Shown piece by piece: positions 1 to 64,000 of a stretch of DNA of 64,000 nucleotides; position 1 is the stretch's first letter; every line of letters starts with the position of its first letter. The position numbers and the translations under genes were made by a program. Origin of the DNA: Neelides folsomi (Eukaryota; Arthropoda; Collembola; Neelipleona; Neelidae); NCBI GenBank assembly GCA_034687125.1, contig JAQGBZ010000015.1, positions 248,001 to 312,000 of the forward strand. The letters are read 5' to 3'. Below the pieces are notes generated by a model. The model was not told the DNA's origin, ran no database searches, and saw nothing but the letters and a program-made list of their open reading frames with translations.

Positions 1-2591
1 TTTATGTCAAGTTCCTCCTCCGAGCTTTTGGGTGACCTCTGAAAAATCCCGCAACTTCCGTAGCACCAAACTCCGCAACTCCAAACGTTCCAAATTTCCC
101 CATTCGTCTTGTCTCTCTTTTTATTCAATACATATAAAATACTTGTATTGGAAAGTGTTTGAAGGGAATAAGAAGTTTGCAAGAAGTAAGGTTGAGTGAA
201 AAAGTAACGGCGTCTCCAACCACACGCCCTCTCAATTCCTAATTAACCATATGAACATTTATAAATCCTCAGAATTAAATATAGGGGCAATATGTATGGG
301 CCAAATCCTTGGTCGTAAATTTCACAATTCGGGGACGAATTTGGGGGACAGTTTTCCCTGGCTGTATTTTGTGGGGTTGAATGAGTTGAATGGAAGGAAG
401 GACCAAGGAGGGAATGAGGAACGAAGGAGAGAATTATGAGGAAGATTAAATGAAATTTATGAACCAACACTTTTCCCCAATTTACATGGTGGAAAAGGAT
501 GTGGAGATTTGGGTGAATTTCCAGGGGACTGAATAAAGACGTGGGGTGGATGATGAGGAATGAGCTGAATGAGGGAGGCGGAGTTTGGTTGGCTGATTTT
601 CAATTGCATCATCATCTTCATTACGAGGATCTTCCTCATCTCCCTCTATTAATTCACAAATTGAATATTGAGATCCGGCCCAGCTCCTTTTATACACAGA
701 CTTTTATATGTAACTCCTTGTCCTTTACAAATATCTCCTCCTATTATTACTTTCTTATATGACCATTATCTTCAAAACTCAATGATTTCATTCAGTTCCT
801 TCAATTAAACCTTTCCCTTTTTCCGCTCAAACCCTTTTTAACAATTTCCGCTCAAAAATCCATTTTATAGATTTTTTTAATCTTCAATAAAGGAAGACAT
901 TTTCTGACTTGAATAGATAAAATTGTTTTAATAGAATTTGGAGAATGTAGTCAAATTAATTTATGAAAATAAAAAGGTCCATGTTGACTTGTCCGAGTTG
1001 AACAATGTGGAAAGCGATGTTCATTTCTCTTTTCATATAAAAGAATGGGGGATTCTTGTAAGTTTTGTGAAATTCATTATTTCTTCCTTCCTTCACGTCG
1101 TTGGGCTTTTTGAACCAAATGAATATTTGCGATTTGAATCTGCTTATCGTTTTGTAAGAGATAATGAGAATGAATGGGGAGTTGTAAATGAAGCTCCTCA
1201 TGGGCCACGGAGAGAACAATGAGATGTTCAGAGGAGCTTATAAACTCTTGCGACGAAGTACAATCAAATATTAGGAATCTTTACAGTCAAAAGAACTCAA
1301 ATGCCCAAATGAGGATTTTCATTTCAATTCTTTCGGAAAGTCGGGAACCTTATACTGTCATGTTAATATGAATCTTTATATGATAAAGTATGTACGATGA
1401 TACTCAATGTTTATTATCAGTATTTTAAGTATACTTAATATTGTGCATTTTATTAAAGAAGTCTGCAGATTATTAAAAAAATGTTCCTATTTTGTATTTG
1501 TTCATTTTGAACTTTCCATTGTGGAAATTGGATTTTAGTAGGATGGGAAAAATGTAACAAAGGATTGATGAGAGATTTCTTTAAGAAAGGGACAGGGAAA
1601 TTGAATAGAAGTTTGTTCTGAATTGGAACCAGAGCACTTCGAGTTTAAATGGGAGATTGAGGCGTCCCTTTGGATTACAAAAAAAACTTTCCCATTTAAC
1701 CCTTTCCTTCTTCAACTTTTGGCCCGGGAAATTTCCTTTTGTTCCCTTCCGGGCCAAGATGAACTTTCTCATTTAGACAAGTTGAATTCAACAAAGGAAC
1801 CAATGGATTATTAGTTTGGTGTAATGAGCCAGAAATGACGAGATCATTTCTTATGCAATTTATGAATATTACCTAAGCATACATATCCTATACTGGTTTC
1901 CTCCTTTATTATGATAATTCTAATAACTTGTACGTAGGTATACAATATCCAGTATGGACAAAATAGTATATCATATCGATTACAATTCTGGTTATTACAC
2001 ATTTGTGATGCGTTCATTGAATTCAATGTCCAATTCTTGGGGTTTTTGAAGGGTGAGCCTTAAAGGAATTTTTTTAATGAGCGCCTTTTCACACAAAATC
2101 TCCTGTTTCATTCAAAATGGCCCATTTTTGTTCCGGGTTTTGGAAGAGTGTTATTTAAATAAGGAAACGAGAGAGATTTCCTCGAGATTGAAGAGTCAAG
2201 AAACTTGAGGCGTATTTTATTTCCCCTACTTAAACCTCTAATGAATTCCCCTCTCACGACGACGCTTGGCCAAAGTTGGGTAAACATCCCGGAATTACCG
2301 GTTTCAATGGGGAGAGAAGAAAGTGAAAGAAAATAGACCAACTCTCACCAACATGAGATTTGGGTGAGAGGGAAGTGGAAGAGAAATGGAAAAAAACTAT
2401 GAAATTGAAGTGGGAATTATTTGAGGAAAAAAGGGGGAATGAAGATGAAGTTGGGTAAAAAGGTGAGACATTTTGGGTGACGATGGGAAAGACATTAGAG
2501 TTGGTAATTGAAGAGATTTAAGAGGATCGTAGCGGATGTTTTTAAATGTTTTGAATGTGTTGATGGAAATTCATTTATTTATTTATTTTAG
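1..2591. other. No supported gene; probable intron or upstream part of TCF/LEF
   Basis: Several short open frames exist on both strands here, but none shows a recognisable family, a good start with splice signals, or codon structure that stands out from the AT-rich background. The TCF/LEF gene that follows enters at 2592 through a splice acceptor in the middle of the protein. This stretch is therefore most simply an intron of that gene. The N-terminal beta-catenin-binding exon was looked for and not found. Confidence 0.5.
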
Positions 2592-5500
2592 GCTTGTCGC
2601 GGTCAGCGATGTACCCGTTCGGGGGCCAATATCCTTACTCAGTCCTGCCAGAAGTTTCTCAATGGTGAGTATTTATCGGGATTAACAAAACATCACATAA
2701 ATTCAAGTTTTTTTCAATAATTGCGATTAAGGAAATCCAACTTGGGTTAAATAAACAAATTAATTTTTTTCTTAGGCATGCTGCTACAAGTATGTACTCG
2801 ATCTCAAATCCTGGGAATCCGGCTGGTTCTGCTGGATTTCGAAATTACCCGCCCTCATTATCAATACCTCCTACGTCAATTCCTAGGTGAGTTTTAAATA
2901 TTAATTATGATTATTCCTTAAACGATTCTGTCTCTTGATTCGGATTTTAATTGATTTTATTCCTTGTTTTGTAATAGTGGGTTTGTTTGTAGTGATTTTT
3001 ATAGGTTTTCTCCCGGGGCCCTTCTTCAAGGGTCTGGTTTGCCCCCGCACCCAAGCTTAGGTCACCACTTAGTCGGGAATCCCTCGAAGCATGATCCTCA
3101 CTCTTCCCACCTCGATCACAATCACAGGTAATAAAAATATTTATTTGACTTGACCAAATTACATCTTGTTGCATGTTAAATTAAATTAATTAATTATTAA
3201 TACTAATGCGTTGTGTATTTCAAATGCTAAATAGGAATAATGGATCTTTTAGATCGGGAGATCAGAAGTCATCTGAGTCTCATGGTTCCAAAAATGCTTC
3301 CGAATCGGGACAATCGAATAATAGTCAAAGTAAGTTTTTTTATCTTAACAATTTATTCCACTGATTAATTATTAAAAGAGAAAGGCGGAAATTTCAATAA
3401 ATGGATTTTTTGTAGACGACAAGAAGAAGCCTCACATCAAAAAGCCCCTCAATGCTTTCATGTTGTACATGAAGGAGATGCGAGCAAAGGTCGTTGCAGA
3501 ATGTACGCTTAAGGAGAGCGCGGCCATCAACCAAATTCTCGGAAGAAGAGTAAGAAAATCATCAATTTGCTAATATTTTTGTTTCCATTTTACATGAATT
3601 GAATTCAAATCTTGGAGCAATTAACTTTAGTGATTCTACTGTTATTAGTTTAACTTTGACCGTTTCATCGTAATTCGAACCATTTTGCACCTTTTTGAGC
3701 CTACGTTTTTAGCAATATGACTTAACTTTAACTTAAGATCCTTCACTTTCACACATTTTTAAAGTTTTTCTCAAACTTTTCAAAAAATAAGGAAATGTAT
3801 AAAATACTATTCTATATAATAATATTATATAAATAACATATTAACTCTCAAAATAATGGTAATTAAAATACTTGTCAAATGTCAAAAATGTGTGAAAGTT
3901 GAACGTGGAAGTTTGAAAAGAGCGCGTTTAATTTTTTGGCAGTTTTAAATAAGTTGTCAAATATTTAACGGGTTGTGTGACGTGTGTAGTGGCACTCTCT
4001 GAGTCGGGAAGAGCAGGCGAAGTATTACGAAAAGGCGCGAGCAGAGAGGCAACTTCACATGCAGATGTACCCGGGTTGGTCAGCTAGGGATAATTATGGC
4101 TACGGAGCTAAAAAGAAGAAGAGAAAGAAAGAGAAAACTTCCGACGGAGGTATTGTGCTGTTTCTAACTTCCTCCAACTCACCTGTTGTTGAGGTCAACT
4201 TTTATTAAAGGTTGACCAGGGAGGAAGAGACCAACCCATCGGTTCAATATGTTTAATACCCCCAAACACACCGCGTCTCCTCATCACCGTGTTTTTCTCT
4301 CTGTATTTCGCTTGTTCTGTCAAACATAATTTTAATACACACAAGTTGAGCAAACAATTTGATATGATGAACGGAGTTGGCCAAATTTTTGATATTCCCA
4401 AAAGTTCATTTTTTTACTTTTATCATTTCAATCTTTTATTTCATTTAAAACATTTTCAAGGTTATTTTATTTTATTTTGGTATATTATGGTATAATAAAC
4501 TATCGGTTTAAATACATTTTTTAGCTGAATTGTTTTCAAACTTGTGAATTCTCTTTTTAATGAGAATTGGTGTATTTTGTTGAGTTCTTGGGTGTTTCTC
4601 TGTAGAACCTTTTGCAAGAACATGCACAAAAGCTCCTTCATCGGTTTTCAGTTTCTTTCGGGTGGACTAGGGGTGCAAATTGGGAGAATTTGTATGATCG
4701 GGTCAAAAAAAACGTTTTGGGTGAAAAAAATTGAGGGATTTTTGTCATCGCAGTGGCACGCGCTAGGCCGAGATGAACAAGCGAAATACTACGAATTAGC
4801 CCGTAGAGAGAGACAGCGACACATGCAGATGTACCCGAATTGGTCATCTGCTCAGAGTAGAACCCACCATGAAAAGAAGAGGAAGAAAAAACAAGATAAA
4901 TTTGATGGAGGTATTGATCATAATAACCGATGGGTTTTTCTCCCCTTTTTCAACAATCTCCCCGCTTCTTGTCCTTTTTTAAAATAATATTTTAATCTCA
5001 CGTCCTTTCGTCATGACTTTGTAGGCAACAGCATGAAAAAGTGTCGGGCGAGGTATGGATTGGATCAACAGAGTCAATGGTGCAAACCTTGCAGGTGAGA
5101 ATTTTTTTTATTAATTATTAATTTCTAATATTTCTATTGCAAATCTATTGCAAATATGTACAACTACTGTACTAACTTTTATTAAAACACTCATGATGTG
5201 TGTTTTTAAACCTGGGGCTTTTTTAAAAATTAACCCAAAATGACAAAAAAATGCTTTGATGCTCAATTTACCTCTGAGGTAAAATATGTATTTCACAATG
5301 GAGAAATTTTAATTAGGAATTGAAGGTTTAAAACACTTTGTGAGAAGACACGAACAAAGAATCCGCTGCTTATTTCTTGAATGCAATTACTTTTTATATA
5401 TTTATATAAATGTCGTTCCTTTAATTAATCCTTCGAGAAACTCTTTCTTAAACTTTGATCTGAATGTGCTTTTTAATTGAGAATGAACTTTTTTAATTTG

Positions 5501-8335
5501 TTTATCGTGTTTGGTCAATTTGCTTCACTTTTAAATATAAATATGATTTAATGTGAGGTTTTAAAAGTGGTTGTAGACAGCAGGGCTTGATAGGTCATAA
5601 GAAGTCATAGGTCATTTAGGGATACAAATGAAGAGGGGATTTCAGAAAATGTGTCTTCCCACATTGTTTAGATATTTAGACGATTGTAGTTTGATTTGAT
5701 TTATTCAGTGAAAATGGTTAGGTACATAATTTGATATTTTGTTTTTAGTAAGAAATATTAATTTTGTCATTTAGAATTAGTTTGAATTCATTAGGGAATC
5801 TTGCATTGATAGATCCAAATAAGTTAAAACAATTAGTTAAATGCTTAAACGTGTGAAACAACGTGTTGCCAATACTTTTAATTCGACACTTCTTCCTTCA
5901 ATTACCTTTTTTAAATACAAAATCAATTTTTGGGCCGATTTTTTGTTTTTGCGAAGATTATTTAAAATCTTTTTAGAAGCATGACACATTTTCTGAATCT
6001 GACCCAACCTAAGAAAGTCAATAAACCAATTGACATTTTTTTAAATTAAATTACACATCTTTTGACTCAATATTTACAATTAGTTGCACCCTTTTGATTC
6101 ATTAGACAAAACACAATTGACAACCAAATGTCAGTCTCACACATATTGAAAAGACAGAATTAAAAATATTCTACTGTCTTTAAGTTTTAATTGCAATTAT
6201 GATTTTTAATCTAATGAAGTCTGGATGCAATTTTTATGATTTTTATTGCACATTTTGAGTAGCTTTAATTGTTTATTCTTTGTATAAATATTTTTAAGAT
6301 CATTTAATTTTATTTTGGAATGCAAAGGAATCTTATAAAATATTAATTTCATTTTAGAATTATGTCCACGTTATGGAATATTTAAATTTTCCAGCCTTTT
6401 TTTATTTTCAGTTATAAAAATATTTAATTTGTAGTTTAGTTGAATGACCACGTGGTTTTTGTGATTGTAATTTCAACTTGTCCGTGTCTTCACCAAAAAT
6501 TAAAATCCAATTCGGAATTTCTATTTACGGCCCCGTACGTACAAAAAATTGATTTTGTAACAAATGGTAAAGAATTAAAATATAAGGGAAATTGAGAAAT
6601 GTGTGTGTGTAAAAATGTATTGGCGCGGTTGTTTAGCCCGAATGAGGCCATGATTGGATACCCGCCGAATTTGAGTTTGGGTGTCGGCGGGAGTAACGGC
6701 GGGAATTCCTCCACGTCATCGTTGGCCTCTCCCCCTGGCCCCTCCTCCTCGGCCGGAAGTCAGCAAGGGCGGGAAGCGCAGTTGCTCATGGGGTTGATCG
6801 GGTCGTTGGCGAATCATCCCCCAGCCGCTTCGCCACTCCCGGAACCAACATACGTCAACCTTTAATTTAACCCACAAAACATTTGACCTGTGATATATTT
6901 TTTTACCAAAGTGGCAATGGAGAATTTTTTTTCTTATTCAAACTCCCCATACCAAACTCAACATCACTTGTGAGGTCAATTGGAAGCAGAGAGGTCAGAT
7001 CATAATAATATGGATTCATATTTAATCATTTTAGTAATGCATATAATTTATTTTTTGTTCGTTGAGTCCATTCGTAAGTTCATTATATTACATTTTCAGT
7101 TCATATTTATGATTTTTATAAGTGTCATCGGTATGATTTGAATGGCTTCATTGAGGGAATTTTTTGGTAAATTATGATGATAAAGGCATATTATGTTCTT
7201 TAGTAAATGTAATAAATGGTAGGTAATTGTATTATTTTAATTATCTTCACACTGAATTTTAACATTTTTGAATGATTAATTATAAATATGATTTTTACGT
7301 AGTGTGTGGTTGGTGAGTCTTTAATGATGTTTGAGCATGCTTTTGGCTTTTTCTTTTATTATAAAGATTGGTGTTTTTATTTCAACTTGATTGTTTATTC
7401 GACTCTTATTCAATGTTTTATGTTTTGTGTTTAGGAGGAAGAAGAAGTGCATACGTTATTTAGAAGGGCCGGACGGAGACGGCGGCGGTGTTGGAAGCCC
7501 CGACGACAATTTGGGCTCTGCTGGGTCAGCGGGCGAGGCCTGCACGCCTGACTCAAAGAACGGAATGGACTCTGACATGGACTGCAAATCTTCGGATATG
7601 GGAATGTCATCACCAAACTTCAGCCTCACCTCACCAGGTAAATTATCCATAATAATTATCCATAAATCTTTTAATTTTAATAAAAAATAATAAAAGTAAT
7701 ATCAATCGGGAAATTAAGATTTTAACAATTTGTTTTCAATGGTAGGAATGTCATTGGCGTCTCCAGGGATGTCATTGACTTCTCCCGGGATGTCTCTTCC
7801 CTCCCCGGCCCTGACGAGTCCCTCGGGGATTCTTCCGTCCCCAGCGAGCTTGGCGAGTCCCGCCGTTTCCCTTCCTAGTCTCCAATCTCCTATGACTCCC
7901 GGGTTGAGCGATGACCGGCCGTCTGTTTCCTCCTCTTCGGCTTCGTCCTCGGCCCACACGGCCACAACATCTTCATCCCCGCCCGCCCTGCCGTTGTCCT
8001 CCTCCATCCTCGGCGGCTTCTCTTCCCTCCTCTCTGGGAAGAACAACTCACTGGGGCATTTCTTAGGGGCCAATGGAAGTCTCCTTCCCTTTCCCTTCAA
8101 CTCAAAGGGAATGTTGCCTTCAAGGAATCCGGTGGGAGCCAATCCCCACGATATCAATAATCCCCTGAGCGTGAATCAATTAACGGGGCAATGCAATTCC
8201 TCATCCTCGGCCTCGTCCTCAAGTTCGATTGGGGGCAAGTCGAGCGGGCGGAATTCGAACCCTTCGAGCTCCAACAACAACGTGATGGTGAAAACGGAGA
8301 ACGGAACCACGCCGCCGGTCATTGGAGTCACATGA
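2592..8335 (+). CDS. pan: TCF/LEF transcription factor (pangolin-like), 3' part, alternatively spliced
   Basis: Nuclear effector of Wnt signalling that binds DNA through an HMG box and a C-clamp and recruits beta-catenin. Exons seen: 2592-2664, 2776-2886, 3005-3127, 3235-3329, 3416-3549, then either 3990-4149 or 4754-4910, then 5025-5094, 7435-7637 and 7746-8335. All junctions are GT-AG and the frame closes exactly, giving 519 residues in the window. The middle region carries the [10 protein letters not shown] and [10 protein letters not shown] blocks typical of animal TCFs. Exon 3416-3549 holds the first half of the HMG box ([20 protein letters not shown]), the next exon the second half plus basic tail, and 5025-5094 with 7435-7637 the C-clamp ([26 protein letters not shown]). 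The tail is rich in Ser and Pro with repeated GMSL-SP units. The start and the beta-catenin-binding domain lie outside the window. Family assignment is certain; the symbol follows the arthropod orthologue. Confidence 0.96.
3990..4149 (+). other. pan: TCF/LEF HMG-box alternative exon 6a (canonical form)
   Basis: This 160-nt exon starts at [16 protein letters not shown] and ends in a basic tail ([10 protein letters not shown]). It supplies HMG helix 3 and the tail. It retains the GWSARDNYG block found in vertebrate and fly TCFs. The acceptor is TGTGTAG and the donor GGAG/GTATTG. It leaves one base of a codon, the same phase as the alternative exon downstream. Confidence 0.92.
4754..4910 (+). 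other. pan: TCF/LEF HMG-box alternative exon 6b (diverged copy)
   Basis: This 157-nt exon is a second copy of the same half of the HMG box. It begins [20 protein letters not shown] and keeps HMQMYPNW, but has [10 protein letters not shown] in place of GWSARDNYG before the KKRKKKQDK tail. The acceptor is ATCGCAG and the donor GGAG/GTATTG, which repeats the 6a donor. Both copies equal one base modulo three, so including both would shift the frame. That points to mutually exclusive use. I see no stop or frameshift, so it is not an obvious relic. Confidence 0.9.
6637..6865 (+). other. pan: Alternative last exon of TCF/LEF, truncates the C-clamp
   Basis: An acceptor (TTGTTTAG) at 6636 opens a frame compatible with the donor at 5094. 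It encodes 76 residues ([13 protein letters not shown], Gly/Ser/Pro-rich, ending EPTYVNL) before a TAA. Codon composition is GC-rich like the other TCF coding exons and unlike the flanks. Using it would give a 331-residue product in the window. That product lacks the RRKKKC segment, and so lacks the fourth cysteine and the basic stretch of the C-clamp. Alternative C-termini with or without the C-clamp are known in vertebrate TCFs. Use of this exon is inferred. Confidence 0.7.
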
Positions 8336-11300
8336 CCTCATTTGGAATTCTCTCTGGATCAACTCTCAAACCCTTTTTAATCCTACTTACACATTCTAAC
8401 TAAAAGATAACATTAAAGAAATATTCGTTAAGAATTAAGAAAATGTATTTTCAATCCATTGTCACTCTCAGGAGGAAAAATTGTAAACTTTCTATTATTA
8501 ATAATTATAATGTTGAAAAGGAAATTGATAACTGACATAACAGAACTTTATCTTTAAGATTTTAAATTATCTATTATAATATTTAAACTTTAGAATCTTT
8601 TAGTATATGGAACTTCTAATTATTCGCTACTATTTAATCCATTTTAATCAATGTGTTATGAAATATAAAATCATAATGGCAAAGCTAAACTCACGATTAA
8701 TTCAGCGATTGACTTTTTTGAATTTCGTTTTTCTGGAATTTTGTTGAACAAATGAATCGCTTGCTATTAAAGTTTCTTCCTTCTTTATTTTGTGATCTCA
8801 GATAATCAGTTCAAAATGCTCGTGTAGAGTTTTAAAGGAGGAATTTACTTTTTTACGTTGCAACTTTTACTTTTCGTTTCCACAACCGTTTCGACCTTTT
8901 AACATCTCATTAAATTAAAGTTTTTTCAAAGGGTCAGAATTTTAATTTTATTTCTTTGTCGAATTGGATAGATTTTTTGTAAATTAGGATCATGACAATC
9001 ATAGGAATTCGTAAAAAAGCTTTTAAACCTCTTTTTATGAATTGAATTGCCTTTCTAATTAACGGAGCGGCGGAGTGAAAACGTGCAATTATTTTTTAAT
9101 TTTCAAATTTTAATGGAGCTCAAACGAACTCGCGTTTTATTATACGGCTTAATAATTAAACGCCTTTGTACTCACTTTGTAAGTTCACATTATGGAAAAT
9201 TGTGATTTTAATTCTTAAAAGCCTTTTTATTTGTACAAGTCAGTATCTTTATTTATTTTACAAAAAATACATATTTATTTATCATTTTATCATGAACAAT
9301 TCTTTTAACTTATTAGTTTATTAGGAAATGATCCTTGTACATGAGAATGAACAATCATGAGTTTATTTCACATTCTAATTAATTAAACAATTAACAAGAG
9401 TTTGTCTGAATTGTAAGCTCTTTTAGTTTAACCATTTATATTTAAGGATGAGAGATACTAATTAAAATATTTACAATAATATACGTATTCATTCAACGGT
9501 ACGCAAAGACTAATATATAAATATATTTAATCTATTATGATAAATTATATATTTACTTGTTTGCTAATTCCATGAGATAATTAAACTAATTGTTATTAAT
9601 TTTAATAATTTATCACTCAACTTGTAGAATTAATGTATAAAAAACTTTTAGTTGAGATTTTCATTTCTTACCAAACAACGTGGCTATTTAAAAATCCTAT
9701 TTTGTTTAATTGGGAAAACTCAGTTCAAATTACATTTTTTATTAATTTTATTCTTTACTTACGAATTTAATTTTGATTTAATTTCGCTATCAAAATGGTC
9801 CCACAAAGTTTGATTAAAAATGAAAGTTTGTATTTAAAAAATGGATCAAAATATTTTTGTTAAATCTCTCTGTAATATCATATTTAATTATCATTATATT
9901 ATTAATATTTGTTGATCGAGATTTTGTTTAAAGTTTTATTCATTTACTTGTAACTCGTTGTAAGTTAAATGTTATATATAAATTAGATTAAGGTAGTTAA
10001 AGATTAATTGTAATTATTGAAGAATCATTCCTATATAATCAAACTACCTACAGATAAACCTCCATTGGGTTTCTCATTTATGTGAGCCAAAATTTCATTT
10101 ATGGTAATAATGATTAATTATATTAATCACGAGAGCCTCATTGAAAACGAAGGCACATATGATTTCAACACGTGTAATTTAAAAATAGTTGCAATCGTTT
10201 ATTGTTAATTAATTAAGGACCCCTCGTACATCTTAAACGTGTACTTTTATATAAATATACGAAAGTTCTATTACAAACAATTGTACACTAATTTATCGAT
10301 TCCTTGTAATTGAATCATGAAAAGAGTTACTAGAAATTTGTACATACTTAATTAGCCTATACTTAATTAAGATAATATACCTATTAAATAACAAATGTGA
10401 AATATGTAAAGGTAGACTTGTAGATCGAATTTATCATGAATAGAGTTTAAGACCGCATAATTGTACTGCTGCGGTTTTAGGAAAAGAGTTAATCAAGCAC
10501 AGATATGTTAAGGAAATACAATTACAAGTTAATTATATAAATCATTTACTACCAATTGTCCTCAACAATTACACAACAGGGCTAATAAAGTTACAAGAAA
10601 TCTTAATATTGACTCAATGTTTAAACGTAAGTCGACGTCAATGAAAATGTCAATAAAATAAAAGTTTTAAAAAATTATACCACTTTCATTCATTTAATTC
10701 ACATTTGCATTTAAATAAACACCATAAAATAGGTATATCATAAAATATTTACTATATCCTGAATAAACGGTTTACTATTATTACCTATGTTATTAAATTA
10801 TTATGATGATCGATTATACAATGAATTACAATTAGAATTGTAGTAAATAAGAAGCTTCTCAGCACATTAAGGATTCATGGGACATTCATTCAAATTACAT
10901 GCAATCAACTTATGTAAATCTCAGTTAACCAATAATAACAAAGGTGAGAAGAGTTCAAAAGTTATGAAATAAGAAGATAAGGGAGAGAAGGGGAGTTTTC
11001 CTATCAGCGGCGTCACTTACCTGAGTTCGAATCCCAGCAGCCCTGCTGACGATTCAACTCATCTACTCTCCGATTACAATTACTTTTCTAATTGTTATTT
11101 ATTGCTCAAGCTAATCATTTATGATTTATATTACAGTATTTGTGATTAATAAAGTATTAATCACAATTTCCTTATTTAATCACTTAAATTATTTGTTATT
11201 AATTTAATTATTTGTTCATGTAGTGCATTTAGCTCATTACTCTCAGAGATCATTTACATCTCTTTAGGGATTGTTTAGTCATCTCTCTCTATCTCCTCAG

Positions 11301-12211
11301 TTAGGATCTTCAGGGAAGCTGTTGGGTCCTAACCCATTCATCTGTTTAAGCAGGTTTTGCCTATCTCGTCATAGAGGTCAAAGGGGAATCTGCTCGTTTC
11401 ATTATACAATTTAATTACAATGAAAATATAGTTTAATTATATTTCAATATAAATATCAATTAATAAGTTAAAATCTTCAAATTAACAAATAAACGAATAA
11501 ATACAAAATATTAAATGAGATTTGATTATAAATAATTAAGTTAAACAATGGTTAAACACAACATTTAATTACACCCAAATGCATTAATTCTAATGCATTG
11601 AAAATGGCGTGATAAATTTCTGCCTTTCTCGCATCACCTTGTGATGTGGTGATTCTGTGTAAATTTGCACTATGCCCGGCTGTTGCCCTAAGACAAGAGC
11701 TTCCCTCCATTTCCAATAAGCCCAATGTTATAAAGGGGAAATGAAGGAAATTTCACTTTCTGCCCGGCTGTTGCCATGAGGCGAGAGCTTCCCTTCAACA
11801 TCTTCCCGCGCATTTCCAATATACATAATAGAATAAATGGGATTTATGAGCAATGATTTATTTTAACAAGTATTGTGCTTTAATTAAATATTTTTTAATT
11901 ATAATTTAACCGTCTTTATTGTTATAAAAAATAGTTCTTTTAATATTCAATTAAACAGTTCTTTATGTCATTAATTCATTAGTTTTAATGTGGAATATTA
12001 TGCGTTTTGATGAATGCAATTAAAATAAATGTAAGAATTAAAACGAAAGTGAACAACTTTTATTAAATTCATGTAGTGTTTTTATATTTTGTGTCCAAAC
12101 AATTGAATTACAGGATGAGTGTGAAGCATTATATTTAAAAGGCATTTGTAACACTTGAATTATTATTAAATTAAATTGTTAGCGGTTGTCGGTGACTCGT
12201 GGTTTGTTTGT
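8336..12211. other. AT-rich intergenic region between convergent TCF/LEF and HSPA4
   Basis: This holds the 3' UTRs of two convergent genes and long AT-rich DNA with no supported coding region. The only compositionally distinct part is about 10.98-11.82 kb, with a tRNA B-box-like string near 11035 that does not fold as a tRNA and a GC-richer direct repeat at 11673-11820 listed separately. Confidence 0.5.
11673..11820. repeat. Two-copy GC-rich direct repeat, period 88 bp
   Basis: The string TGCCCGGCTGTTGCC occurs at 11673 and again at 11761. Each is followed by eight variable bases, then AGAGCTTCCC, and each unit ends near CATTTCCAAT. It stands out in an otherwise very AT-rich spacer. No open frame crosses it convincingly. 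Its nature is unknown. Confidence 0.7.
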
Positions 12212-20084
<7,873 letters not shown>

Positions 20085-21102
20085 AAATCTTTTTTGTCCA
20101 TTTGGATTTTGGACAAATAGAAGGAGACCGATAATTTATTCAATTAATGATTTATTTTAAGTTAGACTTAAGATAAATACCGTTCATTTGTACTGTCCTT
20201 TTTGTGAGCTTCAATGGGTTTTCCCATTCTTATTTGTGCAATATTCGAGGCGTTAAACGTCCCTAAGCTCCCACCTCATTTTTGTCATTTGTTCATAGTA
20301 TCTAAATGCGTTAAGTCTGCGTTAGTTGTACGCAAGCTTTGCGTTGAAGGTTGTAAAAGGTGAATTTTTTGTTTTGATTTTTCTCATCAAATGACTACGG
20401 TGCTAAACATATGCTCTCCAGAGCCAGCCATAATTTACCTAAGAATTATTTGCTTTATTCTAATGTAATATTTGCATAGTGTAATACGCATTAATAAATT
20501 ACTTAATCATGTAAAATCGTATTAACAAAAATGTTACAAGCATTTCAACATTTACAGTATCATAAAATGTAAAAATAATAAGCACCCGGTGGCTTTTATT
20601 TTTTAAATGTTTTATCATTAATTAAGGGCCCACGAATATGAACCAAAATGCAAAAAAATATATATGGTAATATTACGTTAAAAGTATCTCTAATTGTAAG
20701 AAATGAAAATTACGTTATTTTAACTACATAAATAATCGTTCACTAATGCTCGTTTAGCTTTATGTTTAATAAAACGAATTTTGGTACAAAAATATTCATT
20801 TTCTTGTGCACATTCATATTAGAATACATAATTTTATTAATTTAAAATGTAGAATTTAAACATTACAAAATTTCATAAAGATAAAAAATGAACAACATGG
20901 TGGATATACTGGAAATATAGAGTACATATTCTAAGCAGCATATTATATATATATTAAGTATATTATACTTAACAAAGATTAATGTAAACATTAATAAACA
21001 TCAATAACAAAAATAACATTAAACTTTAAAATTTCGCAAAGTCAATTAGTTTAAGTAAACAACAAGTCTTTCAACAATAAAATTAAACATAATTAATAAT
21101 TT
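20085..21102. other. Tail-to-tail spacer between p38 and GH19-like gene
   Basis: AT-rich DNA with the 3' UTRs of two convergent genes. Several AATAAA-type strings are present near 20490 and 20760. I see no coding region or repeat worth naming. Confidence 0.5.
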
Positions 21103-22814
21103 TTAAATTGCGAAATCGGGGAAAATGCTTAAGTGCTTCTTTTTCGTTTTGTTATAAGGTTTAAAACAACCTTCCTCGTTCCCTTTGCCGGAGAGCCCAA
21201 AAGCATTGCGAACAATTCCATATATTTTGAATCTTTTCCTTGGCCCTTGTTCAGCCCGACTTTTACATCCGTTTGATCCAACCAGGGCTGCAGTTGTAGC
21301 TCCAAAATGACCTTCGTCTACGACGCCTTTTCCAACCCGCACTTTTGTCCGCCATTGCCACAAAGAAACGTCCCAGGCTGTCTCTTCATCTCTCGTCAAA
21401 AGATCGGGGTCGTGAACGAGTCGTTCGGAATTATACAAATCCACTGATGCAGCGCGATAATTTGAACAACCACGAAGATTCAAATATCCGCGCCCGTAAT
21501 ATTTCTTTCCTGATGCTAATTAAAGACAATTAAAATTTCTGAATGAAAATTAAAGTTGTAAACACAGCATACAACTTTTAAAAACTTTTATTTTATTATT
21601 AAGTTTAATATATAATATAACTTTAAAAAAAATTAAGCTGTTTAATTACCGTCGCAGTCTTTATCCATCATCTTCTTTTTTAATGGTTTACAGTTGTTCA
21701 TAGTGGATTTAATACAAATTTCTTCTTTTTTGCTTGTAAGACCGTTTGATTCAAAGAGTATTTGCGCCAATGCCATTGCTGCTTCTTCTTTTGAGCGAAT
21801 TCCACCTTTGGGTCGAGCGCCTTCAACGAAACACCGCCATTGGCGTCTCGTCGGTGATGGATAATTGTTACGCTTTCCGGCTCCATTTGGACTTGATGTG
21901 ACAGCACGAAGGAATTCCGCCCAAGTGATCTCGTCTTCGCCTATGACATAATTCAACAATTTACTCATACAATAATTCTTATCAACCGAAATTAAATTAT
22001 ACCAATTCACTGCTAAGTTTTTTTTAAAAAGACCGTTAATATAAATTTGAAAATTCCCGCTACCTTCAATGTCCGGACTATACAACGCGGGCGGATAAAT
22101 TTCACTTTGCATCTGCGGTTCTTTCCTTCGTTGTTCTGTGTATTGCCCTTTTTTCTTCTTCTTATCAACTTCTTCTCTTTTGGGGTATTTTTCCACTTTG
22201 GTGTAATAAGGAGATTCCAATTGGCTCAGCGGGTTCAATGGAATTTTATGATGGGGATGATAATTAATAGAAGGGTAATTAAAATGAGAAGAAGAAGCTG
22301 CCGGGATTTCTTCATGGTTTTCAATATGTCCCACTTGGTAGACCATCGTGGTTGTCTCAGCCGGCTTTTTATTGTAAAAACTACTAAAGAAATTTTGATG
22401 TTTTGAAGGTTCTTGTTGTATTTGTGAAGTTGTCGGGTCTGTGGGTGGACGCGGCGGGCGATGGATTTGTGGAGTGATTGACGAAAGTGTTTGAGGTAAA
22501 AATGAAGCAGCGGAGGAAGTTAAACCTTCAATTCCTTTTTGGAAAATTGTCCCGATTTTCCACTGGGACGGGGGTGAAATGGCGGGTTGGGGCGGATTCG
22601 GTGGCGGGTAATTAGGACTTTGGGTCTGGACATGATGATAGTCGTGGTAATTGTGATGGACATTTTGGATATTTAGGGGTTCATACACAGGAATGCGAGG
22701 AACAAAGTTTTTGTCGAAAGGATCGAAACGTCTTCGTGGTGGAAGGTCCCACATCAATGTGGAATCCACTAATTCCTCCAATGAGAGAAAAATAACCATC
22801 AAATGGAAAATCAT
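21103..22814 (-). CDS. Secreted GH19 chitinase-like protein
   Basis: The C-terminal half matches glycoside hydrolase family 19 (chitinase class I/II and lysozyme-like fold). ITWAEFLRAV opens the domain and YPSPTRRQW follows. AMALAQILFESNGL holds the position of the catalytic acid Glu, normally in an HET context, here FES. KKYYGRGYLNLRG and NYRAAS match the family's YYGRG block, then VSLWQW and HFGATTAALVG. The N-terminus starts with a short hydrophobic segment consistent with a signal peptide, followed by about 230 residues rich in Pro, His, Tyr and Gln. Exons: 22814-22064, 21940-21650 and 21515-21103, giving 484 residues. The first intron (21941-22063, 123 nt) is in frame, so retention would give 525. 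Activity is uncertain because the histidine before the catalytic Glu is replaced. Family assignment is confident, substrate is inferred. Confidence 0.82.
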
Positions 22815-24091
22815 CTTGGATTAAATTAATAGAAAATGATAACTAAACTTTAACCAAAATGATCAGCACAAATTGACAAATCAAAAACTATTAATCAACT
22901 GAAGTTAAATGATTAACACCAATTAATTAACACTTTTAAGTAATTTTAAGTAATTTAAGTAATTAATACTCATTTGATTTTTAGATTTATTCTTAATTGG
23001 GAGAAGAATTTTTGAGTGTTGAAGTTTGAGCCTCCGAGTTATAAATAAAAGTTGAGGACTAATTTGTGCAAGTGTCTGAGAAAGTGAAAATGTGAAAATG
23101 ACTATCTTTAGAGAAAGATGAATGGAGGAGATAAGGAATTGTGTGATTCTCCTCATGGTCCATGTGGATTGTTGTTGGAGAGTTTGTGCCGTTGTTGGAG
23201 ATGTTTGGAGTGTTGTCGGAAGAGTGAAAGCGTGGCAATCGGAAGTTCCTCATTCCAACTCTGAGTGAATGTGAGAATGGGGCGTTGTTCACCTTCAACT
23301 TCACTTTGGGTTTGGTGGGAATCCGGCGGATCTTCACGCTTTGGGTCAAATCAAATCATCTCGACTCGTCTCTGCCAACTTTCATGCATTCACTGTTTAA
23401 TCAAAAGTTTAATGCAATTTAATCAGTTAAACGTTAAATCCATTATGCGTAGATATACTATAAATTGTAAATACCGTAGCTTAATTTGTTTTATTCAAAT
23501 TACAATAAATGTTTTAATTACAATTCTCATAAAAAAGTTATATTTTTGCTTTTATTATAAGTTTTATAAGAGATATTTTAGTGACTTGAATATAATTAAT
23601 TACATAAATTTAATGAATTCTGGAAATTGAAGAAAGTGAAAGTGAAAATTCGGGTGAATTGCAACTTGCAAGTTGAAATGAAGATCTAGAAAAAGATCCA
23701 TCTCGGTCACTTCATTGGAATATTCACAATTCACAGATATTTACTTCCCTATTAATATTTAACTTTAATTTTGCTCGTTTATATTGACCAATGTCAATGA
23801 TATTTTTATTGGACATCTTGAATCTAAACTTGGCCCTTGTTTGTAATGGACTGGGTTAAATTTTATTTACCCTTGCCTTGTTTTCAACAAAGTTATGATG
23901 AGACTCCTCTCAATTTCTTTCATAGGTGATTAAAATTAATATACATTATCCTTATATATTAATATTATCCCTATGTACAATCCCTTTAATATACAGTTAG
24001 ACAAACCTTAAATATAAAATTTAATACTAATTTACATGAATTATTTTTTTTATCAATTTCCAGAATTCGACGTGGTATTAAAGAATATGAA
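22815..24091. other. Divergent spacer between GH19-like and zinc-knuckle genes
   Basis: Mostly AT-rich. A 96-codon frame on the minus strand (23349-23059) with an ATG start is present but has no recognisable domain and no splice support; it may be 5' UTR of the GH19-like gene. Sequence from 24064 is in frame with the next gene and may be coding if an upstream exon exists. Confidence 0.4.
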
Positions 24092-24761
24092 ATGAGAGAC
24101 GACGAGACCGTGTTTTGGTTCCTGCTTGGAGCACGTGAAGATTTAATTTCAGTAATTTCATATTTTTTGATAATTTACTTTTAAAATGATTTCTTTGATT
24201 GTAATTTAAACCCTTTGTACTTAACTTATAGAGAAGAATATGAAACGATGTTTAATTTTTATAGAAACTCCCATTTGACCCTGTCCTTCAAGAGGGCTAT
24301 GAATCAGTTGAATTCCTGGACATTTTGAAGAAAATTGAAAACAATCATCAATTTAATCCTCCTTATAGGGAAGGGAGACTTCAGAATTGTTACAATTTTG
24401 GATATTGCTTTTTGTGTAAACGTTGGGGGCACAAAGTAATTATTGTTTAATTCCTCTCTTTTCCGAAATTAAATTAATAATTTACTTTCTTCTTGTTTTA
24501 CTATAAATATTATAGCTAAAATTTTGTTAGTTAATTTTAATTGAGTATGTTTAAATGCAGACTCGTTATTGCCGCCTTCATCAGGATTACAAAGGAACAC
24601 CGTCTCAAATTCGAGCTAAGAAACGAGCTAATAAAAAGATGAACAAAGACAACGAAGAATCAAAGCGACTTAAGGAAGATTCAGAATCTTCCAATTTTCC
24701 TATCCTAAAAGACTATAGTGATAATTTGATAGCTGGCACCGTTAGGAAATTTAGTCATTAA
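24092..24761 (+). CDS. Small CCHC zinc-knuckle protein, unknown family
   Basis: Three exons (24092-24151, 24265-24435, 24561-24761) give 143 residues with canonical GT-AG junctions, all in phase 0. A CCHC zinc knuckle (C-x2-C-x4-H-x4-C, CFLCKRWGHKTRYC) spans the second intron. That supports both the intron and the gene. The C-terminal third is basic and charged (KKRANKKMNKDNEESKRLK), suggesting nucleic-acid binding. The start is uncertain: the first exon opens behind an acceptor at 24063 and is readable from 24064, so the true N-terminus may lie in an unrecognised upstream exon. I do not recognise the family. It does not look like a retroelement Gag, since no protease or polymerase frame follows and the coding part is intron-split. 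Confidence 0.62.
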
Positions 24762-25627
24762 ACCTCATATGATATTATATTATATATTCAACATTAATAA
24801 TACAAGAATTTGTTACACTAGACTAGAATTTTAATAAATATCTTATATACTTATTTATTATATGCTTATATCAAATATTTGCAATAATTATGAAGGTAAT
24901 TACATACAATGGGTATTGAATTGAAAATTATGGTTAGTAAAATGTATTTCGAGTATACTATAAAGACTATCTTGTTTATACCATAAGATACATATTTCAT
25001 ATTTATGTGGATCTTTCCAAATTGCTTAAAAATAATGATAGCAATAAAAACTAAATCGATCATGAGATTATCAACATCTTGGGCATTTGTAAATGTGTGT
25101 AATGTAATTACAGATAGCAATGTTAGGTTAAATTAACTATCGGTACTAGTATAATTTGTAGTTATTGTATATAACATGCATTATGTTTGTATTACCTGTA
25201 TATCACAAACTTAATTGTAATTTTAACAAAATATTATTGGATGTTTTTGGTGAATCTATAATAAAATTGAATTTATTAATTGTTTTTTTTATTTATTCGC
25301 AATATATATGTTATGTAGATTATTTTTGATTTTCTTGTATATAATTGAACGAGCATGTCATTGAGTTTTTTTTTAAATGAGTAATTGTATTCAGACAGGT
25401 GATTGTAAAACATTATATTATAGTTTTATAACTAATGTTTATCGATATAGTCTAGAATAAATATTTATATTAGAGAAAATATAAAACCTTGACGTATTCA
25501 ATTTCATTTCATTTCTGATACAAATCAATATCGAATCATATTTGATATTGATTTTATTTAAGAAGATTGACGTGTGACGTAAATAGTAATAATTGTAATA
25601 ACAACAAATGCGTTCTTTCATTAAGCT

Positions 25628-25660
25628 TAAATTGGTTCATATAATTTATGAACCAATTTA
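25628..25660. repeat. Perfect 14-bp inverted repeat with 5-nt loop
   Basis: TAAATTGGTTCATA at 25628-25641 is followed after five bases by its exact reverse complement at 25647-25660. It could form a cruciform or an RNA hairpin. It lies about 300 bp upstream of the first secreted-peptide gene. Confidence 0.85.
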
Positions 25661-25896
25661 TAGATAGATAGAACGAACATAGTCAAGCATATTACTGTAA
25701 ATACAGTTTTAAGTTTATTGTATTGGATAATAATAAATCAAGGTTGGGAAAAATTTAGTTGTCAAATAAATGATAGACAGCATCCTGAAAGATGTTATAG
25801 TGGAGAATAATGGAGCCATCAGTTATTTTGAAATCAGGGGCCAGATTGTGCAAATAAAAGGAGTAAGACAAAGATAGATGTCTGAAATTTGATTCC

Positions 25897-25904
25897 TATT
25901 TAAA
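25897..25904 (+). promoter_or_regulatory. TATA-like box of secreted peptide gene 1
   Basis: TATTTAAA lies 58 bp before the ATG at 25962, leaving room for a start site near 25930 and a short leader. No other TATA-like string is better placed. Inferred from spacing only. Confidence 0.4.
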
Positions 25905-25961
25905 CCCTTTATTCTGCCATTCACACTAAGTGAATTTGTCAAGAATACTCAAATTAACAAG

Positions 25962-26743
25962 ATGAAATTCGCTTTAATTTTCCTAATGATTTGTGGAGCG
26001 GCGTTAGCCAAACCTTTAGAAGAAGGCGAATTATTGGAATTATCAGTGAGTTTCAATTTGATTAATATAATTATTTTAAATTGTTTATTATCTGCACCTG
26101 ATTCTATTTTAAGTATATTTAAAGTTAATTGACTACGCTAATAATTTTGCAAATGGTTAAAATATTTAATAGGTTGAAGAAGATGAGCTTGTAGAATTTA
26201 AAGGAAGTCTTGCTGAACCAGTTGAACCAGAATCAAGTTTGATATTTTAATAAAAAAATTTATCAGTATATTTAAAAATTTAACATTCTATTCGAATGGG
26301 TTATGTTATCGTTATACGTATTAATTAACTTTAATTATTAAACCTTTCATATTATTATTATACACATACAAAGACAATTGTAGTTTTGATACTAAAGTTT
26401 GGAAATGATGTATTTTAGAATGTCTCGGTATACTCGCTATACTGGAAGGGATTGCACTATTATCTGCACTTCAATCAAGGAGTAAGTTTATCTAAAAAAG
26501 AAACTAAATTACTTAAACATTTTTATATGGAAATTAAATATATATTATATATATTTAAATTAAAAGCAACTACTACGGCCGCCACAGTTTCAAAGGCTCC
26601 CAACCAGGTTGCCAGTGTCCACTGGGAGACTTTGGGATCACGTAAGATTATCATCTATTGAAAATTTAAATTTATGCATATTTTTGTTATAACACCTTTA
26701 ATTATAACTAATAAATCTTTTTGCAGTACTTATGAGGGGATAA
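25962..26743 (+). CDS. Short secreted peptide precursor, tandem copy 1
   Basis: Five small exons (25962-26045, 26173-26236, 26419-26481, 26567-26641, 26727-26743), all GT-AG, encode 100 residues. The N-terminus MKFALIFLMICGAALA is a clear signal peptide. An acidic segment follows (LEEGELLELSVEEDELVEFK), then the conserved FKGSLAEPVEPES. A hydrophobic segment comes next (KCLGILAILEGIALLSAL), then a Thr/Ala-rich stretch, and the protein ends GSLLMRG. The neighbouring gene at 27451 has the same five-exon plan, the same intron phases and the FKGS-AE-EPE motif, which validates this model despite weak coding signal. The family is unknown to me. An acidic propeptide followed by a hydrophobic helix resembles secreted antimicrobial or membrane-active precursors, but that is speculation. 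Confidence 0.75.
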
Positions 26744-27450
26744 AGGTTTCCGACAATATATTAATGATGTCGTTTATGACTAATCATATAAAAAATGTTA
26801 GTAGTCTTTAATTTCAAAATTCATTTTTAAATTTACTAAACGTAATAAAAATAAATGTTTAAATTTATGTTAAAATTTATTGAATGAATAGGATATTTCC
26901 ATTTCATTAAATAGCAAAACTCATCTAATATCAAAAAATATTCATTGAAATGTTAAATTATTCGTTAGTTTATTTATATTTAAAATATAAATAATTTAGT
27001 CATGTAGGTAAATTGGGGATAAAGCATTAAAAAGAATAATTTCATATTTCAACCCAAATCAGCAAAATTAAGCATCCAAAATTAAAGTCAGTTGAATAAT
27101 AATACTAAATGTAAGCATTGTTAATATTCAGTATTTTTTGCTTGAACTTGAACCTGGAAAATATAGAGCAAATATTGATGCAGGTAACTCATTAAAGCTA
27201 GTATATTGCATATCTATTATAAAGTAAAAATATTTTATTAATTATGCGGTAAATAATAAAATTGAGAAGTTGGACATTTTGTCCCTGAAAATAAACCTGG
27301 ATTTATTTAATCACGAGGCAAAAGAAGGAAATAGACCCATTAATATTTTCACATAAATATGTCTCAATCTCACGTTGAGCATCAAACTCATAAGAGTTAT
27401 AATAATCTTGAAATATTCAAAATCTTAAAAAGAGAGATTAAGTAATTAAA

Positions 27451-28417
27451 ATGAATTTTTTTCTAATTTGCCTCCTTTGCTCTATGGGCATTTCTTGGGC
27501 GCATCAAGTAAAAACTCTTCATGAGGTAAAAGAAAATAAATTTGTAAGTTGTTTATTAAATGAATATTTTTATTGTCAACATCATTATAATTCAAATTAC
27601 TTGTCAGTATTTTCAAAAATATTTTGGATTGGTAAAAAATATTATTTTGAAGCTATATTAATTAATACAATATTATCTAAATATAATATACGGTAATTTT
27701 AATGTCTAATAATTACACGTTACACCCATGCTTCCAATTAGTTTGAAGATGACAATGAAATGGAAGAGTTTAAAGGGTCTTTTGCTGAAGTTTATGAACC
27801 TGAAACAAGTTTGTTCTTAAAGTCAATAGATAAATTAATCTGTTTTAATATTTAAACTCGAGAGGTTAATTTTGGTTTAGAATGTATAAAACTTCTTTTG
27901 CTCCTTGCTGCCATTTATGCTGCAAAACAAACTGGTAATTTATTTGTACAAAATGAAATTAATACAAGTCAGAGCAGCATAGAATTTAAAGGATTATTAC
28001 TTAAACTTGTTTTTTTCACATTAATTAATTTCTAGGATTTAAATGAAATTTAAAAGGATTTCATTTATTAAATTGTATATAAAAAGGTCTTTCAATAGAA
28101 TGCTACGCTGACTATAATTATGACAAAAATTATAATATACTTAATAATTGCTTACAATATGTAATATCCTTAATGTTAATACAATTTCCACAGCTGCGAA
28201 CACTAATGCTATTACTGCTGCGCCGGCAGTTTCAAGCGCTCCAGTAAAAGCCCCAGCTTCTGGATCGCAATCTTCCTCCATTCAATTTGTTCCATTATAT
28301 ATGTGTATGTATTTAATATTTACTACACATTTTATTCATAGTCATTAAATTAATTCATTAATTGGATGTAAATATTTTTAATCTACAGGGGCCATGAATT
28401 TAGGCAGAAAAAAATAA
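27451..28417 (+). CDS. Short secreted peptide precursor, tandem copy 2
   Basis: Five exons (27451-27525, 27742-27808, 27881-27934, 28194-28304, 28389-28417) encode 111 residues. The signal peptide is MNFFLICLLCSMGISWA. The acidic part carries FKGSFAEVYEPET, aligned with FKGSLAEPVEPES of copy 1. Exon 3 encodes KCIKLLLLLAAIYAAKQ, the counterpart of the hydrophobic KCLGILAILEGIALL. Exon 4 is Ala/Pro/Ser/Thr-rich (ITAAPAVSSAPVKAPA). The end is WAMNLGRKK. Intron positions and phases match copy 1 exactly, so these are tandem duplicates that have diverged strongly outside exon 2. Function unknown. Confidence 0.75.
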
Positions 28418-28981
28418 ACGTTTGAATTCATTAATGTATCAAATTATTGTGGGAAAAAATTAATATTTTAATTTGGTTAAAAATTCTCAATCAATTCAGT
28501 TTTCAATTTTCCCATAAAGTCTCAAAATCAAAAAAAAATATTTCGAACGAACGTTAATTATTTAATGGAGAATTTTATATTGTTTTTCGTGCATATTTAT
28601 TCAAATAAATTTTAATTATGTATTAACACAAATGTAATAAATGGTACATTTAATAAATAAAATTTGATTTAACAATTAAGAAATAAATACATAATTGTTA
28701 TGAGTTAATTATTTTTGATTCGCGCTGGGAACACGCGTGAGTTTGAACTAACCGCTTAAATATGCATATGTGAGGCCGAGGTAACGCTTGTGCACGTTAC
28801 CATATAAGCCCCGTTTGAGCATATTCAATAATTCGATTAAAATTCACGCTTGTTCCCTGTACGAATCAAGTACAGGTACAATGATTATAATTATAAATAA
28901 TGTTACAATTAAAAACAAAAAACAAAAAATCATATTATACAATTAAAAAACAATATTAGAATATTAAATAAATTAAATGCT
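28418..28981. other. Spacer holding a 151-bp fold-back element
   Basis: Between the peptide genes and the methyltransferase-like gene. AT-rich apart from the element at 28717-28867, which has its own entry. No coding region seen. Confidence 0.5.
28717..28867. repeat. 151-bp fold-back element with 26-bp inverted ends
   Basis: The left end (28717-28742, GATTCGCGCTGGGAACACGC and on) matches the reverse complement of the right end (28842-28867) at 20 of 26 positions, including uninterrupted GATTCG, GGGAACA and GCGTGA. A smaller perfect hairpin, GGTAACG/CGTTACC, sits in the centre at 28780-28801. The element is less AT-rich than its surroundings. It could be a miniature transposon or a structured RNA gene. 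No target duplication was obvious and I matched it to no known RNA. Confidence 0.7.
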
Positions 28982-29983
28982 TCAAGATGAATGCTCCGAG
29001 GTTCTTTCGTAAATGCCAATGAAATCGACATCTTCCAATCCGAATCTTTGATAAAGAATCAAATCCCAATCTGCCGTAGGGAAATCTTTGTTTTCTTTCA
29101 AGTCTAGAGGTGAAGGGTCACAATATTGCTTCGCCACCGGTCCAATCAATACAACATAAGACCCACGGAATTTTTGAAGATATTTCTTAAAAAGTTCTCC
29201 ACTGTTGAAATATGAGAATAAAATGGCGTCTCCTTGTTCTCCGAAATATTCCTCTAGGTCGAAGGTTTCTCCGAAGTAATGCAAGTAGTGGAAAACCGGT
29301 GGAGCGTATTTCGACTCCCACCAACTTGAATCAACTTCAATACATTTCACACTCAATTTCTTCTCATTCTCACAATTTTTTAAAGTTCCCGCCTCGACAT
29401 TTGGCGCACTTTTTATAACTTCATCAATTTGTTCATTTTTAATACTTCCACCATTAGCACAAGATTTTTCATTTAATTCTTTATTTAATAGTGAATTTGA
29501 ATTTATTTTTGGGAAATTTTGGCCGTTTTTCTCATTTTCATTCAATTTATCGCAATTCGGAATTTCCGTCTGTTCAATAATTTTCTCTTCGGTATTTTCA
29601 ATTAATAGTGAATTATCGATCATATTATCAAAATCGGCAAATTCGTATTTTGATTTATAATGGCAATCTTCATAAAATTGAGCAATGAGCCATTCCAGCA
29701 ATCCCGTCCCACATCCAATGCTAAACAATCCCCGCACATCTCTTGAGTAAAAGAAATTGCTAATAATCTCCAAATCCGATCTTGTGGGAATTGGCCACAA
29801 AACGTTTTTCAAAGCATATTGTTCAGCGTGAGTTCCTTTTAAAGTCACTTTCTTGAAATGGTCGAGGATTTCTTCCACGTCGTCTTTTTGGTAAAATTGT
29901 ATCACTTTCTTCACAACTTCTTCCTCCTTTGAACCCATTTTACTCCCAGGGCTGACCAGAACTGACTTTGAACTCGACGGCAT
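28982..29983 (-). CDS. Methyltransferase-like protein, intronless
   Basis: A single open frame of 333 residues on the minus strand. Residues about 80-95 contain FSIGCGTGLLEWLIAQF, a typical GxGxG SAM-binding motif after a beta strand. Downstream are an acidic strand end (KCIEVDSSWW), a DAILFSYFNSG segment in the place of motif IV, and a final beta region. Between them lies a low-complexity Asn/Glu/Lys-rich insertion of about 75 residues. This supports a class I methyltransferase fold, but substrate and family are not recognised. The first ATG is used; a second Met at residue 16 is a possible alternative start. Lack of introns is unusual for this window, but the codon use resembles its neighbours. 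Confidence 0.75.
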   Translation of the reverse strand: MPSSSKSVLVSPGSKMGSKEEEVVKKVIQFYQKDDVEEILDHFKKVTLKGTHAEQYALKNVLWPIPTRSDLEIISNFFYSRDVRGLFSIGCGTGLLEWLIAQFYEDCHYKSKYEFADFDNMIDNSLLIENTEEKIIEQTEIPNCDKLNENEKNGQNFPKINSNSLLNKELNEKSCANGGSIKNEQIDEVIKSAPNVEAGTLKNCENEKKLSVKCIEVDSSWWESKYAPPVFHYLHYFGETFDLEEYFGEQGDAILFSYFNSGELFKKYLQKFRGSYVVLIGPVAKQYCDPSPLDLKENKDFPTADWDLILYQRFGLEDVDFIGIYERTSEHSS

Positions 29984-32952
29984 TTGATCTCCCTTTTTAA
30001 TGCAATTACGTAACGCACAATGTGAAATTGTGTAACAAAGGAGGAAGTCTAATCTTAACTTTCCAAAGGTCTAGGCCGTTTTTTATAAATTCGCTTTCCC
30101 CTGTACTGAATTTCCCAGTCGTTGGAATTTACCAAGATGAAGTGCAGTAGTTGAGCTCGGAGTCACTCAGAGACTCAAACCCAACCTGATGAACATTAAC
30201 AAGGGAAATTAGGATTAGGGCCAATTCCTTGAGACGAGCGAAACGAAAATAGAAAAACCTTTATTCTTTATTCCGCCACCGGTGGAAATGGACCTTGTAA
30301 ATATGAAGATGAAGACAAATTCCTTTGAGCTTTTTTTGAGTCTTATCAGTTATGATAACATATTCTCCGTTACCACTTAGATTTCGCTGTTTTTTTCGCG
30401 AGAAATATTCAATTGATTTACAATGAAATCGAACGTTAGAAAATCACGTGTTTTTCTGTTTTTCAAAACCGCGAAATCCGTAGCTAACTGGTAACGGAGA
30501 ATATACACTTTTTTGGTATATGACATGACTCAATTTTTTACAAAATTATTTATTCGTATTTATTTATCTATATTGTATCTTTTTCTAAATCACACTTTTG
30601 ACTGCATATGCCGCTCGACAAAGGCCAAATTAATTTTTATAAAATTTTACACATTGTTGGGAAATTAATAATTCTACTCTACATATTTTACTAACCAAAC
30701 TCTGAACAAATAAATATAAAATCTAACTTTGAGTTTACCATCTTAACTTAAAACATTAATCTAAGATATGCGATTATTCTGATAAATACATCAGTTAAAG
30801 AGTATGCACCTCTATTTATGTTCCGCTATAATCTATCTGTATGTTAAACTAATATAAGAATATAACTAAACTATAAAGTATAGTATAGTTTTGATAAAAT
30901 CAGGATAATACTTAATTATGTAAAAAGGAAATATAGATATTTGCGAACATATTATGCTTATTAACTACCCTTATAAATAAATAAATAATGATATAATGTA
31001 CAATAATTATTTTCATTTCTTGAAACAATTACCTTTTAAGTGTTTATTGCATTTCGGGGAATTCGTCCTAAGAGTAGTTATAAATAAAAGTTTGTACGTT
31101 TCATTATCTATTTAAGTTTCGTGGAATCTTCGTATGTTTGGAGCGTAATAAAAGTGCTAATGTCAATTTGAGTGTTGTTGTGAGGCTGAGGGGGTTTGGG
31201 GGTTTTGAAAGCGGAAGGTCAACGACGGCAAGGAGGCAGGTGGAATCCCCCTCATATGCTCTGATGGAGAATTAATCTCATTATTCATTATTCACGCCCG
31301 TTAAAGTTATTCGATACTTAACAATTTCTGTTCGGGCCGAACATTCGAATCTCAATAAGGTAATTGAGAAGATTTAAAAAGTATTCAACGAGTGACCACA
31401 CTGAATTGAAAACTATTCCAAAAAGTAAGTGTAAACACAGAGATACTTTATTATCTTACACAAAACAATATATTTATTACGTACTATTGAATACAAGACC
31501 GATAGGAAAGTTTCACTCCGTTGTTCTCATTTTTCATTTGACCCTTCATGTGAAAGTTTGATTAAAATTTCCATTTAACATTCACACGCTTCATTGTAGT
31601 TTCACAAGTAAGAGGGTATGTAAAATATTCATAAAATATATTCATTTATTTAATATTAATTATTAATATTTTATTATTCATGCTTATTGTTAATTGGTCA
31701 ATAAAAATATGCTTAGATTGTTCTTACCATTATTAGACGAAAGAAGTTAAGTGAGGTAAATACACTCAAATATTGGCTTATCTTATCTAACTCAATATTT
31801 ATATTGAAAAAATTCAATTTGATTAGTGAAGTGACAGATTATCACATTATTGTTACTTTTTGATTTTTAAATGGGTAACAGTTTACTTAAGTAAATTAAA
31901 TTAAATCTATTTTTAACACAAATAATATGTAGATTTAAAAAGGATAATTAAATGTCTATCTAAACTTTGTTACAACTATTAGCAATCAGTAAAAGAGTAT
32001 AGCTTGTACATATTAGGTAAGAGGAATCCTAAATTTGACAAAGTGCGAATTCTAAGAATTCTTTGTTGAGTCATAAAATGATCAATGAACGCTTTGATCT
32101 TTCCGTCCTGTATGATCAAACCTTGTATTTTTAGCCCTCGCTCATTTTTAAAAACATTCAAATAGATAAACATAAAATTATCAATAATTTATCCATTGTT
32201 GGGTTAAGGTCGGATTAAACTATAATTAATTAAGCATTTGGGAAATTAAGCATCCAATCAATCCAAGTCGTGAGGGTATAATAGGAAAATGATGATGGTT
32301 TGGATAAATGGAGCGAGTATTGATTTCCTTCTTCAATCTTTTGCTTCGTCAGGTCGCAATTCGCAATTCTCACAATTCGTCATTTTCAATTCCAACACGC
32401 ACGCGATTCGTTGAGGAAAAAGGTGAGTGGTTGACACGAGACGCGACCTTGTCCATTTATTCATTCTTAACACTTTAATCGCTCAGACAGTCAGGTCATA
32501 AAGTCATAACTTTTGACAATTGAAAATATTTTGTGTGGAAAAAGAGACGACAGGTTTAATGTACATTTTCTATATAAAAGTATAGGTATGGTATAAATAG
32601 TTTTACGATTGAGTGACGTTGCCATTAATCAGCAATTATTTTATCATTGCGGTCACAAAAGGAAATTGTTATTATATTTGTGTGTTGAGGTCAAATTAAA
32701 GGAGGCATTTACTGGAACCAGTTTTGGCTTGCAAGTTCCAATTATATTCACATTTATCTCATTGTTTAAATTTCTCCTTCCTCAATTGTTTTTCTCCCTT
32801 GTCCTTTCATTGTCAAGTTTGATAACTAAAGGTGGTATTATTTATTTTGGTCCGTTTATCAATTAACGTTATTTGACTTATTTGTCTTAAAGGTGTGAAG
32901 ATAAGAAGTTGAAGGAAGATTAGATCTGAGGACATCGTGCCATTGGTGGAAA
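29984..32952. other. Spacer between methyltransferase-like and CD164 genes
   Basis: About 3 kb without a supported coding region. It contains the TA-flanked inverted-repeat element at 30361-30503. The segment after about 32.4 kb is probably promoter, 5' UTR and a 5' UTR intron of the CD164-like gene, since GAGGAAAAAG/GTGAGT at 32412-32427 and an acceptor before the ATG exon would fit. Confidence 0.45.
30361..30503. mobile_element. TA-flanked miniature inverted-repeat element (MITE), 139 bp
   Basis: TTCTCCGTTACCA at 30363-30375 is repeated as its exact reverse complement at 30489-30501. Imperfect pairing continues inward (ATTTCGC/GCGAAAT). The element is bounded by TA on both sides, as expected for target-site duplication by Tc1/mariner-type transposases. 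No open frame lies inside, so it would be non-autonomous. A structural alternative (an RNA hairpin) is less likely given the TA flanks. Confidence 0.7.
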
Positions 32953-34444
32953 ATGAAGTTCGTTTCATCAACTGCTCTCTTCGTCCTTCTCGTCCTCGTC
33001 CCCGTTTTCGGAGTAGATCCACCTCCAGCTCCAACTCCAGCAAAAGGTGACCTTAAAACCATTTTTACCAAATAAATAATTACTATTTTTTTATAATTAC
33101 AATACAAAATTAAAATTGACAAAATTTTTGTTAATTATGCAACACAATTTAATAAATAAATAGTGATGATGTGATGAATAATGCATGGATATTCTGCGCA
33201 TTAGCCAAGTCATTAACTTATCATTTGAAACTCGTGCATTTAATAACGATTAAGTAATTTCAATTTAGGAGGAATTTAAGAGTGTCATTACTTTTCATTA
33301 GTTTAATACACTCGTGGTAAACAATTTTATTAAGTTTAATTGAGCATGTTCCTTAATTGATCTGAATGACCCAAATGGATTGAAACCCGCAGATGACTGC
33401 GAGCCAAAGAAAACTTGTGTTGACTGTACAAAGGGGAATACGAATGTGAACAAGACTTGTGTTTGGGATATGGAAAGCGTGGAAGCTGGAACCTGCGTTT
33501 TGAGCAACAAAACTTCCATTACGGAATTCACGAAGGGAATTATCTGGAATCCAACTGAATGTACTTCTTAAATATTCAATTACAATCTCAATCTCTCACT
33601 CTGCTCAAATCTGTGATGGCTGAGGAATCTATCAATACACGCTAATATATTGTGTAGAAGTTTGCAAATATTCATAATTCTTTTCCATTCTTTCCGCACA
33701 TGCAAGATTCGACTTTAGTTAAATTCATTTTTCCTTGCTTGAGTAATTAAACACACATATGCAAATTCGATCTTTGGCAATTTCACATGTGAGTAGTATA
33801 TTTAAGCAATTAACGTCATTCAGCTATAATTAACTGTTGCGTTTATCTGGTTCACTATTTAGAAATTTATTTGGTGTTGAGTATTTATTTGAATTTATTT
33901 ATGGTTCGAGGAGTTCTAATTAAAATCGAATTAAATTATTTAGGTAAAGACGAGCCTAAAACTACAACACCACCTCCGACAAATACGACAACAACATCTA
34001 CAACAACACCAGCTACAACTACTAGTACTACAACTCCGTCATCATCAAACACCACCACAACAACAACTACTACTACGACACCATCAACACCAACAACGAC
34101 TAAGCCCGCCTCCAATACTACAACTACAGTTTCACCCACTCCAGCACCGACAACTTCTGCAGCCCCGATCACTACAGCCGCTCCCCATACGGCTGACGAT
34201 CATGGATTCGCATGGGGAACATTTTTCGGTTATTTATAATTTCATATTTATCTTGAAAGAATTTTCAATGATAATTAAAAAATTGCATGTTTATTCAATT
34301 AACTTTTAAAATTTTATTAACTTTCCTGATTTATTTGTTTAAATAGGTGGGATGATTTTCACGTTGATCGTCGCTGGCATTTCCTTCGGAGGTTTCACTT
34401 TTTACAAGAAGCGACAGGAGAGAAATTTACATACTTTGTTGTAA
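32953..34444 (+). CDS. CD164: CD164 / endolyn-like type I sialomucin
   Basis: Exons 32953-33046, 33393-33560, 33944-34228 and 34347-34444 encode 214 residues. The order is a signal peptide (MKFVSSTALFVLLVLVPVFG), a cysteine-rich domain (DDCEPKKTCVDC, NKTCVWD, GTCVLSNKT) with N-glycosylation sites, then about 70 residues of Thr/Ser/Pro mucin repeats. A GTFFGGMIFTLIVAG transmembrane segment and a ten-residue tail ending ERNLHTLL complete the protein. In vertebrates CD164 cycles between endosomes, lysosomes and the surface, and its tail ends KERNYHTL, where YHTL is the sorting signal. Here the Tyr is Leu. A strong donor (TT/GTAAGT) overlaps the stop; splicing to 35095 would only change the last residues. 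The Thr-rich frame makes long antisense shadows. Confidence 0.88.
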
Positions 34445-36442
34445 GTTATTTTTTATGGTGGTGGAATTTTCAGTTTTTCAGTTTAACTTCTCTTAACATG
34501 ATTTATCAAAAAATGCAAGTAGATGCACGTAGAAAATCTTTAATTTTATCTCAATTGAAAACGTAATTTAAAGGGTTTTATCAAATTGGTAAATATCAAA
34601 TTGTAATTTTTGTATCTTGAAACTATTTTGATGTCTTCTCATTGAAAGAACTCAATGTGAGATTTTTTAATATCTTTTATGACATTTCGAGATTTCAACC
34701 ATTTGAATTGATATTCAAACATTTTCAGATTTTAAAGAATCTTTCAAACTAATGAGCCTATTAATTAATTCTATATTAAATAATTTTTGGTGGTAATTGT
34801 AGTTAGCTCAATTTTAATCACTTTGGATTTTGGTGCATGTTCAACTGTTAATAGTCAATTAAGTATAAACCTGTGCTAATGAAAAAGTCAATTAATTAAA
34901 AAATTAAAATGTAATTAACTAATTTACGATTTCAATACTATAATTAGAATTACTATTAGATTAACTGCTTAATGTAAAAAGTAACTACCCGCCTTTTCCT
35001 TTTAAAACTCGTAGATATTCGTCGATGTAAATCGATGAAGAAATTAAAAATTGCTCAGTGCGCAAAAGACCGTATAAGATTCTTAATTCCTCTACAGAGA
35101 AAATTCCTGAACTGCTTCTTTCATTCTTTTCCTACTGACGGATCACCTTTTCATTTCACATACGTTTGCATGAAGCATTTTCAATCCTGGAAATGTCAAA
35201 GTTATTTCTGAGGTAAGAAGTTAATCAAATTGTTATTTATATATTATTTAATCGTTATTCAGTTATTCAACTAATTAATTGTAACTTTAAATATAAAAAC
35301 ATATTACTTATTTTGTTGTTAATTTAGGTATAATTCCTATTTTATTTTTTTTCTGTTTATTTTTCCTCCCCTTTAAAGTCAATTTGATCCATGAGCAATT
35401 CCAAATATATTTATTAATTAAAGATAAGAATATGATTCATTAAATGCGTCATTAAATGTATAGGTATTATATTAATATTCTAAATATTCCAAAATATTAA
35501 TTTAGTTCATTCAAATGAGTCAAATTTTGTGTATTTCCGTATAAGGAATCTGCAAAATATTCCATATGTAATCTCTTTAAGATCTTAATAAACGCCATGA
35601 TTCAAATATGTCAAATGTATACTTTTAATGATAAATAAGTTATAAATTGTTTGCACGTAAGATAAGATAAATACTTATTAATTAATTAGGTAAAGTAAAT
35701 GATGTCAATGTTGAGTGCGAATTCATGTGATTTAAATAAGAATTAAAATTTAAATATCGAATCTCTAACGTGGTGAGAAATCTCATCAAGAGTCCAAATA
35801 TTCATCATAATTTTATTACCGTTAAAAATTAAATGTAAATTGAACAAGTGAAGCGGTGATCATTGAACCACATAAATTATAATCCAACGTTCGTCCATTA
35901 TAAAGTAGACGTTTGTAATTGCGTAATTTATCACATAATTAGCCATAATATCAGTAATTTGGAATTCATATATTTACCTAATTAGTGTATTGTTAAGTTC
36001 CCCTTAATTGATGTTTATTATATATTGAATACATTGTAAGAACCTCGTCATTTATTCGTGTTTGATTCCTGAATAAAAAAAGATATTTGTAACAATTTTG
36101 TGCATTTATTCTGTGAATAAAATATTATTCATTAATTCATTACACCTACTGCAATTATTTTTATTTGACTTATTTAATTCACAACAATTACAATTGTCCT
36201 TCAAAAAGCATCACCGCAATATTTTATTTTAGCAATGAATGAAATTAAGAATAGAGGGCACAATGAGAAATTCAAAAATGCATTCACCTAAAAACCGGTT
36301 GGATCTCTCCGCTCCAATTTGAACTTGTTTGCTTCTTTGTAAAGAAATCTTTTTTTTCTATTACGATTTCTCTCCTCGTTAAACTAGAGCTTTAATTGAA
36401 AGTTAAGTCGTTTCGTGAAGGGTTTGGGTCGTTGGATTTGCG
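34445..36442. other. Spacer between CD164-like gene and IWS1
   Basis: No coding region is supported. An exon-like segment at about 35095-35211 (acceptor CTCTACAG, donor CTGAG/GTAAGA) may be a 3' UTR exon of the CD164-like gene. The rest is plain AT-rich DNA. Confidence 0.4.
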
Positions 36443-39268
36443 ATGGAGCGGGCCGAGTCTCCGACCGACGAATTGGAGGGACCGACCCAACTCATCAATC
36501 CGCCAACGCCGGGCGAAAATTCTCATTCGCCGCATTGTAAAATTACTTTATTAATGGATTAATTAAGTAACATAAACTTTTGTCCAGTCTAGTCATTAAG
36601 AAAATCAGTTCATATGTTAATTATTATTTTATTGGGTTTTTAATTTAGCGGCCGTCGAACGGAGTCCTACTCCTGATGAATTCGAAGGTCCAACCCAAAT
36701 GATTGATGAACCTTCGCCTGGTTCACCAACAAGAAGCCGTAGCGGATCGCCATCTCATTTAGGTGCGTACTTTGAATTAATTACAGTTTTTATATTATAT
36801 CTTGGATTATTTGGTTTATTATTTATTAAATAAATTTATTATTTTAAGAAATCCGAAGTCGATCATCAAGCCCAATGGAAACTCAAATGGAAGGTCCAAC
36901 TCAAGTGATTGATGACGAACCGGATGAGCCCATGCATTCTCCACGAGGTTCAAGATCTCCAAGTCCAACTCAAATTGGAGGACCTACACAATTGATTAAT
37001 TCGCGATCACCTACTCCAAGTATTGAATTAAAATAATGTCATTTATTTTAGTTTACTTTATAACACTTTTTCCAGCAAGAATGATTTAATCGATTCAATT
37101 TTATGAATTGTGTTTTGTGTATTTATCTCTTAGATTTAATTTTCAATTATTGTAAATAGATCGTGAAGAGACTCAAGTAATTGAAACGGATGATCCTATG
37201 ATTGGAGCTACTCAATTGATTGACGATCCGGCCGTTTCTCCAAGTGTGGAAAAAGCAAATTCTCGGTCAAATTCTCCAACGCCTTCAAATGCGTCAAGTC
37301 GTTCAAGAACCTCGGTCCGTTCACGTGGTTCCGCTAGATCTAAAGGATCTCGCGGCTCAGCTCGTTCGCGTTCAGGTTCTCGATCAAGATCGAGGTCAAA
37401 ATCCGGTTCACGATCAAAGTCGCGCTCAAGATCTAGATCAAAGTCGGGATCTAGGTCTCGATCCGGTTCCAGGAATCATTCAAGATCAAAGTCAAGATCG
37501 AGGTCGAAATCTGGGTCACGATCTCGTTCACGGTCTGGGTCTAGAGCTCGCTCTGGGTCTAGGGCTCGTTCTGGTTCAAGGGACCGTTCTCGATCCCGAT
37601 CCGGAAGCCCCAATCTAAGGCGATCTCGATCCCACAGCATTGAATCTTCCGTCATTCGAAGACCAATGAAGCGAGTCAAGAGATTTTCTCGTTCAGATTC
37701 TTCAAGTCGGTCAAGGTCCCGCTCACCGCCTAGCAAAAACAGTAAGGAGATTGATATAAAGATTTAGAATCAAATAAGATAATCCTTATTAATTTTACCT
37801 ATTTAATTTAATCAGACGAGACTACTTCTCATCGTCAACGCATTGACTCTGACGAGGAGGAACCAGAGGTTCCTAAAAAGCCTGAAAATGAGGAAGGAGA
37901 AGAAGGTGAGGAAACCGCAGCAGCTGTTGTTCCTCAAGTCTCAGACTCTGATTCGGATGACGAGGGCGGTGGTGTGATTGGAGATAGGAAGCCCAACATG
38001 GACTTCACCTCTGACTTTGACGTCATGTTGGCCAGAAAGAAGGAAGAGCAGACGAAGCGTAGGAAGAGGAAAGACATTGACATCATTAATGACAATGATG
38101 ATCTCATTGCACAACTACTCGGGGATATGAGACACGCTTCGGATGTAAATTTCAAAATTTTGATCTAAACTACTTAAATAATTAATTAAACATTATTTAT
38201 TAAATTAATATTTTCAAAAATAAGGACGATCGAGAAGCAAATCGAGAAGGGAAGCCGGCCACAAAGAAAATTTCTATGTTGAGCGGTGTGCTCTCTCAAT
38301 TGAAGAAACACGATTTGCAAATGGCGTTTTTGGAACACAATGTCTTGAATGTGTTGACCGATTGGTTGGCTCCGATGCCCGATAGAAGTTTGCCAGCATT
38401 GAGAATTAGAGAAACTATTTTAAAACTTTTGACTGAGGTAATTTAAATCTAAATTAATTTATTTTCCTTCTAAATCCTCTTTCGAAAATTATTGAATGTA
38501 ATAAATTAACGTTGACATAAAACATGAATTAATTGTTGATTTCATATTTGTAGTTTCCTCGCCTTGACCAATCAATGTTGAAGCAGAGCGGAATTGGGAA
38601 AGCGGTGATGTATTTGTATAAACATCCAAAAGAGACGAAATCAAACAAAACATTTGCTGGACGGTTGATCAACCAATGGGCTCGGCCCATTTTTAATCTC
38701 TCTACGGATTTTAAAGCTATGAGCAAAGAGGAACGCGAACAAAGAGATTTGGATCAAATGCCGAAGAGACGAAGAGTCTCTGAAGAAGCCCCAGCGCCCA
38801 GAAATCTATCAAATCCTTTAGATGCTTCAGAAAATACGTAAATTCCTATTTAAATTTATTTTATGTATTTAATTTTTAAATAAAATTGTTCATTTATTTA
38901 TTGTTTAATTTTGATTTTGTTTAGGAATGTTCGACCCGGGGAAGCTGGTTGGGTTCCACGTGCGAGAGTCCCAATGCCTTCCACGAAAGATTATGTTGTT
39001 AGACCCAAATGGAACATTGAGACTGACATAAGCAGGGTGAGTTTGAAAATGAATTTAATTTTATTAATGTTATTGAAAGTTAGATAAATAATTGACCATG
39101 AGTGAAATTGAATAACTTTAAATAACTTTAAATGGAATGGATCAGGGGAGAGCGAAGCAGACGACTCGTTTGGACAAACATATTCGATCGTTGGCAGAAC
39201 GGAAAAAGCAATCTAAAGCTCAAAGGGCCGTTTCTATCTCCATTGAAGGAAGGAAAATGAACCTTTAA
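36443..39268 (+). CDS. IWS1: IWS1 transcription elongation factor with an RS domain
   Basis: Partner of the elongation factor SPT6 on RNA polymerase II, linking elongation to mRNA processing and export. Nine exons (36443-36536, 36649-36762, 36849-37019, 37160-37741, 37816-38144, 38225-38437, 38554-38837, 38925-39036, 39146-39268) give 673 residues. From about residue 431 the TFIIS N-terminal-type domain is clear: [50 protein letters not shown] and [16 protein letters not shown]. It is followed by the conserved C-terminal [12 protein letters not shown] and [11 protein letters not shown]. The first 150 residues carry six copies of a (G/E/A)-x-TQ-(L/M/V)-I motif. Residues about 155-315 are an SR-dipeptide-rich domain that is not typical of IWS1. 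All junctions are GT-AG. Confidence 0.95.
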
Positions 39269-39790
39269 TTTAGAGATAACTTTAATTTATGTATTTAAAT
39301 ATCTAATTTAGTTCCTTAATCAACTCGATATTTATCAATTACTTACATATTATTAATCAATATATCCTCCCCAATGAAATGACGTTAAATTGTGAGTTTT
39401 TTTATATTAATTAACACAATGTTTACATTAAACTATTAAATACTTTTATTCTTTATTAATTAATTGAAACAGTTATGAAAGTTATGATCCATTTTTATGA
39501 ATTGGAGCTATTTTCACTATATTGACTAAAATGCGATTTTCATTTTACAAATACTTATTTTTGTTTTTGTAAAACTTACCCGGAAGTTGAATTGTAAGAT
39601 AAAAGTTTAAATAAAAATAGTTTTCATAACTGTTTTTTATTATTTAACTCATACCTGTATCTGTATCATACGAGATATCATATCGCAATGTTATTCAATG
39701 GCCCAAATATGCTTTTAAATCACATAATATACATTTTTTAATTAGAGTTTAAAACATGCTTCATCAATTCATCACGGTTCGTAATATTGA
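39269..39790. other. Tail-to-tail spacer between IWS1 and REV1-like genes
   Basis: 522 bp of AT-rich DNA holding the two 3' UTRs. Nothing else seen. Confidence 0.6.
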
Positions 39791-42700
39791 TTAGAAATTA
39801 AAGCGAAACATTCCATGCCGATTTTTGATGGCATAATCTTGAACTTCGTTGATTACGCGATAGAAAACATTTTTCCAATTTTCATTCACAGTTTCGTCTT
39901 CAATCCTCCTATAAAGTTAAACCATTGATTAGAAATTATTATTAATGTTTTTAAAGTAGCATTTAAAATAAAATCTCAACCTTTTTAAGAATCTTAAAAG
40001 AATCTCGGAATTTGCCGTAAACCCCGTTTTCATCAATTCTGTGAAATAAGTGAGAAAGACATTGAGATCTCCATCATCTGGATTATGTTCGATTTGTATC
40101 ACTCTCCTGATTTCATTCCTCACATCTTCCATTTCATGCTTTCCGTTCAATGCAGGACGGAATTTGGGCATTAGGAAATCGCGAGCTTCGAGTAGTTGGC
40201 CTTTAGTAAGGTGATCGTCGCATCCCGTAAACCAATCTGAGACAACTGGAATTAAATTATCATTTTTTTGCTCTTCAGCAGCTTTATCTAAATATTCGTT
40301 TCTCAGTTGATTGATGGGATTTAAATGATCCCATTTGGAAATGAGGAACGGCGGGGTTGGGCTTTGACATAAAGTTGTGAATCTTCGGGGTTTCCGTTTT
40401 TTCTCACGGGATTTGATAGGGATTTGTGTAGAGAAAAGATCTTCGTCTTCGGAGATTTCACCGGTCGAACTTTCGTCAGAACTTGGGAATTTGACGAGTT
40501 CTTCTTCGCTCGACTCTTCGCTATACAAAGTGGAACATTCAGAAAATGATTCAATTTTTAATTTTTCATTGACAATGTGTTCAACTTTATCAAATTCTTT
40601 TATTTCACATTCTTTGTCCTCTTTATTTTTATTTGAAACAATTTGGATTTTCTTTGTATTTAAAATATGGAATTTATTGGCAATATCCCAATTGTCGATT
40701 CTTTTCCGATTCGAACCTAAGGCTTTTGAACTTTGATCCAGTGAATTTTGAACTATTTTACGCGAATTTTCTGAAAATTTTGACCCAATTTGCTCAGAAG
40801 GAAGTGAAGGAAGAAAATTCTCTACATTTGACTCTTGAGTATAAAATTCCAAAGGTGGGGAGTTACTATCAAATTTGAACAATTGTGTTTGGGAATCCTC
40901 CATGAAATGAAGCGAAGGTTCGTCCACTTCAGGAAGAGAATCATCTGAATCTTGGAAAAACAAACGCCGTGACGAAGAAATTCGACGGATTTGTGAAGGA
41001 GGCAAAGGAGTGGAAATGGCGAATTTGGAAGAACGGAATTTTGAGAATGTTGGAGAACCGGGAGAAATCTCAGAGCATTTCGGAGCTTTAGATGAGATTA
41101 TCTGCGAGACAGGTAATGAATTGACTGATTGTGAGATGGACGAAGATTTGATTGAAGTTGAGGAAGTTGAAGGTTTGGGAGAAATTTGGCGAATCATTTT
41201 TAAATTGGAGGGTTCGGGTGGATAAAGCAAATGCAAGCGAGCTTTTTCCAATTTCCCTTTAAGGACACTTTCCGTGATGAACGAAGGTTTGAGAGTTCGA
41301 CCGCCCAATTTCCTGTTAATATTTATTATTTAAAGTTTTATTAAAAATCCCTATATAATAAAATATCGGTGTCTGTCAGTCAGCGACCGACCTGCAGGGC
41401 TCAATATTGCTTATATCCACAAATTTTCTTTACCAACATATCCGCCAGCTCACGAGTACGAAAATGACAGCTCGGTTTTTGATTTAAATGCTTCGTTAAT
41501 TAATTAACGCCAATTAACCAAAATATTAATCAAGTTTCCCGCAAATTAATTCAACCCTTTACAATTTCATTTTTTGAAAATCCGTGAGGGTTGAATTAAT
41601 TTGTGGGAAATTTGATTAATTTTTTGGTCAATTGGCGTTAACTAATTAACGAAACATTTTTATTAAAAGCTGTCATTTTCGTCCTTGGTTAGAGGCAGAT
41701 TTTTAAGTCTAGTTTTCAAGTGGCTAATAAGAATACCGTGGGCTCTAGGTCGGGCCCTAGGTTTGGGAGCTTAATATTTTATTAAGATAACTGGCCCATC
41801 TTAATAAAATTCAGGTGTCAGGTGTCTTTTAATCGGGAGACCTACAGGGTCCAATGCTCTTATAAGTCCTTAAAAACCTTTTAAAATCATGACAATGACA
41901 CAGAGTTTGGCATTTGCTACCCGATTCGGGTATAACAAAAGGGACAAAAATAGCATTCCACGATTTTGAAAATGTTGTTTCGTTAATTAATTAAGCACGA
42001 ATAATCACAAATTTAACCAACTTTCCCGCTAAGAAATTCAAAACTTTACCAAATATTTTGGAATTATATTTAAGAAACAGTCGAGTTTGTTTACTATTAA
42101 TCCAGTCGCCAATAGAGGGGAAATTAAGCAATGTGATTCCGGATGACTCAATTTAATTTGATTCAAAATAAAAAATGGTCCACAGAGAAACGTTTATAAC
42201 GCCCCCTTTCAAACTTCCCACACAAACAAACTTTCTCTTTCATAAATCCCAACTTTCGTTCAATTTCTGATTATGAATTTTCTTTTCGCAATTCCGCTTT
42301 TAATTTCGATTAAATTCGAGGTCAATCGAGTAAATTCTTTTTCAATATATTGACCCTTAACCATTCTTTTAACTTTCATTCATTATTTTCATTTTATTTT
42401 CTCTCTTAGATATATGTTGCATTCGAATAGTATATATTAGGTAGGGGAACAAACCCGTCGGGAGACGGGCCGGTTACTGGTTAACTAATAAATTAAATCA
42501 ACAGAACCACATCTCTTGAATAAATAGGTGAATTGTATATGCACAATAGGTGAATCAAAATGGTTATTAGCTTAAAGGTGAGTTAATTTTTAATTACTTT
42601 TTCTTTGAATCAGCCAAATTAGTAGCAATGACATAATTGATCCTCCCACTCAAATAAGGAGAATAAATTCCTCCGTGTTTGATGATGATTTCTCGAAGTT

Positions 42701-43076
42701 CGGTTTCAGGAGGATCTAATAAACAAATCAAAAGGAATCAATTTAACCCTACCTTTAACTTTATTTAACTATCAGTATAATGAATCTTTTTGGTTTAACT
42801 ACCTGTTAACCCATTGACGTAAAAAGAAAGGCCATGAAACAAAAGATGAGTTGATTCATTCCCCTCAGACTTCTTTCCGAAATTGAATTGAGCATTCAAT
42901 TTACTCTTTTTATGGTTCATGTAATCGCCCCACTATTGAAAGAATTTTGTTATTTAATCATTTAAGAATTGAGCAATTAAGTAATGAAATAATTAATAAT
43001 TGTAACTTACGTCGACTTCATCACGTCCTGGTCTTTTCTTCTTTTTCTCTTTGGCTAATCTACCCCACCTGTCCAT
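39791..43076 (-). CDS. REV1 homologue with BRCT and C-terminal domains but no polymerase domain
   Basis: Five exons (43076-43011, 42932-42803, 42715-42598, 41312-39981, 39908-39791), all GT-AG, close exactly to 587 residues; human REV1 has 1251. Residues 23 to about 130 match the REV1 N-terminus: WGDYMNHKKSKLNAQF, then the BRCT domain with FHGLSFYVNGLTDP, LREIIIKHGGIYSPYLS, INYVIATNLADSK and LKPSFITESVLKGKL. The last about 100 residues match the REV1 C-terminal domain that binds REV7 and other translesion polymerases: VRNEIRRVIQ, LNVFLTYFTELMKTG, ILLRFLKRRIEDETV, NWKNVFYRVINEVQDYA. Between them is one continuous exon encoding about 330 Ser/Glu/Lys-rich, probably disordered residues with none of the Y-family polymerase motifs. 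Family knowledge says REV1 scaffolds translesion synthesis; this form could only be a scaffold. Divergently transcribed from DHDH 307 bp away. Confidence 0.9.
41458..42050. repeat. Long imperfect palindrome plus a third copy inside a REV1-like intron
   Basis: The stretch 41458-41560 is matched in inverse orientation by 41586-41682, giving arms of about 100 bp around a 25-bp centre. The ends are ACGAAAATGACAGCT and its complement; internal matches include CGTTAATTAA and the AATTAATTCAACCCT region. A degraded third copy in direct orientation occurs at about 41971-42050 (TTTCGTTAATTAATTAAGCA, CTTTCCCGCT). A shorter similarity, CCTGCAGGGCTCAAT at 41391 versus CCTACAGGGTCCAAT at 41840, suggests a larger duplicated unit. 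No transposase frame is present. Confidence 0.75.
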
Positions 43077-43383
43077 TTGTTATAGATAGTTATGTTGAAC
43101 AAATGTTTAATATTCAACTAAAAGTCATAAAGTTAATGGAACATAATTGTATTTAAATAGGTTAATTAATTTCTTGGTGGAGTTTATAGATTTAATAAGG
43201 TATATGGAATTAAATATGACATTTCAAGAGAATTCCCGGAAAGAGAGCAAGTTTAGCTCAACTTTTAGTAACAGGTTGTTCTTTGCAAAAATATATCTTG
43301 TTTGGCGATTTACTATCTTTATAGAATATATATAATTGGTTATTGTTATTGTAGATTAAATATCTAAAAATTAACTTTACATA
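43077..43383. promoter_or_regulatory. Candidate bidirectional promoter REV1-like / DHDH
   Basis: The two start codons are 307 bp apart on opposite strands, so both 5' UTRs and promoters must lie in or overlap this interval unless a 5' UTR intron exists. No TATA box or other element stands out in the AT-rich sequence. Confidence 0.4.
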
Positions 43384-44890
43384 ATGAATAAATTGGATCC
43401 GAATCAACCCCTCAAATGGGGAATTTTCAGTGGTGGTAAAATCAGCAGTGATTTTGTGACTGCTCTTCGTGTTCTGTCAAAGAGTGAACATGAGGTGACT
43501 GGAATTGCCACGAGGGATGAAAACTCTGCAAAGGAATTTGCTCAAAGGTTTCAGATCCCTAAATGGTTTTCATCTTACGAGCAGTTGGCCGCTGACCCGG
43601 AGGTCGACATCATTTACATTGGGTCGGTCAACACTCAACATTTCCCACTGGGCAAATTGGCAATTTCTCACGGGAAGCACGTTTTGATCGAAAAGCCGCT
43701 TTGTGTCACACTCAAAGAAACACAAGAATTGATCGAATACTCCAGAGAGAAAAATGTGTTTCTTATGGAGGTACTTTAATATCTTAATTTAAGGTTAAAC
43801 GCCGTTAATTTGTTAAAGTAATTAATGTGAAGTAATTAAAAATTAAGCTTATCATTAAATGTTTGGATTATAAAGGCTATCTGGAGTCGTTTCTTTCCCG
43901 CTTATGACAGAATACGAGAAGAAATTAAAAGTGGGAGTTTGGGAGAGATTCTTCAAGTCATTGCTTATTTCTGCAGTGCCATTTCTCATAAGGAGAGAAT
44001 CAAGTAAAGGCTTATTTTATATGAACAAAGCTAATAAAAAGTTAATTGTGTTTTAATGGGAATTAACTTTTAAAGGATGAAAGAACTTGGAGGGGGAACA
44101 ATTCTGGACATTGGTGTTTATGCAATTCAATTTGTCACAATGGTTTTCAACGAACGGCCTGAGAAAATCCTCACAGGAGGAGTTTTAAGCCCCGAAGGAG
44201 TTGACGAAAGCTCATCGTTAGTTGAAAATTTAATAATCCTTTTTTAATACATATGATTAATTTGAGTAAATACCTATCTACTGAACTTGAAAAAAAGTAA
44301 TTCATTATTCGATCTTTTATTATTTAAAAGGTCGACGCTTTTGTACTCGGGAGGGAAAACTGCTACGATTATAACACACGGGAAAGTGAAGATGGAGAGT
44401 GAGGCTTGGATTATTGGGACGAAAGGGACCATTAAATTAAGTTCCATTTCATTTTAAATAAATTGACTGTTTAGTAATCTAATTTAAATAAAAATTTATA
44501 TTTCAGTAATTCAATTTGATGGTTATAAAATAATTTTTACTTTTAGGTTCCGTTCCGCTTTTGGTGCCCGCATGAACTCATCACTCCCAATGGAACAGAA
44601 ACTTTTCAACTCCCTCAACTTCCAGAAGGAGCAACAATGAATTATGCCAACAGTGTTGGACTTTCATATCAAGCTCAAGAAATCCGGAAATGTCTATTAG
44701 AAGGTAATTTAATTAATCGACTCTCAACATGGTTTTTAGTTTTTATAAAAATAACTTTAACTTAAACGATTAAATAGGAAAGTGCGAGAGTCCTCTAATG
44801 AAAAAAGAAGATTCCCTCATCTTGGGTGAAATCATGGAATCAATGAGAAAGCAAATTGGTGTCGTTTACCCGCAAGATCTTCAATCTTGA
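43384..44890 (+). CDS. DHDH: Trans-1,2-dihydrobenzene-1,2-diol dehydrogenase (Gfo/Idh/MocA family)
   Basis: Cytosolic NADP-dependent oxidoreductase acting on dihydrodiols and D-xylose in mammals. Exons 43384-43770, 43876-44003, 44076-44216, 44331-44436, 44547-44703, 44778-44890 give 343 residues; human DHDH has 334. The Rossmann start is WGIFSGGKISSDF; the signature EKPLCVT has the catalytic Lys at 104. EAIWSRFFPAYD, LGGGTILDIGVYAIQF, GTKGTIK, WCPHELI and the end IGVVYPQD all align with the family. The junction after 44436 is odd. The conserved frame requires an intron starting TTAAGT rather than GT; the nearest GT donor (44441) with the same acceptor causes a frameshift. An AATAAA lies at 44905, 15 bp after the stop, in the short spacer to the convergent TFIIE-beta gene. 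Confidence 0.93.
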
Positions 44891-45088
44891 TTTATTGTAT
44901 TTTCAATAAAACTTTATCTGATGGTTAATTAACATTAACTATATTTAATAAACTTGATTATTTACATATAAACGTTTGAAGACACGAAAAGATAAAATTA
45001 CATTATTACATAGACATTTTACATAAAAGCTTGAATAGGAAAAGTATTTTGATATAAAAACTTTTAGACATTATGTAATGAGATAATT

Positions 45089-46377
45089 CTAAGCATCTTG
45101 ATAATCCTTGAGAATTTCCTGCATGTGCTCGTTGTCTTTCAATTTCTTTTCTCTGTTCATCTTTCGATTTCCTCTGTTGGGCTTCCTCTTAGCCACGGGT
45201 TTCTTCCCGGTTTGGTCCTGCATGGATTTGATTCCCTGCTTCTCTAAATAATCTTCAATCTTCGCGTCGTCGATTCCGTCGACTGCAACTCCGCGCCATA
45301 ACTTTTGGAATTCGTCATCAACTTGGATCGCCGAATGCTTGTCGTTGTAAAATAAAACTTTCCGCTTATCTTGTCGTCCGATTGTGATGATTTCTGAATC
45401 TAAACTCTTTTCGTAATAGACAAATTTATTAACATTGAATTCAGAATTTAATCATTTATCGAATTGAACTGAAAATTCTATTGACAATTTGATTGCTCAA
45501 ATTGATATTTTCTAATTACCTAATGTAATTTTTATAGTTTAATAATCAAAAAACTGTAATGAGTTACTTTTAATACTCTCTCTGCATTAGGAACAGATTC
45601 GAGAACGTCGTCTCGCATGATTCCTCCAGTTCCTTTGAGATCGTATTGCTTGAGTAAACGAAGGAGAGATTTTTTGTCACGACATCTCAACGGAGGTCGA
45701 AATTGATATTTGTCATATGTCGCTTCAATCTTTGGATTATTGGGAAGAGCTTCGGTTTGAAGCCACTGGAAAAATTATTATAAAGTAAATTAATCATTAG
45801 AAATATTTCCAAAATGGCAGTTTGAAGGTACATGACATATTAAAGTTTCACTTACCATTCTTGTCTTTGCCTCGACATCGAGTTGACTCGTTTCATCCAA
45901 GATTTCATCCAAAGTCAAAGGATGATCTTCACCATCAAGGAACTTTTGCCGTAAATGTTTGACAATCTTTGTAAGGACGCTGAGTTTGCTCGAACTCCCC
46001 GTAGCAATGTGGCGATAACTTCGTTAAAAAGTTGATTAATCATTAGACAATTCAATGAATATTGAATTTGGTTAAATACTCAATTAGTGAATTTAAGTCA
46101 ATTACTTCGCGATGGCTGTTCGTGCAAGTGAAAGTGAGGATTTGCTTCCACTTGAAGAACTCGGAGCGGGTTTTCCTTTCTTAGCATCCGAACTCCCAGC
46201 TTCATCACGCTTTCTCTTTTCAACCCTTTAAAATTTACAAAGTAAATGATTTCATAATGCTAAATTACAAATCTTTCATAAAATGATCAATTTAAAGTTA
46301 AAATGGTCAACTTACACAGGTGTGTTTAATGCTTGTTTTTTGAACAATTCCCTTTCACGTATAAGGGCTGGATCCAT
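45089..46377 (-). CDS. GTF2E2: General transcription factor IIE subunit beta
   Basis: Subunit of TFIIE, which helps load TFIIH and stabilises open promoter complexes for RNA polymerase II. Five exons (46377-46316, 46225-46106, 46018-45856, 45765-45568, 45406-45089) give 286 residues; human has 291. The start MDPALIRERELFKKQAL is nearly identical to the human N-terminus. A Ser/Lys-rich linker follows. The first winged helix includes LTKIVKHLRQKF and HPLTLDEILDET. The second includes WLQTEALPNNPKIE, DKKSLLRLLKQYDLKGTGGI and VLFYND, followed by VDDEFQKLWRGVAVDG. A basic C-terminus follows. All introns GT-AG. Convergent with DHDH (198 bp apart) and divergent from AGBL5. Confidence 0.95.
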
Positions 46378-47176
46378 TATGAATCCTCACTAATTTAAGT
46401 AATCTTATTACGATTATTATTATAACCTCATTAACCAACAATACAAGGTTAAAGACTTTAACATTAACTTAAACTTTAAGTCTTAAAGTAAAAACAATGT
46501 AAAATAAAAAGTTAACTAGAGGTTATTTGTATGGAATGGGTAATTTGGCAGGATGTAGTTGAATGGTTTTGCAAGTTACGCAGGGCAAAGTGACTTTGCC
46601 TTGGAGCATCAATTGGATTGTTATTGTTGTTGGTGGTGGTTGGGTTGAGTGAGGGCCTACTTTAACTGCCAGACGAGACGTCCCACTTTCCACAACCCCA
46701 CTTTGACACGATCCAGATGGGACGGCCACGTCAAGTCGCCTATCGCCCTCGTCATGGTTCTAAGCCCCCTCAACCAAACATTAACAGGTGATGAGAATGA
46801 ACCAAGTTAGCTCACAATCCTAATTTCATCAACGTTTAATCATGAATTCAATAAAGGTCAATTCCAATCCGTAAGGTGTACCTTCAATCTTTAATTGTTT
46901 AAATCACCAGACCAAATATTCTTGGTCGTAACAAAATTCATCGTCTGTGTGCTACTTAAATTTTATTTATATATATATTAGTCGAGAAGGAATTTAATTT
47001 TATTTATTTATCTCTTCAATTATTTGAAAAGTTTTAAGTGTAATAATGACAGCTTAGATTTAATTAGCAATCAAAAGTCAGTGTGGCTAATGAGCGTTGA
47101 TAAGAGTGTTAAGTGAGATCGCGAGATCGATAATATTTAAATAATTAAGTATTAGGGGGAAGTGCGTTAAGGTAGA
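46378..47176. other. Divergent spacer TFIIE-beta / AGBL5
   Basis: About 800 bp. A 68-codon frame on the minus strand (46729-46523) has no recognisable domain and no splice support. Otherwise this is the shared 5' region of the two genes. Confidence 0.5.
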
Positions 47177-50100
47177 ATGGGGACGACGAGAGAGCAAATC
47201 TGCGGACCTTTTACAATTCATTCGGGATTCGATTCGGGTAATTGTTTGAAAGCAGAGTTTGTGCCAAATAACCCGTCATCTTTCACTGCTGGACCTTCTT
47301 TTAAATGTAACGTTTTAATATCTTAAGCTTTTATTATATCTTAAATTATAAAAGCATTTAAATAACTATATAAGCACATATTAGATTGTATAATTTTGAA
47401 TATTAACTGTCATTTAGCTAATGACAGTTATTTATGCATGATAATCTAATGCATGTAAATATGTCTTCATTTTTATTCCAGATGAATATGAGCTGAATAT
47501 TTGGACTAAACCAGATTGCCACGGAACAGCTTATGAGAATGGGAATCGAACTTGGTTTTACTTTGGAGTACAAGGTAGTTAAGAAATTTTTTAATAATGA
47601 TTAATTGTATTGTCGATCATGCTTTTTATTGATTCCAATTCCGAACAATTCTTTCTATTGATATTTAAATTGTAATTACCAATAATGTAATTTTATATCA
47701 AATTTCATAATGACTTTTTTGTCCAAGGTGGTGTTGGTGGATCGACGTTGAAACTCAATGTGGTTAATTTGAACAAACAGATCAAGTTATTCGTTCAGGG
47801 CATGCAGCCCGTTTTTCGAGTTCTCCCTCATAAACCAACTTGGGAAAGGGTCAAAGATCGACTCATAATCAACGTAATAATAATTTACAATAAAATATAC
47901 AAAATTAACTTTGTTGGATAATTTGGATTTATTCTTATGATTTTTATTCGATTTACTTTTAGGAAACAAATCAACATGTTTGCAGTATCAGTTTCCGACA
48001 CAAATTACCCGACGATCCCGATAACTCCATTGTGTACTTTGCCTTCACTTATCCTTATCCCCTCGTAGAGATGGGCGATTGGCTAAATGCTATTGAAAAG
48101 GTCCACTGTCAATGTACTGATGAAGAACCTGAAAAAGATCGAAGTTCTTCGTTTTCTCATCTCTCCGCCGCCGCATCATCCGGAGAAAACCGAATTTACT
48201 TCCACCGAGAATGCGTCTGTCAATCTTTGGAAGGCCGTCGTGTGGAACTTCTAACCGTTTCCTCCCATTTCGGAATTTCTAAAGATCGGGAAGATCGACT
48301 CTTTAATTTGTTCCCCATTTTGGACCAACCACGACCTTTTAAATTCCCAAATAAAAAAGTGATTTTCTTGAGTGCTCGAGTCCACCCGGGAGAAACTCCG
48401 AGTTCTTTTGTCATCAACGGCTTCTTAAAGTTCATCATGGAGAAAAACGATCCACGGGCCGTGATATTAAGAAGATTCTTCGTGTTCAAATTCATGCCGA
48501 TGTTGAATCCCGACGGAGTTGCTTCTGGTCATTACCGCACAGACCCAAGGGGTGTCAATTTAAATCGAGTTTATTTGGCCCCCTCGCCGACAGTTCACCC
48601 TTCGATTTACGCAGCAAGGAAACTGTTATTATATTACCACTACGGATACGATACACCAGATGACTATGATTATGAAGAATTACCTTCCGTAATTAAATCA
48701 ATTTAAACACAATTTGTTTAGCAAATTATGTAATAATCTTAAAGTGAAACTTTGAAATTTTTGTTACTTTAAATAAATGGTAATGAATTTTCAGATGATC
48801 AACAGCGAGGTTTTGGAAAAGCCTGAAGAAAAAGAAGAGCTAAATGCCAATGCAAGCGAAGTTTACACTTTTGTTCTCAACGAGTCAAATTCATTGTGTG
48901 CTGGATGTTGCGATGTTCCGCCTGAATCTTCCACAGAGCCAGGGCAGGAGGGAAGCGAAGAAGTCAAAGACCACCAATGTGCTTTCGAGGCCTGTGATGA
49001 AGATTCAATTGTTTTTACGTCAGATATTAAAACTTCCTCCAATTCTTCTTCAACTCATTCTCAAATTCACAAGTAAATTAGATAGATTTACACAATTTTT
49101 ATTCCTTATTGTAAGATTTTATTTTACTAATAAACTAAATATTGTATTAATTCTAACATTGACTGTAAATGGTGGATTGTCGTTAAATAAATTTTATTTT
49201 ACAGGGTTTCTCAAGTTCTTCTCGACCAAGAACACGTCAGTCGTCATTTGCTAAGCGAAGAGCGAATTTCTCCACCAACCAAAAAGAGAGTGAAGAGCAA
49301 GCAGACAAATGAAGATGCAACCGAACGACGAAGATCTTTTTCCCTTCCACCGCAAAATCGTTCTCGCTCTTCATCCTTTCCTTTCAAAGGAGAAGCTTTG
49401 GCTAAATCCACTTCAAGAATCCAGGAGTCAAATTCTGGGCTCTTTTTATACGTTGACATGCATGGACATGCAACTAAAAGAGGTGAGTTTTCTTAATTAC
49501 TAAATCTAATTAAATAATGATAATAAATAACATTATTGAAAGATTATTTAATGTTTTTGTAAATGTTCATTTAAGGTATTTTCATGTACGGGAATCATTT
49601 TTCTGATGCAAATGCACAAGTTGAGTGTATGTTGTTGCCAAGACTTATGGCCATGAATTGTCCCCATTTTGATTTCTCTGCTTGTAATTTCACCGAACGT
49701 CTCATGAGCATGAAGTGAGTGAATTAAATATCAAAACCAATATTATAATCCGATTTCATCGTTTTCAGATTATGGATATTGGAAAAAATACATCTATTAC
49801 TTTGATATGATATTAATGTTTAATAAAATTATTTTCTAATAAAGGGATAGACGTGATGGTGCTAGTCGTGAAGGATCTGGACGGGTGGCTTGTTTGAAAC
49901 TCACAGGGCTCGTTCGGAGTTACACACTCGAGTGCAATTACAACACGGGGCGGTTGGTGAATCATTTGGTAACTCGGCCACCACTTTTGGGATTAACCGA
50001 CCCAAAAACTCAACATTCGCCTGGTGCTGTCGCCCCCAAATTCACTCCTACCATTTTTGAAGAAGTAAATTAAAAATCCACATTAAACACAATTCCTTTT

Positions 50101-50842
50101 AGTTTTTGGTATAATTATGTATAGTATTTAGTATTGGCATGAATTAACTAAATAGCTATTATAATCATTGTAATTAATCATTTTTACTAATTTTGTCATT
50201 TCTTTAATTTCAGGCTGGTAAAGCACTCGGTGATAGCATTTTAGATCTCACCGGGTTAAACCCATGGTCGCGTCTTGGCCATTCGGATTATCGGAACTTA
50301 GAAGGGCTTAAGCGTTCGCTTTTGACCCGTATCAAACCAGAGTACAAATACTTCTCCCTTTCGCCTAAGGAATCACTTAAGGGTCTCAATTCCCCTCACA
50401 AGTCAGCCACCTCGACCCTCAACTCTGCTTTACCACTAAAATCTACAAAGTCGAAGAAGAAAGCTGGAAGTGCAAAGGTACTGACACAATCTCAAATTAA
50501 ATGATTCATTGAAATAATGATAATTATAATTTTAATGACATTAAATTAATTCTTTATTGTTAGCTAACGTTGCCACAATCTGGACCACTTGGTCTCCGTC
50601 GCGAGAATCAAAACCGTACACCGAGCGTCGATCCTGGGAAACCAAGCGGGTCAAAGGTCAAACCAACAATGACCGCATCTACTTCAGTAAAGGCTAAAGC
50701 TCAGAGTTCTGCAACTGTGCTCGAGAAGAAACGAGGGAAAGTGAAGCCAACGACGGAGCCTGATACACCGCCAAAGAGGACTATAAGGAAAAAAGTGAAA
50801 AAATCCTCTTTGATCAATACTAACTCATCCGATGGTCTTTAA
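47177..50842 (+). CDS. AGBL5: Cytosolic carboxypeptidase-like protein 5 (tubulin deglutamylase)
   Basis: M14-family metallocarboxypeptidase that removes branch-point glutamates from tubulin. Ten exons (47177-47306, 47482-47574, 47728-47873, 47963-48688, 48795-49072, 49205-49482, 49576-49714, 49845-50064, 50214-50477, 50564-50842) give 850 residues; human AGBL5 has 886. The N-terminal domain includes [21 protein letters not shown] and FAFTYPYP. Zinc ligands lie in the [13 protein letters not shown] motif (His 264, Glu 267) and in VDMHGH (His 544). The substrate-binding NPDGV and NLNRVY follow the first motif. The catalytic Glu 626 sits in [12 protein letters not shown]. An acidic insertion of about 150 residues splits the catalytic domain between exons 4 and 6, as in CCP5. 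The tail is basic and Ser/Lys-rich. All motifs needed for activity are present. Confidence 0.95.
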
Positions 50843-53389
50843 AAAATTCAATTTACTTATATTGACTTAAAAACATGCATATTTAATGAAAGCAAATCTC
50901 CATAATTTATTTAATTTATTCAAATATCTAAAACTGACGAGTTAAAAATATCTAAAATGCCCAAAATATCAAATGAATAAACGATTTAATTTCGCGCTAA
51001 AAATCATTTTTTGTTCATTTTTTACATGAAGTCATCTCATTCATACTCATCAAATCATCAAGTATCATTTTCCAACGAGTGCATTTAAATACTATTAAAT
51101 AAAACACAATAAGTAAGTAATGTTAATTAATATTATAAGTTTAATGAGTATAAGTGTATTTTTGAATGAAGCCAATCTCTAAGAATTGAATGTTGAACTG
51201 TTAAATTTCTAAAATATTAAAGTAGAATGAAAAATGATTAAATAAGCACTTGGCGTTATTCGTGTTTAATGTAGTGAATTAGAAATACTTTCATATTTAG
51301 TTGATTTTTCTATTTCCTGTGTGGTTCTGCTTGAGTAGGAAAAGGAAGATGTGAATTAATAAGATGAAAAAAAGGAGTGAAACGAGGAAGGAAGGAATCA
51401 TCCACAGATCACTTCTGTTTTATTGCCATCTCCGCTCAACCGAGGAAATGAGAAATCTCCCTGGGGAGGCACAAAGACTATACTTTTTCTTCAATTGATC
51501 TCCAATCAATATTCTTATGATATTCGATACAAATAATCGAATGCGAAAATGAATGTAAAATGAATGAGAAAATGTGTAATGAAAGGATAAATGGCTAGAG
51601 ATATATGGATAATGAATGATAATGAAATCAAAGTAAAAGCGAAAGAATAAGGAACTCAATTAAAATCCACAAAATGCTTTTCCACGTGTTCCTCACCGGA
51701 TCTCTTTCAACATGCACTTGGCTATTTAACCCATACAAAATGATATGATTTCAACGATAAGGACCATATGGGTATTATGGGTACATTTAAAGCCTATCTC
51801 TATAATACATCTTGACATCTTGATTCTTTACTTTATAATGATGTAGTTTATAATATTACAATGCACGAACCTACTATGATACTTAATTGTATGTACATAC
51901 CTTATATATCAAAATTTATGTAAAAGTACAAAAGCTACTTACATGTACAGAGTCTACTTGTACAGGGTATTGTGTATGTAGTATTGTAAATGTATGAGAA
52001 TATCATTATCATGTACGAGGTGTCTGATACATAATAAGCAGATTGATTGTAAAATGCAGTCTATGATCTCTATGATAATTTTCATAATATAAGCATAGGA
52101 ACCAGACACCTCTCCTTGTATGCATAGCGCATTAAGATCAAATGATCGTCATTAGCCAAAACTCGTCAAAAGTGTTAATGTTGGAAGTGTGTGTGTTATA
52201 GGAAGTGCCGTCTCGTTCCTCCACATTCTTCCCATTCTTTTTGCCCTACTTTGCAAACCTGATCCCGGACGAAGAGGAAAACGCTGCGTGTCCATTGAGA
52301 CTTCTTTGACCAAGATATTCCAATTCCGCGCTTTTTTCATACATCAACTACATAATGAAATATTAAAAGCAGCTTTAAGACAGTTCAACTGCTAGGCGTT
52401 GGTTCATGTTCAAGACATTTAAAAATGTTAAATATTTCCTCATATGAGTCATATATAAATATTAAATATCTGATATATGTGGGTTGGTTTCGATGATTGA
52501 GGAACGATTTTGGTTTTGGTGATTGCGGTTGTATGAGGTGTAATGGTTAATGAGTCTCCCATGAGCGGAAGGTCTCAGCCAGATAATTGTTGGGGACGCG
52601 GAGGGAAAGTGATGTCCCTTGTAAGGATAAATGAGATGATCTCGTTGAGCCGGAAGAGAAAGGTCGCTGGGGTTGTGCAATCCGCCAATGATCTAATCCC
52701 TCCACACCTCATCAAACACAAACACCCAGAAGGATCTCCAAATTGCATAACTCTTGGATCAAACTCCTGGCTTTTATCAATTCATGTCAAATTAGACATA
52801 TCCACTTAACAGTAAATAATCCCACTTGTATTTTTTAATATTTAATAATTAAATAATAACTTATTAATTTTATTAGTTATTTGAACTGTTAAGAATGGGT
52901 ATTGACGCATTTAGTTCATTCACTCATTATTCGTTTATTGTTAGTTAATTTTTAATAAATAAATATTTATAATTTTAACCTATGATTATTTTACTGTGTA
53001 GGCCGGTATTTGGTTTTTATGATGTTTAAATAATAATTAAAAATTGGATATTTTGTGTAGAAAATTAAATTTCTTTCTCATTTATTCATTTTTGGTTGGT
53101 TTTTTCCGAATGGTTCGTTTACACTTCAACACATTTGATTCAAGTACAACATCAATTATTAAAAAACAAAGACTCGATCAGACGTTCAAATAACAAGGAA
53201 AATTGAAAATGACATTCAAATGGACACTTAACACGTGTTTGCATACTTTTCAAATTTTGTGGATCAGCGGTCAATTTAAATGACGGAGTTCCAATTGACA
53301 ACGAAGCGAGATTTGACATCTCGGAGGAATAATACAATTTGTTAATTAATTAATAGTTAATTGAGCTTTGGGATGACTAAATGAGTTTG
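50843..53389. other. Long spacer without a supported gene
   Basis: AT-rich, with a GC-richer patch at about 52.15-52.80 kb. That patch has open frames on both strands, but none begins with an ATG behind a convincing context or matches a family. A 10-bp inverted repeat GAGGTGTCTG/CAGACACCTC lies at 52017-52112. The patch might be a non-coding RNA or an unrecognised small gene. Confidence 0.4.
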
Positions 53390-54051
53390 TTAGTGAACAG
53401 CGGCATGGGCCTTGAATCCCGTCCTGAATCCCAACTTGACATGGGGAATAGATGGAATTGGAATTGCGAGCTTCAAGATGTTCCACTTTGGTCGCCATCC
53501 CCATCCTTGTTGTCCGTGGTTGTTGAATCCGGCGTTCCATCCAAGGCTCCATCCACTTGAAGGGGCCTTCCATCCGCTGTTCCATCCCGATGCAGCCGTT
53601 TCCAAATCGTCACCTCTGGCTTGGGCGACTGGAACTTCATAGTATTCTTGAGCAGCAGCCAATGCCACCACCGACAACAACACGAGTGCCTAAAAAGTAC
53701 ACAAAATATATAAAAACCACCGCTATGACTTCTTTGACGTTTCGTTCAACTTAATGAACTTCTTTTTAAACAATTTGCACTTTTCTTTTCCAACACGTTT
53801 TTAAGACACTTCAATTGAATCAATTAAAATGACTTGAATTAAAATCAAAAAATTGTTCGAATGAAAATTAAAAAATATTCAAATGAAACAAAGTTGACAT
53901 TATCAACTTATATGTTAAATATATGAAACAAAATTTTAAATATTGAATGAAAATTTTGATCTCGTTATAAAATTTTGAATAAAAGATATTGAATTGATTT
54001 TGAATTTAGTAAGATTGAAGGGATTGATTGACTTACGAGAGCCTTGTTCAT
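53390..54051 (-). CDS. Small secreted Trp/Gly-rich protein
   Basis: Two exons (54051-54037 and 53689-53390) give 104 residues. The five-codon first exon (MNKAL) is typical of arthropod cuticle and silk-type genes. The signal peptide is MNKALALVLLSVVALAAA. A short propeptide-like segment contains the motif GDDLETAA, shared with two neighbouring genes. It is followed by four Gly-Trp units (SGWNSGWKAPSSGW, LGWNAGF, GWGWRPKW) and a tail IPIPSIPHVKLGFRTGFKA. A TATA box lies 50 bp upstream. Probably extracellular and structural; exact role unknown. Confidence 0.85.
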
Positions 54052-54100
54052 TGTAGCTGATTGTCTGAGGGACTGTGGGTTGAAGTGAGGACGAGTGTAG

Positions 54101-54108
54101 TTTATATA
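54101..54108 (-). promoter_or_regulatory. TATA box of the Trp/Gly-rich gene
   Basis: TATATAAA on the minus strand, 50 bp before the ATG at 54051, leaving a start site near 54075 and a leader of about 25 nt. Good sequence and spacing. Confidence 0.65.
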
Positions 54109-57100
54109 GGTACAGAGGGCCACAGGGAAGTCCCCTCCAAAGAGCAGTGAAACTTCCGCTTACACGCCTCCGAATTCGAAAGCGTCCAACTCACTTCACT
54201 TACCTCACTCACCAACTCAACACAAACCTCATGTAAAAGACCAATGGTGAAGGCTAACCAACACTCCTTCGCCCACAACACCCAAAGACAACTTCATTAG
54301 GTCAATATTGTTATTCAATACTTCAACAACAGTCTTTGGGTCAACGCCTACTTCGTACCATCAGTTAAAAATCAAAGACGCCGAAATTAAAAAATATTAT
54401 TTTAATTATTGCTCAAATGAGAAATGAGTAGATTAAATATTTTAGATTCCTCTAATTCGTGAATTTTAAGTTATATTTTAATTTTTTTAAAAGACTTGAA
54501 TATATTATATGCTTACAAAAAGTAAGTTAAGTATAATTAAGCTTTAACCGACATACAAAAATCACATGTATGACATTAATGGTCCTCAAATTAAGTTAAT
54601 AATAATTTTAACATATTTGATTAATATAGTAAAGGACTGTGTAAATATAAATACATAATGTGGTATATAAATATTTGAATAAGTTGCTTCGAGAAATGCG
54701 AACATGAAGAGGGCAATTAAACCCAAATCATCTCCCATTTGTTGTCATTCCACTTTCCGCCCGACCACTTTTTCGTTCCTAATAAAAATGAATTCAATTT
54801 GTGCATTGGGTTGATTGGATTATGCAACTTTGTTCCCTTTAACATAATTCTTTTCATCTCCTTCGCTTTTCTTATATATGAACACGTGTTGGCTCAAAAT
54901 CATCTTTTTTACAGGTGCAGGTGGAATGAATGAATTTATGTATAATCAACTCCTCAATCTTCTCAATACAATGATTTTGATACTTCACTTATGAAGACGC
55001 AATGAGTGGAGTTGTAATATAGCGATATAGGAAATGAAAAACACTGTCGTCGAATCGACACGTTTCGGGAAATGAACTCGGCGACACTTAATGGAATTTG
55101 GATATGAATCCATATAATTACAACCGCAGACTAATTACAATACATAAATGCCATATAATCATAATGACTAATTTTGAAAATGTTGTTTGTCCTACTTCTC
55201 TTCTTCTTCAAAGTCACAAAGGAACTCATCTACTTAAATTATTCAACCCATTTCCTAATTCCTTCATGAAATCTTAATTAAATTTGTAAACTTTAACCCC
55301 AGCCCCATAAGTATATACTCCAGCTGTATACTTTAAAGTCTTTTACTTAAAATTCTTTGTCGTTTATCCAAAGTTAATTATTTAATATTTAACTCAATGG
55401 TTGCTTTACATCGTTTTTGTTGATCTCATTTTAATTTAATTTCAACTATCCAACTTCACACCTGTTGATCATAGCAATTAAACTGAGTATTGGTGTTTAC
55501 ACATGTCGTGTTTGTGTGTAGAGGCGATTGAACATGATTTGAGCAGCCAATAAAACCTTTTGTTGTGGTTGAACAACAACAAGATTTCTTCTTCCTGGGA
55601 GCAAGTGATTTCATTCACTTCTCCAATTCCTTCTCCTCACCTCTGATCATTAACACCGCAAAGATTTATCATTAGTTTTACAAGTTTTGGCGCGGAAATT
55701 GGCCAAAACACTATGCATATTTAATAGAGATTTCTCATAAAGCAAATATTATGCCAATTTTTGACACCTACATTATACTAATATATCTTGTGAATTATGA
55801 TCAACTAAATGAGACATTTAGTTTAATAATAATAAAAACTAAAGGCCCATATCAAAAACAAATCTAAAGATTTTCAATGAAATGATAAATAAATAAATAT
55901 ATATAATTTATGTTCGACATTTTCTATGAATGTATTTTTAGACCAAACGCAAAAATTTGCTTTTAACTAAAATTTTATTTCTTCTGGGGTCTGAATACAT
56001 ACAAACAAGTGTTTAGTGTATTGTAAAATATTTATTATTTAGTAAACACAATGGATGTTTATGGGAAACGAGAGATGAATTCATATTATGATTTTTATAT
56101 GAAAACTTAATATGTTTATCTATGAAAAAGGTATGTGGATTGTTGGGGTTTCGAGCGGGCGTCGTGTTGGTCAATTGACTTTCACTCTGTAGGAACAGAT
56201 CATTAAATTAGCATACGACGACCCAACTCACCCTTCCGGAATGAATTACACAACCAAGGAATCCACCATCAATGGACTGCACCATCTCCCTCAGTCAATC
56301 TCCAATTGTGTTACACATTCCCTCTTTCACCACCGACCCAACCGTTCACACTTTTAATTACAAGATCCGAGCTTAATTAATATTCTACTTATGACAAGGT
56401 TCGGGATATTTAATTATTTTCATAAATTGGATCGAGTCTGAACAACATTTTTGTGGAGCAATTTATGGGAAGGCCTCTTTGGGATATGAATTAGCAATAT
56501 TCAATTATTCAATAATGAAGAAAGTCATTTATGGATGAACCACGTGGTGATGTAAAAAGGTTAAGTGAAAATTAAATCCTTAATTTTTGTTCGTTTAAAG
56601 TTTTTGTTAAATAATTAACATCTAATAGTTATTCGTGTAACATTATTAATGAATTCAATATTTAATAATGCCAAAATACAAATACCATCAATAATAAATC
56701 ACAATACAAAGTCGACGATTCCTACTTGGGGCAATATAAAAAATATTTACCTCCCATCTATGATCTAATTTTAAAACTATAATAGTGTCAATGTGAATTG
56801 CCAGAGAGCGCCACAGAAAGTGCTATTTTGCCCCTAATTTTATTATTTGTTGAATTATTATATATGTGATAAATAGTAATTATTAATTTATTGATAGTTA
56901 TTAATGAATAAACCCTCTGAATGAATAACAATGCGATTAAAGCTCGATAAAATAATAAAAAGATTGTCTTAATTATCATATTATCGTAATAATAACTTAT
57001 TTAAATATTAAAACGCCGTGAAAGTGTCATAACACGAGCAGAGTTGAAGAGCGAAGGAAAGAATGACAATTTGAAGTGAGGTGAAGACGTTTAAATTCAT

Positions 57101-58101
57101 AACAGGAAGAAGTGGCTAATTTCCTTACGAGCTCTTAATGGAAATTTTGCAAATTCCGCTTTTCCTCACGGGCACAAAAAATGACATGCAAATAACGCGT
57201 GCCATAAAACATACATTTTTATCATAATGCATTTCAATACATTCACCCAAGTCTTTATGTCCCTTTTTTTCTTGCAATTTTTAATAACAATTTAATAATA
57301 CATGCATAACGTTATCGAGATGTAATGATATATGATTTCTATCCATTGGACATCTCAGACATCTTGTTCCTGTTAAACGTTTTCTCGCATGTTGAGAGCC
57401 GCTTTTTTGTTCGATCAACAGCGCAGAACAACTTTCATGTTCAACAATTAAACATTGACTACGATTTAATGTAAATTTATATGCTAATAAATAAATTTTA
57501 AATAATGACTTTTAATTGCTCAAATAATTATTTGGCTAGCCAACGAATAAAAAATTACACGGTGAATTGCACTTGTAATTTGCATGTAAGTTTACCTGCG
57601 ATAAAAGCATTAAGGCGTTAAAACTTTATGTAATTGGAGGGTCAATGTTTTATAAATTAGACCATGATATGAGAGTTATAAGACAAAAAATATCAAATGC
57701 TTTTTATTGTAATTTTTTGTAAGTTTATTAATAATGCGTATGACACATAATAAAATCTTTTAATTAACTGTGTTTAATTTCATATTAAAAAGTTTCAGAG
57801 TGCGAAGAACTCAAATGAAAGCGAATTGATCAAAATTCAACAAGGAGTTTTATATTAATAAATGCAGAATAAATGCAAATTTATAAATTTTGAATTCTTA
57901 ATTTTTTGCTCAAAGGTTAAGCGTCTTTGGTTTAATATGCGCCGAGCGTTTTGCACTTAAATGTGATATTTAAGGAAACCTTGAGGTGATCTGACTCGAC
58001 TCACTTTTTTATGCAAACAAATGACACTTCAGTAAATTCATCATAACATGGCAAACTTTCTTGGGGTAGTTTCATGCTGAAATTAAAATTGAGCCTCAAC
58101 T
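54109..58101. other. Long AT-rich spacer without a supported gene
   Basis: About 4 kb between the divergent Trp/Gly-rich and Gly-rich genes. Short open frames such as 54739-54933 lack an acceptable protein family or splice structure. I see no tandem repeat, RNA gene or transposon frame. Confidence 0.45.
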
Positions 58102-58109
58102 TATATAAG
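58102..58109 (+). promoter_or_regulatory. TATA box of the Gly-rich gene
   Basis: TATATAAG lies about 117 bp before the proposed ATG at 58219. Sequence fits a TATA box and supports a short 5' exon upstream of the main coding exon. Confidence 0.5.
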
Positions 58110-58218
58110 TTTACACATGGGCTTATAAAATAATTTAATTGTTCTTTAGCTAATGAGTAATTAGTATGTAAATGATCCATGGACAAGAGATGAGAAGAAT
58201 GGAGAATGATTTGGTTAC

Positions 58219-59531
58219 ATGAAGTGCCAGGTTCAACCCAAAGGGTTTCTTGGAGGTGCAAAGGACGCGTTATTTCACTTTCAATTGACTCATTTCACGA
58301 TGGTATAAGAATCAAACCCGAATTTAAAAATGCTTCATTTACCACAAACCCAACTTAACTCGCTACAACTCATTTAAGCATAAAAACTTTAATTATGGAA
58401 AAAGTTCGTTTTTTATTTACATTTTAGATTGTGTTTATAATTATTTTAGTTAATAATTAGCAAAAATCAATTTGATAACATTTATACAAATTATTTTATT
58501 CATTTAACAAAATTAAAAATTTTATTTTTTGAACATTTGTTTAATTGTTATTTAATTGTTAACTTAATTTTGTTTAATTGTTAAACTAATTTTGTTCCAT
58601 TTCAGGTAGCTTTATTAATCGTGTTGAGTTTGGCCATTTGCCACGGCGTTCCAGTTCCCGTCCCAGGTGAAGACAATCAGCCAGAACCTGCAGTGAGTGA
58701 ACGAACGGGAAGACAAACATCGTCAGTTGCATCAGGAAGAGATTTACAAACTGCCAATACATTTGGACTCGGTTCCTCACTTTACTCTCCTTATGGAGGT
58801 CTTGGAGGAATTGGCGGAGGACTTGGAGGACTCGGTGGAGGACTAGGAGGAATTGGCGGGCTTTATGGAGGAGGCTTAGGTGGACTTGGAGGAATCGGCG
58901 GTGGTTATGGAGGACTTGGAGGAATCGGCGGTGGTTATGGTGGACTTGGAGGAATTGGAGGGCTCGGAGGGCTCGGCGGCGGGCTTGGAGGAATCGGAGG
59001 ACTTGGAGGTTTAGGAGGAATCGGCGGTGGATATGGCGGACTTGGAGGAATCGGTGGAATCGGAGGTTTAGGAGGAATTGGCGGAGGTTATGGAGGACTT
59101 GGAGGAATCGGTGGAATTTCTGGCCTTGGAGGATATTCGTGAGAATTTAACAAAATTAATTTTTAATTCTAGAAAATTTGGTTCTAATTATGTAATTCTG
59201 ATTAATAATTAATTAATTGTAGCTATTAAATTAATAATCAAAATTTTATTTTTCAGTCCATATTCCTACGGAGGTTTGGGTCAATATGGCTACGGATACG
59301 GTGGAGGTTTCGGCGGAGGATTTGCCGGTATAATTCAAATATTGGAAAAAGGTCAATTTAATTGACAATTTAATTTTATTCTTGCAGGGTAATCGCTTCG
59401 GCAATCGTTTCCATCGTCCTTCCCTCTTGTCTGTCACAAAGAAAAAGATCTTCGACTCTCTCGGCAATCTCGTCCTTTCAAGAATCCCAAACTCCCTCAA
59501 CGACATCATTGAAGACAACGATGATTATTAA
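58219..59531 (+). CDS. Secreted glycine-rich repeat protein
   Basis: The main exon 58606-59138 enters in phase 0 with VALLIVLSLAICHG, the body of a signal peptide. The best first exon is 58219-58230 (MKCQ, donor CAG/GTTCAA), giving a standard four-residue start; this choice is inferred. After VPVPVPGEDNQPEPAVSERT comes the motif GRDLQTA, then about 110 residues of GGLGGIGG and GGYGG repeats. Exon 3 (59257-59327) adds SPYSYGGLGQYGYGYGGGFG. Exon 4 (59388 on) is open for 47 codons (GNRFGNRFHRPSLLSVTKKK to DDY) in one frame. The canonical splice enters it one base off and meets a stop at once. Either the protein ends FAG or one extra G is present at the acceptor. Likely a cuticle-, silk- or adhesive-type structural protein. 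Confidence 0.8.
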
Positions 59532-60281
59532 TTCGGCCCATTAGGAACATTCATAATTCAAAGCGTCTCGTCATTTGTAAAATATCCATGTCAGACATCA
59601 GACAATTGTTAAATTTGTTAATTGTTAAATTTGTTTCATTTAAAAGATGTAATTTATTGTTGTTGGAGGGGTTTGGGAACTTTTCTTTTTTCATATAATT
59701 TTATATTTGTTCAATTTAAATAAACCAATGTAAAATAAACTTTCGTGTTCAAAATCGCGAATTTCAATTAAAAACTTTTTATTTTTCTTTCTTATTTCAT
59801 AAAGAGTATAAGATCTACCCAATGGCGAAGAGAGCTCACCTCAAAAATTTAATTTATAATTTATAAGTTCATTTTTCATTTGTCGGCTCTGAATTTGAAA
59901 GATCCGCGAATTATTTCCATGCATGTTTTAGATAGGAAATAATTGGCGATTATTTCAAATTCAGAGCAGAACAGTGCAACAATGGGCATTGAAACTAATA
60001 TAAATATATTCAAATACTGTTAAGTTAATTTAACAAATTAAATTTATTCGGTGGGAATTTTTGTGTGAAATGAATATAAAAAATATTTTTGAGTTACAAA
60101 AATAATAATAGCTTGTTAATTTGATAATTTGGAATGATAAATGATTTGGCTTTGGATTTATTTTTGTAAAAAATGACTTTTTATTCACCGTTTTCACCAT
60201 TTACTTTAAAATTGCATGCATTAAAAGAGAAGTGGCCATTTTTGTATTTGATGTGAGAATCACTTCACCAGGTATTGTAAT
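59532..60281. other. Tail-to-tail spacer with a hairpin
   Basis: Contains the 3' UTRs of the convergent Gly-rich and His/Gly-rich genes and the long hairpin at 59886-59967. Otherwise AT-rich. Confidence 0.55.
59886..59967. ncRNA. Pre-miRNA-like hairpin (candidate)
   Basis: Arms 59886-59918 and 59935-59967 are each 33 nt. They pair at about 28 positions, with a 16-nt terminal loop. The base GCTCTGAATTTGAAA pairs perfectly and the inner end AATTATTTCC pairs perfectly, with a central block of mismatches (GATCCGCG against TAATCGCC when aligned). Size and shape fit an animal miRNA precursor; either strand could be transcribed. A small transposon relic is the alternative. The call rests only on folding by eye. 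Confidence 0.45.
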
Positions 60282-61586
60282 TTATCCGTAATAATGCCCA
60301 TGGGAGTAATGATGGTGTCCATGTCCATAGTGGGGATATCTAAAGCAAAAATCAGATTAAACAAAATGTTTTAATATGAGAAATTAAAGGATAATTTTAC
60401 CCGTGCACTTTGTATCCGTACCCAAATGAGTAGTAGGGGTAGTGGTGACCTAATCATATACAAAAATCATATTAATGAATTTCAATATTAATAAAAAATA
60501 AAAGTTTTAATACTAATTATATTTTAATTACAATAACCAAATTATTAATATTAATCTTTAAAAATTCTACTTTCTTAATTAAATATTTTTTAATTTACCA
60601 ACAAAGTAAATCTGGATTTGTTTAAATAATGATGAAGAGTTCATTCATTTTAAAATGCCATTTTTAAATAAATGTTTGGAATTTCAAATATTAAATTGAG
60701 AATAAAATGGTTTTTACCATAATGTCCATGATGGCCATAATGTCCGTGGTGTCCGTGATGGCCATGATGTCCGTGGTGTCCATGGTGTCCATAATGCCCA
60801 TGGTGTCCATGTCCATGGTGTCCATGCCCATGCCCGTAATGGCCATAATGTCCGTACCCGTGTCCGTACCCATGTCCATATCCTTTTAAATAAATAAAAA
60901 CATTAAAATTAAATATTCAAGATTAAGAAAATAATTAAGATTTTAAATATAATAATATTTTAAAACATTAATATTGTCATATTTTTAATGTTGAAAATAA
61001 AAAAACTATTCAATTTTAATTAAAATAATTTAATTACTTCAATTTTTTATTTAAATGGGTTTAAAAATTATTTATTTTGTAAAATAAAAAATTAACGAAA
61101 ATTCATCTTTAAACTCTTTATACAATTATTGTTAAATTACAATTTTTAATTAATCTAGTGAATATAATTAATACCATATAATATAATTAAACTTAAATTA
61201 TATATTTAACTTTATAAAATCATTACCATAATAATGTCCAGCGGCAGTTTGAAGATCATCGGTTTTATTGGCATCTGCTCCCACTACGGCAACTCCTTTG
61301 TCTTCCTTCTTCTCCTCTTCGGCACCGTACGCGAATGCCACAATGGCAAACAACGCCACGAGAATCTTTTCAACAAAAATGGATTATCAATAATATCATA
61401 GAAATAAAGATTTTCTTTAACTTCATTCTTTAACATTTTAATTTTGATTCAAAGACTTATTTCATATGGAATAAATTTACTTCATAAATAATTTATTTGG
61501 CTTTAGTTTGAGAATAAGATTATTTTAAAATTATTAATTACTAAAAATGAGATAATGAACTTAAGACTTACAGCTATCTTGGCCAT
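60282..61586 (-). CDS. Secreted His/Gly/Tyr-rich repeat protein
   Basis: Five exons (61586-61572, 61365-61227, 60882-60718, 60449-60401, 60339-60282) give 141 residues. The signal peptide is MAKIAILVALFAIVAFAYG, its first five codons in a separate exon. An acidic stretch (EEEKKEDKG) is followed by NKTDDLQTAAGHYYG, the shared motif. Then come about 75 residues of GHG, GHH and GHY repeats, almost one third His. The tail has HHYPYYSFGYGYKVHG and HHHYSHGHYYG. A TATA box lies 82 bp upstream. His/Gly-rich secreted proteins in arthropods include cuticle components, metal binders and antifungal peptides; the repeats favour metal binding or cuticle, but this is inference. The repeat codons produce Met-rich shadows on the other strand. 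Confidence 0.87.
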
Positions 61587-64000
61587 GGTGTGTTTGAATA
61601 TTTTAGTGAGTTTATTCCTGTTAGAGTTTGATGTGAGAACTGATGAATTTGGGTTTGAGGGAAGAACTTTTATAGCGTCCAAGTTGGACTTAAACCTTAG
61701 GTTTTGCTGAATCAGGGCAAGGGATCTCCGCTTCCTAGGGGCGATCCAAGGAAAAAAACCAACAATTGTTTCACTTTTATCTTACACACATCAAGATCTA
61801 AACACCTTTGGTCCCCCGCTCTTCCTTATTTCCACCTTTTCTAATATCTCCATCATCTTTTATATTACTTAAATAGACCTCTTATATCAACTCACCTGTG
61901 TACAGAAAAATAGGATATGGGAAATTATACCTGTAAAAGAGTTATCATTACTTTACATTATACCACATACTAAGTGTATTACACATTTGTGTATAATTAA
62001 GTTAATCTGCTGTTCTACAGTTATATTAAACGAGTGTATAAAACAGGATAAAACTATTCTTTGTGTTCCACATAAAGTCTGGATTAAAATTTATAAAAAC
62101 ACCGAATGGTAGATATATTATTTCGCTAAGAAAAATGAGGCGTATCAATCCCTAATAGGCATACAAGATACAACAAAAGTAGTATAGGTATACAAATAGT
62201 AGTAAAAAATAATATCGTGAAAATCTTATGTGCTTAAGATATGACATTTGTATCATCGTATATTTTCCAGTTTAAATTTAATGTTTTTAATAACGATGTA
62301 AAACTACTTAAGGATTTCACACAATGAATTACAAATGTGCTAATTTGGATAATTCTCGTCCGAACTACAAATATTTAACTAAAAAAGCGTTTTTCCATTC
62401 ATTCCCTTTCCGGATTCCTCATGGTTAAGTTGAACTACATATGATCCTAATTGTATGATCAAATAAATAATGTTTATTTTTTAGTCAACATATGTGAGCT
62501 CTGTGGAGAATTGATTTTGATCTTAAAGGAAGTTTAAATGGGAAATGTGATGTTTCTGATTTATAAAGTAAATTACATCTCGTTCGCGCTTTCTTGCCAT
62601 CATAACAAACTCACTGAAAAAATAAGTAAATAACACACGTCGAATTGGAAAACAAATTATTTTTCACATTAAAAAAACATTACATAAAAAGCAAACCAAA
62701 AAATTTTAACAAATTTTTGTAATTTCTTTAGTTTATGAAATTAAATCATTTCTTAATTAATTTCTTACATCAAAAACAAGCATTTGGTCCAGAATGACAA
62801 TTAATTAATGAACTCAAGCTCAACTTAATCTTTAATGTTTTTACCTCATTCACCTCATTTTGCAAGAATATTTTAATTTCTTTTCGTTCACTTTCCTCAT
62901 TAAGGACCTGAGTATCTCATTATTAATTTCTCGTGGATGAGTATTGGTATCAAAGGTTGAGCAAGGGAATCTCGATTTGCCAATTAAAACATAAACTGAG
63001 TTTAGGCAAATTTACTAATTGCAATTAATGGGTTTGGCACGCGGAACGTTCCGCATTGAATAATCCCCACAAACCTCGGCACTCAATATTTACAAAAGAA
63101 TTATTAAAGCGAAATAAGTAATATTTAGGGAATATTGAGAAAACGTCGAAAAATTGAGTAATATTTAAATAAGGGCTTAAGTCTAGTTCAATTAGTAGTT
63201 GTAATTAAACTCAGCTGCGGTTAAGTCTTAAAATTGTATCAAAGGAGGTTAAAGGAAAGGAATTCCCATCAAAGGCGGAGGGAAAAGATAAAGATGAAAA
63301 GAGTTTTAATTGTTGGTTCATTTGGTAAATTCATTTCATGACTCCACTCCTCATGAACTTTCATTAAACCCACAAGCTTCCTCTTTTTTGTTCCCTTTGT
63401 GGCTGAGCTTATCTTGCCCGTTGATTAATTAATAATTAATAAAAGGGGATTTATTGTTCATTTTCTTTTGTTCCATTTTTTGACAATAAAGGCAATAATA
63501 CCAAAAGTATATTTAGCAATATAATGCATCATACAAGTATCACAGTAGTTAAAGTTTAATTTAATACTTTGCACTCATTTTGGGACATAAATGGGTTTAG
63601 TAAAATAGAGATGATGTAACAGTTACTTCACTTTTAAAATTCTCACTTTCTCTCATTGAAGTTCACCAGACGCTCCATTTAAGATTTGGACAAGACCCAC
63701 ACATGGCACTTGTGAGTTGTCTCATAAACTCTCGTTAGTTAATTCTTCCTACCTCAAATTATTCTCATTCTTAGAATACATTCAAATTATAAACATAACA
63801 TATCTTACTCTAAATAAATATAATTTAATTACATATCTAACTATGAATAAAAATTAAGTTAATATTTTTATATAGATCTTATATGGTTAAGATTAAATAG
63901 GTAATATTTATAAGCAAAGTCTGGAACTTTCCGGTTGTTAAATCTTTGTATATCTCAACCGTGAGATTTCCCATTGCATCTACAACATTTATAGAATATG
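61587..64000. other. Right-hand end without a supported gene
   Basis: After the promoter of the His/Gly-rich gene the sequence is AT-rich to the edge of the window. No open frame, splice pattern, RNA gene or repeat is convincing. Confidence 0.5.
61668..61675 (-). promoter_or_regulatory. TATA box of the His/Gly-rich gene
   Basis: TATAAAAG on the minus strand, 82 bp before the ATG at 61586, placing the likely start of transcription near 61640. Confidence 0.65.

What the first reader, a model, noticed from the sequence alone, without database searches (positions are those of the whole stretch)
39791..43076. A REV1 homologue that has lost the whole Y-family polymerase domain
Seen: five in-frame GT-AG exons encode 587 residues with an unmistakable REV1 N-terminus and BRCT domain (YVNGLTDP, IIKHGGIYSPY, YVIATNLADSK) and REV1 C-terminal domain (LNVFLTYFTELMKTG, FLKRRIEDETV, NWKNVFYRVINEV). 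The 1332-nt fourth exon runs without a break from the end of BRCT into the C-terminal domain, so the about 500-residue catalytic core cannot be hidden in an intron. Known: REV1 uses BRCT for recruitment and the C-terminal domain to bind REV7 and polymerases eta, iota and kappa, and its deoxycytidyl transferase activity is often dispensable. Inference: this species uses a pure scaffold REV1, or has a scaffold paralogue. I know of no natural animal REV1 with this architecture.
Basis: partly seen in the sequence, partly recalled or inferred. Interest (0 to 1): 0.93.

Follow-up and report, generated by a model that had tools for sequence, protein, structure and literature searches.

The report
REV1 scaffold without its polymerase
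A small-genome arthropod carries a REV1 gene, normally both a DNA-damage-bypass polymerase and the hub that recruits other such polymerases, in which the whole polymerase part is gone and only the hub parts remain; if real, it would be a natural version of the separation-of-function mutants built in mice and flies.

Summary
Five in-frame GT-AG exons on the minus strand (43076-39791) give 587 residues with a REV1-type BRCT domain (Pfam 1.9e-12), an M1-like stretch just before it, and a REV1-type C-terminal domain (24.1 bits, under Pfam's 26.5 cut-off); the 15 best of 20 solved-structure matches are REV1 entries. One uninterrupted 1332-nt exon joins the end of BRCT to the C-terminal domain, so the Y-family core is absent from this gene. 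The 75-Mb assembly, apparently an arthropod's (39 Chitin_bind_4 matches), holds pol eta, pol kappa, REV3 and one divergent Y-family gene; searches found no other copy of this protein, no other REV1 C-terminal domain and no REV1-type core. The parts kept are those resolved in the yeast Rev1-Pol zeta structure. Most likely this is a polymerase-free REV1 scaffold for Pol zeta. Limits: one genome, no transcripts, no relatives; POLE and REV7 were not found, so the assembly or the searches miss genes; the REV7-binding cage and part of the RIR pocket are not conserved, so partners are uncertain. It fails the Y-family test, so it is a REV1 homologue, not a polymerase. New variant of a known kind.

The parts
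43011..43076 (-). Exon 1 (residues 1-22), start codon ATG at 43076
42803..42932 (-). Exon 2 (M1-like stretch and first part of BRCT)
42598..42715 (-). Exon 3 (middle of BRCT)
39981..41312 (-). Exon 4, 1332 nt without a stop: end of BRCT, Ser/Glu/Lys-rich linker, most of the C-terminal domain
39791..39908 (-). Exon 5: last part of the C-terminal domain and stop codon
42885..42932 (-). M1-like stretch, residues 23-38 (WGDYMNHKKSKLNAQF), ending 12 residues before the Pfam BRCT match; resembles human WGGYMAAKVQKLEEQF (recalled)
   Evidence: M1 described in PMC12871630 (passages) and PMC11276120
41243..42848 (-). BRCT domain, residues 51-128, across exons 2-4
40160..41221 (-). Linker, residues 136-489, where REV1 normally carries the Y-family core and UBMs; no Pfam match above cut-off
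39821..40159 (-). REV1-type C-terminal domain, residues 490-578, across exons 4-5
41313..42597 (-). Intron 3 (1285 nt), the only long intron, inside BRCT; holds a fold-back repeat (arms 41477-41558 and 41587-41668, 89% complementary); no match to the polymerase core

Best explanation
This is the REV1 homologue, probably the orthologue, of a compact-genome arthropod, reduced to its scaffold. The dCMP-transferase core (fingers, palm, thumb, PAD) has been lost and a roughly 350-residue Ser/Glu/Lys-rich linker now ties the N-terminal M1-BRCT module to the C-terminal domain. Proposed working: M1-BRCT docks on primer-template DNA, PCNA and the Rev3 catalytic subunit, while the C-terminal domain docks on the accessory side of Pol zeta; the linker spans the two, so the protein recruits and regulates Pol zeta and may hand over from pol eta or kappa, with no nucleotide insertion of its own. 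Shown here: architecture, absence of the core from the gene, and no other REV1 found in the assembly. Inferred: that the protein is made, and that it binds Pol zeta, PCNA or other polymerases.
For: Architecture and coding. M1-like stretch at the right distance from BRCT (11 of 5000 shuffles reach its score). Whole-assembly searches: REV1_C rings only in the window (E <= 10); the protein itself matches only its own exons (E <= 1); the Y-family palm family rings at pol eta, pol kappa and one divergent gene only; human REV1 core (recalled) rings only at eta and kappa, weakly (best 28.2 bits). REV3 is present, as are eta and kappa. In print: only Rev1 M1, BRCT and CT are resolved in yeast Rev1-Pol zeta, the core being flexible (PMC11276120, section 13 read); Rev1's regulation of Pol zeta is said to be independent of its catalysis (PMC12871630 abstract); [quoted passage not shown] fly Rev1 catalytic mutants are not MMS-sensitive unless Pol zeta is missing (PMC11309488, section 9 read).
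Against: No transcript, protein or related species. Assembly or searches miss genes: POLE not found in three searches although POLE2 is there; IMS_C rings at pol kappa but not at pol eta. REV7 not found. All three REV7 'hydrophobic cage' residues differ (L1203, Y1244, L1248 to T, H, R), as do D1202 and S1246 (F, M); in the RIR pocket L1171 is E, W1175 is V and Q1189 is V, though L1159 and D1186 are kept (residue roles from PMC8468184 passages). No UBM passes Pfam. The C-terminal domain is under Pfam's cut-off. A synonymous-codon test did not favour the coding frame (0.035 against 0.066 in another frame). In PMC12871630 passages catalytic-dead Rev1 had only intermediate inhibitory activity, and the PAD, absent here, is proposed as the PCNA contact used in Pol zeta regulation. 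Mouse catalysis has a moderate role in germ cells.
Confidence: 0.62

Rival explanations
1. The species has a normal full-length REV1 elsewhere that is missing from this assembly or was missed by the searches, and the window gene is a scaffold-only paralogue.
For: At least one essential gene, POLE, is not found, and IMS_C misses the pol eta locus, so absence is not proof. The BRCT family was not searched genome-wide.
Against: All of a second REV1 would have to be missed: the protein itself and REV1_C ring only in the window, and of the Y-family loci found none is REV1-like. Of the replication and bypass genes looked for, POLA1 and POLD1 (by eye), REV3, pol eta, pol kappa, MAD2 and three B-subunit loci (one confirmed as POLE2) are present; POLE and REV7 are not found.
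Confidence: 0.13
2. Assembly artefact: the polymerase exons were collapsed out of this locus, leaving a false in-frame junction.
For: No REV1-type core is found in the whole assembly, as a collapse would give; reads could not be checked.
Against: The join would have to fall inside coding sequence, in frame, leaving one clean 466-codon stop-free frame with no N. No long direct repeat lies within exon 4; the longest family wholly inside it is 28 nt at 75% identity.
Confidence: 0.1
3. A REV1 remnant repurposed away from translesion synthesis: M1-BRCT still binds DNA or PCNA, but the C-terminal domain has drifted and binds new partners or none.
For: REV7 cage and part of the RIR pocket not conserved; REV7 not found; C-terminal part only 22% identical to recalled human REV1 over 96 aligned residues.
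Against: REV3, eta and kappa remain; pol eta's tail has an FF motif of the RIR kind, KINEFFTSKS; fast sequence change, or a shifted alignment, could alter the contact residues.
Confidence: 0.1
4. An unexpressed pseudogene in early decay.
For: No expression data; synonymous-codon test not in favour of the coding frame.
Against: Five clean exons, four GT-AG splice-site pairs, no stop or frameshift in 587 codons, two recognisable domains; exon 4's coding frame scores best of six for codon usage over the whole exon and in 3 of 4 quarters.
Confidence: 0.05

Closest known systems
REV1 (Y-family dCMP transferase and scaffold; human, fly, yeast)
   Same: M1-like stretch, BRCT and C-terminal domain in the same order; the 15 best of 20 solved-structure matches are REV1 entries.
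   Different: No Y-family core, no UBM passing Pfam; 587 residues, against 998 in fly (end of the residue range 885-998 given in PMC11309488) and 1251 in human (recalled).
Catalytic-dead Rev1 alleles (mouse D568A/E569A; fly Rev1-DTD)
   Same: Scaffold kept, catalysis gone.
   Different: Those are engineered point mutants that should keep the folded core and PAD (inference); here the core is physically absent and the change is natural (PMC11068800 passages; PMC11309488 section 9).

Membership tests
REV1 | Single N-terminal REV1-type BRCT | tested here: met
   Pfam BRCT 1.9e-12; PDB REV1 BRCT 1.5e-14, five best matches all REV1
REV1 | M1 helix 10-20 residues before BRCT | tested here: inconclusive
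   W-G-x-Y-M-x-x-K-x-x-K-L-x-x-Q-F shared with recalled human REV1, ending 12 residues before the Pfam BRCT match; 11 of 5000 shuffles reach the score. That the human stretch is M1 is inferred from its position
REV1 | REV1-type C-terminal domain | tested here: met
   First 11 of 15 PDB matches are REV1 entries, best E 0.0015; PF16727 E 5.4e-05 but 24.1 bits, below cut-off 26.5
REV1 | Y-family catalytic core (IMS, IMS_C) | tested here: not met
   No IMS or IMS_C in the protein; no REV1-type core found in the assembly or window
REV1 | UBM motifs | tested here: inconclusive
   No Pfam UBM; a FLPSLPSEQIG stretch at about residues 271-281 resembles one by eye only; PDB search of it empty
REV1 | C-terminal domain binds REV7 | not testable with these tools
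   Cage residues L1203, Y1244, L1248 are T, H, R in one pairwise alignment; REV7 not found
REV1 | C-terminal domain binds RIR motifs | not testable with these tools
   Pocket: L1159 and D1186 kept, L1172 is I, V1190 is F, L1171 is E, W1175 is V, Q1189 is V
Y-family DNA polymerase | Y-family palm/core domain | tested here: not met

The most novel reading that the evidence does not exclude
The only REV1 of this arthropod lineage is a polymerase-free scaffold: dCMP-transferase activity has been shed altogether, while M1-BRCT and the C-terminal domain are kept to run Pol zeta, perhaps with a rewired C-terminal domain that no longer uses a standard REV7.
Probability: 0.5. Interest if true: 0.75.

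Novelty: new variant of a known kind. Interest (0 to 1): 0.62.

Why it matters
Whether REV1's own polymerase activity matters in nature, beyond recruiting others, has been argued from engineered mutants. A lineage that deleted the core and kept the docking parts would be a natural answer, and predicts a germline spectrum lacking the C insertions credited to REV1 (inference). It also points to the smallest REV1 that might still serve Pol zeta.

Tried and rejected
Polymerase exons hidden in intron 3 or nearby: rejected. A detached REV1 core elsewhere in the genome: the three Y-family loci are pol eta on C69, pol kappa on C168 and a divergent gene on C275 nearest to Dpo4 and eta, which the human REV1 core does not match at E <= 10. 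Relatives of the same form in the large protein set: two searches, no hit (7999 candidates scored, E <= 1, 97 candidates, E <= 0.01); only proteins of about 0.55 to 1.75 times the query's length are candidates, so REV1s of human length could not appear, and the set may be poor in animal proteins, so this says little. A UBM in the linker: not supported. Naming the species from assembly size and contig number: no fitting paper among the 24 listed. The bdelloid repair-gene paper PMC6264785 (two passages) lists REV1 in a gene table and says nothing of its domains. Structure prediction was not run: no related sequences were at hand for an alignment, and the spliced protein is not one stretch of the window.

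Print searches on the topic, whose listed titles and abstract beginnings show no natural REV1 without its core: 9 of 9 listed; 5 of 5; 15 of 49; 14 of 14; 12 of 21; 15 of 18; 10 of 949; 12 of 81; 5 of 5. All are limited to the held PMC papers; I cannot exclude a report elsewhere or further down these lists.

Results that went against me: POLE not found (one search also has one unidentified weak match, C336, 18.9 bits); REV7 not found; IMS_C does not ring at pol eta; REV1_C in the window is below its cut-off; synonymous-codon test not in favour of the coding frame, and the first quarter of exon 4 scored best in a reverse frame; a charge-hydropathy index does not separate the linker (-0.012) from the C-terminal domain (-0.010).

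Full report
What is there. On the minus strand, 43076 to 39791, five exons of 66, 130, 118, 1332 and 118 nt (the last including the stop) with GT-AG introns of 78, 87, 1285 and 72 nt encode 587 residues without a stop or frameshift. Exon 4 lies in a stop-free frame of 466 codons; the longest run in 100 simulated 64-kb sequences of its own dinucleotide make-up was 283. Codon usage trained on eight coding pieces from other genes of this genome scores exon 4's coding frame best of six over the whole exon and in three of four quarters; the first quarter scored best in a reverse frame, and a synonymous-codon-only test did not favour the coding frame (0.035 against 0.066 in another frame). The coding case therefore rests on open length and homology, not codon bias.

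Which family. Pfam gives BRCT at 51-120 (1.9e-12), BRCT_2 at 53-128 and REV1_C at 513-578 (5.4e-05, 24.1 bits against a cut-off of 26.5), two weak matches below cut-off, and no polymerase domain. Of 20 solved-structure matches to the whole protein the first 15 are REV1 entries: five to the N-terminal part (best 1.5e-14), ten to the C-terminal domain (best 0.014). With the last 132 residues as query, the first 11 of 15 matches are REV1 entries, two of them pol kappa-REV1 constructs (best 0.0015). Against recalled human REV1 the first 140 residues are 38% identical over 132 aligned, and the C-terminal part 22% over 96. Just before BRCT, residues 23-38 (WGDYMNHKKSKLNAQF) match human WGGYMAAKVQKLEEQF; 11 of 5000 shuffles of our N-terminus reach the local score. 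That is the place of the M1 helix described for yeast Rev1, 10-20 residues before BRCT (PMC12871630, abstract and passages). Exon 4 holds both the end of BRCT and most of the C-terminal domain, so, unless the assembly is wrong, the two belong to one gene and no intron is available to hide a core.

Is the core anywhere else? The window lies in an unnamed assembly, G000, of 75.1 Mb in 840 contigs. It looks like an arthropod: 39 matches to the Chitin_bind_4 family, an arthropod cuticle family (recalled). The Y-family palm family rings at three loci at E <= 0.001: C69, pol eta (3.8e-43 to solved pol eta); C168, pol kappa (1.5e-53); and C275, a divergent Y-family gene nearest to Dpo4 (0.0009) and eta (0.0055). 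IMS_C rings only at C168, so it misses pol eta: such exon-wise searches can miss real genes. REV1_C rings only in the window, there below its cut-off (22.6 bits), and the protein itself finds only its own exons at E <= 1. So no second REV1 and no detached REV1 core were found. The BRCT family was not searched genome-wide.

How far absence can be trusted. REV3, MAD2, POLE2 and, by eye, POLA1 and POLD1 are present. POLE, essential in known eukaryotes (recalled), was found neither by DNA_pol_B (nine matches: three loci, by eye POLA1, POLD1 and REV3, and one unidentified weak one on C336), nor by its C-terminal family (one sub-threshold match inside the POLA1 locus), nor by a recalled human POLE core. 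Since POLE2 is present, an assembly gap is the likelier cause. A missing second REV1 therefore cannot be excluded. REV7 was not found either: the HORMA family and recalled human REV7 both ring only at MAD2 on C23. REV7 is short and could be divergent or split by introns, so this is inconclusive; REV3's large exon has a REV7-binding-like stretch, FFIPPDIPE, a loose pattern only.

How it most likely works. In the yeast Rev1-Pol zeta structure, only Rev1 M1, BRCT and CT are resolved; M1-BRCT contacts Rev3 and DNA, CT contacts Rev7, Pol32 and Rev3, and the catalytic core is flexible and invisible (PMC11276120, section 13). These are the parts kept here. [quoted passage not shown] In flies the catalytic, BRCT and UBM mutants are each not MMS-sensitive alone, but catalysis matters when Pol zeta is missing (PMC11309488, section 9). 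A species with Pol zeta might thus afford to lose the core. I infer a scaffold with M1-BRCT at DNA, PCNA and Rev3, the C-terminal domain on Pol zeta's accessory side, and a linker between (Ser, Glu and Lys-rich; its flexibility is assumed, since a charge-hydropathy index does not separate it from the C-terminal domain).

Points against a simple scaffold. The three REV7-cage residues named in PMC8468184 (passages) are T, H and R here, and D1202 and S1246 are F and M. In the RIR pocket L1159 and D1186 are kept, L1172 and V1190 are I and F, L1171 is E, W1175 is V and Q1189 is V. Pairwise alignment at 22% identity can shift such columns, but partner binding cannot be assumed. Pol eta here has an FF motif of the RIR type in its tail. 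In PMC12871630 passages catalytic-dead Rev1 had only intermediate inhibitory activity, and the PAD, absent here, is proposed as the PCNA contact used in Pol zeta regulation.

Verdict. The reading 'REV1 without its polymerase' is well supported for the gene; 'the species' only REV1' is likely but not proven; 'working scaffold' is inference. Because the Y-family core was tested and not met, I file it as a REV1 homologue reduced to a scaffold, not as a Y-family polymerase. Nine paper searches on the topic (several with only part of their matches listed) showed no natural REV1 of this kind in the titles and abstract beginnings listed; they cover the held PMC papers only.

Noticed in passing
G000 (whole assembly): No catalytic subunit of pol epsilon found in three searches, while POLE2 is present on C126: an assembly gap or, less likely, a loss.
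   Followed up: partly
G000:C275:76557-77039 (L004, L007): A third, divergent Y-family polymerase-like gene in a more AT-rich stretch (27% GC, against 28-36% in the seven other fetched stretches); nearest to Dpo4 and pol eta; could be a fast-evolving paralogue or a contaminant.
   Followed up: partly
G000 (whole assembly): REV7 (MAD2L2) not found with the HORMA family or recalled human REV7; only MAD2 rings.
   Followed up: partly
41477-41668: Fold-back repeat in intron 3: 82-nt arms, 89% complementary, 28 nt apart, with a diverged further copy at about 41964-42049; looks like a small non-autonomous mobile element.
   Followed up: no
43076-43384: The REV1-like gene starts head to head with a GFO/IDH/MocA oxidoreductase gene on the plus strand, about 300 nt between the apparent start codons: possible shared promoter.
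   Followed up: no
about 36621-39270 (start not determined): Plus-strand gene with a Med26/TFIIS-N domain and a long Arg-Ser-rich tract, IWS1-like by eye, ending by eye about 520 nt from the end of the REV1-like gene, tail to tail.
   Followed up: no
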